This document shows, one piece after another, positions 1-64,000 of a DNA stretch of 64,000 bases (positions within the stretch are counted from its first letter, which is position 1; every line of letters starts with the position of its first letter). A program made the position numbers and the translations under genes. The stretch is taken from positions 124,001 through 188,000 of the forward strand of contig JADZER010000030.1 of the NCBI GenBank assembly GCA_020850415.1, read 5' to 3'. The notes beneath the pieces were generated by a model that was given only the letters and a program-made list of their open reading frames with translations, was not told the origin of the DNA and did not search any database. Source of the stretch: Phycisphaerales bacterium (GTDB lineage: Bacteria; Planctomycetota; Phycisphaerae; Phycisphaerales; UBA1924).

Positions 1-1110
1 CACTTCTTCAGCACGCTGATGGTCTTCCTGGGCTCGTGCTTCAGCGCCGTGTGGATCGTCGTCGCCAACTCGTGGCAGCAGACGCCGGCGGGCTATCACA
101 TCGTCCCCACCGAGGTGCACGGGGTGCCCGGGCTGCGCGCCGAGGTCACCGACTTCTGGGCCATGGTCTTCAACCCCTCCAGCGTCGACCGGCTGACGCA
201 CACGCTGATCGGCGCCATGATCCTCGGGGGCTTCTTCGTCTGCTCCGTGAGCGCGTGGTACCTGCTCCGGGGCAGGCACCAGCTCTTCGCGCGGCGCAGC
301 TTCACGATCGGGCTCGTCGTCGCCGCGGTGTTCAGCGTGCTCGCCCTCGTCAGCGGGCACGACCAGGCCGAGCAGGTTTCCCGCACGCAGCCGGCCAAGC
401 TGGCGGCGTTCGAGGGGCACTTCCAGACCGGCCCCGCGCCGCTGTACCTGTTCGGCTGGCCGGACGAGGAGGCCCGCGAGGTCAGGCACGGGCTGGCTCT
501 CCCCGGCATGCTCAGCTTCCTGGTGCACTGGGACTTCGACGCGCCGGTGACGGGCCTGAACGCGTTCCCGCCCGAGGACCGCCCGCGGGTCTGGGTCCCG
601 TTCCAGGCCTACCACCTCATGGTCGGCCTGGGCACGCTCTTCATCGCCCTCTCGGTCGGCACGCTGCCGCTGCTCCGTCATGGGCGGGTGTTCCGCACGC
701 GGTGGCTGCTGTGGGTCTATGTGTTCATGGTGCTCGGGGCGTTCGCGGCGAACCACTCCGGGTGGGTCGCCGCGGAGACCGGGCGCCAGCCCTGGGTTGT
801 GTACCCGAGCGTGCAGGAGGGCGTCGCGATGCCCGGCCTGCGGACGAGCGACGGGCTGAGCGAGGCGGTCACGGCCGAGCAAGTGCTCGCCTCGATCGTG
901 ATGTTCAGCCTGATCTACCTCCTGCTGTTCGCGGTCTGGATCTATGTCCTCAACAACAAGATCCAGCACGGGCCCGACGAGCGTGCCTCGGAGCCCGGCG
1001 CCGCGCCCCCGGGCGGGGGCGGCTTCCTGGTCGCGGCGGTCGAGCGGGCCGCCAAGGCCGGGTCGATGACCGAGGCCCACGGCGTCGCTCCCGCGGGGGG
1101 CCAGCCATGA
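1..1110 (+). CDS. cydA: Cytochrome bd ubiquinol oxidase subunit I (5'-truncated by window edge)
   Basis: Quinol-oxidising, haem-carrying subunit of the cytochrome bd terminal oxidase in the inner membrane, which reduces O2 to water. The frame is open from base 1 and begins with the family signature GSCFSAVWIVVANSWQQTPA, so the N-terminal part, with the first haem ligand, lies outside the window. The LTHT motif followed by a membrane helix matches the region of the second haem ligand. The YHLMVGLG helix matches the Met-bearing FRIMVACG helix of E. coli CydA. GRQPW is also present. The loop between the haem-ligand helices is short, so this is the short-Q-loop class (Cyd or cyanide-insensitive Cio type cannot be separated). 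The stop overlaps the cydB start (ATGA), implying coupled translation. Confidence 0.95.
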   Translation, partial: HFFSTLMVFLGSCFSAVWIVVANSWQQTPAGYHIVPTEVHGVPGLRAEVTDFWAMVFNPSSVDRLTHTLIGAMILGGFFVCSVSAWYLLRGRHQLFARRSFTIGLVVAAVFSVLALVSGHDQAEQVSRTQPAKLAAFEGHFQTGPAPLYLFGWPDEEAREVRHGLALPGMLSFLVHWDFDAPVTGLNAFPPEDRPRVWVPFQAYHLMVGLGTLFIALSVGTLPLLRHGRVFRTRWLLWVYVFMVLGAFAANHSGWVAAETGRQPWVVYPSVQEGVAMPGLRTSDGLSEAVTAEQVLASIVMFSLIYLLLFAVWIYVLNNKIQHGPDERASEPGAAPPGGGGFLVAAVERAAKAGSMTEAHGVAPAGGQP

Positions 1111-2132
1111 GCCACGACACGCTCGCCCTGGTCTGGTTCGGGCTGCTCGGCGTGCTGCTGATCGGGTACACGATCCTCGACGGGTTCGACCTGGGCGTCG
1201 GGATTCTCCACCCGATCGCCCGCTCCGACCGCGACCGGCGCGTCATCATGAACTCCATCGGCCCGATCTGGGACGGTAACGAGGTCTGGCTCGTGACCTT
1301 CGGCGGGGCGATGTTCGCGGCCTTCCCGAACGCGTACGCCACGGTCTTCAGCGGCTTCTACATCGCGTTCATGCTGCTGCTCTTCGCGCTGATCCTGCGC
1401 GCCGTCAGCCTGGAGTTCCGCTCCAAGGCCGAGCACAAGCTCTGGCGGGGCGTGTGGGACACGGGCTTCTTTGCCTCCAGCCTGCTCGCGGCGGTCCTGT
1501 TCGGCGTGGCCGGCGGGAACCTCATGCTCGGGCTCCCTCTGGACGACAGGATGGTCGTGCGCCAGAGCGTCTTCGAGCAGCTCGGCCCCTACCCCGTCCT
1601 CGTCGGCGTGCTGACAGCCCTGCTCTTCACCCTGCACGGGGCGATCTACCTCTATCTCAAGACCGAGGGCGAGCTCCAGCAGCGGGTCGAGCGGTGGATC
1701 TGGCGGGCGTTCGGCCTCTTCCTCGTCGCCTATGTGCTGACCACCATGTTCACGCTCGTCAAGGTCCCGCGGGCCGTCCAGAACTTCGAGCACCACCCCT
1801 GGCTCTGGGTCGTCCCGGTGCTCAATGTCCTCGCGGTCGCGAACATCCCGCGCGCGATGTTCCAGCGCCGGCCGCTCTACGCGTTCCTCAGCTCGTGCGC
1901 CACCATCGCGGCGCTGGCCACGCTGTTCGCCGCGGCGATCTTCCCGAACCTCGTCCCCTCAACGCTCGACCCGGCGTGGAACCTGACGATCTACAACGCC
2001 CGCTCGAGCCACAAGACCCTGGGCATCATGCTCACGATCGCCCTGATCGGGATGCCCTTCGTCGTGGCCTACAGCACCATCATCCACTGGGTGTTCCGGG
2101 GCAAGGTGAGGCTCGACCACGCCAGCTATTAG
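1107..2132 (+). CDS. cydB: Cytochrome bd ubiquinol oxidase subunit II
   Basis: Second membrane subunit of the bd oxidase, 341 aa. The start is the ATG overlapping the cydA stop. The N-terminus carries the CydB signature GYTILDGFDLGVGILHP, followed by GPIWDGNEVWLVTFGGAMFAAFP. Several long hydrophobic helices follow, as expected for this 8-9 TM protein. The ORF track joins it to an upstream shadow reading from base 36; that extension lies over cydA in another frame and is not real. No cydX-like small ORF or CydDC transporter follows. The convergent purE gene overlaps the stop codon. Confidence 0.95.
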   Translation: MSHDTLALVWFGLLGVLLIGYTILDGFDLGVGILHPIARSDRDRRVIMNSIGPIWDGNEVWLVTFGGAMFAAFPNAYATVFSGFYIAFMLLLFALILRAVSLEFRSKAEHKLWRGVWDTGFFASSLLAAVLFGVAGGNLMLGLPLDDRMVVRQSVFEQLGPYPVLVGVLTALLFTLHGAIYLYLKTEGELQQRVERWIWRAFGLFLVAYVLTTMFTLVKVPRAVQNFEHHPWLWVVPVLNVLAVANIPRAMFQRRPLYAFLSSCATIAALATLFAAAIFPNLVPSTLDPAWNLTIYNARSSHKTLGIMLTIALIGMPFVVAYSTIIHWVFRGKVRLDHASY

Positions 2133-2620
2133 CCCTCGCGCGGGTCGCCCGCGGCGAGCACCTTCGCCGCCGCCACCTCGCGGTGGTCTTCCACGGCCTT
2201 CTGATACTCGGGGCGTGACCGCCCGAGGATCATGGTCGCGAAGATCGCGGCGTTCACGGCCCCGGCGCGCCCGGTCGCGAAGGTGGCGACCGGGATGCCC
2301 GCGGGCATCTGCACCGTGGAGAGCAGCGAGTCGAGCCCGCCGGCGAGGTCGGTCTTCATGGGCACGCCCAGCACCGGGAGGGTGGTCTTGGACGCGCACA
2401 CGCCCGCGAGGTGCGCCGCCCCGCCGGCGCCGGCGATCACGACCTGGGCGCCCCTGGCGATGTTCTCGGCCAGGAACCGCTCGAGCTCGTCGGGCGTCCG
2501 GTGGGCGCTCAGCACCCGCACCGCGTGGGGCACCTTGAAGCCGTCCAGCGTTTCGCAGACATACGACATCGTGTCCCAGTCGCTCTTCGAGCCCATCACG
2601 ACAATCACCAGCGGGTCCAT
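2129..2620 (-). CDS. purE: 5-(carboxyamino)imidazole ribonucleotide mutase
   Basis: Purine biosynthesis enzyme converting N5-CAIR to CAIR in the cytoplasm. At 163 aa it has the usual class I PurE length. It begins with VMGSKSDWDTM, the family's nucleotide-binding start, and contains SAHRTP and GAGGAAHLAG, both standard PurE active-site motifs. No purK is adjacent, so the partner must be elsewhere or the protein could be a class II (direct AIR carboxylase) form; the SKSDWDTM motif favours class I. The stop codon overlaps the cydB stop tail to tail, leaving no spacer for a terminator. Confidence 0.95.
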   Translation of the reverse strand: MDPLVIVVMGSKSDWDTMSYVCETLDGFKVPHAVRVLSAHRTPDELERFLAENIARGAQVVIAGAGGAAHLAGVCASKTTLPVLGVPMKTDLAGGLDSLLSTVQMPAGIPVATFATGRAGAVNAAIFATMILGRSRPEYQKAVEDHREVAAAKVLAAGDPREG

Positions 2621-2673
2621 CGGTCCGGTCTCCTCGGGGGCCTGTGGAGGGCGATGCTAGGGCGGCCGGGCCC

Positions 2674-3378
2674 CTACGGCAGCCGGTCACTCCAGAGGTC
2701 CGGCACCGCGTCGCGCAGGCGCGCCGAGCCGTCGAAACTCACCACGCCGAACCGGTCCGCCGAGCCGTGCAGCACCGCCAGCCGCTGCGCGACATGACCC
2801 GCGTCCCGGAAGTCGAGGACGCTGGCCGAGCGGGTCGGCGGCGGGCCGTCGCCGGCGATCGGCGTGGGGCGGGAGTCCACCAGCGCGGCGACCCGGTCTG
2901 GGAACTGGACCAGCCCGAAGCGGATGTGGCCGGGGCGGCCCGGGTCGTCGTAGCTGTCGGGGTCGCCCTGCGCGGGGCCCGCGTGCCCGGTGGCGTTCAT
3001 CGCGTAGGTCCGGGTCATCCCGCCGCCGAACGCCCGGTTGGTGGTCGGACACACCAGCGCGGACCGCTCGCTGTACAGCTCCTCGGCCGTCTCGCCCGCC
3101 AGCCCCGACGCCTCCAGCACCACGAGCGCCCAGTTCGGCAGTGTGGCGTACGGCTGGCCGATCGCCGGGCCGACCCCTTCGTTCCCGTCGGCGTACATCT
3201 GACACACCACGAACGCCTGGCGCAGGTTCGACCCGCACGCCGCGCCGTGGGCGCTCCGCCGGGCGGCGCCGAGCGCCGGCAGCAGGATGCCCACGAGGAG
3301 GGCGACCACGGCGACGACCACCAGCAACTCGACGAGGCTGAACGCCCTGGCTCCGGGATGGCGGCGGCACTCGGACAC
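2674..3378 (-). CDS. Prepilin-type N-terminal cleavage/methylation protein (pseudopilin)
   Basis: Type II secretion or type IV pilus-like pseudopilin, 234 aa. A short basic leader is followed by FSLVELLVVVAVVALLVGILLPAL, the prepilin peptidase site and hydrophobic spine. The mature protein would start at Phe with Glu at position 5. ARRSAHGAACGSNLRQ and a soluble C-terminal domain follow, as in the large planctomycete pseudopilin family. I chose the GTG at 3378, which gives a short leader (VSECRRHPGARA); the track start is a TTG ten codons upstream. The gene stands alone with no secretion machinery nearby, which is usual for this family in planctomycetes. Confidence 0.85.
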   Translation of the reverse strand: MSECRRHPGARAFSLVELLVVVAVVALLVGILLPALGAARRSAHGAACGSNLRQAFVVCQMYADGNEGVGPAIGQPYATLPNWALVVLEASGLAGETAEELYSERSALVCPTTNRAFGGGMTRTYAMNATGHAGPAQGDPDSYDDPGRPGHIRFGLVQFPDRVAALVDSRPTPIAGDGPPPTRSASVLDFRDAGHVAQRLAVLHGSADRFGVVSFDGSARLRDAVPDLWSDRLP

Positions 3379-3460
3379 GCCCCTATCTTTACCCGGGCGC
3401 GGTGGCAAGGCGCGCCCGATCGGCTAGGCTGTCGGCCCAGACCCCGCACGGAGCCCCCGC

Positions 3461-4660
3461 ATGCCCACCGCCCGAGCCGTCCCCCTTGTCTCCGCAGTTC
3501 TCGCAGTCCTTCCCGTCGTCCCCATGTCTCCGGCTCTCGCTCAGCCCGGCGCGGTGCCGGAGTTCACCGTCCGAAAGGGCTACCGCGTCGAGGTCGCCCT
3601 CGAACACCTCAACGGCGCGCGGTTCATCCAGCTCGACGACGCCGGGCAGCTCTATGTCTCCCGCCCCAGGCAGGGCGACATCATGACCTTCGCCCCCGAG
3701 CCCGACGGGACCTACCGCCAGCTCGGCCAGTTCGTCGATGGCCGCTCGCTCGTCCACGGCATGCAGTTCTTCGACGGCTGGCTCTACTTCGCGTCAGACG
3801 GCAGGATCGAGCGGGCCCAGGACGCCGACCATAACGGCGAGGCCGACCGGGTCGAGACCGTGCTGGAAGGCCTCCCCGAGGGCGGCGGCCACTGGTGGCG
3901 CCCCGTGCTCGTCACCGACGGCCACATCTACACCTCCATCGGCGACGGGAGCAACGCCTCCGACCAGACCGACACCGAACGCCAGAAGATGTGGCGGTTC
4001 AACCGCGACGGCTCGGGCAAAGCCCTCTTCGCCAGCGGCATCCGCAACACCGAGAAGCTCATGCTGCGGCCCGGCACCGACGAGGTCTGGGGCTTCGACC
4101 ACGGCTCCGACTGGTTCGGGCGCGAGGCCGGCGACACGGACGGCAGCCAGCCCATCACCAACCTCAACCCGCCCGACGAGCTGAACCACTACGAGATGGG
4201 CAGGTTCTACGGCCACCCGTTCGTCGTCGGCATGCGTCTCCCCCGCTACGAGTACCTCGGGCGCGACGACATCAACGACCTAGCCGCCAGGACCACGCCC
4301 CCCGAGTGGCAGATGGGCGCCCACTGGGCGTGCAACGGCTGGACCTTCATCGACCCGGCGATCAACGAGGCGACCGGCGCATTCCCGGCCGACCACGCCG
4401 GCGACATTGTCGTTGCCGCCCACGGCTCGTGGAACAGCTCGGTCCGGGTCGGCTACTGCGTCGCCCGCGTCATGTTCGACAAGGACCCGATGAACGAGGG
4501 GCATCCCGTCGGGATGGTCGTGCTCGTCTCGTGCCTCGGCCCCGGCGGCGAGGTGCTCGGCCGGCCGGTCGATGTCGTCCAGCACCCCGACGGCTCGCTG
4601 CTATTCAGCGTGGACAATCCCCAGGGGCGCGTGTACCGGCTGCGCTCTACCGGGGAGTGA
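3461..4660 (+). CDS. Secreted glucose/sorbosone dehydrogenase-like beta-propeller protein
   Basis: Probable periplasmic sugar or aldose dehydrogenase of the sorbosone dehydrogenase type. The 399-aa protein has a Sec signal peptide ending near SPALAQPG, then a beta-propeller body. Repeated family features are visible: RFIQLDDAGQLYVSRP, YTSIGDGSNASD, FASGIRNTEKL, WGFDHGSDWFG, and a conserved PPDELNHYEMGRFYGHP segment. The C-terminal AAHGSWNSSVRVGYCVARV matches the family's GS.NR..P.GY.V pattern. Members usually use PQQ, but many planctomycete paralogues are uncharacterised, so the substrate is unknown. The start ATG directly follows GAGCCCCCGC, without a strong ribosome site. Confidence 0.75.
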   Translation: MPTARAVPLVSAVLAVLPVVPMSPALAQPGAVPEFTVRKGYRVEVALEHLNGARFIQLDDAGQLYVSRPRQGDIMTFAPEPDGTYRQLGQFVDGRSLVHGMQFFDGWLYFASDGRIERAQDADHNGEADRVETVLEGLPEGGGHWWRPVLVTDGHIYTSIGDGSNASDQTDTERQKMWRFNRDGSGKALFASGIRNTEKLMLRPGTDEVWGFDHGSDWFGREAGDTDGSQPITNLNPPDELNHYEMGRFYGHPFVVGMRLPRYEYLGRDDINDLAARTTPPEWQMGAHWACNGWTFIDPAINEATGAFPADHAGDIVVAAHGSWNSSVRVGYCVARVMFDKDPMNEGHPVGMVVLVSCLGPGGEVLGRPVDVVQHPDGSLLFSVDNPQGRVYRLRSTGE

Positions 4661-4669
4661 TTGGCGCGC

Positions 4670-5170
4670 TCAGCCGCCGCTGGCGCCGTCCGGCGCGCGC
4701 TCCAACTCCCGGAGCAGCGCCTCGGCGTCGCGGGTGACGCGTTCGAGGCCGGCGCTCGCACGCTCGGCCCACGGCGCGGGGCCGGAGTCCGGGGCGTCCC
4801 GCAGCGCTCGGACTCCTTCATCCAGTGCGTCCGCGAGCGCCGACATCGAGCCCCGCAGGGTTCCCGCGGCGGGTGCGTCGGGCAGCACATCCTCGACCAC
4901 CAGCACCTGACGCCGGTACTCGAACACGCGGGCCTCCGCTTCGCCGAGTAAACGGATATCGGGAGCATGCAGTCCGCCGTCGCCGGCCGACCACGACTCG
5001 AACGCCGCCTCCAGACCCTCCAGCGCCACGCGGGCCGCTCGCTCCATGCCCTCAACCCGTTTGGCGACACGCGCTTGCGACGACATGGCCAGATCGTGCA
5101 GGGCCGCGTTATAGTGACCTGCGCATCCTGAGTAGATCAGGGCCAAGAACCACGAAGTGGCGAACAACAC
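4670..5170 (-). CDS. Putative lipoprotein, DUF2959-like coiled coil
   Basis: Predicted lipoprotein: hydrophobic stretch VLFATSWFLALIY followed by the lipobox-like SGCAG. The mature part is a charged, Ala/Glu-rich helical domain (RVAKRVEGMERAARVALEGLEAAFESW) that resembles the start of DUF2959 proteins. The family's function is unknown. The track ORF starts at 5389, but that reading overlaps the divergent gene at 5205. The GTG at 5170 gives a compact signal peptide and avoids the overlap. No good ribosome site is visible, so the start remains uncertain. Confidence 0.5.
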   Translation of the reverse strand: MLFATSWFLALIYSGCAGHYNAALHDLAMSSQARVAKRVEGMERAARVALEGLEAAFESWSAGDGGLHAPDIRLLGEAEARVFEYRRQVLVVEDVLPDAPAAGTLRGSMSALADALDEGVRALRDAPDSGPAPWAERASAGLERVTRDAEALLRELERAPDGASGG

Positions 5171-5204
5171 CGCACGCGTCGTACCCAGTGGTCGTAAATA
5201 GGCT

Positions 5205-6407
5205 GTGAAAGCTCTTCGCTGCAAGACTACACACTCCGGTTGCCCCCTCCACCGCCGCCCCCGCCCTTCCGGCGCCGCGGCCGCCGCGGTGCTGGCCCTG
5301 GTCATAGGCGCGGGGCCAGCGAACTCCAACGAGACCGACCAGTTCCTCCTGCCGAGCGACCGGCCGTTCATCGACATCGGCCGCTGCATCTCCGGTACAC
5401 ATTACAGCGTGCTCGAACGGGTCGTAGACAGACTCAACGACCAGATCCGGGCAGCACAGGGTATCGACAATCCGATCCGGCGTCGCGCCCGCCTCGACGC
5501 CCTGCACTCGCCGCGCCGCCTGGCCAACCTGGTCCGCGAGGAATTCGGGCCTGGATTCTTCGAGACCCTCGGCGTGGAGTCCTCCTTGCGGAGCGACCTG
5601 GCCTCGCGGGCCTTGCCGGGCGACGGCTACCTCGCGTTCAAGCGATCGGACTGGATCTACGAGCTGGCGCACCTGCCCGTCGACCCCCGCAACATCCCCT
5701 TGCTGGTGCCGTCCTCCACCATCCTGGTCTACGGGCACTACCTCGGCACCGACAAGCTCGGCCACTTCCACGATCTGGGCCACTACTACTTCATCGACTA
5801 CCTCGACAAGACCGGCGCCGGCAAGAGCGACGGGGACGCCATCGCCGAGATCGTCCGCGACTACTCTCGCGGCATCATCTCCGAGAGCGCGCTCGTCGGT
5901 ATGGTCTCCACCGGCGTCGAGTCCAACGCCGACCTCGTCGCCAACTACATGGGGTTCAAGTTCTACCAGAACCTCACCGAGCCGGTCACGCTGGAGGGGC
6001 GCGAAGCCCCGCCCCTGCTGGTGATCGTCGGCGAGTATTGGCGCCTCAACACCCATGTCCGCCCCGACGCGGACTTCCTCGAGCCCTACTTCTCCGACCA
6101 CTGGAACGAGGCCCTCAACCCCAACTCGTACGCCATGATCCTCCGCGGCGCCATCGAAGGCAAGCTCGCGGCACGCGCCGAGGAAGTCCTCGGGTTCTAC
6201 TGCGCCGGGGAGGGGCGGCCGCGCGAACGGGATTACTTCCTGTCGCTCGCGGAGGATCTCTCCACCTACTACGGCGAGGACTACGGCCACATCGGCGGCC
6301 CGGGCGACCTCACCGGCATCGGCGCGTGCTTCCCACAACCGGACGCCGCGCCGGGTGCGGACGCCGGGCGCGGCGCGGCCGGGACCGACGATCAGCCCGA
6401 GCCCTGA
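5205..6407 (+). CDS. Unknown secreted protein with GTDKLGHFHDLGHYY motif
   Basis: 400-aa protein that I do not recognise. It starts with GTG and has a basic N-terminus followed by an Ala-rich hydrophobic segment (AAAAAVLALVIGAG), a probable signal peptide. The body is folded-looking and codon-biased like its neighbours. A distinctive segment, YGHYLGTDKLGHFHDLGHYY, carries several histidines with spacing suggestive of a metal or hydrolase site. Further aromatic-rich blocks follow (EYWRLNTHV, FSDHWNEALNPNSYAMILRG). The C-terminal 30 residues are low complexity. It diverges from the lipoprotein gene with about 35 bp between starts, so the two probably share a promoter region. The 3' end overlaps the convergent amidotransferase gene by 16 bp. 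Confidence 0.7.
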   Translation: MKALRCKTTHSGCPLHRRPRPSGAAAAAVLALVIGAGPANSNETDQFLLPSDRPFIDIGRCISGTHYSVLERVVDRLNDQIRAAQGIDNPIRRRARLDALHSPRRLANLVREEFGPGFFETLGVESSLRSDLASRALPGDGYLAFKRSDWIYELAHLPVDPRNIPLLVPSSTILVYGHYLGTDKLGHFHDLGHYYFIDYLDKTGAGKSDGDAIAEIVRDYSRGIISESALVGMVSTGVESNADLVANYMGFKFYQNLTEPVTLEGREAPPLLVIVGEYWRLNTHVRPDADFLEPYFSDHWNEALNPNSYAMILRGAIEGKLAARAEEVLGFYCAGEGRPRERDYFLSLAEDLSTYYGEDYGHIGGPGDLTGIGACFPQPDAAPGADAGRGAAGTDDQPEP

Positions 6408-7096
6408 ACCTCGCACGCCCGCACCAGCCCCCGGAACACCGCCGCCCCCACCGGGTCGTCGGCCGTGCGCTCCGGGTGCCACTGCACACCCAGGTAGTAC
6501 CTTCTCGCGGGATCCGCGATCGCCTCGACGACGCCGTCGGGCGCCCGCGCCGTGACCGACATCGACCCGGCGTGCGACACGGCCTGCCGGTGCTTGCTCC
6601 GCACCACGCCACACAGCGATACCGCCGGCTCGCCGACCGTCTCCACGGCGTGCTCGCGCTCCCAGTGCCCTTCGTGCGTCGGGCAGGTCTCGGGCATGCA
6701 CTGCTCCAGCACGCCGCCCGCCACGAGGGCCATCATCTGCATCCCCAGGCACACGCCCAGCACGGGCGCGTCGGGGCGCTCGAGCGCGAGCACGCGGAGC
6801 AGCTCGGCCTCGAACGCCTGCCTCGCCGCGTGCACGCGCGTCGCCCGCGGGTGCGTCGGCACGCCGAAGGGCTCGGTCGCCGGGTCGTCGCCGCCGGTCA
6901 GGATGAACCCGTCCATCCCGCCGACGAACGCCCGCACGCACCCCACGACCGGCGGCAGCAGCACCGGCACGCCCCCCGCGCCCGCCACCGCCTCGGCGTA
7001 GTTGCGGTAGGTGAACACCCGCTCGCCGTTCGGGTGGCTGGTGAGGTCGGTCGTGATGCCGATCAGGGGCGCGGGTTTCGCGCCGTGTGCGCTCAT
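6392..7096 (-). CDS. Class I glutamine amidotransferase, gamma-glutamyl-GABA hydrolase-like (PuuD family)
   Basis: Cytoplasmic class I glutamine amidotransferase fold of the peptidase C26 family, 234 aa. The oxyanion strand GFILTGGDD, nucleophile elbow LGVCLGMQMM (Cys) and GVQWHPER (His and Glu) give a complete triad. The N-terminal PLIGITTD is typical of PuuD-type hydrolases, which cleave gamma-glutamyl-GABA in putrescine breakdown. The exact substrate is not shown by the sequence; no other puu genes lie nearby, though speA is 14 kb away. The track fuses it with a long upstream shadow lying over the DUF4340 gene. The chosen ATG at 7096 gives the standard length. Confidence 0.85.
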   Translation of the reverse strand: MSAHGAKPAPLIGITTDLTSHPNGERVFTYRNYAEAVAGAGGVPVLLPPVVGCVRAFVGGMDGFILTGGDDPATEPFGVPTHPRATRVHAARQAFEAELLRVLALERPDAPVLGVCLGMQMMALVAGGVLEQCMPETCPTHEGHWEREHAVETVGEPAVSLCGVVRSKHRQAVSHAGSMSVTARAPDGVVEAIADPARRYYLGVQWHPERTADDPVGAAVFRGLVRACEVQGSG

Positions 7097-7180
7097 GGAG
7101 GGACTGTATCGCCCGGCGCGGGCCCCACGCGCCGTCCCGACAACTCCCCGCCGGCGCCCCCCGACCGGTACACTCCCCCC

Positions 7181-8581
7181 GTGACCCGCGCCCAGATCAT
7201 CACCGCCCTGCTGCTCGTGACCGTGATCTGCCTGGGGCTCTCGGCGCTCCTGCTGCCCCCGGCGGCCGACCGCGCCCCCACGCCCGTCGCCCTGGTCGCG
7301 TTCCCCCCCAGCCAGGTGGTCAGCGTCTCCGTCGCCCTGCCCGGCGGCTCGGTCCAGCGCCTCGACCGGATCGCGCCTGACGCCTGGCGGCTCACACTGC
7401 CCGCCGGCGGGGGCGAGACCCACTGGCCCGCCTCCGCCGAGCGAGTCCGGGCGTTCCTCCGCATCCTCGACCGTCTCCGCGGCACGCCTGCCGACGACGC
7501 CGAGCCCGTCGCCCGGCCCGGCCCGACCCTGACCGTCACCAGCGACCTGGGCGATACCACCACCATCGAGCTGCCCGCCGGCTCGCTCGGCGGGCGCGCC
7601 CTGGTCCGCGTCTCGCCGGGAAGCCCCGACGACCCCGCCCCCCGCGCGTTCGTCACCACCGACGAGCTCTCCCGCCTCCTCGGCCCCGACGGCGTGCTGT
7701 CCTGGCTGGATGCCCGCGCCTTCGCGGGCGTGGATGGTCAGGTCGGGAGCGTCACCGTCACCTCGGCGGGCGGGACGATGACCATCGCCCGCACCGGCGG
7801 CTCCTGGCGTCTGGAGGCCCCGTTCGCCGCGCCGGCCGAGGGCTCGCTTCTGACCGAGCTGGTCGAGAGCCTCCAGACACTCGCGATCGCCAGCCCCTCG
7901 ACGGAGGTCCAGCCCGAAAGCGTCGACGCGACCACCATCACCCTCACCACCGCCTCCCGCACCGCGCACCCCGACGGGTCGGTCTCGACCGCTGCCGCCA
8001 CGCACACCCTCCGCACGCTCGGCGCGGTCAGCCAGAGCGGGCAGGCGCCGGTGGTGCTGGAGAGCACCGGCGAGGGTGGGACGCGGCTGGCGGGCCCGCT
8101 CGGCGCGACGATCGACGCGGCACGCCTCGCCGAGATCGTCCGGCGGCCGAGCTTCTATATCGCCCGGCGCGCCAGCACCGCCGGGCCCGCCGATGTGCGC
8201 TCGCTCACCGTCACGCCCCCCGGCGGCACGCCCATCGAGCTGGCACGGGCCGACACCGGCTGGACGCGGGACGGGACCCCGCTCCCGGCCCAGGAGGCCT
8301 CAGCGATCGACGCGCTGGTCAGCTTGTTCACCGAGACCGCGTCGGTCCAGGCCGAGCCGGCCGGGTCGATGCCCGAGACCGCCCAGCCGCTCGGGACCAT
8401 CACCGCCCGCGGCCTGGGGGGCCTGGCGATCGCCGAGTTCACGCTGGGTGTCGCCCCGCTCCCCGGGCAGCCGGCCGATTCGCGTGCGCACGCCCTGCTG
8501 CTCACCGGCGGCATCGCCCGCTACTACAACCCCGAGTCCGCGGTCGAGGCGGTGCGCTGGGTAGCCGGGCTCGCGCCCTGA
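7181..8581 (+). CDS. DUF4340 domain-containing protein
   Basis: 466-aa protein starting with GTG (VTRAQIITALLLVTVICLGL). One N-terminal membrane helix anchors a long beta-rich periplasmic region made of repeated DUF4340 units (TVTSDLGDTTTIELP, SVTVTSAGGTMTIARTGGSWRLEAP, WLDARAF). Such proteins usually sit beside gliding-type ABC transporter genes (GldA/F/G-like). None is present here, so this copy is an orphan. Its molecular role is unknown. The track ORF reaches back to 5240, but that extension is a shadow over the upstream gene. Confidence 0.8.
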   Translation: MTRAQIITALLLVTVICLGLSALLLPPAADRAPTPVALVAFPPSQVVSVSVALPGGSVQRLDRIAPDAWRLTLPAGGGETHWPASAERVRAFLRILDRLRGTPADDAEPVARPGPTLTVTSDLGDTTTIELPAGSLGGRALVRVSPGSPDDPAPRAFVTTDELSRLLGPDGVLSWLDARAFAGVDGQVGSVTVTSAGGTMTIARTGGSWRLEAPFAAPAEGSLLTELVESLQTLAIASPSTEVQPESVDATTITLTTASRTAHPDGSVSTAAATHTLRTLGAVSQSGQAPVVLESTGEGGTRLAGPLGATIDAARLAEIVRRPSFYIARRASTAGPADVRSLTVTPPGGTPIELARADTGWTRDGTPLPAQEASAIDALVSLFTETASVQAEPAGSMPETAQPLGTITARGLGGLAIAEFTLGVAPLPGQPADSRAHALLLTGGIARYYNPESAVEAVRWVAGLAP

Positions 8582-8588
8582 CCGGGTG

Positions 8589-11513
8589 TCACCTCGCCGC
8601 GACGGGCACCACGCGGTAGACGCCCCCGACGCTCGTCTCGAACGACGCGATCCCCGCGCCGTCGGTCTCGGCCACCTGCTCGCCGCCCTTGGCGAACACG
8701 CGGCTGGGCTCGGGGCTCCAGAGACTGCAGTTGGTCCCGGCGAGCGACCTGAGTTCGGCGGCGGAGAAGCGCCCGCGGTTCCAGACGATGTCAACCTCGA
8801 ACGCCCCTCGCGCCCGCAGCCCTCGCACCGCGCCGGTCTGCCACTTCTCGGGCAGCGCCGGCAGCAGCCGGAGCAGGGGCTGACCGGGCGTGCCCTCGTG
8901 GCTCTGGAGCAGCATCTCGGCGATGCCGGCCGCGCCGCCGAAGTTGCCGTCGATCTGGAACGGCGGGTGGTTGTCGAACAGGTTCGGCAGGGTGCTCTTG
9001 GCGAGGAGCTGGCCGAGGTGGTCGCGGGCGGTGTCGCCGTCGTGGAGCCTGGCGAAGAAGTTGATGATCCACGCCCGGCTCCAGCCGGTGTGCCCGCCGC
9101 CCTTGGCGAGCCGCGCGTCGAGTGTCTTCCGGGCGGCCGCCATGAACTCGGGGGTGTCGGTGAAGTTGAACTGGTGGCCGGGGTGCAGGGCGAAGAGGTG
9201 GGACATGTGGCGGTGCCCGGGCTCGGGCTCGTCGTAGGGCTGGTCCCACTCGAGGACGCGCCCGTCGGGCCCGATCTGTGAGGGGGCGAGCTTCTCAAGG
9301 GCCGCCCGGCAGCGTTCGGTGAACCCGTCCTCGATCCCCAGCGCCGCCGCGCCCTCGAGCGCGTTGGTCAGGTTGTCCCACGCGATCTGCTGGTCCATGG
9401 CCGTTCCTATCGCGGCGTGGAGCACGCGCCCCTGGCTGTCGCGGTAGGCGTTCTCGGGCGAGGTCGACGGGCCGCCGACGAGCATCCCGGTGCGGGGGTC
9501 CTCGGTCAGGTAGTCCAGCAGGAACTCTGCGGACTCCTTGATGATCGGGTATCCGTGCGCCGCGAGATACTCCTTGTCCCGCGTGAACCGGTAGTGCTCC
9601 ATGCAGTGCTGGGTGGACCAGGCGCCGCCGACGAGCCACATCCCCCAGACGACCTGGCCGGAGGGCGCGGTCCAGAGCCAGGCGTCGGAGACATGCCCGG
9701 CCGCCCAGCCGCCAAAGCCGAACGCCCGCGCCGTCTTCCTTCCGTCAGGTCGCAGACGGTCGATGAACGACAGCATGGGCTCGTGGCACTCGGTGAGGTT
9801 GGCGACCTCGGCGTGCCAGTAGTTCATCTGCAGGTTGATGTTGATGTGGTAGTCGGCGTTCCAGGGCGCCTCCATCTGATCGTTCCAGAGACCCTGGAGG
9901 TTGGCGGGCATATCGCCCGCGCGCGACGAGGCGATCAGCAGATAGCGCCCGTACTGGAAGTACATCGCCTCGAGCCCTGGGTCCGCCCGGCCGGCGCGGA
10001 CCAGCGCGAGGCGCTGATCGGTCGGCAGCCTGGTGGCCCCCTCGCCCAGGTCGAGCTCGACGCGGCTCATCAGGCCGGCGTGGTCCCGGACATGGCGGGC
10101 CAGAAGATCGCGGATGCTCCGCGCCGCCGCCGACTCGAGCACGGTCTGGCACGCCTCGCCCGGGTCCCGCTCCAGCGCCGTGAACGGGTCGGCGATGTTG
10201 TAATCGGTCGCGGCGGTCAGGAGGATCGTGGCCTGGCTGGCGCCTTCGACGCGGAGCCCGCCCTCGGCGGCACGGACGGCGCCGTCCTCGACGCGCACTC
10301 GCAGCCGGCCCTCGTACCGCACGCCCGGGTGCTTGCCGTCGTGCTGCGCACGCCCCCGGATCGCCAGCCCGTCCTCGCCGAGCACCTCGGTCTCGAAGTC
10401 CGCCGGCCGGTCGAGCGTGACGGCGAAGGACATCCCCCCCGGCGCGTCGGTTCGGAGCTGGACTGCGATCACGCCGTCGGGGTAGCTGGCGGCGACGCGA
10501 CGCGTGTAGAGCGAGCCGCCCGCGACGAACGCGGTGCTCGCGATACCGTGGTCGAGGCTGAGCGCGCGCCGATAGGCCGTCACCTCGCCGAGGCCGTCGA
10601 ACCGCAGACGCAAGTCCCCGAGCGGCTGGTAGCTGCGCGGGCTGATGTCGGGGGCCATCGCCTCGGCCTGGAGGAGCGCCTCGGCCTTGTCCGGGTGACC
10701 GGCGAAGTAGAGCCCCCGGGCCTCGGCGAGCGCCTCGGCGCCGTGCTCACGCTGGGTCGGGAAGGGCGGCCCGGCCCAGATGGTCTCCTCGTTGAGCTGG
10801 ATGCGCTCCTCCGCGATGCTCCCGAAGACCATCGCCCCGAGTCGGCCGTTGCCGATCGGCAGGGCCTCGGTCCAGGCCCCGGCCGGCCTGTCGTACCAGA
10901 GCGTGAGCCCGCGGATCGGGACGGCGCGGTTGAGCCTGGGGTCGTCCGTTCCCACGCCCGGCGCGGCAGCGAGGGTGGCCAGAGCGGGCGTCACGGCGGG
11001 GGCGGCCCACGGCCCCTCGTCGCCCGCGCGCACACGCCACGCGCTCAGGGGCCGGACATCGTCCCCGGGGCCAACAAGCAAGGGCATCCCGCCGGTCATG
11101 CCGCCGGCCCCGCCGGAGTCGTGCACCCGGATGGCAAAGGTGTTGATCTCGCCCGGGCGCAGCACGCCCGCGGGGATGGTGTAGGCCCGCGCCTGGTTCC
11201 AGGCTGTGGCGGCGTTCGGGGGCATGGCGCCGGTGGCGCCGATGCGGACACCGTTGCAGAAGGTCTCGTCGGCGTCGTCGATCCCGGCGGCGAGGAAGAC
11301 GGCCGGGGCGCTATCCCAGGCCTCCGGGATCTCCACGGCGGTCTGGTACCACGCGAAGCCGTCGAGGCTCTGGAACGGCCCGCCCAGCGACTCCCACGCG
11401 CTGGGCGCGGTGGTTGCCGTCCAGCCGTCGGCGTCCTGCCCCCGCGCCGCCGGGGCGACCAACGCCAGCCACGCCGAGGCCGCCACCAGCCACGCCCGGA
11501 GGAGAGTGCTCAT
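8589..11513 (-). CDS. GH95 alpha-L-fucosidase/galactosidase-like glycoside hydrolase, secreted
   Basis: Large 974-aa secreted enzyme of glycoside hydrolase family 95, which removes alpha-1,2-linked L-fucose or L-galactose from glycans by inversion. A signal peptide ([20 protein letters not shown]) ends near ARGQD. An N-terminal beta-sandwich follows. The GH95 N-domain starts at [19 protein letters not shown] and continues with [11 protein letters not shown]. The catalytic (alpha/alpha)6 barrel shows [32 protein letters not shown] and [17 protein letters not shown], all family hallmarks. I use the second Met, at 11513, because it directly precedes the signal peptide. With the GH127 gene at 45.5 kb it points to use of fucose- and arabinose-bearing polysaccharides. 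Confidence 0.9.
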
Positions 11514-11554
11514 CCCGGCACGATAGCAGAGCGCGCCGATCCCCGGCGTCGTGC

Positions 11555-12004
11555 TCACTTGCCGGTGAGGAGGACCACCCCGCCGAGGATCGCCGCGATG
11601 CCGAGGGCCTTCTTGGCGGTCAGGGGTTCACCCAGCAGGGCGAAGGCCAGGACGCTGGCCACCGCGGGCGCCAGGGCGAAGGCGATGGGCTTGACGCGGG
11701 AGACCTCGCCGAAGTTGAGGGCGGCGTAGAAGCAGATCATGGCGGCCGCCCCGGCGACGAGCCCCGAGCCGCAGACGAGCTTGAGCAGGGTCGGGGTCCC
11801 CGCCCGGTACCAGTCGGCGGGCTCGGCCTTCGCGAGCTTGACCGCCACGAAGTAGGCGATCCAGAGGACCGGCAGTGCGACCGTCGACCGCACCGCGATG
11901 GCGGTGATCGGGCCGACCTTGTGGGTGTGAAGCACGCTCTTGGTGAAGAGCTCGCCGACACCCCAGCAGAGACCGGCACAGACGGCGAGGATGATGGCTT
12001 TCAT
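11555..12004 (-). CDS. EamA/DMT-superfamily transporter, single-domain (half-size)
   Basis: 149-aa integral membrane protein with about five hydrophobic helices. It begins [22 protein letters not shown] and ends [26 protein letters not shown], the classic EamA repeat with its conserved GE-LT segment near the last helix. Normal DMT exporters have two such repeats (about 300 aa); this one has one. It would therefore have to work as a dimer, like the small multidrug or YdcZ-type members. The substrate is unknown. An octamer repeat tract lies immediately upstream, where the promoter should be. Confidence 0.85.
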
Positions 12005-12017
12005 GAGGGGGCTCGGG

Positions 12018-12075
12018 GGTGAATGGGTGAATGGGTGAGTGGGTGAGTGGGTGAGTGGGTGAGTGGGTGAGTGGT
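12018..12075. repeat. Octamer tandem repeat (GGGTGAGT)n in intergenic spacer
   Basis: About seven tandem copies of an 8-bp unit (GGGTGAAT, then GGGTGAGT) fill the spacer between the EamA gene and the sulfotransferase gene. Related tracts occur near 19.0 kb and 19.38 kb. The tract overlies the region expected to carry the EamA promoter. Confidence 0.9.
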
Positions 12076-12107
12076 CTGGATGCTACCGTGGGACGATCCG
12101 GCCGTCG

Positions 12108-13556
12108 TCAGGCGTCGAACAGATCCCGCAGCGGCGCGAGGTGCTTCTCGTACCGCCGCCACCGCTCCACCGAACTCGTGAAGATCGGCTGGCGCACCTG
12201 GTCGTTGCTGAGGGTCATCGCGACGCGCTCCGACTCGTGATAGCGCAGGCACGCCCCGTCCCACGGCAGCCCCGCGAACTCCAGCAGCCGGCGCGTCCAG
12301 CCCTCCTGGTCGGCGACCAGCGCCTCGTACGGCAGCTCAAGGATGTCGAGCCCGAGCACACCCTGCCAGTGGCGCATCACCCGGTCGAGGGTCCGGTGGA
12401 ACCTCGCCAGATGCTCGGGGTTGTACGCGAACGGGTTGGAGCCGGCGAAGTGCTGGAACAGGCACGAGGCGATCACATCGAGCGGCTCGCGCCGGCACCA
12501 GACGACACGGGCGCCGGGCGCGATGGCGCGGACGAGTCCGAGGTGCAGGGCGTTGAGGGGCATCTTGTCGGTGACGCGCGCGGCGGCGGGGCCGATGGAG
12601 CGGAGGTGGGAGAGGTAGCGGTCGGCCTCGCGGGCGACCGTCTCGGCGTCGAGCGGGCTCGGATCTGTGAGCAGGGGCGGGTCGGTCTTCATGGGGCCGG
12701 TGAGCCGGATCACGGCCCGCGAGAGGTCGGGCAGCTCGGCACCCGCGGCCGCGCTCGGATGGCTGGCGAGGATCTGCTCGACGAGCGTGGTGCCGGAGCG
12801 GGGCATGCCGACGATGAGGACGGGCAGGTCGGTGCGGGCGGCGGCGGGCAGGCGCGCGACCGCCTGGGCGCTCCAGGCGTCGCACATGCTCTGCGCGGCG
12901 GTGTCGAAGGCGTCGGGGTCGAACTTGGCGCCCTTGAGGGCGTTGGCCTTGGCCGCGGCGGCCCAGGCCTGGTCGTAGCGTTTCACGCTGTCGTAGAGCT
13001 TGGCGAGCTGGAGGCCGGCGTCGGCGGCGAGCTGGGGGTGGAGGCCGGGGCGGGCGAGCGCTTTCTCGAGCGCGGAGATCCCCTCCCAGGCTTTGTTCTC
13101 GACGCGGCAGATGCGGGCGAAGGTGACGGCGAGGCCCGGGTGGGCGTTGGGCGAGCGGGCGGCGGGGGCGATGAACTCGAAGGCCTCGCGGTAGCGGCCC
13201 TGGAGGTAGAGGAGATCGGCGCGGAGGGCGAGGGCCTGGGGCTGCCCGGGGGCGAGGGCGAGGAGGCGGGCCGCGGATTGCTCGGCGCCGGGGAGATCTC
13301 CGCCGGCCTTCTGCGCGGCGGCGAGCTGCATGAGGAAGCGCGGATCGTCGGGGTGGGACGAGGTGAGGGCGGAGAGTGCCGCGATGGCGTCGGGGTGAAG
13401 GCCCACGGCGCTGAAGAACTCGCCGGCGAGCGCGAGGAGGGCGTGGTTGTGGGGCTCGGCGGCGAGCTCGGCGCGGACGCGTGCGGTTGCTTCGTCGGCG
13501 CGGGCGCGGTCGAGGAGGGACTGGAGTTCGGCGGCGAGTGCCTTCGGGTCGGTCAT
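12108..13556 (-). CDS. Tetratricopeptide-repeat sulfotransferase
   Basis: 482-aa two-domain protein. Residues ~1-230 are TPR helices (ALLALAGEFFSAVGLHPDAIAAL, ALALRADLLYLQGRYREAFEF). Residues ~240-480 form a PAPS-dependent sulfotransferase domain with the 5'-phosphosulfate-binding loop VLIVGMPRSGTTLVEQILASHP. A further Arg/Ser segment around MPLNALHLGLVRAIAPGARV and a C-terminal region matching the TPR-sulfotransferase family (YEALVADQEGWTRRLLEFAGLPWD) follow. The likely reaction is transfer of sulfate from PAPS to a protein or glycan; the acceptor is unknown. The start is an ATG placed just after the upstream unknown gene. Confidence 0.85.
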   Translation of the reverse strand: MTDPKALAAELQSLLDRARADEATARVRAELAAEPHNHALLALAGEFFSAVGLHPDAIAALSALTSSHPDDPRFLMQLAAAQKAGGDLPGAEQSAARLLALAPGQPQALALRADLLYLQGRYREAFEFIAPAARSPNAHPGLAVTFARICRVENKAWEGISALEKALARPGLHPQLAADAGLQLAKLYDSVKRYDQAWAAAAKANALKGAKFDPDAFDTAAQSMCDAWSAQAVARLPAAARTDLPVLIVGMPRSGTTLVEQILASHPSAAAGAELPDLSRAVIRLTGPMKTDPPLLTDPSPLDAETVAREADRYLSHLRSIGPAAARVTDKMPLNALHLGLVRAIAPGARVVWCRREPLDVIASCLFQHFAGSNPFAYNPEHLARFHRTLDRVMRHWQGVLGLDILELPYEALVADQEGWTRRLLEFAGLPWDGACLRYHESERVAMTLSNDQVRQPIFTSSVERWRRYEKHLAPLRDLFDA

Positions 13557-14145
13557 GCGCGAAGGCTAGGGGTTGTGTCGCGGGCGGGGGCTGGGAGGCG
13601 GCGGGGCCCTCGTGGCACGGCGCTTCGTATAGACCCTGGTCGTCGGGCAGGGGATGGGGCGTCGGGGGAGCGGAGGGGACCTGTTGCCATTCGTCTGGGG
13701 CCTGGGGGTTCGGGGCGCCGTCGTCTGGCGGTCCGGCTTGGTCCGGGTCTTGAGGGTTGTAGGGGTCGTGAGGGTCGTGAGGGTTGTGAGGGTCGTGGGG
13801 GTCGTGGGGGTTGTGGGGGTCGTGAGGGTCGTGAGGAGTGCCGTTGGCTCGGCCGGCGAGGCGGACGATCTGGGAGGCGGCCTTGCGGACGGACTCTGTG
13901 TGTGCGGGGGTGGTGGGCTCTTGGGCGGCGATGGTGGCGAGGGTGTGGAGAGCGCGGGGGTAGGCGGTGGCGAGGATGAGGGCGGACTGGTAGTCGGCGA
14001 GGGTGCGGAGGTTGCCGAGGACGGCCGCCGCGTCGGGGGATTCGATGGCGTCGAGGATGTCCTCGAGGTCGCGGCCGGTGCGGTGGGCGATGTCGAAGAT
14101 GGTGAGCGTCGGGTCGAGGAGGTGCTCGAAGAGGAGTTGGTCCAT
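13557..14145 (-). CDS. Unknown protein with HDP/HNP repeats; 3' end unresolved
   Basis: Starts at the ATG giving MDQLLFEHLLDPTLTIFDIA. The first ~95 residues are helical and look like a small DNA-binding or helical-bundle domain (TGRDLEDILDAIESPDAAAVLGNL). A run of ten three-residue repeats HDP/HNP/YNP follows, encoded by a 9-bp tandem repeat, then a Pro-rich acidic tail (APDEWQQVPSAPPTPHPLPDD). The frame does not stop before the sulfotransferase gene. It stays open to 12337, overlapping about 1.2 kb of that gene in a different frame, which is implausible. A frameshift, or loss of the original stop, near 13570-13620 is the likely cause: a TAG lies at 13566 in one alternative frame and a TGA at 13553 in the other. 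I therefore annotate only the upstream part. Confidence 0.5.
13748..13838 (-). repeat. 9-bp tandem repeat encoding (His-Asp/Asn-Pro)n
   Basis: About ten copies of a 9-bp unit (GGTCGTGAG/GGGTTGTGAG variants on the + strand), read on the minus strand as HDP, HNP or YNP tripeptides inside the unknown gene above. A 9-bp unit keeps the frame when copy number changes, so length variation would only stretch the protein. Confidence 0.85.
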
Positions 14146-14445
14146 GGGCGCATTGTGGGGCGCGGCGGGGCGGTGACAAGGGGGGAAGTTGGTATGTCCG
14201 CGATTGTGCGCGCGCCGGTGGGCATCGGGTGCAGATTCGCGCACAGGAGTGGATGTAAGTGGTTGCTCGCTTCGGTGGGGGCGGTTGTCGGAAGGGCGCG
14301 GTGGCGGCGGGGGTCACGAGGCCATCGCGTCGCTTTGCTGCGCTCGGACCGGTCGCCCGCCGGGACCTTGCCTTCGCCGGGACGACGGTTGGTTTTTCGG
14401 GTTGTGCTTTCGGGATTGGCTTCGGGGGCCGGGGCGGGGCGGATC
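14146..14445. other. Gene-free spacer with a degenerate hairpin element
   Basis: 300 bp without a supported gene. It separates the HDP-repeat gene from the TPR-YggX gene; both are on the minus strand. The stretch around 14320-14390 contains CCTTCGCCGGGACGACGG, which partly pairs with GCCCGCCGGGACCTT upstream, like a decayed palindromic repeat. I see no poly-T terminator and no clear promoter. Confidence 0.4.
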
Positions 14446-15069
14446 TCAGTGGTTGCCGGTCAGCTTGGCGAGGAGGGCGTCGTCGATGCCGAGATACTCG
14501 CGCATGTGCTGGTCGTAGACCTCCGCGTGCTCGTCGTTGGAGAGGTCCAGGCGCAGCTCGTTGATGACCTTGGTGCCCTGGCCGATCCAGGCCTGGAAGG
14601 TCTCGTCGCTGACATTCTCCGCGATCCACGCGCCGACGGGGCCCTTGAAGGGCGGGCGCTTCATCTGGTGGCCGGGCTTGCCGGTCACCTGACAGATGAA
14701 GGAGCCCTCGGGCACGGCGGGCCCGGCGGTCTCGAGCTTCGGGAGCGGGATGCCGAGGGTGGTGAGCATCTCGGCGATGGCGTTCTTGGGCATGAGGTCG
14801 CCCTTGGTGTGGGCGATGTGGTAGCCGTCGAGGAGGATGCGGGCGGCGCGGTCGGTGTCCTGGACGGCCATCAGCGCGGCGCCGGCCATCTGGTAGGCCT
14901 TGCTGAAGCCCGGGTTGCGTTCGAAGCACTTGGTGTAGGCGTCGGCGGCGTCCTGGAAGCGTCCGGCCTGGTTGTAGGCCCCGCCGAGCGAGAAATGGGC
15001 CATGTCGTTGTCGGGATCTTCCCGGCACATCTTCTCGAACTGGGCGATACGGTCATCCAGACTGGGCAT
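14446..15069 (-). CDS. TPR protein fused to an Fe(2+)-trafficking (YggX-like) domain
   Basis: 207-aa fusion. The N-terminal ~95 residues are TPR helices (MAHFSLGGAYNQAGRFQDAADAYTK, KAYQMAGAALMAVQDTDRAARIL). Residues ~125-205 match the YggX/iron-trafficking family. The single Cys of FICQVTGKPG aligns with the N-terminal Cys of E. coli YggX (IFCTFLQREAEG). PFKGPVGAWIAENVSDETFQAWIGQGTKVINELRLDLSNDEH aligns with [41 protein letters not shown]. YggX proteins are ~90 aa stand-alone proteins that protect iron-sulfur proteins from oxidation. Here the TPR may recruit a partner. The fusion assignment rests on my own alignment by eye. Confidence 0.75.
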   Translation of the reverse strand: MPSLDDRIAQFEKMCREDPDNDMAHFSLGGAYNQAGRFQDAADAYTKCFERNPGFSKAYQMAGAALMAVQDTDRAARILLDGYHIAHTKGDLMPKNAIAEMLTTLGIPLPKLETAGPAVPEGSFICQVTGKPGHQMKRPPFKGPVGAWIAENVSDETFQAWIGQGTKVINELRLDLSNDEHAEVYDQHMREYLGIDDALLAKLTGNH

Positions 15070-15157
15070 GGGTCGGCCTCCTGGACGAAGCCTAGGCCCC
15101 GAGCCCGCGCGGCAGCCCCGGGCCCGCGGTGCTTACCATCGACCCGGAGAACCCCCC

Positions 15158-16510
15158 ATGAAGACCATCATCGAGCCGTTCCGGATCAAGACCGTCGAGC
15201 CGATCACGATGACCACGCCGGAGGAGCGGGAGCGGTACCTGCGGGAAGCGAGCTTCAACACTTTCCTGATCAAGGCCCGTCATGTGCTGATCGACCTGCT
15301 CACCGACTCGGGCACCGGGGCGATGTCGGCCGAGCAGTGGGCGGGGATCATGCGGGCCGACGAGAGCTACGCGGGGGCGGAGAGCTTCTTCCGGTTCGAG
15401 TCGAAGCTGCAGGAGATCACCGGGTTCGCCCACATCCTGCCGACGCACCAGGGGCGGGCCAGCGAGCGGATCCTCTTCGAGCTCGTGGGGGGCGAGGGGA
15501 AGGTGGTCCCCAACAACACGCACTTTGACACCACGCTGGCGAATATCGAGCACTCGGGCGCCCGCGCCGTCAACCTCCCCGTCGCCGAGGGCAAGAACCC
15601 CAGGAGCCAGTACCCCTTCAAGGGCAACATGGATGTCGAAGGCCTCGAGCGGCTCATCGCGGAGGTCGGGGCCAAGAACATCCCCGTCGTCATGGTCACG
15701 GTGACGAACAACTCCGGGGGCGGGCAGCCGGTGAGCCTGGAGAACCTCCGGGCGGTCCGGCGCGTCTGCGACAGGCACGGGCTGCCCCTGTTCCTGGACG
15801 CCTGCCGCTTCGCGGAGAACGCGTACTTCATCAAGCTGCGGGAGGAGGGCCAGCAGGACCGCTCGGTCCGGGACATCGTCCGCGACATGTTCGACCTGGC
15901 CGACGGGGCGACGATCAGCGCGAAGAAGGACGGGATCGTCAACATGGGCGGCGTGTTGCTGATGCGCGACGAGACGCTCTTCCAGCGGGCGACCAACCTG
16001 CTGATCCTGACCGAGGGGTACATCACCTACGGCGGGCTGTCGGGGCGCGATCTGGAGGCGATGGCGCAGGGGTTCGAGGAGGTGCTGCACGAGGACTACC
16101 TGCAGTACCGGATTCGTTCGACGGCCTACCTCGGCGAGCGGCTGGTCAGGATGGGCGTCCAGATCATCGAGCCGCCTGGCGGCCACGCCATCTATGTGGA
16201 CGCCGGCGCGTTTTGCCCGCATATCCCGGCCGAGCAGTTCCCCGGCCAGTCGGTCGTCTGCGGCCTGTACCGGGAGGGCGGGATCCGGGCGTGCGAGATC
16301 GGGTCGGTGATGTTCGGCAAGCACGCGAAGCCCGCGATGGAGCTGGTGCGGTTGGCGATCCCGCGCCGGGTCTACACCCAGAGCCATATCGACTATGTGC
16401 TGGAGGTGTTTGAGTCGCTGTTCGCGAAGCGCAACACCCTCCGCGGCATGCGGATCGTCGAGGAGCCGCCGGCGTTGCGGCACTTTACGGCCAAGTTTGC
16501 GGAGATCTAG
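15158..16510 (+). CDS. tnaA: Tryptophanase (tryptophan indole-lyase), beta-eliminating lyase family
   Basis: PLP enzyme cleaving tryptophan to indole, pyruvate and ammonia, 450 aa. The N-terminus (EPFRIKTVEPI) and IDLLTDSGTGAMS, PTHQGRASERI, LDACRFAENAYFIK and SAKKDGIVNMGG (PLP lysine) are family motifs. Several segments side with tryptophanase rather than tyrosine phenol-lyase: FDTTLANIEHSG, FKGNMDVEGLERLIAEVGAKNIP, and the end LRHFTAKFAEI. The start ATG has GGAG eight bases upstream. No tnaB permease or tnaC leader is visible. A strong inverted repeat follows the stop and may end transcription. Confidence 0.9.
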   Translation: MKTIIEPFRIKTVEPITMTTPEERERYLREASFNTFLIKARHVLIDLLTDSGTGAMSAEQWAGIMRADESYAGAESFFRFESKLQEITGFAHILPTHQGRASERILFELVGGEGKVVPNNTHFDTTLANIEHSGARAVNLPVAEGKNPRSQYPFKGNMDVEGLERLIAEVGAKNIPVVMVTVTNNSGGGQPVSLENLRAVRRVCDRHGLPLFLDACRFAENAYFIKLREEGQQDRSVRDIVRDMFDLADGATISAKKDGIVNMGGVLLMRDETLFQRATNLLILTEGYITYGGLSGRDLEAMAQGFEEVLHEDYLQYRIRSTAYLGERLVRMGVQIIEPPGGHAIYVDAGAFCPHIPAEQFPGQSVVCGLYREGGIRACEIGSVMFGKHAKPAMELVRLAIPRRVYTQSHIDYVLEVFESLFAKRNTLRGMRIVEEPPALRHFTAKFAEI

Positions 16511-16531
16511 ACGGCCGACCGGCTCCGAACC

Positions 16532-16617
16532 ATGTGTGCCACGGCCGGGCCGGCCGTGCTCTCGGAGCACCCGCGTTGGGCGAGCAACCCCACGGCCGGC
16601 ACGGCCGTGGCACACAT
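16532..16617. repeat. Palindromic element between convergent tnaA and thiL
   Basis: Two 27-bp arms form an inverted repeat with 26 of 27 matches. The left arm begins ATGTGTGCCACGGCCGG (16532-16558), the right arm lies at 16591-16617, and the loop is 32 bp. It exactly fills the gap between the two convergent stop codons, so it could fold into a long hairpin in both transcripts. The TGTGCCAC-hairpin-GTGCTCTC layout recurs at 39292-39330. Confidence 0.9.
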
Positions 16618-16618
16618 C

Positions 16619-17587
16619 TCAACGACCGTGATCCCATCCCAGTTCCCCCGCGTCGTGGGGCTTGCCGTAGGGATCGACGATCGTGGCCCCCGGCTTCTCG
16701 CCCGGCGCGCACGCCCGCACCACGCCGATCGGCCCGAGCAGCGCCGGCTCAGCCTCCAGCGGCGGGCCCTCCACCCCGGGCTCGCGCGGATGGATTGCCA
16801 TCAGTAGTTCGTGGTCCTCTCCCTCCCGCGCTGCCTCCGCCCAGTCGCGGCAGTGATGGCTGATCGGCAGCCTGGCCGCCTCGATCTCGAGGCGTACGCC
16901 CGACGCCACGCCGACCCGGGCCGCGTCTCGGCCGAGGCCGTCGGAGAGGTCGATCATGGCGTGGACACGCCCCGAGCGGGCCGCGGCCTGCCCGGCGGCG
17001 AGCCGGGGCTCGAAGCGGAGATGCCAGCCGGAGGCGAACGAGCCGCCGACTTGGCCGGTCAGCCAGAGCTCATCGCCCGCCTGCGCCCCCGACCGCAGGA
17101 CGGGCGCCGTCGAAGCGGCACGCTCCACACCCTTCGTGCCTTCGTGCCTTCGTCCCTTCGTCCCTTCCATGTCCCCCACCACCGTCACCGTCACCGCCAG
17201 CGGCCCCGGCCCAAACGCGATATCCCCGCCGACGATCGGGCAGCCCCAGTGGCGCCCCCACCTGTGGAGCGCCTCGGAGAGCTCGCGCCCGTGCTGGTAC
17301 CCGTCGGGCAGGAGCCCGGTCACCAGCCCCCACGCCGGCTCGCCACCCATGGCGGCGATGTCGGAGATGGAGCGGGCGATGGCCTTGCGGGCGATGAGGT
17401 CGATGGGGGTCCCCGGCTCAAAGTGCCGGCCCTCGACGACCTGATCGACGGTCAGCAGCAGCACATCGCCCGATGGTGTGCGGACGACGGCGCAGTCGTC
17501 GCCCGGGCCGACGAGGACATCGCCGGAGGCGGCGTTGATGCCGCCGGCGAGGTGGTAGATGTGGGCAAGGAGGTCGGACTCACGCAT
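16619..17587 (-). CDS. thiL: Thiamine-monophosphate kinase
   Basis: ATP-dependent kinase converting thiamine phosphate to thiamine pyrophosphate, the last step of the pathway; 322 aa. Conserved Mg/ATP motifs are visible: GPGDDCAVV, LTVDQVVEGRHF, ISDIAAMGG, GGDIAFGPG, IDLSDGLGRDAARV and EGEDHELLMAI. An extra segment near residue 145 (EGTKGRRHEGTKG) is encoded by an octamer repeat and is not part of the family fold. thiE lies far away at 59.4 kb. The C-terminal region is somewhat short of conserved motifs, but the length is normal. Confidence 0.92.
   Translation of the reverse strand: MRESDLLAHIYHLAGGINAASGDVLVGPGDDCAVVRTPSGDVLLLTVDQVVEGRHFEPGTPIDLIARKAIARSISDIAAMGGEPAWGLVTGLLPDGYQHGRELSEALHRWGRHWGCPIVGGDIAFGPGPLAVTVTVVGDMEGTKGRRHEGTKGVERAASTAPVLRSGAQAGDELWLTGQVGGSFASGWHLRFEPRLAAGQAAARSGRVHAMIDLSDGLGRDAARVGVASGVRLEIEAARLPISHHCRDWAEAAREGEDHELLMAIHPREPGVEGPPLEAEPALLGPIGVVRACAPGEKPGATIVDPYGKPHDAGELGWDHGR
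17131..17167 (-). repeat. Octamer repeat (GAAGGCAC/GAAGGGAC)n inserted in thiL
   Basis: Four and a half copies of an 8-bp unit, read on the thiL coding strand as GAAGGGAC, GAAGGGAC, GAAGGCAC, GAAGGCAC, GAAG. The frame is preserved. The same octamer family lies in the prpB gene at 63741. Confidence 0.9.
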
Positions 17588-17790
17588 GGGGGATTGTTGG
17601 CCTCTGCCTTCGGCTCCGGAGGAGCGGAGGAAGCGTGCACAGGCCGACGGAGTACCCGGAATGGGAGCCTCCTCCGCTCCTCCGGAGCGGGAAGACTGAC
17701 GGGCCGCCGACCAGGGGCTGCGCCCCTGGCAACGATCAGCGCTCCTCCGGAGCGAAGAGCAGAAGGCTCGGCGGCGGGGGTACCGAGCTT
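17588..17790. repeat. Cluster of short hairpin repeats between thiL and the DHS-like gene
   Basis: The spacer holds CTCCGGAGGAGCGGAGG (17606-) and, in inverted orientation, CTCCTCCGCTCCTCCGGAG (17669-). A strong hairpin, CCAGGGGCTGCGCCCCTGG, lies at 17709-17727, and another GCTCCTCCGGAGC follows at 17741-17753. These resemble repetitive extragenic palindromes. On the minus strand they lie downstream of the DHS-like gene and upstream of thiL. Confidence 0.7.
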
Positions 17791-18891
17791 CTACACCGCC
17801 GCCCCCTGCTTATTCAGCACATCGCTGAAGCGGAACCCCTTCCGCTGCTTCCACTCGGCGCGGTGGTACGCGTCGGACGCGAGCACGGGGAACAGCGAGG
17901 CGATCTCGCCGAAGACCATCTGCTCGTGGACGACATCGACCTTGCCCCAGCTGCACGCCTCGCGGAGGGTCGAGCCCGAGAGGGCCCCGTCGCGGCTGTC
18001 CGCCACGGTCATCTGGATCGCGTACTTGTGCATGGCGATGTTGCCGCGGGCCTGGCCGCCGGACCGCTCGTCGAGCAGCTCCGCGGCCACGACGATGTCC
18101 TGGGCGAAGTTCTTGGGCACGCCGCCGCCGAGCATGAGCAGGCCGGTGTCGGGGTTGGCGAGCTTGATCTGGGTGACCTCGTGGAAGTCCTTGCCGGAGT
18201 CGACGCTGAGCGGCTCCTTGCCCTGCTCGGCCCGCTCGACGCGGTGGAGCACCAGGCCGAACCCGGCCGAGCAGTCGCTGAAGGCCGGGCAGAAGATCGG
18301 CACGCCCTTGCGGTAGCAGGTCAGGACCAGCGACTCGCCGTCGGGGTGGTTCTCGTCGAGGTACTTGCCGAGCGCCTCGATCAGCTCGCGCGAGGAGTAG
18401 GCGCCCGCGGGCATCGCGTCGAAGACCTTGTGCGTCGCGTCGTCGCAGGCCCGCAGCTCGTCCTCGTCGATGTAGGTGTCGTAGATCCGGTCGATCATCA
18501 GGTTGCGGAGCGTGAGGTCGTCCACCGGCGGGGCCTCGGGCGAGCCCGGGGCGATGTAGTGCTTGAAGCCCAGGCCCTCGAAGAAGTCCTGGTCCACGAT
18601 GTTGGCGCCCGTCGACACGATCGCGTCGACCATGTTGTTCTCGACCAGCGTGATCAGCGCCTTCTTGAGGCCGGCCGAGACCAGCGAGCCGGCGAGGGTC
18701 AGGATGACCGCGCAGCCCTTGTCGGCGAGCATCTGCGAGTAGATGTCCGCGGCACGGGCCAGCGTGCGGGCGCTGTACGCCATGTCGCGGTAGCTGGCGA
18801 TCACCGGGCGGGCGTCGAAGCTGGTGATGTCGATGTGGCGGATGGGGTTGGCGAGCAGCTCGCCCTTGGTCCACTGGTGCGTCGGCTTCAT
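17791..18891 (-). CDS. Deoxyhypusine synthase-like protein
   Basis: 366-aa member of the deoxyhypusine synthase family, NAD-dependent aminobutyl-transfer enzymes. Seen motifs are VILTLAGSLVSAGLKKALI, STGANIVDQDFFEGLG, PIFCPAFSDCSAGFGL, LMLGGGVPKNF and REACSWGKV. The SWGK lysine corresponds to the catalytic, imine-forming Lys of eukaryotic DHS. Bacteria lack eIF5A, so the protein more likely acts on small polyamines, for example making homospermidine or related compounds. The gene lies next to speA on the same strand, which supports a polyamine role. The start ATG has GGGAGA seven bases upstream; the longer track frames are shadows. Confidence 0.88.
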   Translation of the reverse strand: MKPTHQWTKGELLANPIRHIDITSFDARPVIASYRDMAYSARTLARAADIYSQMLADKGCAVILTLAGSLVSAGLKKALITLVENNMVDAIVSTGANIVDQDFFEGLGFKHYIAPGSPEAPPVDDLTLRNLMIDRIYDTYIDEDELRACDDATHKVFDAMPAGAYSSRELIEALGKYLDENHPDGESLVLTCYRKGVPIFCPAFSDCSAGFGLVLHRVERAEQGKEPLSVDSGKDFHEVTQIKLANPDTGLLMLGGGVPKNFAQDIVVAAELLDERSGGQARGNIAMHKYAIQMTVADSRDGALSGSTLREACSWGKVDVVHEQMVFGEIASLFPVLASDAYHRAEWKQRKGFRFSDVLNKQGAAV

Positions 18892-18985
18892 GGGGGTTTC
18901 TCCCTCGGCGTGTCGGTGCCCGACCCCCCTGGCGGCAGGATGACGGGAAACCCGGCCCGGGGGTGGCGGGCCGCGGTGAGGGATT

Positions 18986-19036
18986 GTAGGGGTGTGGGGT
19001 GTGGGGGTGAGGGGTGAGTGGGTGAGTGGGTGTGGG
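18986..19036 (+). repeat. Left arm of inverted GGGTGAG-type repeat
   Basis: About 50 bp of G/T-rich sequence (GGGTGTGGGGTGTGGGGGTG, then GGGTGAGT units). It is nearly the reverse complement of 19361-19411. The two arms enclose a 324-bp segment carrying the 21-bp array. Confidence 0.7.
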
Positions 19037-19096
19037 GTATCTCTGGGCGGCGGTTGTTGGCGGGGGGGCGTCGGGGAATGGTGGGTGTGAGGCCAT

Positions 19097-19222
19097 GCAC
19101 GGCCCTTGTGAAGGCCTGCACGGTCCTTGTGAAGCAGCGCACGGCTCTTGTGAAGCAGCGCACGGTCCCTGTAAAGCCGCGCACCGCGGCCGTGCATCGA
19201 TGCACAGCGGCCGCGCAGCCCT
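19097..19222 (+). repeat. 21-bp tandem repeat array, ~6 decaying copies
   Basis: Units start at 19097, 19118, 19139, 19160, 19181 and 19202. The first four are close (consensus GCACGGTCCTTGTGAAGCAGC); the last two keep only the GCAC start and general composition. Because 21 is divisible by 3, all frames show heptapeptide repeats, but none has a convincing start or ribosome site. Confidence 0.85.
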
Positions 19223-19360
19223 CCTCAAGCGTCGTGGATGGCTCCCCAGCCCCCGCGGACGCCCTCGCGGCAGCCCCGTGAGCGCCCAGTCACGCCCTTG
19301 CAGCCCCCAATCCTGACCCTCACTCAAGCCCCACGGCTCCCCAACCGATCACCCGGTCTC

Positions 19361-19411
19361 CCCACACCCACTCACCCAATCACCCACTCACCCCACACCC
19401 CACACTCCTCA
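19361..19411 (-). repeat. Right arm of inverted GGGTGAG-type repeat, overlapping the speA stop
   Basis: C/A-rich sequence (CACCCACTCACCC, then ACCCCACACCCCACACTCC) that mirrors 18986-19036. Its last bases form the TGA of speA (minus strand, 19409-19411). Confidence 0.7.
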
Positions 19412-21400
19412 CTCGAGGTAGGTGTACCCCTCCATCCCCTCGCTGTAGAACTTCAGCAGGTTCTTGGCCTCGGTGACGCTCAGGGTGCGGCTCTTGACCG
19501 CCCGCTCGACCTCGCGGCGCATCGTCTTGATCAGGGCCTCGGGCTCGTACTGCACATACGAGAGCACTTCCTCGACGGTGTCCCCCTCGATGACCTCGTC
19601 GATGTTCCAGTCCCCCGCCCCCTCGCTCGCGTCGAAGGACACATGCACGACATGCGTGTCGCCGTACAGGTTGTGCAGGTCGCCGAGCACCTCCTGGTAG
19701 GCCCCGAGCAGGAACACGCCCATGTAGTAGGTCTCGCGCGGGCGGAGCTCGTGCATCTCCAGGATCGGCTTGGAGAGCTCCTTCTGGTCGATGAACTTGT
19801 CGATCTGCCCGTCCGAGTCGCAGGTGATGTCCGCCAGGATCCCCCGGCGCGTCGGCTCCTCGTCGAGCCGGTGGATCGGGCAGATCGGGAACAGCTGGTC
19901 GATCGCCCAGTGGTCGGGCAGGCTCTGGAAGATCGAGAGGTTGGCGTAGTAGATGTCGCTCAGCCTTCGCGGCAGGTCGGCCAGGTCGTCGGGCAGCTCC
20001 CCCTTGCTCCGGGCCATGTCGAGCACCCGCTTGCCGATGCTCCAGAACAGCCGCTCGGCCGCCGAGCGGATCGGCAGCGTCAGATACCCCAGGTTGAACA
20101 GGCTCATCGCCTCGTCGATGGCCTGCACCGCGTCGTGGTAGACCTCGACCAGGTTCACCCGCGGCCGGTCGATCGCCTCGAAGGCGTCGATCAGCTCGAG
20201 CACCGGCTGGGGCTGCTCGCCCTGCTCGGCCAGCACCGCCTTGACCTCCTCGGCCGTCGCGTCCGTCGGGAAGCTGCTCGCCCCGAGCACATCGAAGATC
20301 AGCATCGAGCAGTGGCTCACCATCGACCGCCCCGACTCGGACAGGATCCGCGGGTGCGCGATGCCGTTGGTGTCGCAGGCGCTCTTGACGCGGTACACGA
20401 TGTCCGCGGCGTACTCCGCGACCGTGTAGTTCACGCTCGCCGCGCTCGTGGACAGGCTCCCGTCGTAGTCGATCCCCATCCCGCCGCCCACATCGATCGT
20501 GTCCAGGCCCGCCCCCAGCTTGGTCAGCTCGCAGTAGATGTGGGCCAGCTCGTTCACCGCCGCCTTGATCCGGCGGATGTCGCCCACCTGGCTCCCGATG
20601 TGGAAGTGGATCATCTTGAGGCAGTCGGCCATGTCGTGGCGTTTGAGGAACTCGACCGCCCGCAGCAGCTCGCTGGCCCCCAGCCCGAACTTCGACCGCA
20701 TCCCCGCCGAGCTCTCCCACCGCCCGACGCCCCTGGCGCTGGGCTTGGTCCGGACGCCGATCCGCGGGCGCACGCCGTACCGCTCCGCGTGCTTGACGAT
20801 CAGCTCCAGGTCGCTGAACCGCTCCACCACCGGGATGATGTGGCGACCGAGCTTGGTCGCCAGGATCACCGTCTCGATGAACTCCGAGTCCTTGAACCCG
20901 TTGCACACGATCGGCATGTTCGGCTGATTCTCGGTCAGCGCCATCACCGCCAGCAGCTCGGGCTTGGAGCCCGCCTCGAACCCGAAGCCCAGCTCCTGGG
21001 CCGCGTCCCGCAGCTCCTCGCACAGCGGGCGCTGCTGGTTGACCTTGATCGGGTACACGCAGGCGTACGAGCCCTGGTAGTTGTGCTCCGCGATCGCCTG
21101 GTCAAAGCACGACCTGATGGTCCGAAGCCGGTGGCGCAGCACATCCGTGCACCGGAGGATGACCGGCGTGCCGATCTCACGCTCCAGCAGCCCCTCGATC
21201 ACCTCGTAGAGGTCGATCTCCCGGCTTGGCTTCTGCTCGGGGTGGACCGTCAGGTGACCGGCCTTGTTGATCCCGAAGTACCCCGCCCCCCACGCGGGGA
21301 TGTGGTAGGTCGAGAGCGACCGCTCGATCGACCAGGGGGCGTCGGGCAACGGCTGGTTGGCCACGGCATCGCCGGGGCCCGGGGGCGCGAGTCTGGTCAT
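19409..21400 (-). CDS. speA: Biosynthetic arginine decarboxylase
   Basis: 663-aa PLP enzyme of alanine-racemase fold (group IV), decarboxylating arginine to agmatine, the first step of the agmatine route to putrescine. WSIERSLSTYHIPAWGAGYFGIN starts the family N-domain. YPIKVNQQRPL carries the PLP lysine. MIHFHIGSQVGDIRRIKAAV, DVGGGMGIDYDGS and SESGRSMVSH are further active-site motifs. The C-terminal helical region (TYYMGVFLLGAYQEVLGDLHNLYGDTH) matches SpeA. It is the usual SpeA length. No speB or aguA gene is visible, so the next step is encoded elsewhere or is supplied by the DHS-like neighbour. Confidence 0.95.
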   Translation of the reverse strand: MTRLAPPGPGDAVANQPLPDAPWSIERSLSTYHIPAWGAGYFGINKAGHLTVHPEQKPSREIDLYEVIEGLLEREIGTPVILRCTDVLRHRLRTIRSCFDQAIAEHNYQGSYACVYPIKVNQQRPLCEELRDAAQELGFGFEAGSKPELLAVMALTENQPNMPIVCNGFKDSEFIETVILATKLGRHIIPVVERFSDLELIVKHAERYGVRPRIGVRTKPSARGVGRWESSAGMRSKFGLGASELLRAVEFLKRHDMADCLKMIHFHIGSQVGDIRRIKAAVNELAHIYCELTKLGAGLDTIDVGGGMGIDYDGSLSTSAASVNYTVAEYAADIVYRVKSACDTNGIAHPRILSESGRSMVSHCSMLIFDVLGASSFPTDATAEEVKAVLAEQGEQPQPVLELIDAFEAIDRPRVNLVEVYHDAVQAIDEAMSLFNLGYLTLPIRSAAERLFWSIGKRVLDMARSKGELPDDLADLPRRLSDIYYANLSIFQSLPDHWAIDQLFPICPIHRLDEEPTRRGILADITCDSDGQIDKFIDQKELSKPILEMHELRPRETYYMGVFLLGAYQEVLGDLHNLYGDTHVVHVSFDASEGAGDWNIDEVIEGDTVEEVLSYVQYEPEALIKTMRREVERAVKSRTLSVTEAKNLLKFYSEGMEGYTYLE

Positions 21401-21696
21401 AGTGGGTCAGCTTCCGGCAGGCGGGCTGAACACCAGCCCGGTGCGATCGCCAGCGTGTGCTCTCCCGGCCCCACCGCCCGCGGCAGGCCTCCGAGCCTCC
21501 CGCGGCCGACCCATGCCGGGGAATCGCCGCGCCGTAGTATTCCGACCCCGACCCCCCCGGGCAAACCCACCGCCCCTCGCGCTCCCAACTCTCTCGCTCA
21601 GGGCAGGGAAGTCGGGGTGCTTCTCCCCCTCCGACGCTCGATCCGCCCCAGCTCCACGAACCGCACCGCCGGCCCACGGCTGCCCCACGGCCGGCC
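21401..21696. other. Spacer between phhA and speA
   Basis: 296 bp with no supported gene; both flanking genes are on the minus strand. It should contain the speA promoter. I see no hexamers strong enough to name and no terminator with a T-tract. Confidence 0.4.
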
Positions 21697-22545
21697 TCAC
21701 ACCCCAGCCATCGCCCCCCGCCCCAGCACCTGCTCGGCGTACTCGTTCATCGAGTCCCGAAGCTGCTGGAAGCTCTCCAGCACATACAGCACGGGCTGGT
21801 AGTGGTCGATCTCGAACGGGGTATCGCACACCCGGTCCATGTCGAATGGGCGCCGGTCCACATCCGGGCTCTCCAACGCGTGGAAGCTCTCGCCCAGGCT
21901 CGAGATGAGCCCCGAACCGTACAGCTTCACCCGACCGTGCTCGCGGATCAGCCCGAACTCCACGGTGAACCAGAAAAGCCGCCCCAGCCGCTCGATGTGG
22001 TGGGGATCCTCGCACCGGAGCGCCGCCTGGCCGTAGGTCTGCAGAAACTCCGCGAACACCGGGTCGCAGTGCAGCGGCACATGGCCGAATACATCATGGA
22101 AAATGTCCGGCTCGGGCAGGTACTCCAGCTTCTCCCGCGGCCGGATCACGATCGTCGTCGGGAACTGGCGCCGGGCCAGGCACGCGAAGAAGGCCTTCGC
22201 GGGCAGGTACCCGGGCACGCCGCGGCTCTGCCAGCCCGTCAGGGCCGCCAGGCGCGAGTTCACATACTCGACCTTGGGCACATGGTCCTTGTCCAGCCCC
22301 AGCCGGCGCACGCCGTTGAGAAACACCTCCGACGCCTGCCCCTCTAGGGTCTCCAGACGCCGGGAGACCAGCGTCGCCCAGACCTCGTGGTCCTGGGGTG
22401 AGTACCGCTCGTAGTGCTGCACGCAGTAAAAGGTCTCGGGGTCGATGTCCTCGGCGTCGAGGAACGCCGCCCGGTCGGCGGCGGCCTGGGCCCGGGCAAA
22501 GTCGGCCCCGTCGATGATGTTGTTGTACCGGATGTCCGCGCGCAT
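21697..22545 (-). CDS. phhA: Phenylalanine 4-monooxygenase (aromatic amino acid hydroxylase)
   Basis: Pterin- and iron-dependent hydroxylase making tyrosine from phenylalanine; 282 aa, the bacterial single-domain length. The metal site HDVFGHVPLH (two His) and FWFTVEFGL (Glu) is intact. RQFPTTIVIRPREKLEYLPEPDIFHD and the pterin-side motifs are also present. It lacks a regulatory ACT domain, as normal in bacteria. With hppD at 37.4 kb it supplies the first two steps of phenylalanine-tyrosine catabolism towards homogentisate; no pterin recycling gene (phhB) is nearby. The start ATG is followed by MRADIRYNNIIDGADF. Confidence 0.93.
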   Translation of the reverse strand: MRADIRYNNIIDGADFARAQAAADRAAFLDAEDIDPETFYCVQHYERYSPQDHEVWATLVSRRLETLEGQASEVFLNGVRRLGLDKDHVPKVEYVNSRLAALTGWQSRGVPGYLPAKAFFACLARRQFPTTIVIRPREKLEYLPEPDIFHDVFGHVPLHCDPVFAEFLQTYGQAALRCEDPHHIERLGRLFWFTVEFGLIREHGRVKLYGSGLISSLGESFHALESPDVDRRPFDMDRVCDTPFEIDHYQPVLYVLESFQQLRDSMNEYAEQVLGRGAMAGV

Positions 22546-22675
22546 GCGCCGCCCTCCCTGCGTGGGTCATGGGGAATCACCGTCCGATATCACTATATCA
22601 ACGCTGGCGTCCCGGGAGATGTTCCGGTAGGCTGCGGGCACTCGTCACCGGCGTCCCACGCCGAAGGGGGTTCGA

Positions 22676-22891
22676 ATGGTCGTTGATCCTCGCCTGTACG
22701 AAAAAGTCACAGGGCGCTCGGCAGACCCCTCACGCCGCCTCGGCGAGGTCCTCGCCAAGGGCGTCAAGAAGCAGCACGAGCGCGACGAGCTGCCCAAGGG
22801 CATCGCCGGCGGCCTCCGCGTCACCCGGATGCCGGGCACCTTCGCGCAGTGGTTGCTCTTCTGGAGGCTCTGGCAGCGCGACAGGGACTAA
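22676..22891 (+). CDS. Small conserved unknown protein (71 aa)
   Basis: 71-aa charged protein (VVDPRLYEKVTGRSADPSRRLGEVLAKGVKKQHERDELPKG...). Codon use is like that of its neighbours, and an AGGGGG ribosome site lies upstream of the ATG. It diverges from phhA and overlaps the convergent amidohydrolase stop by four bases, a tight arrangement that supports it being real. It is too short and featureless for a function; the C-terminal FAQWLLFWRLWQRDRD is amphipathic. Confidence 0.65.
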   Translation: MVVDPRLYEKVTGRSADPSRRLGEVLAKGVKKQHERDELPKGIAGGLRVTRMPGTFAQWLLFWRLWQRDRD

Positions 22892-24183
22892 ACGCCGGCT
22901 GCCCGGAACGCCGCCCACGCCTCGGCCTCGGTGATCGCCTGCGAGGGCGCGATGGCCCCGCCGGCCGGCATATCCGCCCGGCGCCGCGCCGTCGCCGCCA
23001 GCACCGAGTCCTCCGGGTCGGCACGCACGATCGGCACATCCGACCCGAACACGAGCCCCCGCCCCGGCTCGCACCCCGCGTCGATCAGCTCCCGCAGCGG
23101 CAGGACCCGGTCCAGCCGGTCGGGCAGCCCCTTGCGCAGGGCCTCGATGTCGTAGAGCAGGTGGCACGGCTGCACGCTCGCGATCACCCCGAGCTCGGCG
23201 AACCGTGCCACATCCGCCCCGTCGATCACCTCCGCGTGCTCGATGCGGAAGCCGGGCGTCCGCGGGCGCACTTTCTCGATCGCGTCGAGCACCGCCCGCA
23301 CCGCGGCGTCGCCGATCGCGTGCGCCGCCAGCGGCAGCCCCGCCGCGTCGCACCGGCGCACGGCGTCCTCGATCTCGCGCGGGCTCATCATCGGTGTGCC
23401 GCGGGGGTGCTCGGGGCGCCCATCGGCGAAGGGGTGCAGCATCCACGCGGTGCGTGAGTTCAGCGTCCCGTCGACGAAGATCTTCGCCCCGGCGAGGCGG
23501 ACCCGGTCGGACTCCCATCCCCCCCGGTTCTCGAGCACCGCGTCCAGATCGCTCACCAGCGGGAACAGGCGGAACCTCGCCGTATGCCCCGCGCCCGAGG
23601 TCTCCCCGCGCAGCAGCCGCGCGAGCGCGGGCCCCAGCCACCGCTGGCTCTTGAGGTCGTGCACCTCCTCGAACGCCGCCAGGCCGCGCAGCCCCGCGCG
23701 CAGCTCCGCGTCGCGCTGCTCGGGCGATGGCTCGGGGATGGCGTGCCAGACCCTCAGGGCCGCGCCCTCGTACACCGCCCCGCTGAGGCCCCCGTCCGGC
23801 GTCCGCCCGATGACCCCGCCCGGGGGGTCGGGCGTCGCGTCGCCGATCCCGGCGAGGGCGAGCGCCGCGGAGTTCGCCATGATCGCGTGGTAGTCGAAGC
23901 ACCAGGCCAGCGCGGGCGCCGCCCCGGTCACGCGGTTGAACTCCGCCAGCGTCGGCCACCGCGCGGGCGCCCACGCCTCGGGCCTCGCCCCCTGGCCGAG
24001 CAGCACCGCTCCCGGTCCCCCACTCCCCGCGCGGGCCGCGAACATGCCGAGCATCTCGTCGGGCGAGGCGCACCCCTCCAGCTGGATCATGCCCAGCGAC
24101 CGCCCGAGCTGGTATAGGTGCGAGTGCGCCTCCCGCAGCGGGAACGATGGGCGGGCGAAAGGAACCGGCGGGCCCAGGCTCAT
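22888..24183 (-). CDS. Amidohydrolase family protein (YtcJ-like)
   Basis: 431-aa metal-dependent hydrolase of the YtcJ/amidohydrolase-3 group. The first metal motif is EAHSHLYQLG (usually DAHxH). FDYHAIMANSAALALAG, GAKIFVDGTLNSRTAWM, HAIGDAAVRAVLDAI, FRIEHAEVI and FGSDVPIV complete the barrel. The substrate is unknown; relatives hydrolyse N-acyl groups or cyclic amides. The start ATG overlaps the stop of the upstream DUF2470-type gene (ATGA), so the two form a coupled pair. The much longer track ORF to 24828 is a shadow. Confidence 0.85.
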   Translation of the reverse strand: MSLGPPVPFARPSFPLREAHSHLYQLGRSLGMIQLEGCASPDEMLGMFAARAGSGGPGAVLLGQGARPEAWAPARWPTLAEFNRVTGAAPALAWCFDYHAIMANSAALALAGIGDATPDPPGGVIGRTPDGGLSGAVYEGAALRVWHAIPEPSPEQRDAELRAGLRGLAAFEEVHDLKSQRWLGPALARLLRGETSGAGHTARFRLFPLVSDLDAVLENRGGWESDRVRLAGAKIFVDGTLNSRTAWMLHPFADGRPEHPRGTPMMSPREIEDAVRRCDAAGLPLAAHAIGDAAVRAVLDAIEKVRPRTPGFRIEHAEVIDGADVARFAELGVIASVQPCHLLYDIEALRKGLPDRLDRVLPLRELIDAGCEPGRGLVFGSDVPIVRADPEDSVLAATARRRADMPAGGAIAPSQAITEAEAWAAFRAAGV

Positions 24184-24794
24184 GCCCGCCGCGCCTCGCT
24201 CAGCCGGGCGATCTGCTCGCGGGCCGCGTCCGGCGTCGGCGCGCTCGCCGCGAATGGCGCCCGCACGATCCCGAACCTCGCCCGGATGTCGATCCCGTCG
24301 GGGTCCACCCCCACCGCCACCGGCTCGTCGACGCTCGCCCGGGCTCCTGTCTCGCAAAGCGCCCGAAGCCGGGCGGGGTCCGCGTTCAGCTCGCGGCACA
24401 GGGCCGGCTCGTCCGCGACCAGCCCGTCGGTGAGCACCAGGTCCTCCCCGTCGTACGCCTCCCCGTGGTAGCGCAGGGCCACGACTGTCGCCACGCCCCA
24501 CTTGGCCGACTCCGCCCTGCCGTGGTAGATCTCGAACCGGATCTCCAGGGCCCCCGGCAGCGAGGCCACCTCCTCGATCGTCAGGAGCACCGCCACCGCC
24601 GGGTCGTGCTCGTCGGGCAGCAGGAGTTGCCCCTCCCCCTCCAAGGACGCGTCGTCGGGGAGCGGGAAGACGAGGCGGCCCGCCCGCCGGTCCCACACGA
24701 ACCGCACCGGCCACCGGTGCTCGCCGTCGAGCGTCAGGTGGCCCGAGGCGTACGCACGCAGCGCTCTCACGGCTTCGGCAGCGGTCGGTTCCAT
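24180..24794 (-). CDS. Pyridoxamine-oxidase-like split-barrel protein with DUF2470-type C-terminus
   Basis: 204 aa. The N-terminal half looks like a flavin- or haem-binding split barrel (HRWPVRFVWDRRAGRLVFPLPDD, EGQLLLPDEHDPAVAVLLTIEEV). The C-terminal part, CRELNADPARLRALCE...VAVGVDPDGIDIRARFGIVRAPF, resembles DUF2470, which in haem-utilisation proteins follows a PNPOx domain. A role in haem or flavin handling is possible but is inference. I use ATG 24794; the track start six codons upstream is a TTG. Translation is coupled to the amidohydrolase downstream. Confidence 0.6.
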   Translation of the reverse strand: MEPTAAEAVRALRAYASGHLTLDGEHRWPVRFVWDRRAGRLVFPLPDDASLEGEGQLLLPDEHDPAVAVLLTIEEVASLPGALEIRFEIYHGRAESAKWGVATVVALRYHGEAYDGEDLVLTDGLVADEPALCRELNADPARLRALCETGARASVDEPVAVGVDPDGIDIRARFGIVRAPFAASAPTPDAAREQIARLSEARRA

Positions 24795-24851
24795 GCCCGA
24801 TTGTCGCCCCAACCGGGCCCGAGCACAAGTCGGCCCGCCGTCCCGGTGCTT

Positions 24852-26054
24852 CTACCCCCCGACCCGCGCCCCCATCCAGTCGAGTAGATCATCGATCTTG
24901 CCGGGCAGGTAGGCGAGAAACAGCGTCTCGTGCGTCGCCTGCACCGACCAGCGTTCCGGGCGCCCGAGCCTCTCCCACAGGAGATCCCCCAGGCGTGCCG
25001 GCACCGCCTGGTCGTGCTCGCCGTGCACCATCAGCGTCGGGATGTCCGCGACGGCCAGCGCGGTGTGGTAGCTGTCGAGCGGCGCCGCGCCCCGGTACGC
25101 CTCGGTGAACGCCCCCCGCGCCGCCTCACCCGGCTCACCCGGCTCGCCCGGCTGGCCCGCCCAGGACACCCGCACCGCGTCGATCCAGTCCGCGTAGTTG
25201 CTCTCCATGGCGATCGCCGCGAAGTCGCACCCCGCGCCGATGTACACCGCGCCCCTGTACGCGTCGTGCTCGCGGGCCATCACCGTCGGCAGGGCCATTC
25301 CGCCTCCGCTCATGCCCAGGCCGATGCGCGCGCCGATGGGTGTCTCCGGCATCGCCCCGGCGATGTGCGCACAGACCGCCTCCACCGCCAGCGCGTTCTC
25401 GGCGGTGCGCCCGCCGAACTCGGCCGCGATCTCCCCCGCCAGCGCCGCCGGGGCGCCGGGGTCCAGCTCGTAGGACCGCTTCTCCGTGTACCGCGACGAG
25501 TGCGTCAGCATCCGCAGCACATGCCAACCCCGCCCGCGGAGCTTGCCGACGAGCGTGTCGATCACCGGCTCGGGCGTCCCGAACATGCCCGGCAGCAGCA
25601 CCACCGTCGCCCCCACGGCCTCGCCCCGCGGCTCGTAGAGCGCAAACCAGGTCCGCTGCAGTTGATACCCCTCGCCCCGCGCCTCGGCCGTGAGCACCTC
25701 GAACGCCGCCGCGGGCTTGCCGGCGATCCGCGCCGTCTTCGACAGCTCGCCCTCGGGTATCCGCACCACGATCGACCCGTAACGCTCGAACTCGACCCGC
25801 TCGGGCCCGACGCCCAGCCGCCCCGCCACCAGGGCCGCGTCCGCGGCGTCGGCCTCCAGATCGCCGAGCCCCAACGGGCCCACCCAACGCAGCGTCCAGG
25901 GCCCGACCTCGAGGTCGCGCACCACCGTCGTCGCCCGACCGGGCCAAGGGATCGCGGGCGCTGCGGCCTCGACCGTCTCCGGCGCGGGCTGGGCCGCGCA
26001 CGCCGGTGCTAGCAGCAGCGAGAGCCCGCACGCGATCGCCCCCAGCAGCTTCAC
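24852..26054 (-). CDS. Alpha/beta hydrolase, exported
   Basis: 400-aa serine hydrolase with an N-terminal signal peptide (VKLLGAIACGLSLLLAPACAAQ), possibly a lipoprotein because LAPAC resembles a lipobox. An N-terminal ~100-residue region of unknown fold precedes the hydrolase domain. ATVVLLPGMFG forms the oxyanion strand, GMSGGGM the nucleophile elbow, HGEHDQAV the acid and ATHETLF the histidine. A PGEPGEPGE insert comes from a 9-bp repeat at about 25130. The GTG start at 26054 overlaps the galE stop (GTGA); the track start lies inside galE. Substrate unknown. Confidence 0.8.
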   Translation of the reverse strand: MKLLGAIACGLSLLLAPACAAQPAPETVEAAAPAIPWPGRATTVVRDLEVGPWTLRWVGPLGLGDLEADAADAALVAGRLGVGPERVEFERYGSIVVRIPEGELSKTARIAGKPAAAFEVLTAEARGEGYQLQRTWFALYEPRGEAVGATVVLLPGMFGTPEPVIDTLVGKLRGRGWHVLRMLTHSSRYTEKRSYELDPGAPAALAGEIAAEFGGRTAENALAVEAVCAHIAGAMPETPIGARIGLGMSGGGMALPTVMAREHDAYRGAVYIGAGCDFAAIAMESNYADWIDAVRVSWAGQPGEPGEPGEAARGAFTEAYRGAAPLDSYHTALAVADIPTLMVHGEHDQAVPARLGDLLWERLGRPERWSVQATHETLFLAYLPGKIDDLLDWMGARVGG

Positions 26055-27079
26055 GACTTGTACCCGTTGGGGTGCTCGTTGAACCAGTTCCACGCCGTCG
26101 CGACGATCGCGTCCAGGTCGGTGGTCGCGGCGGTCCAGCCGAGTTCCTCCCTGATCTTCGCGGGGTTGGCGAACAGGCGCGGGGGGTCGCCGGGCCGGCG
26201 GTCACCCTTGCGGACCTCGAAGTCCACGCCCGTCACGCGGCGCACGCTGTCGAGCACCTCCATCACCGAGTAGCCCTTGCCGATGCCCAGGTTGTACGCC
26301 CGCGCGTCGCCGGGGCGCAGAGACCGCATCACCGCCACATGCGCATCGACGAGGTCCTCCACATGGATGTAGTCGCGCACGCAGGTACCGTCGGGCGTCG
26401 GGTAGTCCTCGCCGAACACCGTCACCGCCTCGCGGAGCCCGAGCACCGTCTGCAGCACAACCGGGATGATGTGGGTCTCGGGGTCGTGGTCCTCGCCGAT
26501 CAGACCGTCGGGGTCCGACCCCGCGACATTGAAGTACCGCAGGGCCGCGAAACCGAACGGCTTCTCGCCCTGGGCCGCGGCCGCGCACGCGTCCCGCAGC
26601 ATGTGCTCGACATGGAGCTTGCTCATGCCGTAGGGGTTGATCGGGCGCTGCGGGCAGTGCTCGGGGATGGGGATGAACTCCTCCGCCGGCTCGCCGTAGG
26701 TCGCGCATGTCGAGCTGAAAATGATCCTCCCGACGCCCGCCTCGAGCGCCTCCTCGATCAGCGTGAGCGCCGACGCGGCGTTGTTGCGGTAGTAGAGGAG
26801 CGGGCGCTGCACGCTCTCGCCCACCTGGGCGAGCGCCGCGAAGTGCATGATCGCGTCCACGCCGTGATCCCCCAGCACCGACCGCACGCGCTCCCGGTCG
26901 CCGATGTCCGCCTTCACAAAGGTCAGCCGCCCGTCCGCGACGGTCTGGAGCGCCTCGATCGCCTCCATGTGCCCCACCGAGAGGTTGTCGAGCACCACGA
27001 CGGTCTCACCCTCCGCCAGCAGCCGCTTGACCGCGTGCGACCCGATGTACCCCGCCCCACCTGTCACCAGTACCGCCAT
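26051..27079 (-). CDS. galE: UDP-glucose 4-epimerase
   Basis: 342-aa NAD-dependent short-chain epimerase interconverting UDP-glucose and UDP-galactose. The Rossmann motif TGGAGYIGSH, catalytic SST...YGMSK (NPYGMSKLHVE) and sugar-binding LRYFNVAGSDPDG are all present. TCVRDYIHVEDL and YNLGIGKGYSV are GalE signatures. The start ATG has a strong AAAGGAG ribosome site. The stop overlaps the start of the downstream hydrolase gene. No other Leloir genes are near, so it probably serves surface polysaccharide synthesis rather than galactose use. Confidence 0.95.
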   Translation of the reverse strand: MAVLVTGGAGYIGSHAVKRLLAEGETVVVLDNLSVGHMEAIEALQTVADGRLTFVKADIGDRERVRSVLGDHGVDAIMHFAALAQVGESVQRPLLYYRNNAASALTLIEEALEAGVGRIIFSSTCATYGEPAEEFIPIPEHCPQRPINPYGMSKLHVEHMLRDACAAAAQGEKPFGFAALRYFNVAGSDPDGLIGEDHDPETHIIPVVLQTVLGLREAVTVFGEDYPTPDGTCVRDYIHVEDLVDAHVAVMRSLRPGDARAYNLGIGKGYSVMEVLDSVRRVTGVDFEVRKGDRRPGDPPRLFANPAKIREELGWTAATTDLDAIVATAWNWFNEHPNGYKS

Positions 27080-27227
27080 GGGTGCTCCTTTCCCCCGTCC
27101 ATGATAGTGGAGCCATGCGGTCCCCGCGGGGCCGCCCCGCACGCCCCGCCCCGCCGCCTCTCCGATCGCCGAACCCGCGCCCGAGTTCCGCGCCGCGCGA
27201 TCGCCCGCACCGCACAAATCACCCGCG

Positions 27228-28424
27228 TCAGCCCCCGACCCGGCCCGCCGCGAACTCCCGCGCCGCCCCGTCGATCGCCATGATCTCCGTGAGCGTCCCC
27301 GCCCGCGCGCAGGCGACGGTGGCGCACGCCTCGCCGACGATCTCGACGATCCGCCCGAAGGGGATGCACCTCCCGAGGAACGCCCCGACCGCGACCTCGT
27401 TGGCCGCGTTGAACACCGCCCCCGCGCCGCCGCCGCGCCGGATCGCCTCGAACGCCAGGCCGATCGCCGGGAACCGCGCCGGGTCGGGCTCTGCGAACTC
27501 CAGACTCGCGAGCGCCCGCCAGTCGATCGCCCGCGCGCACCCCTCCGCCCGCATCGGCCAGGTCAGCGCCAGCTGGATCGGGCACCGCATGTCCGGCGCC
27601 GAGAGCTGCGCGATGCTCGACCCGTCGGCCAGCTCCGCGATCGCGTGCACGATCGACTGCGGGTGGATCAGCACCCCCAGCCGGTCCGCCGATAGATCAA
27701 ACAGCCACCGGGCCTCGATCAGCTCCAGCCCCTTGTTCACCATCGTCGCCGAGTCGATCGTGTTCTTCGGCCCCATCGACCATGTCGGGTGCGCCAGCGC
27801 CTCCTCCACAGTCGCCGCACGCATCCGCTCTACCGGCGTCGTCCGGAACGGCCCGCCCGAGGCAGTAATGATCGCCCGGCGCACCACCGCCGGCGCCGGC
27901 GTCGGCGGCACCAGCAGCTCCCCGCGCGGGCACAGCCCCTGCAGGCACTGCCACAGCCCCGAGTGCTCGCTATCGACGGGCAGCAGCCTCGCCCCCGACC
28001 GCCTCGCCGCGGGCACCACGAGCTGCCCCGCCGCGACCAGCGCCTCCTTGTTCGCCAGCGCGATGTCGATCCCCATCTCCGCCGCCGCCAGCGTCGCCGG
28101 GATCCCCGCCGCCCCCACCATCGCCGTCACCACCAGGTCCGGGCGGGTCGCCCGCACCAGTTCCTCGGCCGCGCCGGCCCCCCGCAGCACCCTCGCCCGC
28201 GTCTGGATCGTCCCGTCTTCATCCCCCAGCGCCAGCACCGGGACGCCGAACCTCGCCGCCTGGTCGGCGAGCATCCCGCCGTTCGACCTGGCCAAGAGCC
28301 CCACCACCTCGAACCGCTGGCGCGACTGGCCCCGCTCGGCCAGCGCGTTCAGGTGCGCGACCGCCTCGAGCGTCTGCGTGCCGATTGACCCGGTAGAACC
28401 CAGGATGACCAGCCGCCGGTGCAT
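27228..28424 (-). CDS. dxr: 1-deoxy-D-xylulose-5-phosphate reductoisomerase
   Basis: 398-aa NADPH-dependent enzyme of the MEP isoprenoid pathway. Motifs are LGSTGSIGTQTLEAV (NADPH), PVDSEHSGLWQCLQG, ITASGGPFRTTP, HPTWSMGPKNTIDSATMVNKGLELIEA and HPQSIVHAIAELADGS, with the acidic metal ligands in place. I use ATG 28424 (MHRRLVILGSTG), which matches the family N-terminus; the track GTG lies eight codons upstream. The gene stands alone here, without rseP, bamA or other usual partners. Confidence 0.95.
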   Translation of the reverse strand: MHRRLVILGSTGSIGTQTLEAVAHLNALAERGQSRQRFEVVGLLARSNGGMLADQAARFGVPVLALGDEDGTIQTRARVLRGAGAAEELVRATRPDLVVTAMVGAAGIPATLAAAEMGIDIALANKEALVAAGQLVVPAARRSGARLLPVDSEHSGLWQCLQGLCPRGELLVPPTPAPAVVRRAIITASGGPFRTTPVERMRAATVEEALAHPTWSMGPKNTIDSATMVNKGLELIEARWLFDLSADRLGVLIHPQSIVHAIAELADGSSIAQLSAPDMRCPIQLALTWPMRAEGCARAIDWRALASLEFAEPDPARFPAIGLAFEAIRRGGGAGAVFNAANEVAVGAFLGRCIPFGRIVEIVGEACATVACARAGTLTEIMAIDGAAREFAAGRVGG

Positions 28425-28530
28425 GAGATGGGAGTCGGGCAAGCTCACCGCCGCATTGTTGCTTCAAGGAGCCGCGCCGGCGCTCCTGGGCTGAATCACC
28501 ACTGGCCGAATCCGAAGTACCATCTAGACG

Positions 28531-29097
28531 ATGGACACGCAAGCGGGCAGCGCGGGCATCACTCGGTGGGACCGCCTGATCGCTCCCTACTACGGGGCCG
28601 GACTCGTACGGTTCGGGGCCGCGGAAGAACTGGTCAAACGCCAGGAACTCCGGACCGGGGGTTTCGAGGTGCTGCTCGCCCGGGCCCGAGACGCACCGGA
28701 CGCCGAGTCTCGATCGCGGGCGTGTCAGGCGTTGTTGGCCGAGTACGAACGCCGGCTCGATGCGTGGGCGGTCTGGCGGCGCAACTGGTTCAAGGACGAC
28801 GATCTCGCCCGGTGGCTGGCCGGCATCACCACCACCGGACCCGGCGGCAGCGCGGCGCTGTTCTGGGCCCCGGTGCTCTTCGCGGTCGTCTGCATCCGTC
28901 GCGTGCTCGGGACCGGCTCGATACCGCAATTACACCGTGCGCTCAGGCACCGCCGGTGCCCGGACTGTTGGTACGATCTGTCACGCTGCCCGCCGCCGAT
29001 CGGCACCGACGCCTTCGGTGCCCGCATCTGCCCACATCGCTGCCCTGCATGCGGCGGTCTGTGGCCCCTGCTGCCTTCGCCCGCCCAGCACCGCTGA
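28531..29097 (+). CDS. Planctomycete-type zinc-ribbon membrane protein
   Basis: 188-aa protein of unknown function. The N-terminal ~100 residues are helical and charged. A hydrophobic segment (GSAALFWAPVLFAVVCIRRVLG) is a likely single membrane helix. It ends in a zinc-ribbon-like motif, CPDCWYDLSRCP...RCPACGGLWP, that closely follows the CPxCxYDL-CPxC pattern common in planctomycete small membrane proteins. Four Cys in two CPxC knuckles can bind Zn. It lies between dxr and gpsA, both on the opposite strand. Confidence 0.7.
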   Translation: MDTQAGSAGITRWDRLIAPYYGAGLVRFGAAEELVKRQELRTGGFEVLLARARDAPDAESRSRACQALLAEYERRLDAWAVWRRNWFKDDDLARWLAGITTTGPGGSAALFWAPVLFAVVCIRRVLGTGSIPQLHRALRHRRCPDCWYDLSRCPPPIGTDAFGARICPHRCPACGGLWPLLPSPAQHR

Positions 29098-29104
29098 GGG
29101 ACCC

Positions 29105-30181
29105 CTACCCCACCCGCTCCTGCTTGAGTTCCCGGCTCATCAGCCTCCCGATCGCCCGGATCGGGTCCACACCCTCGAAAAGGACCGCATGCACCGCCTC
29201 GGTGATCGGCATCTCCACCCTGTACTTCTGCGCCAGGTCCATCACGCTCCGCGTCGTCGCCACGCCCTCCACCACAAAGGGCGACTCCCGCAGGTACTCC
29301 GAGAGCTTGCGCCCCTTGCCCAGAGCCTCGCCGCACGAGCGGTTGCGCCCCTCGGGGCTGAAGCAGGTCGTCGCCAGGTCACCGACCCCGGCGATGCCGA
29401 AGAAGGTCCCCGGGCTGGCCCCCATCGCCCCGCCCAGGCGAGCGATCTCGGCCAACCCCCGGGCCAGGAGCGCGCTCTTGGCGTTGTACCCCGCCTGCAG
29501 CCCGTCGAGCACGCCCGCCGCCAGGGCGATCACATTCTTCGTCGCGGCAGCCAACTCCACCCCCAGGACATCCGGATTGGTGTAGATCCGCAGGTAGCTG
29601 GTGCTGAACAGGCGCTGCACCCGCTCGGCGAACGCCGGGTCGTCGCTGGCGGCGATCATGGTCGCGGGCAGCCCCCGCGCCAGCTCGGCCGCGATCGTCG
29701 GCCCGCTGAGCACCGCCATCGGCCGGGGCTTGGCGTCCGGGTCGTCTCCCAGTACTTCGGCGATGATCTGCGTGGGGCGGAGCAGCGTCTGGTTCTCGAT
29801 CCCCTTGGCCACGCTCACAACCCCAGCCCCGGCAGGCACATGCGCCCGGAGCCTGGTCCACGCCTCCCGGGTGAACTGCACCGGGACCGCGCTGACGATG
29901 AGCCCCGCCCCCTCCAGCGCGTCCGCGTCGTGGAAGCACACCTTTGCCGCCTCCGGCAGCTCGAACCCCGGCAGGCGGTGGCTCCGGCGGGTCTGGGCGA
30001 GGGCCCCGGCCTCGTCCAGGCTGTGGCCCCACATCCGCACCGTCGGGGCCGCGCCGCCCGTCCCCCCGTTGGCGCAGGCGCCCAGCGTCGGGTCCGCGCC
30101 CAGCACCAGGGGTGCGCAGACCAGCCCCATCTGCCCCAGGCCCAGGATGCAGACGGTCGGTGATAGCGGGGTCTCGGCCAT
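29105..30181 (-). CDS. gpsA: Glycerol-3-phosphate dehydrogenase [NAD(P)+]
   Basis: 358-aa soluble dehydrogenase making sn-glycerol-3-phosphate for phospholipids. The N-terminal Rossmann loop CILGLGQMG, SVAKGIE, LSGPTIAAE, ATKNVIALAAGVLDGL (catalytic Lys) and GVGDLATTCFSPEGRNRSCG are all GpsA signatures. It is slightly longer than typical (~330 aa), mainly from extra residues between the first beta-alpha unit and the MWGHSL segment. The track start at 30313 is too early; ATG 30181 gives the standard N-terminus. Confidence 0.94.
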   Translation of the reverse strand: MAETPLSPTVCILGLGQMGLVCAPLVLGADPTLGACANGGTGGAAPTVRMWGHSLDEAGALAQTRRSHRLPGFELPEAAKVCFHDADALEGAGLIVSAVPVQFTREAWTRLRAHVPAGAGVVSVAKGIENQTLLRPTQIIAEVLGDDPDAKPRPMAVLSGPTIAAELARGLPATMIAASDDPAFAERVQRLFSTSYLRIYTNPDVLGVELAAATKNVIALAAGVLDGLQAGYNAKSALLARGLAEIARLGGAMGASPGTFFGIAGVGDLATTCFSPEGRNRSCGEALGKGRKLSEYLRESPFVVEGVATTRSVMDLAQKYRVEMPITEAVHAVLFEGVDPIRAIGRLMSRELKQERVG

Positions 30182-30421
30182 GGCGCCCTCGGTGGTTCTG
30201 CTGGGTCGTCCGGGAAGCGGACGCTTGGGAGAGCATACGGCCCGAACCCACGCCCCACCCCGCCCGTACCGTTGGAGGCCCGCGAACCGGCGGCCTGGGC
30301 ATACCATGCCCACCCTCGCCCCGGCCCTCCAGACCGGGCGCCTGTCAGGAATCCCCCGCCCGCACTCGCCGGGCCGACGAGAACGCCCGCACCACCCCTC
30401 GTACCCAGGGAGCCGCTGCCG

Positions 30422-32467
30422 ATGGCCTCAGCCGCGCACAACCACACCCATGGCCCCGACTGCGATCACCACCACGAGCACGAGAACAGCCGCATGGTCG
30501 CCTGCTCGCACGGCGACACCTCGGAGCGGAGCCTGGTCCTGTACTTCGTCGGCGCGATCCTCCTCCTGGCCACCAGGGCCGCCGACTGGCTCGGGGCCAC
30601 CGACAGCAATGTCGCCCAGCTCCCGGCGGTCGCGGCGGCGGTGCTGCTGAGTTTCTCGCTGTTCAACGAGGCCCGCAAGGAGATCCAGCGGGGCGCCGCG
30701 AGCAGCTCGACCCTGGCGGCCATCGCCATCATCGCCGCGATCGCGGTCGGCAAGTACGAGACCGCCGGGTGGCTGGCGTTCATCCTGCTGGTGGCCGACG
30801 CGGTGCTGAACCGCACGGCGTTCGGCGCCCGCCGCGCGATCGAGGATCTCATCGCCCTCACCCCCGACAGCGCCCGACTCCTGATCGAAGGGCGCGAGCA
30901 GGAGGTCAGCCTCGGCGAGGTCAAGGTCGGCGACATCGTCCGCGTGCGGCCCGGGGAGAACCTGCCCGTCGACGGCGTCGTCGTCACGGGGCGCACCACG
31001 ATCAACCAGGCCTCGCTCACCGGCGAGGCCGCGCCCGTCGAGGTGCAGGAGGGCGACGAGGTCTACGCCGGCACGACGAACCTCACCGGCCCGCTCGACC
31101 TCCGCGCCACGCTCGTGGGCGAGGACACGACGATCGGCAAGGTCAGCCAGCTCATCCGCGAGGCCGAGGAAACCCGCTCGCCCCGCCAGGCCCTCATCGA
31201 GCAGGTCGCCCGCTTCTTCGTGCCCGTCGCCCTGTCGGTCGCGGGTGTGGTGTGGTTCGTGATGAGCCAGAACCCCGAGAAGCAGGCGGAGGCCACGCTG
31301 ACCGCCATCACCGTCCTCATCGTCTGCTGCCCCGCGTCGCTGCTGCTCTCCAGCCCCAGCGCCACTGTCGCCGCCTTCGCCTCCGCCGCCCGACTGGGCA
31401 TCCTCATCAAGGAGGTCAACTACCTCGAGGCCGCCGCCTCCGTCGACGCTGTCGTCATGGACAAGACCGGCACCATCACCACCGGCCGGTTCGAGGTCTC
31501 CCGGCTCGCGCCCGCCGCGGGCATCGAGGGCGTCGAGCTGCTCCAGGCCGCCGCCAACGGGGAGCAGCACTCCAACCACCCGCTGGCGCTCTCCATCCTG
31601 CGGACCGCCCGCCAGGCGAAGATCAACCCCGACGGCTCGGACCAGCACGAGGAGATCCACGGGCGCGGCGTGCGGGCCCGCACCAGCATGGGCGAGCTCT
31701 GTGTCGGGCGCGCGACCTGGATCCGCGAGATCGCCCCCCACACCGCCCCCGACATCGGCGCCGTCGAGCAGAAGATCGAGGGGATGACCGGCGTCCATGT
31801 CCTGCGCGACGGACGCTACCTCGGCGCGGTCGGCCTCGAGGACAAGGTCAAGCCCGGCACCACAGCCGTCATCAACCACCTCCGCGACCTCGGCGTCCGC
31901 ATGATCGCCATCTTCACCGGCGACCGGCTCAGCGTCGCCAAGCGCGTCGGCCAGGCCGTCGGCGTCGACGCCATCGAGGCCGAGTGCCTCCCTGAGGAGA
32001 AACACGAGCAGATCAAGCAGATGGTCGCCCAGGGCTACCGCGTCATGATGGTCGGCGACGGCATCAACGACGGGCCCTCCCTCGCCGCGGCCGATGTCGG
32101 CGTCGCCATGGGCCTGTCGGGCTCCGACATCGCGACCAACTCGGCCGGCATCGCCCTCATGACCGACGACCTCAACCGGATCCCGTTCCTCATGGAGCTG
32201 GCCCGGCGCACCCGCGTGATCATCGGCCAGAACATCGCCGCCTCGGTCGTCATCGTCCTGATCGGGCTGGTCATCGCCGCCACCGGCATGCTCGAGGTCT
32301 GGGAGGCCGGCCTCTACCACTTCGCCGGCGAGATCTTCGTCTTCGCCAACAGCTTCCGGCTCTTCCGCTTCGGCGAGAACTTCACCGAGGCCGAGGAAGC
32401 CGGCAAGTCGCCCCAGATGACCCGGCGCGAGGCCAGCCTCCGCGGCCTGAGCGCCCAGGGCGCCTGA
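30422..32467 (+). CDS. Heavy-metal translocating P1B-type ATPase with CCPAS motif
   Basis: 681-aa metal-exporting ATPase of the inner membrane. A His-rich N-terminus (HNHTHGPDCDHHHEHE) may bind Zn, Co or Ni. Eight membrane helices are visible. The actuator TGEAAP, phosphorylation DKTGTITTG, HP motif SNHPLALSI and hinge GDGINDGPSLAAADVGVAMG are intact. The ion-binding motif in helix 6 is CCPAS rather than the common CPC, and helix 8 carries AGEIFVFANSFRLF. Substrate therefore cannot be read from the usual CPC/SPC rules. No metalloregulator or chaperone is adjacent. A clear terminator follows. Confidence 0.9.
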   Translation: MASAAHNHTHGPDCDHHHEHENSRMVACSHGDTSERSLVLYFVGAILLLATRAADWLGATDSNVAQLPAVAAAVLLSFSLFNEARKEIQRGAASSSTLAAIAIIAAIAVGKYETAGWLAFILLVADAVLNRTAFGARRAIEDLIALTPDSARLLIEGREQEVSLGEVKVGDIVRVRPGENLPVDGVVVTGRTTINQASLTGEAAPVEVQEGDEVYAGTTNLTGPLDLRATLVGEDTTIGKVSQLIREAEETRSPRQALIEQVARFFVPVALSVAGVVWFVMSQNPEKQAEATLTAITVLIVCCPASLLLSSPSATVAAFASAARLGILIKEVNYLEAAASVDAVVMDKTGTITTGRFEVSRLAPAAGIEGVELLQAAANGEQHSNHPLALSILRTARQAKINPDGSDQHEEIHGRGVRARTSMGELCVGRATWIREIAPHTAPDIGAVEQKIEGMTGVHVLRDGRYLGAVGLEDKVKPGTTAVINHLRDLGVRMIAIFTGDRLSVAKRVGQAVGVDAIEAECLPEEKHEQIKQMVAQGYRVMMVGDGINDGPSLAAADVGVAMGLSGSDIATNSAGIALMTDDLNRIPFLMELARRTRVIIGQNIAASVVIVLIGLVIAATGMLEVWEAGLYHFAGEIFVFANSFRLFRFGENFTEAEEAGKSPQMTRREASLRGLSAQGA

Positions 32468-32510
32468 CCCGCCGACCGCTCCTTCAGCCAGAAGCCCCCC
32501 ACCCGAAAGA

Positions 32511-32547
32511 CCAAAGCCCCGGGCACACGCCCGGGGCTCTTTGTTTC
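32511..32547 (+). terminator. Rho-independent terminator after the P-type ATPase
   Basis: AGCCCCGGG (32515-32523) pairs with CCCGGGGCT (32530-32538) around a six-base loop, followed by CTTTGTTT. It lies 44 bp after the ATPase stop and ends that transcription unit; the convergent gene ends at 32620. Confidence 0.9.
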
Positions 32548-32619
32548 ATCACCCGCACCCGCCGCCCCCCTCCCCCACCACCATCACCATCACGCGAGCC
32601 CGGCGCACGCCTCCAGAGC

Positions 32620-34518
32620 TCAGGGCCCCCCGCCGAGCTGCGTCAGCTCCGCCGCGTCCGCCTCGGCCTGCTTCTCGCGGATGTGCCCGGCCATGAGCCC
32701 CAGCGCCGCCTCCCGGTAGGCCGACCGCTCGCGCGCCGCCCGGCGCCCCACATGCCACAGCGCATCGACGGCGTCGTCCATCCCCGCCACCTCCGCCGGC
32801 AGCACCGCGTACGCCCGCAGGAACACCTCGTCCGATCCTGTCCGGTAGAGCGCGAACAGCGCCGCCGTCGCGACCTCCCCATTCAGCTTCTCCGGCTGGT
32901 CTCGCAGCATCGCCACGAACAGCCTCGCGACATCCGCGTCCCGGCCGAGCAGCGCCAGCCCCGTGTACATCTCCGCGTAGCGGCCCTCCGCGGCCGCGGC
33001 CTTGAACGCCCCGTCCAGCGGCACGGGGTCCGCCAGCCCCAGCGGCTCCTCGAGCCGGACCGGGCGCGGGCCGTACGCGAACAGCGGGTCCCCCAGCACC
33101 GCCACGCGCCAGGGCCCCCCGCCGTCGACCCGCACCGCGGCGCCGAACGCCATCCCCCCGATCAGCCGCTGCGCCACGATCGGTGTCGGCACGAACGCCT
33201 GCAGGTAGGGCTCGTGCACCGAGCCCGCGTAGACGAACACGCCTCGCTCGAGCCATTTCCCGCCCACGGTCGCGCTGCGGGCCGGCGACGCCGCCGACCA
33301 CGAGTGCACCATGTGCATCGCCGCGGGGATCTCCAGCAGCGGGATGTCCCCGGCCCACGCCTTGGACCCGCCCAGCTCGAACCACACCCGGTTGCCGCTG
33401 GAGTTGACCATCACCAGCCCGGCGTGCAGCGGGCGCTCGGCGCGGAGCTTCCAATCCGCCGGCGTGTTCCGGGGCTCGTCGTCCACCATCGTGAGGATGT
33501 CCGCCTTCTTGAGCACCTCCGCCGCGCCGGTGCAGTCCCACTGCCCCCACGGCTCGCCCGACCCGTACCCGTCGAACAGCCACGCGCTCTCGATCCCGAG
33601 GAACACCGAGCACATCGCTCGGTACGCCGCCCGCGGCTCGGTGCCGAACACCTGCCCCGCCCACGCCCAGCGCTCGCCGTCCGCGAGCCGCCCCAGCCGG
33701 TCGGTGGACGCCCCGAACTCCTCCGGCGCGGTCTCGTATCGCGCGGGCAGCCCCGCGCACACCGTGACCGCGTCGAGCAGATCGCCCAGCCCCCGCCAGG
33801 GCAGACCCGTCGCCTCGCACGCCGACTCGACCGCCTCGCACAGCCCGTCGATCTCGCCCGGCGCCAACCCCGCGTCCACCACCATCCCCGGCAGCTCCAG
33901 CCACGCGATGGGCTCGCCCCGGGCCGCCGCCAACGCCAGCGCCGCCGTCCACGCCGGGTCGCGCTCGTCGGCGATGATCACCCCGGGCGGCAGGTGGCGG
34001 TTCGCCACCCAGTACCCGACCAGCCCGTACGCACCCTCCCCACCGGTGACCTCCGGGTCGTACCCCCACGCCCGATAGAGCGCCGACTCCGTCAGCGCCC
34101 TCGCCCGCGGCACCGCCCGCCGCTCCCGCATCGCGCCCCCGGCGCTCGGCCCGTCGGGCCCCGCCTCCCACCGGACCACCGACTCGGGCCGGAAGCCCCG
34201 GACGAACCTCGCGATGTCCTCCCTGGCCGCCGCCGACCCGTCGTCGATCAGCACCGGGTAGATCGCGCTGGGCTTCCACCCCGCGATGGCCTCCGCGTAG
34301 CTCGCCGGGTCCGGCACGACGACGACCGTCGGGATCACCCCCCGGGCCCCGAGCGTCATGCCCGCGCGGCGCCCGAGCACCACGCCCGGGTGCGGGGGGG
34401 TCTCCGCCTGCCCGCCGGTCGCGGGCGCAACCGGCGGGGCGTCCTGCCCCAACGCCGAGGCCGCGAGCCCGAGGGCCGCGAGAAGCCCTCCGAGAGTCCG
34501 CCGGGTCTGTGTGCTCAT
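32620..34518 (-). CDS. Secreted unknown protein, gingipain/TIGR03790-like C-terminal region
   Basis: 632-aa protein with a signal peptide (RTLGGLLAALGLAASALG, then QDAPP). It is dominated by folded domains: VIPTVVVVPDPASYAEAIAGW, WVANRHLPPGVIIADERDPAW, ILTMVDDEP, and a late segment with VFVYAGSVHEPYLQAFVPTPIVAQRL...VAVLGDPLFAYGP. The last segment resembles the end of caspase-like gingipain/TIGR03790 domains (conserved EPY and GDPL). I do not see an unambiguous catalytic His-Cys pair. A helical, TPR-like tail (YAEMYTGLALLGRDADVARLFVAML) follows. Function unknown; a protease-related fold is inference. Confidence 0.65.
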   Translation of the reverse strand: MSTQTRRTLGGLLAALGLAASALGQDAPPVAPATGGQAETPPHPGVVLGRRAGMTLGARGVIPTVVVVPDPASYAEAIAGWKPSAIYPVLIDDGSAAAREDIARFVRGFRPESVVRWEAGPDGPSAGGAMRERRAVPRARALTESALYRAWGYDPEVTGGEGAYGLVGYWVANRHLPPGVIIADERDPAWTAALALAAARGEPIAWLELPGMVVDAGLAPGEIDGLCEAVESACEATGLPWRGLGDLLDAVTVCAGLPARYETAPEEFGASTDRLGRLADGERWAWAGQVFGTEPRAAYRAMCSVFLGIESAWLFDGYGSGEPWGQWDCTGAAEVLKKADILTMVDDEPRNTPADWKLRAERPLHAGLVMVNSSGNRVWFELGGSKAWAGDIPLLEIPAAMHMVHSWSAASPARSATVGGKWLERGVFVYAGSVHEPYLQAFVPTPIVAQRLIGGMAFGAAVRVDGGGPWRVAVLGDPLFAYGPRPVRLEEPLGLADPVPLDGAFKAAAAEGRYAEMYTGLALLGRDADVARLFVAMLRDQPEKLNGEVATAALFALYRTGSDEVFLRAYAVLPAEVAGMDDAVDALWHVGRRAARERSAYREAALGLMAGHIREKQAEADAAELTQLGGGP

Positions 34519-34553
34519 GGCCAGACTGTACCGCCCGCGTACACTCAGGCCGC

Positions 34554-36233
34554 ATGCCGAACCTGAGTCGAACCGAATTCTGCGCCCTGGCCGCCCGGGA
34601 GCGGGCCCGATCGCCCGATGCCGCCCTCGCGATCCCCCTGGCCGTGCGTCTGCTCAGCGATCAGCTGACCCCCGTGCTGTGCTACCGGCGCCTCGTGGCC
34701 CCCGACGAACGCACCGCCCCCTCGTTCCTCCTCGAGTCCGTCGAGGGGGGCGAGCGCCAGGGCCGCTACTCGATCCTCGGGGCCCGCCCCATCGTCGAGG
34801 TCGTCGCCCACCAGCACACCGTCACGGTGCGCGACCACCGCGACGCCACCCGCTCCGGGGGCGAGGCCCCCAACCCGCTGCTTGTCCCCCGCCAGCTCAC
34901 CGAGGGCCTGCGCCTCGTGCGCCCCGCCCCGCGCTCCCCGCGCGAGGAACTCCCCCACTGCCCGTGGGGCGGGTGGTTCGGCTACGCCAGCTACGACACC
35001 GTCCGCTACGCCGAGCCCGAGAAGCTCGCGTTCGCCAACGCCCCGCACGATGACCGCCACCTGCCCGACATGCACTTCGCGCTCTACGACGGCGTCGTCG
35101 CGTTCGACCATGTCGCCAAGCTCGTGCATGTCGTCCAGCTCGCGATGCTGGGCCCCCAGGCCGACCCCGGCGCCGTCTACGACACCGCCGCCGCGAAGCT
35201 CGAGGCCCGCGTCGAGGAGATCCATCGCCACTCCAAGCCCCTGCCCGCCGGGCGCGTCGGGGCCGAGGCCCCCGTGACCCCGTCGCCCAGCAACACCACC
35301 CGCGAGCAGCACGCCGCGATGGTGGAGCGAGCGCTCGAGTACATCCGCGCCGGCGACATCTTCCAGGTCGTCCTCGGCCAGCGCTTCGAGCGGCGGAGCG
35401 CCGTCGACCCGTTCGATGTCTACCGGGCCCTCCGCGCCGTCAACCCGAGCCCCTACATGGTCTATATGCAGTGCGAGGGCTGCATCCTCGTCGCCTCCAG
35501 CCCGGAGATCCTCTGCCGCGTCCGACGCCAGCCCGACGATACCCTGGTCATCACCAACCGCCCCCTCGCCGGCACCCGCAGGCGCGGCTCGACCGCCGAA
35601 GAAGACCGCGCCCTCGAGGCCGAGCTCCTCGCCGACCAGAAGGAACGCGCCGAGCATGTCATGCTCGTCGACCTCGGGCGCAACGATGTCGGCAAGGTCG
35701 CGCTCGCCGGCTCCATCGACCTCCCCACCGTCATGGAGATCGAACGCTACAGCCATGTCATGCACATCAGCTCGACCGTGACCGGCACGCTCCGCCCAGG
35801 GCTCGACGCCTGGGACGCCCTCGTCGCCACGCTCCCCGTCGGCACCATCTCCGGGGCCCCCAAGATCCGCGCCCTCCAGATCATCGACGAGCTCGAGCCC
35901 GTCCGACGCGGCCCCTACGGCGGCGGCATGGGCTATGTCACCCTCGACGGCGAGATGGACATCGCATTGGCCCTCCGCACCATGGTCGTCCCCACGGAGG
36001 GTGGCACGGCTCCCGGTGGCGCGGCTCTCCGAGCCGTAGATGAAGAAAGTCAGACTCACGGCTCGGAGAGCCGTGCCACCAGAACCTGGACCTACCACAT
36101 CCAAGCCGCCGGCGGCATCGTCGCCGACTCCAAGCCCGAGCCCGAGTACCTCGAGACCGTCAACAAAGCCGCCGCCTTGGCCCGCGCGATCGACCTCGCC
36201 GACGCCGCGTTCACCGCGACCGCCGGGTCCTGA
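34554..36233 (+). CDS. trpE: Anthranilate synthase component I
   Basis: 559-aa chorismate-using enzyme, first step of tryptophan synthesis. The N-terminal domain has SFLLESVEGGERQGRYSILG; the catalytic domain has REQHAAMVERALEYIRAGDIFQVVLGQRF, PLAGTRRRGSTAEEDRALEAELLADQKERAEHVMLVDLGRNDVG, PVGTISGAPKIRALQIIDELEP and YGGGMGYVTLDGEMD. A segment of about 27 residues (GGTAPGGAALRAVDEESQTHG...) is inserted between VVPT and WTYHIQAAGG, where relatives have a short loop. It is encoded by a palindromic repeat and remains in frame. No trpG or trpD follows. The start is ATG 34554; the 34509 start is upstream shadow. Confidence 0.93.
   Translation: MPNLSRTEFCALAARERARSPDAALAIPLAVRLLSDQLTPVLCYRRLVAPDERTAPSFLLESVEGGERQGRYSILGARPIVEVVAHQHTVTVRDHRDATRSGGEAPNPLLVPRQLTEGLRLVRPAPRSPREELPHCPWGGWFGYASYDTVRYAEPEKLAFANAPHDDRHLPDMHFALYDGVVAFDHVAKLVHVVQLAMLGPQADPGAVYDTAAAKLEARVEEIHRHSKPLPAGRVGAEAPVTPSPSNTTREQHAAMVERALEYIRAGDIFQVVLGQRFERRSAVDPFDVYRALRAVNPSPYMVYMQCEGCILVASSPEILCRVRRQPDDTLVITNRPLAGTRRRGSTAEEDRALEAELLADQKERAEHVMLVDLGRNDVGKVALAGSIDLPTVMEIERYSHVMHISSTVTGTLRPGLDAWDALVATLPVGTISGAPKIRALQIIDELEPVRRGPYGGGMGYVTLDGEMDIALALRTMVVPTEGGTAPGGAALRAVDEESQTHGSESRATRTWTYHIQAAGGIVADSKPEPEYLETVNKAAALARAIDLADAAFTATAGS
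35999..36080. repeat. Palindromic element inserted in frame in trpE
   Basis: Arms 36015-36037 (GGTGGCGCGGCTCTCCGAGC...) and 36058-36080 (inverse) match in 22 of 23 positions around a 20-bp loop. An extra partial copy of the arm (GGTGGCACGGCTCC) lies at 36000-36013. The whole insert contains no stop in the trpE frame. A half copy of the same arm is in thiE at 60028. Confidence 0.92.
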
Positions 36234-36280
36234 CGCCCAAGCCCGCGCCGATCCCCAAGTCCTCTACCGCGACAGGCCCC

Positions 36281-37069
36281 CTACCGCGACCACGCCGTCA
36301 GCTTCCCCAGCACCGTCCGGACACGGCCGGCCTCGGGCTCGGGACGCCTGTGCGGCAGCTTCGCGATCGCCTCGTCCGCCGACTGGAAGCCGCTGCCGGG
36401 GTCCAGCCCCTCCTCCAGCCACTCGTCCAACGCCCGCGGCAGCTTCTTCACGAGCCGGCCCGCCGGGATCCGCGGCTCGTCGGCCGCCAACCCCGTCACC
36501 AGCCGGTACGCGATCTCCACCACGCTCCGGACCTCGTCGCGGATCAGCTCTGAGTTGATGGTGTCCAGCCCGCGCAGCGCCCGCGACACCCCGTAGAGCT
36601 CGATCAGCACCGAGCCGCGTCGGTCAACGAGCACCTGCTCCAGCGCGATCGGGCCGTTCCCCTGCCCCACCGAGTGCGCGTACGACACGCCCTCGAGCAC
36701 CTGCAGCACCGCCCGCTCGGCCTCCGGGGCGCTCAGGCTCTCCCCCTTCGCCGCGAGCACATCCGCCAGCGTCACGATGCAGTCGTGATTCCCCGTGTAG
36801 GGCGTCACCACCCACGGCTCGTCGCCGATCCCGAACGAGCACGCCTCCAGCGACAGCAGGTGCGGGTGGCGCAGCTCGCTCAACGCCCGCATCGCCCGCA
36901 TGTGACGCCGACGCCACACCCGGTCCGGAAGCGATTCAAACCGGTACACCGCGTGGCTGGTCTGGTCCGTCTCCCGCAGCGCCAGCCACCGCCGGCCCAG
37001 CGACGACGACGACAACTCCCGCACCAGCCGGTACGGCCCGAAGTGATCACGCTCTGACTGATGACTCAT
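36281..37069 (-). CDS. Protein kinase-like protein, probable pseudokinase
   Basis: 262-aa single-domain protein with the overall order of a bacterial Ser/Thr kinase: FGPYRLVRELSSSSLGRRWLA (glycine-loop position, degenerate), HAVYRF (VAIK lysine position, here no Lys), ELRHPHLLSLEACSF, and LQVLEGVSYAHSVG. The catalytic HRDLKxxN is replaced by NGPIALEQVLV and DFG by ELYG. The phosphate-transfer residues are thus missing, so catalysis is unlikely. The C-lobe (SELIRDEVRSVVEIAYRLVTGL) remains. It lies between trpE and hppD with no obvious partner. Start ATG 37069 chosen over the longer shadow to 37228. Confidence 0.7.
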   Translation of the reverse strand: MSHQSERDHFGPYRLVRELSSSSLGRRWLALRETDQTSHAVYRFESLPDRVWRRRHMRAMRALSELRHPHLLSLEACSFGIGDEPWVVTPYTGNHDCIVTLADVLAAKGESLSAPEAERAVLQVLEGVSYAHSVGQGNGPIALEQVLVDRRGSVLIELYGVSRALRGLDTINSELIRDEVRSVVEIAYRLVTGLAADEPRIPAGRLVKKLPRALDEWLEEGLDPGSGFQSADEAIAKLPHRRPEPEAGRVRTVLGKLTAWSR

Positions 37070-37416
37070 CCGCAAACGCCCTCGGCTCAGACGCCGCCGA
37101 CTCCGTCCGGCTCCCGCGCCCGGCCACCAAGATCGAACCCAAGGGCCGGCATCTGGCCAGCCCCCGCCCCGGAACGGGGCGCCACGGTCCATCACCCCGA
37201 TCCCAGGGGTGCTGCGAATCAGGCCCATACGGTAGGGCCCCGCCCGCCCCCCGTCACCTGGATTCGTTTCTGTCCGTACATATGCCTATCGGCGGCCCCT
37301 AGCCCCGTCGGTCCGGAGCCGGGCATCTAGAATCATCGGCCGACCGACAGGGATCGCATCAAACCAAGCCCAAACCCCGGGGCCCAGGCCCAGCCCAATC
37401 CAGGGAGCCACCGACG
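37070..37416. other. Divergent spacer between the pseudokinase gene and hppD
   Basis: 347 bp with no supported gene. It must contain promoters for both divergent genes. A TAGAAT box at 37328-37333 could be a -10 element for hppD, but no fitting -35 is seen. GGGAG about ten bases before the hppD ATG is a plausible ribosome site. The track ORF at 37061 is low-complexity shadow. Confidence 0.4.
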
Positions 37417-38613
37417 ATGACCAGAGCAGCCCACACCCCCTCCGAGGTCCCCGCCGCCACCGACCCCCTTCACCTGATCGATGTCGACCATGTCCGCTGC
37501 TATGTCGGCAACGCCAAGCAGGCCGCGTACTTCTACGCCCACACCTTCGGCTTTCAGATCTCCCAGCTTGCCGACCTCACCACTGGCTCGCGCGACGAGG
37601 CCGACTACCTCCTCACCCAGGGCAACATCCGCCTGATGCTCACCACGCCGCTCACCAAGGACCATCCCGCCGCCGAAGAGCTGAGCCTCTACGGCGACGG
37701 CGTCAAGGATGTCGCGTTCACCGTCCACGACGCGGTCAAGACCTACGAGCAGGCCCTCCGGAACGGCGCCGAGCCCGCCCGCGAGCCCCGCGTCATCTCC
37801 GACGCCAACGGCGCCGTCACCGTCGCCTCCATCAAGACCTACGGGCGTTGCATCCACACCTTCGTCAGCCGCACCGGGCGGTACGCCCTCCCCATGGTCA
37901 AGCAGGGCGCCGAGTTCATGCCCGTCTTCAAGCACATCGACTCGCCGGTCAACGAGCACAACCGCAAGCACCCCTGCGGCCTCAAGTATGTCGACCACCT
38001 CGTCGGCAATGTCGAGCTCGGCAAAATGGACCACTGGGTCGAGTGGTACGAGAATGTCCTGGGCTTTGCCATGTTCAAGCACTTCGACGACAAGGACATC
38101 GGCACCCAGTACTCCGCCCTCATGTCCAAGGTCATGTCCAGCGGCAACAACCTCATCAAGATGCCCATCAACGAGCCGGCCCCCGGCCTCAAGAAGAGCC
38201 AGGTCCAGGAGTTCCTCGACTGGCACGACGACACCCCCGGCGTCCAGCACCTCGCCCTCCGCACCGACGACGAGCTCGCCAGCGTCGCCGAACTCCGCCG
38301 GCGCGGCGTGGACTTCCTCAGCCTCCCCGACTCCTACTACGACATCGTCTGGGACCGCGTGAACACCATGCTCAAGAAGCACGGCCACGACGCCGTCCGC
38401 GAGGACCACGACCGGATCAAGGACCTCGGCATCCTGGTGGACGCCGACGACGAGGGGTACCTGCTCCAGCTCTTCACCAAGCCGCTGCAGGACCGGCCGA
38501 CCCTGTTCTTCGAGATCATCTGCCGGCGCGGGAGCCAGAGCTTCGGGAAGGGGAACTTCAAGGCGCTGTTTGAGGCGTTGGAGTTGGAGCAGGAGCGGCG
38601 GGGGAATCTGTAA
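37417..38613 (+). CDS. hppD: 4-hydroxyphenylpyruvate dioxygenase
   Basis: 398-aa Fe(II) dioxygenase converting 4-hydroxyphenylpyruvate to homogentisate in tyrosine breakdown. Two vicinal-oxygen-chelate domains are visible. The iron ligands lie in KYVDHLVGNV (His), PGVQHLALR (His) and LFFEIICRRG (Glu). NNLIKMPINEPA and the C-terminal FGKGNFKALFEALE...ERRGNL are family hallmarks and close the active site. No hmgA or fahA gene follows; instead an HNH gene begins three bases after the stop. It links functionally with phhA. Confidence 0.95.
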   Translation: MTRAAHTPSEVPAATDPLHLIDVDHVRCYVGNAKQAAYFYAHTFGFQISQLADLTTGSRDEADYLLTQGNIRLMLTTPLTKDHPAAEELSLYGDGVKDVAFTVHDAVKTYEQALRNGAEPAREPRVISDANGAVTVASIKTYGRCIHTFVSRTGRYALPMVKQGAEFMPVFKHIDSPVNEHNRKHPCGLKYVDHLVGNVELGKMDHWVEWYENVLGFAMFKHFDDKDIGTQYSALMSKVMSSGNNLIKMPINEPAPGLKKSQVQEFLDWHDDTPGVQHLALRTDDELASVAELRRRGVDFLSLPDSYYDIVWDRVNTMLKKHGHDAVREDHDRIKDLGILVDADDEGYLLQLFTKPLQDRPTLFFEIICRRGSQSFGKGNFKALFEALELEQERRGNL

Positions 38614-38616
38614 CAC

Positions 38617-39282
38617 ATGAGCACCGCTGAATACGACGACAATGCTGAATGTGCGTTGGTTGCCTGTGCGCGTCATTGCTGTGTGTGTCGCCGATTTCGT
38701 CCTACCGCACTTCAGGTTCATCACATCAAGGAACGGGGCGCAGGCGGAACCGACGAGTATGACAATCTGATCCCGGTCTGCCTAACCTGCCACAGCGATG
38801 TTCATACCAAGCGCCCATTCGCACGACGGTTTACCGAGAGCGAACTGCGGAAGCACCGGGATCAGGTGTACCAGATGGTCAGCGAGGGAATCCTCGTCCC
38901 ACCAAACGAATTAATGGCGGGGCCCACGCAAGCGTTCATCCTCCAGATGTCTTCCGGCTCGTCAACGCCCATCTCGAGAAACGCACTGGTACCGCTTTCT
39001 GCTCAAGCGGCCGAGGTCCTGGTCTCTATGGCGAGAGGCGATGGTCACCTCATCTTCAGTGCGCACATGGGCGGCAGGGACCTAAGGGCCGGGGTGTTCG
39101 AGGAGGAGATCCCCCACACCAACCATCGTCGAGCCAAGGAACTGGACGCCGCGATAGACGAACTTGAGAAGCACAGGTACATCGAGCGCACCACATACGA
39201 CCGGTACGCAAGGCTCTATGAACTGACTATTCTCGGCTATACGGCGGCCGACGATCTGGAAGCAGCCTCATCGTCGCAGTAA
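38617..39282 (+). CDS. HNH endonuclease domain protein
   Basis: 221 aa. The N-terminal ~75 residues are an HNH nuclease: CCVCRR and CLTCHSDVH give the two zinc Cys pairs, and LQVHHIKERGAGGTDEYDNLIPVC the beta-beta-alpha metal site (HH...N...H). The remaining ~145 residues form a helical domain (SAQAAEVLVSMARGDGHL, RRAKELDAAIDELEKHRYIE) that looks like a winged-helix or helical module. GC content and codon use are clearly lower and more mixed than in neighbours, suggesting transfer. The ATG lies 3 bp after the hppD stop, so it is likely read through from hppD. Confidence 0.85.
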   Translation: MSTAEYDDNAECALVACARHCCVCRRFRPTALQVHHIKERGAGGTDEYDNLIPVCLTCHSDVHTKRPFARRFTESELRKHRDQVYQMVSEGILVPPNELMAGPTQAFILQMSSGSSTPISRNALVPLSAQAAEVLVSMARGDGHLIFSAHMGGRDLRAGVFEEEIPHTNHRRAKELDAAIDELEKHRYIERTTYDRYARLYELTILGYTAADDLEAASSSQ

Positions 39283-39635
39283 TTGCTCGCCGTGTGCCAC
39301 TGGCGGCTCGCCCGCCAGTGCTCTCCCCACTCGTTCAACACGGGCGGGCAAGCCGCGCCGGTCCGCCCGCCGACCGGCAGGGCCGCGCCGGTCATCGGTC
39401 CGCGCGCCCCGGCCCCCGGTCCGGCCAAGAACCCCGCCCAGCCGCGCGTCTCCGCCCCGGGTTCGCTCAGCCCGCCCGCCGGTCCGGCCGATCCGGGGCC
39501 CCGGCGTGCCCGCCGCCGCCCTCACCCCCGCCCCAAAACCCACACCACCCAAGGCGCAACCCCCACCTCGCCGACCCACGCCCGCCCATCCCCTTCCTCC
39601 CCCCGCAGATGGCGCCGTGAGGATATCTTGCGGAC
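39283..39635. other. Spacer with palindromic repeat and duplicated methyltransferase 3' end
   Basis: 353 bp without a gene. It holds a TGTGCCAC-type hairpin (CACTGGCGG...CCGCCAGTG, 39298-39320), a very GC-rich unique stretch, and a 72-bp copy of the end of the downstream methyltransferase gene (39519-39590). Confidence 0.75.
39519..39590 (-). repeat. Direct repeat R1: remnant of methyltransferase gene 3' end
   Basis: Matches 40457-40528 at a constant offset of 938 bp with 6 mismatches in 72 (about 92% identity), by my base-by-base count. It includes the equivalent of the stop codon (39522-39524 against 40460-40462). On the minus strand it reads WVGEVGVAPWVVWVLGRG, the C-terminus of the methyltransferase. 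Confidence 0.9.
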
Positions 39636-40379
39636 ATGACCTCCACTGACCTCCAAACCGCCCTCACCAAGTACGCCGAAGCGTGGGACACCACTCTGAC
39701 CGAGAAGCTGACCGGAATCGCGGCGAACTGCCCCCATTGCGGGGTGTTCGCGTCGTTCGATCAACTCACCGCGGCGGGAATCGCCGCTGGAACGATTCTC
39801 GCGGCTCTACAGCCGGGCGGCGTGGCCCGCCAGTTGATTCAACTGCAATGCCCCTCCTGCAGGCGGCTCTCCATTGTGGCGTCCGCATATGGGCCACCGC
39901 AGGGCGGAAAGCGATCACTATCTCTGCAACTGCTCTGGCCTCCGACGATCCGTCCTGATCGAGCCCCCGAGACCCTGTGTGTTGGGCCGCGCAGGGACTA
40001 TGACGAAGCCCGCCAGGTACTCTCCCTTTCGCCCACTGCGGCGGCACTCCTGACGAGAAGGTGCCTGCAGCATGTGCTCAGAACGAAACTGAAGGTCGCT
40101 CCAAGCTCGTTGTTCAAGGAAATCGGGGAGGCTATTGGCCGCTCGGAGTTGTCAAGCCACACACGGACTGCCTTGGACCATGTGAGACAAATCGGCAACT
40201 TCGCCGCCCACCCAACAGTCGATCAAGCGGTCCTCGTGACTGATGTTTCAGCTGAGGAGGCGTGCTACACGCTGGAAGTGCTAGAGCGGCTGTTCGATGA
40301 CCTCTACCGCATACCGGATCAAATACAGCAAATGAACTCGCGACTCAAGCCTGGCCCCGGAACGCCCGTCAATCCGTGA
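39636..40379 (+). CDS. DUF4145 domain-containing protein with N-terminal zinc ribbon
   Basis: 247 aa. The N-terminal zinc ribbon has CPHCG and CPSCRR knuckles ~50 residues apart, followed by a beta-rich region. The C-terminal half matches DUF4145: LSPTAAALLTRRCLQHVL, LFKEIGEAIGR and LDHVRQIGNFAAHPT. DUF4145 is often found in or next to restriction and other defence genes, but its function is not settled. Codon use is lower in GC than the surroundings, like the HNH gene 350 bp upstream. It sits between two copies of a methyltransferase gene end, suggesting insertion. Confidence 0.75.
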   Translation: MTSTDLQTALTKYAEAWDTTLTEKLTGIAANCPHCGVFASFDQLTAAGIAAGTILAALQPGGVARQLIQLQCPSCRRLSIVASAYGPPQGGKRSLSLQLLWPPTIRPDRAPETLCVGPRRDYDEARQVLSLSPTAAALLTRRCLQHVLRTKLKVAPSSLFKEIGEAIGRSELSSHTRTALDHVRQIGNFAAHPTVDQAVLVTDVSAEEACYTLEVLERLFDDLYRIPDQIQQMNSRLKPGPGTPVNP

Positions 40380-40456
40380 ACCGGCTGGCGACGCTGGCAT
40401 CCCCGCTTTTGCCTCGGGCGGCTCGACCGCCGATGCGCGGAGACCGAACTCAATCC

Positions 40457-40528
40457 CCCTCACTCCCTCCCCAAAACCCACACCACCCAAGGCGCAACCC
40501 CCACCTCACTCACCCACGCCCGCCCGTC
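40457..40528 (-). repeat. Direct repeat R2: genuine methyltransferase 3' end
   Basis: Downstream partner of R1 (39519-39590). It contains the functional stop codon and last ~20 codons of the methyltransferase gene. Confidence 0.9.
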
Positions 40529-41185
40529 TCCCGCCTCGCCCAGCGGGCGGACCACCTCGACCACCCGCAGCCCCGCCCGCGCATAGGTCTCCCGGTAGCT
40601 CTCCTCGGTCCACAGCACATCCTCCACCGGGCGCCGGTCCGGCACATCCAGCATCACGATCCGCACGATGTCCCCGCTCTTGGCCGCATGGTTCTCCGGG
40701 TAGTCCTTCGTCGAGAACGACGCCCACTCGTGCATGTAGATGTCCGGCGACGACACGAGGTTCACCACCCGCCCGTGCGGCCCGAGCAGCCCGCCCAGCC
40801 CGCGCAGCAGCCCCACCTTCCGCTCCATCGTTGGCACATTGTCGAACGGGAACGCGCACATGACCAGGTCGAACCGTCGCTTCCCGAGCGCCGAGAAGTC
40901 CCCGTCCCCCACGAGCAGATACTCCCCCTCCGGGTCCCGCGCCCGCGCCCGCGCGATCATCTCCGCCGAGATGTCGATCCCCGCCGCCTCGAACCCCAAC
41001 CCCTTGAGAAACCGCGTCGACCGCCCCGACCCGCACCCAAAGTCCAGCGCCCGCGTCCCCGTCACATGCATCGCGAGGAGCGCCGGCAAGTCCCGGAACG
41101 CCAGCCAGTAGGTCCCGGGGAACTCCAGCGACGCGTACGCCTCCGCCCGCTCCCGGTCCTCGTAGGTATTGAACAGCTCACCCAT
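40460..41185 (-). CDS. Class I SAM-dependent methyltransferase
   Basis: 241-aa methyltransferase of unknown substrate. SAM-binding motif I is ALDFGCGSGRSTRFLKGLG; AAGIDISAEMIARARA and FDLVMCAFPFDNVP are motifs II and III. EDRERAEAYASLEFPGTYWLAFRDLP forms the N-terminal helical cap. ATG 41185 is chosen; the codon before it in the track is GTG. Its 3' end is duplicated upstream of the DUF4145 gene. It is 16 bp downstream of the EEP nuclease gene on the same strand, so the two may be cotranscribed. Confidence 0.85.
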   Translation of the reverse strand: MGELFNTYEDRERAEAYASLEFPGTYWLAFRDLPALLAMHVTGTRALDFGCGSGRSTRFLKGLGFEAAGIDISAEMIARARARDPEGEYLLVGDGDFSALGKRRFDLVMCAFPFDNVPTMERKVGLLRGLGGLLGPHGRVVNLVSSPDIYMHEWASFSTKDYPENHAAKSGDIVRIVMLDVPDRRPVEDVLWTEESYRETYARAGLRVVEVVRPLGEAGDGRAWVSEVGVAPWVVWVLGRE

Positions 41186-41201
41186 CACGCCAGCCTCCCG
41201 C

Positions 41202-42221
41202 CTATTCCCACTCCAGCTCGATCAGCACCGCCCCATGGTCCGACGGGAACTCCCGCTCGCGCACCGGCACCGCCTCGTCCTCCCATACCTCCGGCAGCAC
41301 CGACGCCGCCACCGGCCGCAGCGACCCGCCCTCCGGCGCGTTCTCGGGGTTCATCACATACAGCCGGTCGATCCGCTCGAAGCCCTGCGCCCGGCCCTCG
41401 TCGTCGCGGAACATGGGCGACCAGGTGATCCCGGGGTGCTGCACGGGGTTGGGGTAAACCGCGCGGAAGACGTCGGTGAACCCCGCGTCCTCGAACGCCA
41501 GGCTGACCGGCAGGGCGAGCGCCCGCCGGCGCAGGTACACCCGCGCCGTGTCCGCCGTCCAGTCCAGGTGCGACGGCGTGTTGAAATCGCCCCCCACCAG
41601 CAGCGGCGTCGCGCCGTCGAGAAAGCCCTGCTCGCCGAGGTACGCCAGTAGAGCCGTCGTCTGCGCCAGCCGGCCCGACCGCTCGCTCTCGGCCTTGACC
41701 AGCTCCTCGTCCGAGATGCCCGGGTTGTCGCGCAGGTCCCAGGTGATGTACGACCGCGAGTCCAGCCAGATCGACCACGCGACGAACGACCGCCCCTGGC
41801 CGTCGGTCACCCGCGCCCCGACCCCGTGCCAGGGGTGATGGAGGTACTCTGCCTCGATCTCCAGGCGCGTGAGCACGCACAGGTGCGGGCTCTCGCCCTG
41901 GTGGGCCCGCCACGCGTCCTGCCCGTCGCCCAGCCCGTCGCCCAACTCGCCGGCCAGCTCGCCCGCCAGCCACCGCCCGAGCGTGGGGCGGTCACCCTCG
42001 ATGTCGTAGCTCTCCTGCAGGAGCACGAGGTCCGCGTCGGTCTCGCGGATCACCCGGAGCGCCTTCTCGGGCCCCTGCTCCACATCGTTGCCGCCGTGGA
42101 GCACATTCCAGAGCAGCACCCGGACCGTGCCATCGTCCGCGCCGGCCGAGACCGGCGCTGCCAGCACCATCCAGGGCATCAGCCCCAGCACCATCCCCAG
42201 CAATGCCAAGCGGCTCCGCAT
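41202..42221 (-). CDS. Endonuclease/exonuclease/phosphatase family protein, secreted
   Basis: 339-aa enzyme of the EEP (DNase I-like) superfamily with a signal peptide (RLALLGMVLGLMPWMVLAAPVSAG). LLWNVLHGGND and VLLQES carry the first metal ligands, GGDFNTPSH the central Asp/Asn, and PSDHGAVLIELEW the final Asp-His pair. Substrate could be nucleic acid or a phosphoester; the sequence does not decide. The ATG shares its CATG with a plus-strand ATG discussed for the downstream HAD gene. Confidence 0.85.
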   Translation of the reverse strand: MRSRLALLGMVLGLMPWMVLAAPVSAGADDGTVRVLLWNVLHGGNDVEQGPEKALRVIRETDADLVLLQESYDIEGDRPTLGRWLAGELAGELGDGLGDGQDAWRAHQGESPHLCVLTRLEIEAEYLHHPWHGVGARVTDGQGRSFVAWSIWLDSRSYITWDLRDNPGISDEELVKAESERSGRLAQTTALLAYLGEQGFLDGATPLLVGGDFNTPSHLDWTADTARVYLRRRALALPVSLAFEDAGFTDVFRAVYPNPVQHPGITWSPMFRDDEGRAQGFERIDRLYVMNPENAPEGGSLRPVAASVLPEVWEDEAVPVREREFPSDHGAVLIELEWE

Positions 42222-42244
42222 GAACCCAGTCTACCGCCCCACCC

Positions 42245-42292
42245 TCATCCTTCATCCTTCATCCTTCATCCTTCATCCTTCATCCTTCATCC
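42245..42292 (+). repeat. Heptamer tandem repeat (TTCATCC)n
   Basis: Six perfect copies of TTCATCC (42251-42292) preceded by a partial unit. They lie between the divergent EEP gene start and the conserved part of the HAD gene. Seven is not divisible by three, so each added or lost unit shifts the frame. Confidence 0.95.
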
Positions 42293-42332
42293 TTCCGCCT
42301 TCTCCCTCCCCCTACCCTCCCCCAGGCCCCCC

Positions 42333-43010
42333 TCCCTCGTCCTCCTCGACTGCGACGGCGTCCTCGTCGACAGCGAGCGCATCACCACAATCCTGCTCGC
42401 CGAGGTCGCCACCGAGCTCGGCTGGCCGGTCTCCGCCGAGCAGTCGATCGCGCTGTTCAAGGGGCGCGACCTGCACCTGGTCCAGCAGGACATAGAAGCC
42501 CGCCTGGGCCGGCCGATCGGCGACGGGTTCATCCCCGACTACCGCGAGCGGATGGCCCGGCGGTTCGTCGAGCGGGGCGTCCCGCCGCTGCCCGGCGCGC
42601 CCGAGCTGCTCGACTGGCTCGACGCCCGCGCCCTGCCCCACGCGGTTGCCAGCAACGGCCCCCACGAGAAGATGCGCCTCACCCTCGGGCGCATCGGCGT
42701 CACCCCCCGGCACGCCCAGGGGTGGTTCACGCGCTTCGAGGGCCGCCGCTTCAGCGCCTACGACATCGACAGCTGGAAGCCCGACCCCGGCCTGTTCCTC
42801 CACGCCGCCGCGGCGATGCACGCCGAGCCCGGGCGGAGCGTCGTGGTCGAGGACTCCCCCAGCGGCGTGCGGGCCGGCGTCGCCGCGGGGATGCGCGTGA
42901 TCGCCCTGGCCGACCTGACCCCCGAGGCCGACCTGCGCAGCGCCGGCGCCGCCGAGGTGTGCGCGTCGCTGCCGGGCGTGCTCGAGGTGCTCCGGGCGTG
43001 GGCCGGGTAG
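42333..43010 (+). CDS. HAD-superfamily phosphatase, beta-phosphoglucomutase-like; start codon not found
   Basis: Conserved body begins SLVLLDCDGVLVDSERI (motif I), continues with a helical cap, AVASNGP (motif II), DSWKPDPGLFLHAAA (Lys, motif III) and VVEDSPSGVRAGVAAGM (motif IV). It is a complete HAD subfamily I phosphatase of ~225 residues, similar to phosphoglycolate phosphatase or beta-phosphoglucomutase. No in-frame ATG, GTG or TTG lies between 42222 and motif I, so the displayed start is only where homology begins. The upstream frame runs through the TTCATCC tract. The plus-strand ATG at 42220 is out of frame by one unit. Confidence 0.75.
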   Translation, partial: SLVLLDCDGVLVDSERITTILLAEVATELGWPVSAEQSIALFKGRDLHLVQQDIEARLGRPIGDGFIPDYRERMARRFVERGVPPLPGAPELLDWLDARALPHAVASNGPHEKMRLTLGRIGVTPRHAQGWFTRFEGRRFSAYDIDSWKPDPGLFLHAAAAMHAEPGRSVVVEDSPSGVRAGVAAGMRVIALADLTPEADLRSAGAAEVCASLPGVLEVLRAWAG

Positions 43011-43028
43011 GGGCGGCTACATCGGGCG

Positions 43029-43244
43029 CTACATCGACTGCTCGAGCGTGAAGCCGATCCGCACCTTGACCTGCCAGTGCGCCAGCTTCCCGCCCTCGAT
43101 GTGCCCCCGCGTCTCCACGACCTCGCACCAACGCATGTTTTTGACCGTCTTGGCGGCGACCTCGATCGCCCGGCGCACCGCCGCGTCGGTAGACTCGGCG
43201 CTGGAACCGACGACCTCGATCACCTTGTAGACATGATCTGCCAT
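43029..43244 (-). CDS. Dodecin family flavin-binding protein
   Basis: 71-aa dodecin: MADHVYKVIEVVGSSAESTDAAVRRAIEVAAKTVKNMRWCEVVETRG followed by HWQVKVRIGFTLE. Dodecins form twelve-subunit shells that store riboflavin, FMN or CoA. Conserved features are the Trp in MRWCEV (flavin stacking) and the beta-alpha-beta-beta pattern. Start ATG has AGGGAG upstream. The track extends this frame to 45380 over the S10 peptidase; that is shadow. Confidence 0.92.
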   Translation of the reverse strand: MADHVYKVIEVVGSSAESTDAAVRRAIEVAAKTVKNMRWCEVVETRGHIEGGKLAHWQVKVRIGFTLEQSM

Positions 43245-43313
43245 GAGGAACTCCCTTTGGCGCCCGGCCGCGTCCCGGCACCATAGGCGTCCCGGGCGCG
43301 GTACCGTACCCGC

Positions 43314-44840
43314 ATGCCCAACACCGCCACCAACACCGCCACCAAGCCCGACGCCCCGACCGCCCCCACCGCCGCCTACAAGCCGCCCAAGGGCGTCGAG
43401 CACTCGATGCCCTGGGGCACGGGCAAAGCCCGGGTCAAGATCCACGCCGACTGGCTCCTCGTGCGCGAGCAAGGCGTGCCGGCGGCCGAGATCTTCTTCA
43501 CCAGCTACCAGGCCCCGGGACCGGGCCGCCCCGTCACCTTCTGCTTCAACGGCGGGCCCGGCGCGGCCTCGGCGTTCCTCCATGTCGGCGCGGTCGGGCC
43601 CCAGCGGCTGACCTTCTCCGCGACGGGACAGATCCTCCCGCCGCCGGCCCGGCTCGTGGACAACGCGGAGACATGGCTCAAGTTCACCGACCTGGTGTTC
43701 GTCGACCCCGTCGGGACGGGGCTGAGCCGGACGGTTGCGGAGAGCAAGCTCGAGCAGCAGGGCGTGGACGCCGACACCGAGAAGACGGCCAAGCACGCCA
43801 AGGACCTGCCCGACGCCAAGAAGCCGTTCTACAAGCTCAAGCGCGACATCGAGGTCCTCGCCGAGTTCGTCGCCCAGTGGCTGAACCGGTTCGGCCGGTG
43901 GGACTGCCCGGTGTCGATCGCGGGCGAGAGCTACGGCGGGTTCCGGGTCGGCAAGCTGCTCCGCGCCCTCCCCGAGCGCGGGGTCGCGATCAGCGGCGCG
44001 ATCATGATCTCCCCGGCCATCGACTTCCTCGCGATCGGCGGGTCGGACTACGACCTCTGGCCCTGGGTCAACACCCTGCCGACGATGGCCCTCGCGGCGG
44101 CGTACCACGGGCGTTCGCGGGGCAGGTTCGCCGGGCTCAAGCCCGAGGCGGTGCGCGAGCACGCCGAGGCGTTCGCGGAAGGGCCGTTCGCGTCCATGCT
44201 GATCCGGGGAGACCGCACGCCCGCCAAGGAGCGGGACGCGGTGCTGCGGGACTTCGCCGACGCCACGGGACTGCCGCCCGAGCTGGCCCAGCGCCACGGC
44301 GGCAGAGTCGGGTTTGAGGCGTTCGGGCGCGAGCTGCTCCGCGACCAGGGGCTCGTCTGCGGCCTGTACGACGCGACGGTCACGGGGCCCAATGTGTTCC
44401 CCGACCGCGAGGGCTCGCCCAGCCCCGACCCCACCCTCTCGGGGATCATGGGCGCGTACACCGCGGGCATCAACACGCTGCTCCGCGGGCGCTACGGCCT
44501 GGCCGCCGAGCGGGAGTACCTGCTGCTCGGGATGGAGGTCAACGAGTGGTGGCAGGACGATTCCGGCGCCGGCTACTACGAGCGGCACCTCGACTGCGCC
44601 GACGACATGCGGTACGGCATGGCGGTGAACCCGGCGGTGAAGCTCATGATCTGCCACGGGTGGTACGACCTGGTCACCACCTACTTCGCGAGCAAGCGGT
44701 CGGTGTCGCTGCTGCGTCTGCCGGAGAGTCTGCGCGGGCGGGTATCGTTCAGAAACTACGACGGCGGGCACATGTTCTACGCGTGGGACAAGTCCCGCAA
44801 GGCGCTCACAAAGGACGCCGCGCAGGTCGTGGGCGGGTGA
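43314..44840 (+). CDS. Serine carboxypeptidase-like S10 family peptidase
   Basis: 508-aa peptidase of family S10. FCFNGGPGAASAFLHVGAVGP forms the oxyanion segment, IAGESYGGFR carries the catalytic Ser, CHGWYDLVT the Asp and YDGGHMFY the His. No signal peptide is visible, only a low-complexity TNTATKPDAPTAPTAA start, so it may be cytoplasmic or exported by an unseen route. Its substrate is not predictable. It diverges from the dodecin gene. Confidence 0.9.
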   Translation: MPNTATNTATKPDAPTAPTAAYKPPKGVEHSMPWGTGKARVKIHADWLLVREQGVPAAEIFFTSYQAPGPGRPVTFCFNGGPGAASAFLHVGAVGPQRLTFSATGQILPPPARLVDNAETWLKFTDLVFVDPVGTGLSRTVAESKLEQQGVDADTEKTAKHAKDLPDAKKPFYKLKRDIEVLAEFVAQWLNRFGRWDCPVSIAGESYGGFRVGKLLRALPERGVAISGAIMISPAIDFLAIGGSDYDLWPWVNTLPTMALAAAYHGRSRGRFAGLKPEAVREHAEAFAEGPFASMLIRGDRTPAKERDAVLRDFADATGLPPELAQRHGGRVGFEAFGRELLRDQGLVCGLYDATVTGPNVFPDREGSPSPDPTLSGIMGAYTAGINTLLRGRYGLAAEREYLLLGMEVNEWWQDDSGAGYYERHLDCADDMRYGMAVNPAVKLMICHGWYDLVTTYFASKRSVSLLRLPESLRGRVSFRNYDGGHMFYAWDKSRKALTKDAAQVVGG

Positions 44841-44879
44841 GAGAACACCAGAATCGGGCGTGACCCCAAGGAGCAGGGC

Positions 44880-45458
44880 ATGGCGAAGTCCCCGGAAGAG
44901 ATGACTGCGTCGATGATCGCGAACATGGCGGAGAAGACCGGCAAGCCGCTCGACGAGTGGCTCGCGATCGCGAGGCAGGCGATGAAGGCGCACGGCCTGG
45001 CCAAGCACGGCGAGATCGTGAAGCACCTCAAGGACGAGCACGGGATGACCCACGGCTACGCGAACCTCGCCGCCCACAAGGCCCTCGAGAGCGACGCCGG
45101 CAGCGCCGCGAACACCGACGATCTGGTCGAGGCCCAGTACGCTGGTGAAAGGGCGGGCCTGCGCCCGATCTACGACGCGATCATCAACGCCGTGACCGGG
45201 TTCGGGGCCGATGTCGAGGTCGCGCCCAAGAAGGCGTATGTCAGCCTGCGCCGGGCCAAGCAGTTCGCGATCGTCCAGCCCTCGACCAAGACCCGCGTCG
45301 ATGTCGGCATCAACTGCAAGGGGCGCGAGACCACTGCGCGGCTGGAGGCGTCGGGCAGCTTCAACAGCATGGTCTCCCACCGCGTCCGCGTGGAGGATCT
45401 CAAGCAGGTCGACAAGGAGCTGATCGGCTGGCTCAAGGACGCGTACACGGGGGCGTAG
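44880..45458 (+). CDS. DUF4287/DUF5655 domain-containing protein
   Basis: 192 aa. The N-terminal ~65 residues match DUF4287 (SPEEMTASMIANMAEKTGKPLDEWLAIARQAM, HGMTHGYANLAAH). The C-terminal ~110 residues match DUF5655 (VSLRRAKQFAIVQPSTKTRVDVGINCKG). This domain pair is common in environmental bacteria; its function is unknown. It follows the peptidase gene by 39 bp on the same strand. Confidence 0.8.
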   Translation: MAKSPEEMTASMIANMAEKTGKPLDEWLAIARQAMKAHGLAKHGEIVKHLKDEHGMTHGYANLAAHKALESDAGSAANTDDLVEAQYAGERAGLRPIYDAIINAVTGFGADVEVAPKKAYVSLRRAKQFAIVQPSTKTRVDVGINCKGRETTARLEASGSFNSMVSHRVRVEDLKQVDKELIGWLKDAYTGA

Positions 45459-45515
45459 GCGCGGTGCCGCCGCTCCGCGGCGCTGTGCGCCGACCCCGGG
45501 CGCCGGCAGCGGCGG

Positions 45516-48038
45516 TCAGTCGATCGACCACTCGAGCACGCCCGCGGAGCACTCCTTCTGGAGCTGGATCTCCAGGCGCAGGGCGTCGGTCTTCACCGCC
45601 TCGAAGGTCACGCTGTTGAACTGGTCGCGCTCGCTGGTGAACTCGTCGCTGGTCGCGACGGGCTTCCACTGGTCGCCGTCGCGGTACAGCACCCGCCAGG
45701 AGGCGGGCACGCGGCAGAGGCCGTCGCTGTCCCGATCATCGAACCAGTAGACCGCCACGCCCGAGACCTCGCGGGGCTGCTCGAAGTCCGCCTGCAGCCA
45801 CTCGAGGGTGCCCTTGCGGGGCCAGAAGGTGTGGCGGGCGACCTTCTGATCGCCGGAGCTGCCCGGCCCGACATCGTCGGCCACGGCCTCGACCCGGTCG
45901 GCCTCGTGCGTGTGCGAGGCGGTCGCCCGGTACAGACGCTTGGGGAGGCGCGGGGCGGTCCAGCGGGTGCCGCTCGGGCCCGCGGCCACGGTCGGGAAGG
46001 CGCTGACGCGGAGCCGGGCGGCGCCCATGGGGATCAGGCGGACAGTCTCGAGCGGCGCCCCCGAGTGGGCCGGCGAGGGCTGGAGCGGCGCGGCAAGGCC
46101 GTACATGTCCAGCCCCCACTCGGGGATCAGCCGGGCCGGCGCCTCCAACGCGACGGGGACGGCGTCCGGCGTCCAGGGGCTGACGCCGTCGGCCAGCGGG
46201 CGTTCGCGCACGACTCGCACCGAGGCCCCCGGGTCATCGCCGACCGCCAGGCCGTAGTTCCACGGACGGGCGGGCCCGACCTGCCAGGCGGGCCAGCGTG
46301 TGTTGAGCGCGGCGGCCTGGGCAGCGGTGATCTCCTTGTTCTCGGCGCCGGCGTCGTCGTAGCGGGTCCAGGTCTCGCCGATGTCGAGGGCGTAGGTGAG
46401 CGGGCCCCGATGGACGGAGACCGCGTTGTGGTTGGCCTCCCAGGTGCGGACGCTGACCGACATCGGGAGTGCGAGCTCGACCGTATCGCCGTCGGCCCAC
46501 CGGCGGTCGATCGTGGCGAGCGTGCCGGGGGTGAGCTCGGCGCTGTGCGCCCGACCGTTGATCTTCATGGTCGCGCCGTCGCACCAGCCGGGGATGCGCA
46601 GGGCGAGCGGGAACTCCGCGGGCGCGTCGAGGGAGATCGAGAGTTGGACCGTGCCGCCAAAGGGGTAGTCGGTGCGCTGGTCAATGGTGACGGTTGAGCC
46701 GCCGGCGACTTGGGCGGTGACGGAGGACTCGCTGTACAGGACGGCCGCGAGGCCCCCGTCGGGCGTGGCGTACCAGAGGTGCTGGGCGTAGTAGGGCCAG
46801 CCGTGCCCGGCGTTGTGCTGGCAGCAGCGGTGCTGGTGGGGGCTGAGGAGGTACATCGCGCCGCCGTTCTGGATGCCGGGGGCGTGGTTGGTCGCGTCGC
46901 TGGTCGCCTGGTTGGGGGCGGTGAGGTAGCGCAGGGCGGTCATCTCGGCGGTGAACGCCGCCGCGAGGGAATTGAACGCGACATCCTCGCAGCGGTCGGC
47001 CCAGATCATGTCGCCGGTGATGCCCAGGAGGAGCTCGTCGGAGAGCATGGCCTCGACCATGCCGCAGGTCTCAACGGCCTGGCGCGGATCGGTCATGCCT
47101 TCCCGGGCGTTCTCATCGGCGCCGAACAGCCCGCCGGGGACCTGCCCGAACTTGGCGCGGACCTCGGCCCAGTTGCGTTCGGCGCCGGCGAGGTCGCCTT
47201 CCTCACCGGACTGCACCCACCACTGGGTCGGCTCGCGGAAGCCCTGGGCGATGTTGACATTGTGCCAGTTGATGACGCCCTCATCCCAGCGGGCGGTGTT
47301 GCGGTGGGTCCTCTCGGCGAGGTCGAGGAGCCACCCCTCGCCGGTGCGGTTGTAGAGCCAGTGGATGGCGCGGAGCTGGTCGCCGGCGCGGATCTTGGGC
47401 CAATAGCCGACGAGGAACTTGTCCTCGGGCACACGCTCGAGGTAGCGGAAGTAGCGGGTCATGAGGTCGAGGATGCGCTGGTCGGGCTGGGCCTCGTAGT
47501 AGTCCATGAGGCAGAACAGCATGATCATGTTCGGCCACAGGTCCTCGCGACCCTGGAGGTTGGTGGCCAGGCCCGTGCGTCCCTCGCCGGGCCCGAACCA
47601 GCCGTCGGGCTGCTGGCTGTTGATCGCGCCCTCGAGCCAGACCCGGGCGTTGTCGAGCATGGCCTCGTCCTTCAGGACCAGCGCGCAACCGAGGTAGCCC
47701 TTGAGCCAATAGGGGACCTCCTCCCACCCGCGCTGGCCGGACCCGGTAGGGCTGAGCCAGGCGTTATCCTCATGCTTGAGGAAGGGGCTGATCTCCTCGA
47801 GGTGGCCGTGGAACCCGTCGGCCTGGAGCTCGAGCTGGCGCCGGAGCCAGCCGCGGGGCTCGATGGCGCCCGGGGGGAGCTTGAGGAGGGGTGCCGGGGC
47901 AAGGGGGGCGCGGTTCTGGAGGGGGGGCGTGGGTGGCATGGCCTCGGCCTGGGGGTTGATCTGGGCGTGGGAGATGGTGGCGGCGACGAATATGCTCGCG
48001 GCGATCGTGAGCCTGTGTGCGGCTGTGGGGGTGGTCAT
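45516..48038 (-). CDS. GH127 beta-L-arabinofuranosidase-like enzyme, secreted
   Basis: 840-aa secreted glycosidase of family GH127. A signal peptide (HRLTIAASIFVAATISHAQ) precedes an (alpha/alpha)6 barrel starting PGAIEPRGWLRRQLELQADGF. The Zn/nucleophile cysteines of the family are visible: AVETCGMVEAM supplies the Glu-x-Cys pair and HQHRCCQHNAGHGWPYY the two adjacent Cys, one being the nucleophile. A C-terminal F5/8-type (discoidin-like) domain follows (WLQADFEQPREVSGVAVYWFDDRDSDGLC), probably for carbohydrate binding. I use ATG 48038; ATG 48047 is equally possible. With GH95 it implies arabinan/arabinogalactan degradation. Confidence 0.88.
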   Translation of the reverse strand: MTTPTAAHRLTIAASIFVAATISHAQINPQAEAMPPTPPLQNRAPLAPAPLLKLPPGAIEPRGWLRRQLELQADGFHGHLEEISPFLKHEDNAWLSPTGSGQRGWEEVPYWLKGYLGCALVLKDEAMLDNARVWLEGAINSQQPDGWFGPGEGRTGLATNLQGREDLWPNMIMLFCLMDYYEAQPDQRILDLMTRYFRYLERVPEDKFLVGYWPKIRAGDQLRAIHWLYNRTGEGWLLDLAERTHRNTARWDEGVINWHNVNIAQGFREPTQWWVQSGEEGDLAGAERNWAEVRAKFGQVPGGLFGADENAREGMTDPRQAVETCGMVEAMLSDELLLGITGDMIWADRCEDVAFNSLAAAFTAEMTALRYLTAPNQATSDATNHAPGIQNGGAMYLLSPHQHRCCQHNAGHGWPYYAQHLWYATPDGGLAAVLYSESSVTAQVAGGSTVTIDQRTDYPFGGTVQLSISLDAPAEFPLALRIPGWCDGATMKINGRAHSAELTPGTLATIDRRWADGDTVELALPMSVSVRTWEANHNAVSVHRGPLTYALDIGETWTRYDDAGAENKEITAAQAAALNTRWPAWQVGPARPWNYGLAVGDDPGASVRVVRERPLADGVSPWTPDAVPVALEAPARLIPEWGLDMYGLAAPLQPSPAHSGAPLETVRLIPMGAARLRVSAFPTVAAGPSGTRWTAPRLPKRLYRATASHTHEADRVEAVADDVGPGSSGDQKVARHTFWPRKGTLEWLQADFEQPREVSGVAVYWFDDRDSDGLCRVPASWRVLYRDGDQWKPVATSDEFTSERDQFNSVTFEAVKTDALRLEIQLQKECSAGVLEWSID

Positions 48039-48112
48039 GTAGGGCATGGTAGAGCGTGGATCGGGGGTCGCAGGCGCGGCCGGCCGGAAGCAGCCCGCCG
48101 CGCGGAAAGTGG

Positions 48113-48149
48113 GCAAAAGCAGACAGGCCGGGCGGAGAGCCCGGCCTGT
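48113..48149 (-). terminator. Rho-independent terminator after the RRM gene
   Basis: On the minus strand ACAGGCCGGG (48140-48149) pairs with CCCGGCCTGT (48123-48132), loop CTCTCCG, then CTGCTTTTG. It lies 24 bp downstream of the RRM stop and just before the GH127 gene start, so GH127 needs its own promoter. Confidence 0.85.
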
Positions 48150-48173
48150 GCTGTTTGATTCTCGTGAGTTGGA

Positions 48174-48626
48174 TTACCAGCCGCCGCGGTTCCCCCCGCC
48201 TCCGCCGTAGCCGCCGCGGTCACTGCGCTCGCCGCGGTCGCCGCCACGGCCGCCGCCACGGCCGCCGCCGCCGTAGCCGCCACGGTCCCCGCCGCGCCCC
48301 CCACCACCACCGCCGCCGCCGCCGCCGTAGCCACCACGGCCGCCGCCACCACCACCGCCACCACCGAACCCGCCGGCGCGGGGCTCGCGCGGGCGTGCCT
48401 CGTTGACGGTGAGATCGCGCCCGCCGAAGTGATGGCCGTGGAGCGCCTCGATCGCGGCGCGGGCCTCGTCATCGTTGCTGAACTCGACGAACCCGAAGCC
48501 GCGGGGCCGCCCGGTCTCGCGGTCCATCACGAGCGAGGCGGAGGTGACATTGCCGTGCTGCCCGAAGAGCTCGTGCAACTCCTGCTCGGTGCAGGAGAAC
48601 GGCAGGTTACCGACATAAAGCTTCAT
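48174..48626 (-). CDS. Glycine-rich RNA-binding protein (single RRM)
   Basis: 150 aa. Residues 1-78 are one RRM with RNP2 LYVGNLPF and RNP1 GFGFVEF, as in cyanobacterial Rbp and plant GRP proteins. The C-terminal ~70 residues are Gly/Arg-rich ([13 protein letters not shown]...NRGGW). It is likely a cold- or stress-related RNA chaperone, acting on single-stranded RNA. The 5' region is ~115 nt long from a putative promoter, which may carry regulation. The GGA/GGC-rich tail makes all overlapping frames repetitive; only this one has the RRM. Confidence 0.9.
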
Positions 48627-49007
48627 TCGAACGCTTCCTTCAGTTGCCCTTGAAACTCTGAAACCGGCTGCTTGAACTCGGGCAAGAGAAAGCGTCGGGA
48701 TCTTGGCGGCCGCCCACCGTCGGGTCGCCCCGCCGCAGAACGCCGAAAGTATACACCAAGGCCCTCGGGGCTTGGCAAGGGGCTTTTCGCCTCTGGGCAG
48801 GGGGAATGGCGTCCGGGGAGCGCGCGAGCCCGGGCTTTCTCTCCCCGGGTGCCGGGGCTGGTAGACCCCGCGGATCCGCCCCGCATCGGCGCGCCACGGG
48901 TCGTCTCCGGGGCCGGCGTGGGCTGGGTGTTTTCGGATATGTCGAGCCGTATTGCCCCGGACCGGCGAATCGGGAATAGAGATCCCCCCCGATACCATTG
49001 CCATGGC
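48627..49007. other. Divergent regulatory spacer between RRM gene and msrBA
   Basis: 381 bp without a gene. It contains the candidate RRM promoter and its ~115-nt leader. On the plus side no clear msrBA promoter hexamers are seen; GGAATAGAGATCC precedes the start without a strong ribosome site. Confidence 0.45.
48748..48778 (-). promoter_or_regulatory. Candidate sigma70-type promoter for the RRM gene
   Basis: Minus-strand TTGCCA (48773-48778), 19-bp spacer, TATACT (48748-48753). This is one of the few AT-rich patches in the spacer. It would give a ~115-nt leader. Confidence 0.4.
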
Positions 49008-50138
49008 ATGAAACCACTGCTCATCGGGTTGGGTATCGCCGGATTGGTCTGCGGGGCCCTCGTGGCCATGAAGTGGCTGGAGCCGCGGGGCCCGGGTGCG
49101 CCCGCGCGGGGCCACTACCGGGCCGCCAGCACCCAGCCGGAGTCCACCACCACCCCCACCACCACCCCGACGACCACCCAGCCAGAGGATGACCACCCGG
49201 TGCACAAGTACTCCAAGTCCGCGTTCGACATCACGCCCCTGTCCCGCGAGCGCGTGGAAGAGCTCGCGAGCAAGCTCGACGAGGAGACCTACCGCATCAC
49301 GCAGAAGGCGGGCACGGAGCCGGCGTTCTGCGGCAACCTGCTCGACAACCACAAGGAGGGCGTCTACTGCTGCGTGGTGTGCGGGCTGCCGCTGTTCTCC
49401 AGCGACAACAAGTTCACCTCCGGCACGGGGTGGCCGAGCTTCTACACCACCTTCGACCGCGAGCATGTGGCTGGCCGGGAGGACCGGAGCCACGGGATGG
49501 CACGGGTCGAGATCAACTGCGCCCGCTGCGACGCGCACCTCGGGCATGTGTTCGAGGACGGGCCCGAGCCGACGGGGCTGCGGTTCTGCCTCAACTCGGC
49601 ATCGCTGAAGTTCTACGAGAACGGCGAGCCGCGCCCGGCGGAGAGCCTGCCCGTCGCGACCGAGACGGCGTACTTCGCCGGCGGCTGCTTCTGGGGGATC
49701 GAGCACTACTTCGAGAAGGGCGAGGGCGTGGTCGACGCCGTGAGCGGCTACATGCAGGGCAGCACCGCAGACCCCACCTACAAGGAGGTCTGCTACGAGG
49801 ACACCGGGCACGCCGAGACCGTCAAGGTGGTGTTCGACCCGCGCGTGATCACATACGAGCGGCTGCTGCGGGCGTTCTTCGACATGCACGACCCCACGCA
49901 GCTCAATCGGCAGGGGCCCGATGTGGGCGATCAGTACCGCTCGGGGGTCTGGACCACCAGCGACTCCCAGCGGGCGGCGGCCGAGGCGTTCGTCAAGCAG
50001 CTCGGCGCCGAGGGTCGGTTCAAGCAGCCGATCGTGACGCAGATCGAGCCGGCCGCGAGCTTCTACGCGGCTGAAGACCACCACCAGGACTACATCGAGA
50101 AGACCGGCCGGGCGTGCCATGTGAAGAACCCGTGGTGA
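49008..50138 (+). CDS. msrBA: Peptide-methionine sulfoxide reductase MsrB-MsrA fusion, membrane-anchored
   Basis: 376-aa bifunctional repair enzyme reducing both R- and S-methionine sulfoxide. An N-terminal membrane helix ([18 protein letters not shown]) and a Thr/Pro linker lead into MsrB (~60-205), with zinc Cys pairs CVVCG and CARCD, and catalytic Cys in [10 protein letters not shown]. MsrA (~215-376) has [14 protein letters not shown] with its catalytic Cys and the [24 protein letters not shown] block. The B-A order is the reverse of the common A-B PilB type. Exposure to the periplasm or membrane surface is inferred from the anchor. Confidence 0.92.
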
Positions 50139-50248
50139 CAGACAGCCCCACCGGGGCGACCCACCCCCCGCTCGGGCGGTCCGGCCGCCGGGTTGCATTC
50201 CCCCCCGGGGGAGGGGGTCAAGGGGAACCGCGTGGGGTATGCTGGGGC

Positions 50249-50701
50249 ATGAGCTACAAGTCCCCAGTCCCGTATGAGGCCGCCCGCATCCGCGCTGCCG
50301 CGGTGTACTGCTCCGACGGACGCGTCGGCGAGCACTTCGACGACTTCCTGCAGAACGGGCTGAAGCTCCCGCGGTACGACCGGGTCGCGCTGCCCGGGGG
50401 GCCGGGGTGCCTGGCGGGGCACACCGAGGCCCGGCTGGAAGAGGAGGGGGTGATCGATGAGCTCAAGTTCCTCGTGGACGCCCACGGGCTGACCAAGGTC
50501 GTTCTGATCCAGCACGAGGCGTGCGCGTTCTATGCGCACCGGCTGAAGGTCGGCGCCGACCGGATGGCGACGCTGCAGCGGGCGGACCTCGTTCGTGCGG
50601 CGTTCCAGATCCGGCGCGTGTCGAGCGAGGTGGAGATCCAGGCGTACTTCGCACGCAACATCGCCGGGAGCATCGAGTTCGAGGGGGTCGGCATCGATTG
50701 A
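50249..50701 (+). CDS. Beta-carbonic-anhydrase-like protein
   Basis: 150 aa with the beta-CA zinc motifs CSDGR (Cys, Asp-Arg dyad) and QHEAC (His and Cys, HxxC). The order and spacing fit the fold, and [10 protein letters not shown] resembles the core strand. It is shorter than classical enzymes (~200 aa) and diverged around the active-site loops, so activity is uncertain. The start ATG is preceded by GCTGGGGC with no strong ribosome site. Confidence 0.7.
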
Positions 50702-50726
50702 GGCGCGGGCCGCCGGGCGATGGGGT

Positions 50727-51188
50727 CTAGAGCTCGGGCTGCTCGTCCTCGTCGTCGTCGGAGAAGTCGAAATCAAAGTCGACGCTGGAGTCCTCGTTCT
50801 CGGAGGTGAACGAGCCGGGCGTCGCGGGCTCGGCGGCGGCGTTGGCGGCGGAACGGACGCGCTGGGTCAGGTCCTCGGGGTTGATCGCCGCGGGCTGACC
50901 GTCGATCCGGACGACGAACAGCATGGACCCGACGGCGAGCACATCCCCGGCCCGGAGCTCGGCATCCTCGACGCGCTGGCCGTTGACAAAGGTGCCGTTG
51001 CTGGATCCCAGGTCGCGGATGCGGACGCCCGCGCCGCCCGTCATGATCTCGCAATGGTGGCGGGAGATCTGGGCGGAGGGGATCCGGAGCTGGCAGTCGT
51101 CCTGCCGGCCGATCACGAACTTCCCCGTGCGGAGGGGGACGGGCTGCTGTTTGCCATCGGAACGAACATGGACCAGGGCCGCTTCCAC
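50727..51188 (-). CDS. FHA domain protein with acidic tail
   Basis: 153 aa: FHA phosphothreonine-binding domain with GKFVIGRQDDCQLRIPSAQISRHHCEI, DLGSSNGTFVNGQRV and LRAGDVLAVG, all key loop residues present. The C-terminus is strongly acidic (SSVDFDFDFSDDDEDEQPEL). The start is not clear: GTG 51188 with AAAGGA 12 bases upstream is chosen. The track ORF continues upstream through a 12-bp repeat (GGCCTTTCCAAG) that looks non-coding. It probably binds a phosphorylated partner from a Ser/Thr kinase elsewhere. Confidence 0.85.
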   Translation of the reverse strand: MEAALVHVRSDGKQQPVPLRTGKFVIGRQDDCQLRIPSAQISRHHCEIMTGGAGVRIRDLGSSNGTFVNGQRVEDAELRAGDVLAVGSMLFVVRIDGQPAAINPEDLTQRVRSAANAAAEPATPGSFTSENEDSSVDFDFDFSDDDEDEQPEL

Positions 51189-51396
51189 CGGAGCACTATC
51201 CTTTCCAAGGGCCTTTCCAAGGGCCTTGCCACGCGCCTTTCGGAGGGCCTCTCTGCCAGGCCTTCCCGCCGGACCCCACCCGCAGACAGACCACGGATCT
51301 CGACAAGACCAAACGACGAACAGACCGCCCGTTCTGGCGGGCAACAAAGGGTAGCGTAGTTTGTCAACGCCATTGCCGCAAATCCGGGGGACCTCC

Positions 51397-52617
51397 ATGG
51401 CCGACGCCGCGGCGGGGCTGCTCGGCGCGCCGGGATTCGTCGGGGCCAGGAGCCTCTACATCCATGTGCCGTTCTGCTTCCACAAGTGTCACTACTGCGA
51501 CTTCTACAGCCTGGTGGATACCCGGGATCGGCAGGACGCATTTGTGGACCGGCTGCTGCTGGAATTGAACGCCATGGCGCCGCTGGCGAGAGGGGAGCCC
51601 CTGGAGACGATCTTCGTGGGCGGGGGGACGCCGACCCTGCTGCGTGTGGACCTCTGGGAGCGGGTGCTCGGGGCCCTGGCGGGGCTGTTCGACCTCACCG
51701 CGATCCGGGCCGGAGCGGGGGAGTTCACGGTCGAGTGCAACCCCGAGACCGCCTCGGCGGAACTGTTCGGCGTGCTGCGGGCGGGGGGCGTGGGGCGGCT
51801 GAGCATGGGGGCGCAGTCGTTCGAGGCACGCCACCTCAAGACGCTGGAGCGGTGGCACGACCCGGCCAGCGTGGGGCGGGCGGTGGACCTGGCGCGGGGC
51901 GCGGGGATCGGGCGCCTGAGCGTGGACCTGATCTTCGCGATCCCCGGGCAGACGCTCGCGGAGTGGGAGCGGGACCTGGCGACCGCGATCGGCCTGGGGG
52001 TGACGCACCTGTCGTGCTACGCGCTCACCTACGAGTCCAACACCGCCATGACCGCGCGGCTGAAGCGGGGCGAGTTCGAGGCGTGCGACGAGGATCTCGA
52101 GGCGGACATGTACGAGCTGACCGTCGAGCGCTGCCGCGCGGCGGGGCTCGGGCGGTACGAGGTGTCGAACTTCGCCGCCGTGGGCCAGGAGTGTGCGCAC
52201 AACCTGGCCTACTGGCGACAGCGCTCGTGGATGGCCGCGGGGCCGAGCGCCAGCGGGCACCTGGTCTCACCGGGGAGCGGGAGCTGGCGCTGGAAGAACT
52301 CGCCCCGCCTGGACGACTACCTGCGGGGGAGCGACCGGGGGTTTGCGCCGGCCGTGGATGTGGAGGGGCCCGACGCCCGCCGGCTGGTGGCCGAGTCGAT
52401 CATGACCGGGCTGCGCCTGCGCGAGGGGGTGGAGGTCGGGCGGCTCGTCGGGGGGCTGGGGGATGGAGCGCTGGCCGGGCGGGCGGCGGAGATCGTTCGC
52501 GAGCAGGCAGCGCGGGGGTTGGCGGCGGAGCACGCCGGGCGCGTGACGCTGACGGACAAGGGGTTCCTGTTCGCCGACGGGGTCGCGAGGGAGTTCCTGG
52601 CGATGCTGCGCCCGTGA
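51397..52617 (+). CDS. hemW: Radical SAM haem chaperone HemW-like protein
   Basis: 406 aa. IHVPFCFHKCHYCDF carries the CxxxCxxC [4Fe-4S] motif; FVGGGTPT, SVDLIFAIPGQT and the HemW-specific HNLAYW motif (CAHNLAYWRQRSWMAAG) follow. HemW was long misannotated as oxygen-independent coproporphyrinogen oxidase; the CxxxCxxC plus HNxxYW combination, with no extra N-terminal residues, supports HemW. Start ATG 51397; the track TTG is 12 codons upstream. It diverges from the FHA gene. Confidence 0.88.
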   Translation: MADAAAGLLGAPGFVGARSLYIHVPFCFHKCHYCDFYSLVDTRDRQDAFVDRLLLELNAMAPLARGEPLETIFVGGGTPTLLRVDLWERVLGALAGLFDLTAIRAGAGEFTVECNPETASAELFGVLRAGGVGRLSMGAQSFEARHLKTLERWHDPASVGRAVDLARGAGIGRLSVDLIFAIPGQTLAEWERDLATAIGLGVTHLSCYALTYESNTAMTARLKRGEFEACDEDLEADMYELTVERCRAAGLGRYEVSNFAAVGQECAHNLAYWRQRSWMAAGPSASGHLVSPGSGSWRWKNSPRLDDYLRGSDRGFAPAVDVEGPDARRLVAESIMTGLRLREGVEVGRLVGGLGDGALAGRAAEIVREQAARGLAAEHAGRVTLTDKGFLFADGVAREFLAMLRP

Positions 52618-52733
52618 GGCAAGGGCCACGCGGCGTGGTGCTCCGAGAGTCGGGCAAAGGGGCGGGGATGCTTGCGCCGGCGCAGGGGCATCGCCGCACC
52701 GCGTGCCTCGCTGACCCCGGCTTCCCAGGGCTG

Positions 52734-53507
52734 CTATTCGTCCGCGGCGACTTCGGCCGGCAGCGGGGCGGGGTCGGGGAGATCGAGCCGCATGCGCTTG
52801 AGCATGGGACGGAGGTCGCGGGGGAAGACCGAGTGGATGTCGAGGAGTTCGCCGGTGATGGGGTGTTCCAGTGCGAGCCGGTGGGCGTGGAGGGCCAGGC
52901 GCGGGGCGGCGGCGCGGGCGAGCTCGGGGCCGTACACATCGTCGCCCAGGACGGTGGCGCCGATGGAGTCGAGGTGGACGCGGACCTGGTGCAGCCGGCC
53001 GGTGATGGGGCGCGCCTCGATGAGCGAGCCGCCGGGGCTGGACTGGAGGACGCGGTAGGCGGTGATGGCGGGTTTGCCGGAGTTGCCGATACGCGAGGTC
53101 TTGGTCTGCGTGTACTTCGAGGCCCGCTTGACCTCCTCGATAATCGGGCGCTTGATGACGCCGGCGGGCTTGTTGGGGGTCGAGCGGCAGACGGCCCAGT
53201 AGAACTTGCGGATATCGCGGGTCTCGAACTTCGTCCGGAGGCCGTCGTAGGCGTCGGCCGTGAGGGCGACGAGGAGCAGGCCGCTGGTGCCGCGGTCGAG
53301 TCGGTGGACAAGCCCCCAGTCGCGCTTGTCGCCGAGGGCGCTGAGCTGCTTGGTGTAGACGGCGATGAGGCCGTTGAGGAGGGTGTCGCCCTCGTGCCCG
53401 ACGCCCGGGGCTGTGACGAGTCGGGCCCGCTTGTTGACGACGAGCAGGTGCTCATCCGCGTAGGCAACGCGGAAGGTGACGCGTTCGTTGGGGGGGGGAG
53501 GGGGCAC
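52734..53507 (-). CDS. RluA-family pseudouridine synthase
   Basis: 257 aa. LVVNKRARLVTAP, VHRLDRGTSGLLLVA (catalytic Asp), TGRLHQVRVHLDSIGATVLGDDVYG and ALHAHRLALEHPITGELL are RluA/RluD hallmarks. No S4 domain is fused at the N-terminus. It modifies uridines in 23S rRNA or tRNA; the target site is not shown. The only start is GTG 53507, within a long C/G run. Confidence 0.9.
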   Translation of the reverse strand: MPPPPPNERVTFRVAYADEHLLVVNKRARLVTAPGVGHEGDTLLNGLIAVYTKQLSALGDKRDWGLVHRLDRGTSGLLLVALTADAYDGLRTKFETRDIRKFYWAVCRSTPNKPAGVIKRPIIEEVKRASKYTQTKTSRIGNSGKPAITAYRVLQSSPGGSLIEARPITGRLHQVRVHLDSIGATVLGDDVYGPELARAAAPRLALHAHRLALEHPITGELLDIHSVFPRDLRPMLKRMRLDLPDPAPLPAEVAADE

Positions 53508-53596
53508 GAGGGAGCTTAGGGAAGGCGGGAGGATAAAGGACGAAGGATGGAGGAAGAAGGGCGCGAATGCGTGAGCGGATGAGCCGCGGAGTCGGA

Positions 53597-54397
53597 TTAT
53601 CCGGGGCCCGGGGTTGGGCAGGCGTCGTCGTCGAGGTACCAGCGGAGCGTGCCGCCGAGCGGCTGCACGCCCAGGATGGGGGCATGCTCCGGCGCCGGGG
53701 GGTCGGCGATGAGCCGCCCCAGGGCGTCGCGTTTGGCCGGTCCGGTGACCATCACCGAAACGAACCGTGCGGCGTTGAGCATCTCGTAGGTGAGGGTCAT
53801 CCGGCGCGGCGGGACGACCGTCGGGCCCTCGTTGAACACGACGAGGCGCCCGGCGGGCGCGGCCAGCGCGGGGGAATCCGGGAAGAGGCTGGCGGTGTGG
53901 AGGTCGGGGCCCATGCCCAGGAGCACATAGTCGAGGCGGTCATGGCCGCGCTCGCGCCACTCGAGGTTGGCGCGGAGGTCGCCCTCGTACCGCAGGTCGC
54001 CGTCGGACTCCAGGACGGGCATGGGGTGTGCCTGGTCGCGGGGGATGTCGGAGTGGTCGAGGAGGATGTCGCCGATCATCTTCCAGTTGCGCCGCTCATC
54101 GTCATCGGGCACGCAGCGCTCGTCGACCTGCCAGAGGTGGGTCTTCTTCCAGGGGAAGTCTCGCAGGCGCGGGTCGTACATGAGCCTCGCGTAGAGCGGC
54201 TCGGGGGTGCTGCCGCCGGACAGGGCGAGGTGGAAATCCCCGAACGCGCGGACGCAGGAGCGAGCCTGGAAGAGCAGGTCGGCGGCGATGGCGTCGATCA
54301 GCTCGTCGGGCGTCGCCCGGACGAGGACCTCCCCGGGCAGCGCGGGCTTCGGCGGCTCGGGGGCGAGCTCGTAGGGGTCGGGGGCGCGGTCGGGCAT
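53597..54397 (-). CDS. pgl: 6-phosphogluconolactonase
   Basis: 266-aa lactonase of the oxidative pentose phosphate pathway. HLALSGGSTPEPLYARL, THLWQVDERCVPDDDERRNWKMI, DYVLLGMGPDLHTASLFPDS and LTYEMLNAARFVSVMVTGPAKRDAL match the DevB/PGL family; the usual GxDGHTASLFP is here GPDLHTASLFP. ATG 54397 chosen. The zwf gene for the preceding step is 2.2 kb downstream in the window, separated by an LVIVD-repeat gene on the same strand. Confidence 0.9.
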   Translation of the reverse strand: MPDRAPDPYELAPEPPKPALPGEVLVRATPDELIDAIAADLLFQARSCVRAFGDFHLALSGGSTPEPLYARLMYDPRLRDFPWKKTHLWQVDERCVPDDDERRNWKMIGDILLDHSDIPRDQAHPMPVLESDGDLRYEGDLRANLEWRERGHDRLDYVLLGMGPDLHTASLFPDSPALAAPAGRLVVFNEGPTVVPPRRMTLTYEMLNAARFVSVMVTGPAKRDALGRLIADPPAPEHAPILGVQPLGGTLRWYLDDDACPTPGPG

Positions 54398-54450
54398 CTG
54401 GGGCACGGTAGCACACCCGCGGGGCGGGCGGGCCGCGCCGGCCGCCGGGG

Positions 54451-56508
54451 TCAGCAGCCGGCGGCCCAGAGGTTGAGAAACTCGACGAAGTCCTGGGTCG
54501 TCACCTGCCCGTCGCCATTCAGATCCGCAGAACACCCCCCGCCCGAGCAGTCGTCCCCGCGCTGGCCCGCCCACGCCGTCAGGAACGCCAGGAAGTCCTG
54601 GGTGTTGACCGAGCCGTCGCCGTTGAAGTCCGCCGGGCACGCGGAGCAGTCGGTGAGATCGAACACATACAGCCCCGAGTTCCACTGCACCATGTACGCG
54701 GCGTCGCCATCGACCTCGATGTCCCAGACCCTCGGCGGGAAGTTCCGCCACGCATCCATCGCCGCCGCACGCCGCGGGCTCGCGGGGTCGCGCAGATCGA
54801 CCAGCCACACCGGGCCGCCGTCCAGGCTGACCAGCGCGTGCTGGCCGACAAACGCGACGGCCTCCGGCGGTCCCGGCGGCATGGCCATCGTCCCAAGGAG
54901 CTCGGGCGCGGCCGGATCGCTGATATCCACGACCCCCATCCCGGCGCCCACCGCGACGCACGCGATGCCCCGGCCCGCATCGACGCCGAGCGCCGCGCCC
55001 GTGCCGCCGAGCACACCGATCGGCGCCTCCCCCGGGAGCGAGAGATCGAAGACCCGGAACGACGCGTCGCTGTCGGTATTGCCCGCGACAAACGCGAGGC
55101 CGCCCTCCGTATGGATCCGCCCGCTCGGACTCCCGCTCGCGCCGGCGTGCTGGCCGACGAGCACGGGCGCCGACGGATCGGTGAAATCGATGAACCGCAG
55201 CAGACCCCCCATCAACCCCACGACGCCGCCCTCGACCGACACCCGGTCCCCTCGCCAATCGTTCGGCCCGTTCAGCAGCACCGGCTCCGCGGGGTCGGAG
55301 ATATCGACCACGCGCACCCCCCCGGTGCCGGGCGTGCTGTCCGCGACGAACGCGAGGCCGCCCTCGACCGCGACATCGGCCGCGTACCCACCGGTACCCA
55401 CGGAGGCGACACGCACCGGCTGTGAAATGTCGCTGATATCCACGATCCCCAGCCCCGCCGGCCCCTCGGCCAAGAGCGCGTAGTTCCCCGTGACCTCCAC
55501 CCCACCCATCCGAGGCCCGGGAAGCCACGCGCGCAGCCCGGTCTCAGGCGGGGTGGTCACATCCACGATCTCGAGCCCTTCCTCGCCCGCACAGAACGAC
55601 AGACCCGACCGCACCGCTGCGTGCTCACCCACCACCAGGCACTGGCCCACCAGCGCAGGCTCGGCCGGATCGGTCATATCGATCACGGCCTTCCCGCCGT
55701 CCACATACAACCGATTCCCCGCGAGGGCGATGTCGTGATCGGCGGCCCAGAACGCATCGAACTCGCTCACAATCTCCGGCTGATCCGGGTCGGAGACATC
55801 GAGCACGGTCAGGCCGCCCGCGTGGGCCACATAGGCCATCCCGAGCGCGGCGACCGCATCGACCACCGTCCCCGGGTCGTAAGTAGCCCGCAGCACTGGG
55901 GCCCCAGGGTCCCCGACATCGATGACCCGCAGCCCGGCCGTCCCGCTTGAGAGATACGCCACTGCGCCATCGACGGCCACGCCCGTGCCGCCGCCCGGGG
56001 CGCTCAGCGCGCCGACGAGCGAGGGATCCGTCGGGTCTGCGACATCGACCACGGCCAGGCCGCTGCCCGTACCCAGATACGCCAGCCCGCCCCGCACGGC
56101 CAGATCATGCACGGGCGCGCCGACCGAGAGCCCCGTGACCACCACCGGCGCGCTCGGCTCCGACACATCCACCACCTGCAGCCCCGCCGACCCGCCCGCG
56201 ACGAGCGCGTACGACCCCACCACCGCCACACGCCTCGCCGTCCCCGCGGTACCGACCGACCCGACAACCAACGGCTCGCCCGGCGCCGCGACACTCACAA
56301 TCAACAGCCCCGCGGCCCCGTCGGCGATGTACGCCAAGTTCCCGGCCAGCGCGATACCCGCCGCGTCCCCCGGCGTGGCGGTGCGGCTGACGATGTCCCG
56401 GGCCGCGCACAGCAAGCCCTGAGACTGAGCATGCACCGCGCCGGTGACACTTCCCCAGACGAACATGACTACCGGGAACGCTTGATGAGATATGCGGCGC
56501 GTACGCAT
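54451..56508 (-). CDS. Secreted LVIVD-repeat beta-propeller protein with dockerin-like C-terminus
   Basis: 685 aa with a signal peptide (FPVVMFVWGSVTGAVHAQ). The body is about ten LVIVD-type repeats (GLAVVDVADPTDPSLVG, GLRVIDVGDPGAPVLRA, GLGIVDISDISQPVRV), forming a beta-propeller likely used for binding. It ends in two dockerin-like calcium loops: CPADFNGDGSVNTQDFLAFL and CSADLNGDGQVTTQDFVEFL. In planctomycetes such tails occur on many exported proteins. GGGAGGG lies upstream of the ATG. Function unknown. Confidence 0.85.
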   Translation of the reverse strand: MRTRRISHQAFPVVMFVWGSVTGAVHAQSQGLLCAARDIVSRTATPGDAAGIALAGNLAYIADGAAGLLIVSVAAPGEPLVVGSVGTAGTARRVAVVGSYALVAGGSAGLQVVDVSEPSAPVVVTGLSVGAPVHDLAVRGGLAYLGTGSGLAVVDVADPTDPSLVGALSAPGGGTGVAVDGAVAYLSSGTAGLRVIDVGDPGAPVLRATYDPGTVVDAVAALGMAYVAHAGGLTVLDVSDPDQPEIVSEFDAFWAADHDIALAGNRLYVDGGKAVIDMTDPAEPALVGQCLVVGEHAAVRSGLSFCAGEEGLEIVDVTTPPETGLRAWLPGPRMGGVEVTGNYALLAEGPAGLGIVDISDISQPVRVASVGTGGYAADVAVEGGLAFVADSTPGTGGVRVVDISDPAEPVLLNGPNDWRGDRVSVEGGVVGLMGGLLRFIDFTDPSAPVLVGQHAGASGSPSGRIHTEGGLAFVAGNTDSDASFRVFDLSLPGEAPIGVLGGTGAALGVDAGRGIACVAVGAGMGVVDISDPAAPELLGTMAMPPGPPEAVAFVGQHALVSLDGGPVWLVDLRDPASPRRAAAMDAWRNFPPRVWDIEVDGDAAYMVQWNSGLYVFDLTDCSACPADFNGDGSVNTQDFLAFLTAWAGQRGDDCSGGGCSADLNGDGQVTTQDFVEFLNLWAAGC

Positions 56509-56602
56509 GATTGTCCCTCCCGCTCGGACCTTGAGCCTAACACAGGGACAATGGGAGTGTCAATGGTGAACTCCAGGGCACCGCTTGGCTCATCTCAGGC
56601 CC

Positions 56603-58153
56603 CTACCGCACCTCCCCCACCCTCGGGTTATGCCACCTCGCCCCCTCCGCCGCGATGATTTCGTCGGCCCGGCCGGGCCCCCAGCTCCCCGCCTCGTAGG
56701 TCTCGATCTCCTCCCGCAGCCGCTGTGAATCCAGGAAAGGCTGCACGATCCGCCAGCCGTGCTCGACCTCGTCCCGGTGCTTGTAGAGCGTCCGGTCGCC
56801 CTTGATGGCGTCGAGGATCAGCGGGCCGTAGGCGTCGATGTGCTCGCCGCCGAAGCGCTCGACATAGTCCATGTCGAGCTTGGTGGTCTCGATCTTCAGC
56901 CCCGCGCCGGGCACCTTGCCAGCCACCCGCAGGCTGATGCCCTCGGTCGGCGCGATGTTGATGATCAGCCGGTTCGGCGGCTCGTCGGGCATCTTCACGC
57001 CCAGACGCTCGAACATGTCCAGCGGCGGGGCGCGAAAGAGGACCACGACCTCCGTCAGCTTCGACGCCATCCGCTTGCCCGAGCGCACGAAGAATGGGAC
57101 GCCCGCCCAACGCCAGTTGTCAAACCCCAGGCGCATCGCGGCGTAGGTCTCGGTGCGCCGAGCCGGGTCCACGCCCTTCTCCCCGGCATACGCCGGGCCG
57201 TCCGAGGCCGGGCCGTAGCGCCCGAGGGCGCCCCAGCGCCAGGCCTGCTCCTCGCTCGCGGCGACGGCGGCACAGTTAAGGATCTTGATCTTCTCCCGGG
57301 CGATCGAGTCGGCCGAGTAGCTCGCCGGCGGTTCCATGGCGACCAGCGCGAGCACCTGCAGCAGGTGGCTCTGGATCATGTCGCGGATGGCCCCGGCGTG
57401 GTCGTAGAAGGTCCCCGCGCGCCCGCCCACGCCCAGCGTCTCGGCCGCCGTCACCTGCACATGGTGCACATGCGTGCGGTTCCAGAGCGGCTCGAAGATG
57501 GCGTTGGCGAGGCGCATGACCAGGATGTCCTGCACGAGCTCCTTGCCGAGGTAGTGGTCGATGCGGTAGGTGGCGTCCTCCTCGAAGACGCGCCCGAGGG
57601 CGCGGTTGAGGGCCCGGGCGCTGTCGAGGTCTGTTCCGAAGGGCTTCTCGATGATGACCCGCTGCCAGGGCAGTGCCGCGGGGTTCAGCGAGCACCACCG
57701 CTTGCCCTCGGCCACAAGCCCCGCGCTCCCGATGTTCTCGATGATGGGCTCGTAGAGGGCCGGGGCGACCGAGAGGTAGAACAGCAGGTTCGGCATGCCG
57801 TGGTCGCGGAGGATGTTGTGGCTCGCGCCGAGGGCGGCGAAGCGGTCGCGCAGCCCGGCGAACGCCGCCGGGTCCGCGCCGTCCGCGGCGTGGTAGTGCA
57901 GACGCTGGGCGAACCGGGCGACGCGGTCGGGGCAGAAGCCCTTGGAGTGGTCGGCGACGGCCTGGCGCATCCTGTCGCGGAAGGCGTCATCGGAGAGCTC
58001 GGAACGCGAGACCCCCAGGATGGCCGCCCGCTCCGGGAGCTGGCCGAGGCAGTCCAGGTCGTAGAGCGAGGGGATGAGCTTGCGGGCGGTGAGGTCGCCC
58101 GAGGCGCCGAAGATGACGATGAGGCACGGGTCGGTTCCGTTGGGGGGTGGCAT
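56603..58153 (-). CDS. zwf: Glucose-6-phosphate 1-dehydrogenase
   Basis: 516-aa NADP-dependent first enzyme of the oxidative pentose phosphate pathway. IVIFGASGDLTARKL binds the coenzyme, RIDHYLGKELVQDILVMRLAN holds the catalytic His-containing signature, and RSGKRMASKLTEVVVLF and YGPLILDAIKGDRTLYKHRDEVEHGWRIVQPFL are typical. The ATG at 58153 is preferred over the track TTG. Its partner pgl lies 2.2 kb away on the same strand; gnd is not visible. Confidence 0.95.
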   Translation of the reverse strand: MPPPNGTDPCLIVIFGASGDLTARKLIPSLYDLDCLGQLPERAAILGVSRSELSDDAFRDRMRQAVADHSKGFCPDRVARFAQRLHYHAADGADPAAFAGLRDRFAALGASHNILRDHGMPNLLFYLSVAPALYEPIIENIGSAGLVAEGKRWCSLNPAALPWQRVIIEKPFGTDLDSARALNRALGRVFEEDATYRIDHYLGKELVQDILVMRLANAIFEPLWNRTHVHHVQVTAAETLGVGGRAGTFYDHAGAIRDMIQSHLLQVLALVAMEPPASYSADSIAREKIKILNCAAVAASEEQAWRWGALGRYGPASDGPAYAGEKGVDPARRTETYAAMRLGFDNWRWAGVPFFVRSGKRMASKLTEVVVLFRAPPLDMFERLGVKMPDEPPNRLIINIAPTEGISLRVAGKVPGAGLKIETTKLDMDYVERFGGEHIDAYGPLILDAIKGDRTLYKHRDEVEHGWRIVQPFLDSQRLREEIETYEAGSWGPGRADEIIAAEGARWHNPRVGEVR

Positions 58154-58191
58154 GGGGGGAGTATCGGCCAATCCACCCGCGCGGCCTCCAT

Positions 58192-59298
58192 CTATGCCGG
58201 ATCCGCCAGCCGGTAGCTCGTGCTCCGCCCGCCGCCGGGGTTCTGCACGATGATGTCCCGTTCCAGCAGCTCGCGGATGTCCCGCAGTGCTGTGTCAGAA
58301 GAACACTTCGCCAGTTTGGCGTACTTGGAGGTTGTCAGGAACCCCTGGAATCCGTCCAGCATCCTGTTGATCACCAGCCGCTGCCGCTCGTTGACCGGGC
58401 GTTCGTTGATACGCCGCCACAGTCTCGCCTTGGCGAGCACGGCCCCGAGCATCGCCCCCGCGGCTTCGATCGCCCGGTCCAGGCAGCCGAGGAACCAGCC
58501 GAGCCAGGGCGTGATGTCCAGCCCGCCGCGCTGCGCGGACTCCAGGCGCAGGTAGTACTCCTTCCGCTCGGCCTCGACCTGGGACGACATGCTGTAGAAG
58601 CGTTCGCCCGTGCCGTCCGCCCGCGCGAGTGCCATGTCGGCGATGGCGCGAGCGATGCGCCCGTTCCCGTCCTCAAACGGGTGGATAGTCACGAACCAGA
58701 AGTGCGCTACGCCCGCCCTGAGCACGGGATCAACGGTGTCCGGGCCGTTGAACCAGCCCAGGAACGTGCGCATTTCCGCATCGAGCCGGTCGGCCGCGGG
58801 CGCCTCGAAATGGACCCGCTCGCGACCGATAGGCCCTGAGACGACCTGCATAGGCCCCGCCTCACTCGGACGCCAAGCCCCGACCGTGATCCGACGCATG
58901 CCGGCCCTGCCTGTCGGGAACAACGCGCCGTGCCAGCCGAACAGCCGTTCCTCCGTCAGCGGCTGATCGAACCTCTGCGTCGCGTCGAGCATCATCTCGA
59001 CCACCCCCTCGACCTCCCGTCCCGCCTTGGGCAGACCGGCCACATCGAGCCCCAGCCGCCGTGCGATCGAGGAACGAACCTCCTCGGGATCGAGCCTCTC
59101 GCCCTCGATCGCGGACGACTTCACCACATCACTCGTGAGCACCTTCAGGCTCGCCTCGGCCCGGTGGTCGAAGCCGAGCGATTCCATCCTGCCGAGCAGC
59201 AGGCCCTGGCGGTGGCGGACCCCGGCGAGAGGGTTCGCCAGGGCATCACCGTCCCATAAAAACTCCGGCCAGCCCGGGATCTCGTGTATGTATAGCAT
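58192..59298 (-). CDS. Fic family AMPylase-type protein with N-terminal DUF4172 and winged helix
   Basis: 368 aa. Residues ~1-90 match DUF4172 (YIHEIPGWPEFLWDGDALANPL) and contain the inhibitory alpha-inh motif SSAIEGE, which blocks ATP in class II Fic proteins. The Fic core has HPFEDGNGRIAR, with catalytic His intact. The C-terminus is winged-helix-like (TSKYAKLAKCSSDTALRDIRELLERDIIV), typical of Fic proteins that may bind DNA. Likely transfers AMP to a protein hydroxyl. The promoter region carries five copies of a 10-bp motif, consistent with autoregulation by the winged helix (inference). Confidence 0.9.
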   Translation of the reverse strand: MLYIHEIPGWPEFLWDGDALANPLAGVRHRQGLLLGRMESLGFDHRAEASLKVLTSDVVKSSAIEGERLDPEEVRSSIARRLGLDVAGLPKAGREVEGVVEMMLDATQRFDQPLTEERLFGWHGALFPTGRAGMRRITVGAWRPSEAGPMQVVSGPIGRERVHFEAPAADRLDAEMRTFLGWFNGPDTVDPVLRAGVAHFWFVTIHPFEDGNGRIARAIADMALARADGTGERFYSMSSQVEAERKEYYLRLESAQRGGLDITPWLGWFLGCLDRAIEAAGAMLGAVLAKARLWRRINERPVNERQRLVINRMLDGFQGFLTTSKYAKLAKCSSDTALRDIRELLERDIIVQNPGGGRSTSYRLADPA

Positions 59299-59376
59299 AT
59301 TTACCGCACTTTCTGCGGTGATTGTACCCCCTATTCACCGCGGAAGCAAGTATTCGCCGCATTCTCTACGGCGAAT
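59299..59376 (-). promoter_or_regulatory. Fic promoter with five operator-like repeats
   Basis: Minus strand: -35 TTGCTT (59344-59349), 17-bp spacer, -10 TACAAT (59321-59326). Copies of ATTCACCGCA-like motif lie at 59299-59308 (direct), 59314-59323 (inverse), 59333-59342 (direct, within the spacer), 59352-59361 (direct) and 59367-59376 (inverse). The first copy abuts the Fic start codon. Pairs 1-2 and 4-5 are each short palindromes (ACCGCA...TGCGGT, TTCGCCG...CGGCGAA). The region is clearly more AT-rich than its surroundings. Confidence 0.75.
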
Positions 59377-59426
59377 GAACGACCACATCGGCGCACGCTC
59401 CCCGGCGCGCTCTCTATCGTCCCCCG

Positions 59427-60497
59427 ATGTCCAGCCCGGCCCGACTCATCGACGCCAACGCCAACCGGGCCCGGGAGGGGCTGCGGGTGGTGGAAGATCT
59501 CGCCCGGTTTGTCCTCAATGACGAGGGCTTGTGCGCCGCCCTTAAGGGTGTTCGCCATGGGCTCGGGGAGGTGCTGGCGGTCCTGCCGGTCGATCGGGGC
59601 GTGCTGCTGGCCTGGCGCGATACGCCGGGGGATGTCGGGACTGGCCTCGTCGGTACCGGCGAGGGAACGCGGGCGGGGCTGCCCGCGATGTGCGGCGCCG
59701 CGGCGGGGAGGCTGGGCGAGGCGCTGCGGGTGATCGAGGAGGGGGCCAAGGTGCTCGGCGCGGGCCAAGCCGCGGCGGCGGTCGAGGCCCTGCGATACCG
59801 GGCGTACGACGCGTGCGCCGCCGTCGAGCGGGCGCTGGGGACGGGGCGGGCGGGGCAGTGGCGCTTGTGCGTGCTGATCACCGAGGCCCTGTGCGTCCAC
59901 CACCGGTGGGAGCGGGTGGCGGAGCTGGCGATCGAGGGCGGGGCGGACTGCCTGCAGTTGCGGGAGAAGGGGTTGGACGGGGGGGAGCTGGTGGCGCGGG
60001 CGCGAGCGCTGGTGGAGACTGCAAAGTCCGGCTCGGAGAGCCGGGCCACCTCGGTGAGCGTGATCGTCAACGACCGCGCGGATGTCGCCCTCGCGGCCGG
60101 GGCCGACGGGGTGCATGTGGGGCAGGGCGACATGCGCGTGCGCGATGTGCGCCGGGTCGCGGGCAACGCGCTGCTGGTGGGAGTGAGTACCGCAAACCTG
60201 GACCAAGCGCGGGCCGCGGCACGCGATGGCGCGGACTACTGCGGCCTGGGACCGATGTTCGCGAGCTCCACCAAGCCGAAGGCCTCATTGGCGGGAGTGG
60301 GGTATATGCGGGCGTATCTGGCGGACCCGGCCTGCGCGCGCCTGCCGCACCTGGCGATCAGCGGCATCGGGCCGGAGAATGTGGGCGAACTCGCGGCGGC
60401 GGGGTGCCGCGGGGTGGCGGTGAGTTCGGTGGTGTGTGGGGCGGGGGAGCCGGGGGCGGTGTGCGCGGTGTTGGTGGAGAAGCTTGGCGCGGCGTAG
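59427..60497 (+). CDS. thiE: Thiamine-phosphate synthase with N-terminal ThiD2-like domain
   Basis: 356 aa. Residues 1-150 match the ThiD2-type domain found fused to ThiE in some bacteria (IDANANRAREGLRVVEDLARFVL). Residues ~155-355 are ThiE: LCVLITEALC, GGADCLQLREKGLDG, VIVNDRADVALAAGADGVHVGQGDM, VSTANLDQARAAARDGADYCGLGPMFASSTKP and LAISGIGPENVGEL. It couples HMP-PP and thiazole phosphate to thiamine phosphate. A half copy of the trpE-type palindromic repeat adds SGSESRATS before VIVNDRAD, in frame. thiL is 42 kb away. Confidence 0.9.
   Translation: MSSPARLIDANANRAREGLRVVEDLARFVLNDEGLCAALKGVRHGLGEVLAVLPVDRGVLLAWRDTPGDVGTGLVGTGEGTRAGLPAMCGAAAGRLGEALRVIEEGAKVLGAGQAAAAVEALRYRAYDACAAVERALGTGRAGQWRLCVLITEALCVHHRWERVAELAIEGGADCLQLREKGLDGGELVARARALVETAKSGSESRATSVSVIVNDRADVALAAGADGVHVGQGDMRVRDVRRVAGNALLVGVSTANLDQARAAARDGADYCGLGPMFASSTKPKASLAGVGYMRAYLADPACARLPHLAISGIGPENVGELAAAGCRGVAVSSVVCGAGEPGAVCAVLVEKLGAA
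60028..60050 (+). repeat. Half copy of trpE-type palindromic repeat inside thiE
   Basis: CCGGCTCGGAGAGCCGGGCC... matches the right arm of the trpE element (ACGGCTCGGAGAGCCGTGCC...) in 21 of 23 bases. It stays in frame, encoding part of SGSESRATS. Confidence 0.85.
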
Positions 60498-60506
60498 GGT
60501 GTCCAG

Positions 60507-61787
60507 CTACTGCCCGGTCTCCTGCGTGTACCAGCCCACAAAGGTCACGAAGTCCGAGGTGTTGACGATCCAGTCGAGGTTCACATCGGCCTCGGGCTCC
60601 TGGGCGGACCAGGCGCTGGTGAAGAGCACGGCGTCGGACTCGGTGGTGAGGCCGTCGCCGTTGAGGTCGGTGGGCGTGGGCGTGCAGATCTTGACGCGGT
60701 GGACATAGCAGTTCTTGCCGCTCCACTCCATGGCGGGGTCGGTCTCGCGGGCGATGTAGGCCAGCCAGATGTTGTGGCCGTCGGCGGACGCCTCCATGTT
60801 GTGATAGTGGCCGAGGAAGCCGACCGGCTGCACGCCGGGATCGCCGCAGATCTGCGCGGGGAGTGACTCGACGGTCAGCCGCTCGAGGTGATCGACAACC
60901 GCGCCGGGGCCGAAGCCGGTGATGCGGACATAGAAGCAGTCGAGCCAGTCCTCCTGGTCCCCGTTGCGGTCCGGGTCCGCGCGGTTGTCGTAGAACATGA
61001 GGTTGATGCCGCCGCAGGCGTCGATCGCGATCGCCGGCATGGCCTGGTCGACGCCGGTGATCGGGTCGAGGTCGTCGGGGTCGGTGAGGCCGAGCATCTC
61101 GTCCGTGAGCCTCATCAAGTCCGCTGGGTCCGAAGTCCAGGTATCGCCGCCATCATCACTCCTCGTGATCCAGATATCGGTGTTGGTGGAGGTTGACCCA
61201 GACTTGGCGTACCAGGCGACATACACATGATCCGGCTCGGGGCCCCGGTCCACGGCGATGGTCGGCGCGCAGCTGCGCTGGTCGATCATGGACGGCGAGT
61301 CGCCCTCTGGCGCCGTGGCGAAGGCGCCCGCGTCATCGATCGTCGCGGGGAACGCCCCCACGCACGGGTCGATCCAAATGGCGCTCTGCGTCGCGTCGGG
61401 GAGCCAGGTCCGCCCGCCGTCGTCTGAGTACATGACGAAGGGCCGGGCGCGGCTGTGCTGATTGGCCCCTCCCCGCTCGTCCGCGTGCACGGAGACGATG
61501 CGTCCGCTGTCGAGGACGACCGCCGAGGGCGCCGGGCCCGACCAGCCGCCGCGGCTCGGTCCCTGGGTCGGCTCCACCGCCATGCCGTGCCACGATCCGG
61601 GACCCGGGTTGTCGGGCGTGATCTGGAGGACGCCGATCGGGCGCCCGGTCCGCGGCTCGCCCTCGGGATCGGCCCGGAGGGGCGGGCTCACGATCACCGT
61701 CGGGGGGGACCCGGTCTGGGCCGGTGCGAGGGCGCAGAGACCGGCTGCCACGCTCGCGGCAGACAGGATCTTGAAGTTCGCCAGCAC
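60507..61787 (-). CDS. Secreted sialidase-fold (Asp-box) protein with dockerin-like C-terminus
   Basis: 426 aa with a signal peptide (VLANFKILSAASVAAGLCALAPAQ). At least two Asp boxes are visible, YSDDGGRTW and RSDDGGDTW, with propeller spacing as in BNR/sialidase-like folds. No arginine triad for sialic acid is evident, so enzymatic function is open. The tail has dockerin-like repeats (DLNGDGLTTESDAVLFTSAW and ADVNLDWIVNTSDFVTF). The start is GTG 61787 with an excellent GGAGGAGG ribosome site; the track start at 61859 lacks one. Confidence 0.75.
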   Translation of the reverse strand: MLANFKILSAASVAAGLCALAPAQTGSPPTVIVSPPLRADPEGEPRTGRPIGVLQITPDNPGPGSWHGMAVEPTQGPSRGGWSGPAPSAVVLDSGRIVSVHADERGGANQHSRARPFVMYSDDGGRTWLPDATQSAIWIDPCVGAFPATIDDAGAFATAPEGDSPSMIDQRSCAPTIAVDRGPEPDHVYVAWYAKSGSTSTNTDIWITRSDDGGDTWTSDPADLMRLTDEMLGLTDPDDLDPITGVDQAMPAIAIDACGGINLMFYDNRADPDRNGDQEDWLDCFYVRITGFGPGAVVDHLERLTVESLPAQICGDPGVQPVGFLGHYHNMEASADGHNIWLAYIARETDPAMEWSGKNCYVHRVKICTPTPTDLNGDGLTTESDAVLFTSAWSAQEPEADVNLDWIVNTSDFVTFVGWYTQETGQ

Positions 61788-61936
61788 GCCGTCCTCCTCC
61801 CCGCGCCCTGCGCGGGCGGAGAGATACCCGGGAGCGAACTGCCACTCTATCAATGACACGAAAGCGCGTCAATGGGAGTTGTGTGCGAAGCTGAGCTGTC
61901 TTGGAGACGGGCCTCTCCCGTGGTAGGATGGACCGC

Positions 61937-63043
61937 ATGGCGTCGTCCCGAACACCGCTCCTGCTCGGCCTCCTGTGGGCGTGGTCGCTGCCCTACGCGG
62001 CCGCCTCACAACCGGAGCGCTACCGGTGGCAGGGGTTCTGGCTGCACCCGCCGAGGGCGAGCGACTCCTATGCGTACGCGATCGACGGCGATGTGCCGTC
62101 TGGGAAGATCACCGATGTGTACGGCGACGGGGTGGTCTGGCCGGAGTGGACGACCGAGTATGTGGGCCTGAAGCCAGCGGAAAGTCAGTCCGCATATGTT
62201 GAGGGCGCCGACGGGGGATACCAGGCGGGCAAGGTATATGTCGAGTATCAGGTCGCATACCCGGCGCTCTGGCAGGGTACAGCGGAGAGCGTCATCGACC
62301 TGACACCGCCGGGTCCATACTACGATTCAGCTCTCTATCAGCGGCAGGGGAGTCAGACGGTCGGCTGGGCGTACCACAACATTGACGGACGCCACGCGGC
62401 GATGTGGCTCAACAACGACCCTGCCCAGTTCGTCGATCTGCACCCGAACATCGCCGACTGGTCTCGCGCTCACGCGACCGACGGTGTCCGGCAGGGCGGT
62501 CGGGTCGCGATCCCGAACATCGGTCAGCATGCCGCGCTCTGGAAGGGCACCGCCGCGTCGTTCATCGACATGGGTCCGCCGGGGCAATACACCTACGGCT
62601 GGATCCGCGGCATGGCGTCCGGCACGCAGGTCGGTGAGTATGTCAACCTGACCAAGCGGGCGGCCCTCTGGCACGACACGCCGGAGAGCATGATCACCAT
62701 GAGCCCCCCGTGGGCGACCAGCGCTGCGCTCTATGCGACCATCGGCGACATGCATGTCGGCTACGCGGCCCACCCCTCCGGGCGCGGCGGGGCGGGGATC
62801 TGGTACGGCGACGACCCCGAGAGCTTCTTCGACCTCCACCGGTTCGTCCCGGCGCAGTACGCCGACAACGGCTCGACGGCCTTCGACATCGACACCAAGG
62901 ACGGCAACATCTACATCGCGGGCACCGTGAACATCCAGCATGTGGCCCACGCGTTCCTGTGGGTGGGCGTGCCGCTGGACACGGGGGACGGCGGCGGCGG
63001 GCCGAAGTCGCCGGGCGGGCTGACGAAGACCAGGAAGCCGTAG
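61937..63043 (+). CDS. Secreted repeat protein of unknown function
   Basis: 368 aa with a signal peptide (RTPLLLGLLWAWSLPYAAASQ). The body has repeats of the form GWAYHN..RHAAMWLNNDPAQFVDLHP, GQHAALWKGTAASFIDMGPPG, KRAALWHDTPESMITMSPP, GYAAHPSG...GIWYGDDPESFFDLH, like HAF-type extracellular repeats. It ends with a Gly-rich GDGGGGPKSPGG and basic tail. ATG 61937 with AGGA eight bases upstream is preferred to the ATG nine bases earlier. It diverges from the Asp-box gene. Confidence 0.7.
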   Translation: MASSRTPLLLGLLWAWSLPYAAASQPERYRWQGFWLHPPRASDSYAYAIDGDVPSGKITDVYGDGVVWPEWTTEYVGLKPAESQSAYVEGADGGYQAGKVYVEYQVAYPALWQGTAESVIDLTPPGPYYDSALYQRQGSQTVGWAYHNIDGRHAAMWLNNDPAQFVDLHPNIADWSRAHATDGVRQGGRVAIPNIGQHAALWKGTAASFIDMGPPGQYTYGWIRGMASGTQVGEYVNLTKRAALWHDTPESMITMSPPWATSAALYATIGDMHVGYAAHPSGRGGAGIWYGDDPESFFDLHRFVPAQYADNGSTAFDIDTKDGNIYIAGTVNIQHVAHAFLWVGVPLDTGDGGGGPKSPGGLTKTRKP

Positions 63044-63109
63044 CGGGCGAGGGCCCCGAGGCCGCACACCCCGTCGCACCCCCCTGGGCCGGCTTCCTAA
63101 ACTCCCCCC

Positions 63110-64000
63110 ATGACCACGCACCCCGGCGCCCGCCTCCGTTCGCTCATGGATGCCTCCGTCGTCGCCGCCCCCGGCGCGTTCAACGCGTTGGTGGGGATGG
63201 CGGTCGCCCGGGCCGGGTTTGACGCGGCGTATGTCTCGGGCGGGGCGACGAGCGTGGCGGCGGGGGTGCCGGATGTGGGGCTGCTGACGCTGGAGCACTT
63301 CTGCCGCGTGATCCGGGAGGTGGCCGACGGGTCGGGGCTGCCGGTGCTGGCCGATGCGGACACGGGGTTTGGCGAGGCCGAGATGGTCCGGCGGACGGTG
63401 ATCGAGTACCACCGGGCCGGGGCCGCGGGGCTGCACCTGGAGGATCAGGTATTCCCCAAGCGCTGCGGCCACCTGGACGGCAAGGCCCTCGTCCCCACCG
63501 ACCACATGTGCGAGAAGGTGGCGTGGGCGGCCAAGGCGTCGCGCGATTGCTCGGATGGGGCGTTCGTGGTGTGCGCGAGGACGGACGCGCGGGGCGTGGA
63601 CGGCATGGACGCGGCGGTCGAGCGGGCCCAGGCCTATGTCGAGGCGGGGGCGGACATGATCTTCCCCGAGGGCCTCAAGAGCGAGGCGGAGTTTGGAGAG
63701 TTCGCCCGCGCGATGAAGGGTGATGCGAAGAAGGGCAGCCAGGCACCAAGGCATCAAGGCACCGAGGGGGGGCCGTATCTGCTCGCGAACATGACCGAGT
63801 TCGGGAAGACGCCGCTGATCCCGCTGGCGCGGTTCGGCGAGATGGGCTACGACCTCGTGATCTACCCGGTCTCGATGCTGCGGGTGGCGATGGGGGCGGT
63901 GACGCGGGCGCTGGCGACGCTCAAGGCCGAGGGGACGGTCGGGCCGTTCCTGGGCGAGATGCAGACGCGGGAGGAGCTCTACGGGCTTGTGGGGTACACG
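63110..64000 (+). CDS. prpB: 2-methylisocitrate lyase (PEP mutase/isocitrate lyase superfamily), partial
   Basis: Runs off the window end; absent from the ORF track for that reason. AAPGAFNALVGMAVARAGFDAAYVSGGATSV, ADADTGFGEAEMV (metal-binding DADTG), GLHLEDQVFPKRCGHLDGK (KRCGH active-site motif) and ARTDARGVDGMDAAVERAQAYVEAGADMIFPEGL match PrpB, which cleaves 2-methylisocitrate to succinate and pyruvate. YLLANMTEFGKTPLIP follows. A ~12-residue insert (SQAPRHQGTEG) coded by the octamer repeat separates it from the preceding helix. The remaining C-terminus lies beyond base 64000. Start ATG 63110. Confidence 0.9.
   Translation, partial: MTTHPGARLRSLMDASVVAAPGAFNALVGMAVARAGFDAAYVSGGATSVAAGVPDVGLLTLEHFCRVIREVADGSGLPVLADADTGFGEAEMVRRTVIEYHRAGAAGLHLEDQVFPKRCGHLDGKALVPTDHMCEKVAWAAKASRDCSDGAFVVCARTDARGVDGMDAAVERAQAYVEAGADMIFPEGLKSEAEFGEFARAMKGDAKKGSQAPRHQGTEGGPYLLANMTEFGKTPLIPLARFGEMGYDLVIYPVSMLRVAMGAVTRALATLKAEGTVGPFLGEMQTREELYGLVGYT
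63741..63765 (+). repeat. Octamer repeat (AGGCACCA/AGGCATCA)n inserted in prpB
   Basis: Three copies of AGGCACCA, AGGCATCA, AGGCACCG inside the prpB frame, between the end of a helix and the YLLANMTEF segment. Same octamer family and same coding-strand orientation as in thiL. Confidence 0.85.

Follow-up and report, generated by a model that had tools for sequence, protein, structure and literature searches.

Displaced copies of host gene ends beside acquired HEPN and toxin-antitoxin genes: probable scars of recombination between lineages

INTRODUCTION

The movement of single defense or toxin-antitoxin genes between genomes without an integrase or transposase is poorly understood. The locus described here raises the question directly, as a gene encoding a DUF4145 protein lies between two copies of the 3' end of a methyltransferase (MT) gene. 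By what route did such a gene arrive, and how did the gene end come to be present twice? The interest of this scar lies in its recurrence beside HEPN and toxin-antitoxin genes within the family.

RESULTS

Layout of the locus

The window, that is, the whole 64-kb stretch of DNA that was analyzed (G000:C30:124001-188000), belongs to a draft genome of 4.43 Mb in 84 contigs that is 92.9% complete. The gene order at the locus is a 4-hydroxyphenylpyruvate dioxygenase (HPPD)-like gene (+), an HNH endonuclease-domain gene (+), a REP-like palindrome, a GC-rich spacer, the MT-end remnant, the DUF4145 gene (+), and the MT gene (-) (Table 1). The HNH gene is an accessory gene and starts 3 bp past the HPPD stop codon. 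HPPD orthologs (70-83%) are present in 144 of the 163 genomes of the family, and the HNH gene has homologs in two family genomes, at only 42-45%. GC3 is 0.69 in the DUF4145 gene and 0.66 in the HNH gene, compared with 0.90-0.98 in the neighbors and 0.92 in the MT gene, in agreement with the atypical composition that a first-pass annotation of this DNA had ascribed to the DUF4145 gene. That annotation had also seen no recombinase at the locus, and the insert indeed contains no recombinase gene: DUF4145 is its sole gene, with the HNH, HPPD, and MT genes as neighbors.

The REP-like palindrome occurs in about five copies genome-wide. Its degenerate copy on the 3' side of the DUF4145 gene stands out in an ungapped comparison and is not significant in a gapped test. 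The two palindromes are suggestive only of a layout in which gene, REP, and MT end are present twice; as proof of two stacked alleles the shared palindrome was rejected, because it fails the gapped test.

Table 1. Features of the locus and of comparable loci elsewhere in the genome and in relatives
Feature	Position	Strand	Remarks
HPPD-like 4-hydroxyphenylpyruvate dioxygenase gene	37417..38613	+	Left border; Pfam Glyoxalase/HPPD
HNH endonuclease-domain gene	38617..39282	+	221 aa; PF01844 2.3e-9
REP-like palindrome	39288..39323		36 bp; exact recurrence at C37:234962; near-copies C60, C11, C59
MT 3'-end remnant (copy 1)	39519..39606	-	77/88 identity to 40457-40544; reads RGEEGDGRAWVGEVGVAPWVVWVLGRG-stop
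Identical core of both MT-end copies	39531..39569		39 bp
Zinc-ribbon + DUF4145 (HEPN-superfamily) protein gene	39636..40379	+	247 aa; PF13643 41.6 bits, cut-off 23.1
Degenerate REP-like palindrome copy, 3' of DUF4145	40410..40437		22/28
Functional MT 3' end (copy 2)	40457..40544	-	Reads LGEAGDGRAWVSEVGVAPWVVWVLGRE-stop
SAM-dependent methyltransferase (MT) gene	40460..41188	-	Right border; 242 aa; PF08241
NmrA-like gene end repeat	G000:C37:272919-275762		Last 36 codons, 109 bp, 80%, on the far side of a 500-aa lipoprotein-like gene
dinB 5' end repeat	G000:C37:220182-223117		118 bp, 96%; to its right a 2.7-kb stretch, GC 0.63
G084 (L208)	G084:C6:8223-11263		HPPD, PIN-domain toxin-like, small ORF, HPPD end, HicB antitoxin-like, HPPD-end piece, HicA toxin-like
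G038 (L209, 664-1935)	G038:C66:91200-97500		HPPD, membrane DUF4145 protein, HPPD end; 136 aligned bases, 92%
G048			HPPD, FabH-like gene, HPPD end 104 bp, 86%; its stop overlaps the start of a 120-aa ORF
G090			HPPD end 84 bp, 87%; ORF directly after
G078			HPPD end 85 bp, 80%

The repeated methyltransferase gene end

The two MT-end copies are direct repeats at an offset of 938 bp, and their alignment has 77 of 88 bases equal and 11 mismatches. The 72-bp match with six mismatches that had been reported between 39519-39590 and 40457-40528 is reproduced within this repeat (66/72 equal, 92% identity) and extends to 88 bp. The repeat had further been said to include the MT stop codon and terminal codons; over its 88 bp it contains the stop at 40460-40462 together with some 27 terminal codons. 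The homology begins 3 bp past the MT stop and fades near 39603-39606, and both copies keep the reading frame and the stop. The MT C terminus is conserved in an alignment of homologs from other families and phyla, and the repeated segment is therefore a real gene end. Copy 1 alone lacks two residues that MT homologs conserve (S at -17 and L at -28), and it has thus undergone some decay after insertion. Supposing that a single crossover took place, the identical core is the likely crossover tract.

That C-rich DNA matched by chance or through low complexity is refuted as an explanation for the repeat. The repeat strand is C-rich (57/88); however, among control 88-mers from the 64-kb window (300 random and 156 C-rich), the best ungapped matches were 58/88 for the random set and 59/88 for the C-rich set, versus the 77/88 observed, and the same reading frame and stop occur in both copies. 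The possibility of a widespread low-complexity sequence, named in the first-pass annotation, was checked by a search of the whole assembly with the MT end as the query, which returned both repeat sites and one 28-bp fragment (E = 9e-4); beyond the two sites, no further copy of the repeat was found in the genome.

The inserted DUF4145 gene

The inserted gene encodes a protein in which a Cys4 zinc ribbon is combined with a DUF4145 domain; Anantharaman et al. place this domain in the HEPN superfamily (PMC3710099). R184, G187, N188, and H192 are invariant in an alignment of 14 DUF4145 homologs, and R184, N188, and H192 are catalytic-type residues. The protein matches the PADLOC defense profile PDLC04109 for PD-T7-4 (7e-16) and a solved DUF4145 chain, 9y9c (1e-9). 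Its structural model, of moderate confidence (pLDDT 72.7), gave Foldseek matches to the HEPN structures 1wol and 2hsb with a probability of 0.96 and E values of 0.16-0.31, which are not significant. Judging from the family, the protein is most likely an RNase-type HEPN protein with an abortive or direct anti-phage role; the gene is foreign and probably defense related. It resembles the DUF4145 HEPN gene of the PD-T7-4 anti-phage type in its combination of zinc ribbon and DUF4145 domain, its conserved R/N/H residues, and its PADLOC profile match. Overlap with an integrase gene is frequent among PD-T7-4 homologs (PMC9519451), whereas the gene in the window has no such overlap and shares about 35-40% identity with its nearest homologs. 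Searches of plasmids and phages returned distant DUF4145 proteins only.

Distribution in relatives

Three genomes of the same genus keep the kinase-HPPD pair, and in these three neither an MT ortholog nor the DUF4145 or HNH gene was found. The MT gene is patchily distributed, with one 56% homolog in the family; elsewhere in the class, other families have homologs of 51-60%. Among 163 family and 397 class genomes there was no MT gene close enough for an empty-site comparison (the nearest was 60%) and no MT donor; no close MT was found in viral contigs, and none of 15 MT homolog loci carried a scar.

Repeats were also seen around some DUF4145 homologs in relatives. In G148 the DUF4145 gene (L085) is flanked by palindromic intergenic elements of 150-153 bp (1651-1799 and 3500-3651), which are 85% alike and have inverted repeats at start and end, and in G099 (L088, 5738-8416) two DUF4145 paralogs lie close together amid repeated intergenic sequences. 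No MT end was present among the repeats in these two genomes.

Displaced gene ends at other loci

The arrangement has independent counterparts: a second HPPD 3' end lies downstream of other genes at 5 of about 106 HPPD loci in the family, in a scan that covered mostly 3 kb downstream and partly used only the last 60 HPPD bases as the query. The five genomes (G084, G038, G048, G078, and G090) differ in the length and break point of the scar. The first HPPD-end piece in G084 is 57 bp long and the second is 53 bp (77%), and the array (L208, 1194-2844) looks like the product of two successive insertions. The insert in G038 contains the same domain as the insert in the window, DUF4145 (25.8 bits, cut-off 23.1), in a protein with a WP-containing TM segment, but at a different host gene. 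Accessory genes at intact HPPD genes in relatives start on or just past the stop codon, and the ORFs in G048 and G090 likewise start at the stop of the remnant; therefore, the remnant keeps the old neighbor and is probably the resident gene end. The 3' flank of HPPD was also considered as a defense hotspot, and no strong claim is made, since the Pfam/PADLOC tallies mix housekeeping and accessory genes.

A scan of 464 kb of the genome that contains the window gave two further scars, of an NmrA-like 3' end and of a dinB 5' end, the dinB remnant being separated from the intact dinB gene by 2.7 kb of lower-GC DNA. No clear scar was found in 400 kb scanned of a relative, G080, and 250 kb of Escherichia coli K-12 scanned alike yielded no case, only repeats inside one gene. 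The 3'-end scars measure 53-143 bp at 77-92% identity. The first-pass annotation had asked whether other acquired genes are flanked by gene ends, and they are, at HPPD in five relatives and at the NmrA-like and dinB genes here. Its suggestion of an insertion at the end of a gene that regenerates that end thus stands, whereas its reading of the gene end as an attachment site has become less likely, as discussed below.

Origin of the two copies and alternative explanations

When the differences between the copies are pooled over five pairs, 43 of 69 are synonymous and 40 of 69 fall on third positions. The synonymous count departs from a neutral expectation of 0.245 (P = 3e-11) and also from an expectation of 0.38 (P = 4e-5), a generous null that mixes one neutral and one selected copy. 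For the MT pair alone, where counts are small, the synonymous count is significant (P = 0.0085) and the third-position bias (6/11) is not (P = 0.12). The dinB pair has two coding differences only and no synonymous excess, being too young to tell. The HPPD remnants resemble the HPPD ends of their own hosts no more closely than those of other genera. The synonymous excess, and the HPPD remnants that are not closest to the host, suggest divergence of the two copies as functional genes in separate lineages before recombination joined them. A decaying local duplication would instead accumulate differences on all codon positions. A tandem duplication that was afterwards overwritten was among the first-pass proposals. 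In an account of this kind the MT 3' end would have been duplicated locally, the DUF4145 gene would later have come to lie between the two copies, and the outer copy would have decayed; tandem duplications are common, and copy 1 has lost two homolog-conserved residues. Against it stand the pooled synonymous excess, significant even under the generous null, the HPPD remnants that are not closest to their own host's end, and the requirement that at every one of several loci two events took place separately, so that this origin is improbable.

Site-specific elements integrate in tRNA genes or in gene 3' ends. Integration of this kind, in which the gene end would serve as the attachment site and a recombinase acting in trans would insert a small cassette that has its own copy of that end, would fit the MT, NmrA-like, and HPPD scars, all of them 3' ends that extend to the stop codon or close to it, as well as the 39-bp identical core at MT and the frequent overlap of PD-T7-4 homologs with an integrase gene (PMC9519451). 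However, the insert carries no recombinase, the copies are diverged by up to about 20% and vary in length over the range given above with no constant att core or place at HPPD, and none of the 15 MT homolog loci is scarred. A fixed attachment site is disfavored because the scar lengths are variable, the target genes are unrelated, and the dinB scar is a 5' end, and we regard it as unlikely. The draft state of the assembly (84 contigs, 92.9% complete) could allow a chimera of two strain haplotypes, one represented by the HNH side and the other by the DUF4145 side; this is very doubtful given that the identical run is only 39 bp, that the junction between the remnant and the DUF4145 gene is unique sequence, and that the same anatomy is present in five other assemblies.

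DISCUSSION

Probable homology-anchored insertion at gene ends

The 88-bp remnant is probably the scar of recombination between lineages, in which a foreign, diverged MT end together with the DUF4145 gene recombined with the resident MT end. What the sequences show is the repeat, its descent from a gene end, the foreign composition of the insert, the recurrence at other genes, and the mark of selection between the copies; the donor, the succession of steps, the way in which the DNA came in, and the details of the recombination chemistry are reconstructed from these. The foreign DNA that entered the cell would have included the 3' end of an MT allele that had diverged, followed directly by the DUF4145 gene, and the incoming MT end would have paired with the resident one. 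Joining may have occurred by a single crossover of a re-circularized molecule or, for a linear molecule, through homology that anchored one end and an illegitimate event that joined the other. By either path the MT gene would keep (or receive) an intact end and the DUF4145 gene would be added, while the resident MT end, still joined to the older HNH gene, would be displaced by 938 bp as a remnant. By analogy with G048 and G090, the HNH gene may be the older neighbor of MT, presumably displaced by the insertion, and the DUF4145 gene the newcomer. The genome contains a ComEC homolog, which is not diagnostic, as E. coli also has one.

These loci suggest that the ends of ordinary host genes serve as the sites of recombination through which foreign genes enter the genomes of the family. 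The scars record the acquisition event: they mark the border gene, show the old flank, and preserve part of a second allele. The contribution of homology-anchored insertion could be counted genome-wide by looking for neighboring gene ends that recur as partial copies, and the HPPD 3' ends in the family offer a ready test site. A bolder proposal, which we would not expect to hold, is that the family has an active and perhaps enzyme-assisted route for adding defense and toxin-antitoxin genes at the ends of housekeeping genes, with each arrival bringing a fresh copy of the host gene end, pushing older genes outward, and building ordered arrays with no integrase in the insert.

Comparison with known systems

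The recombination chemistry is already known; in the open-access papers that were searched, neither its repeated occurrence at HPPD nor the stacking of arrays appears to have been described. Single-crossover (Campbell-type) insertion leaves an insert flanked by direct copies of the homology, as is the case here with 88-bp copies lying 938 bp apart. In such an insertion the two copies come from two different parents, an origin that the synonymous excess and the HPPD comparison may indicate; no MT donor was found among the 163 family and 397 class genomes. At the 3' end of lacZ in E. coli, a single crossover of re-circularized linear DNA duplicates 109-950 bp beside the insert (PMC3240628), so that a partial duplication of a gene 3' end flanks foreign DNA as it does in the window; however, the lacZ system used a laboratory plasmid with perfect homology, whereas the present case is natural, involves diverged homology, and is known from its footprint alone. 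Homology-facilitated illegitimate recombination (HFIR), reported in Streptococcus pneumoniae, Acinetobacter baylyi, and Pseudomonas stutzeri (as described in PMC3240628), resembles the linear route proposed here in that foreign DNA is anchored by homology at one end and by none at the other. HFIR usually deletes resident DNA and leaves 3-10 bp of microhomology at the junction (PMC3240628), and it is RecA dependent. In Vibrio cholerae, HFIR has been used to explain the displacement of effector 3' ends (PMC5361080). The type VI secretion system (T6SS) effector-immunity arrays of that species, with their Rhs orphan 3' ends, likewise arise when a new module is placed at a conserved anchor, and the 3' end of the old gene and the old downstream gene are displaced and kept in tandem (PMC5361080). 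The anchor in V. cholerae is an effector cluster, whereas here ordinary genes (HPPD, methyltransferase, dinB, and NmrA-like) receive HEPN, toxin-antitoxin, and other genes.
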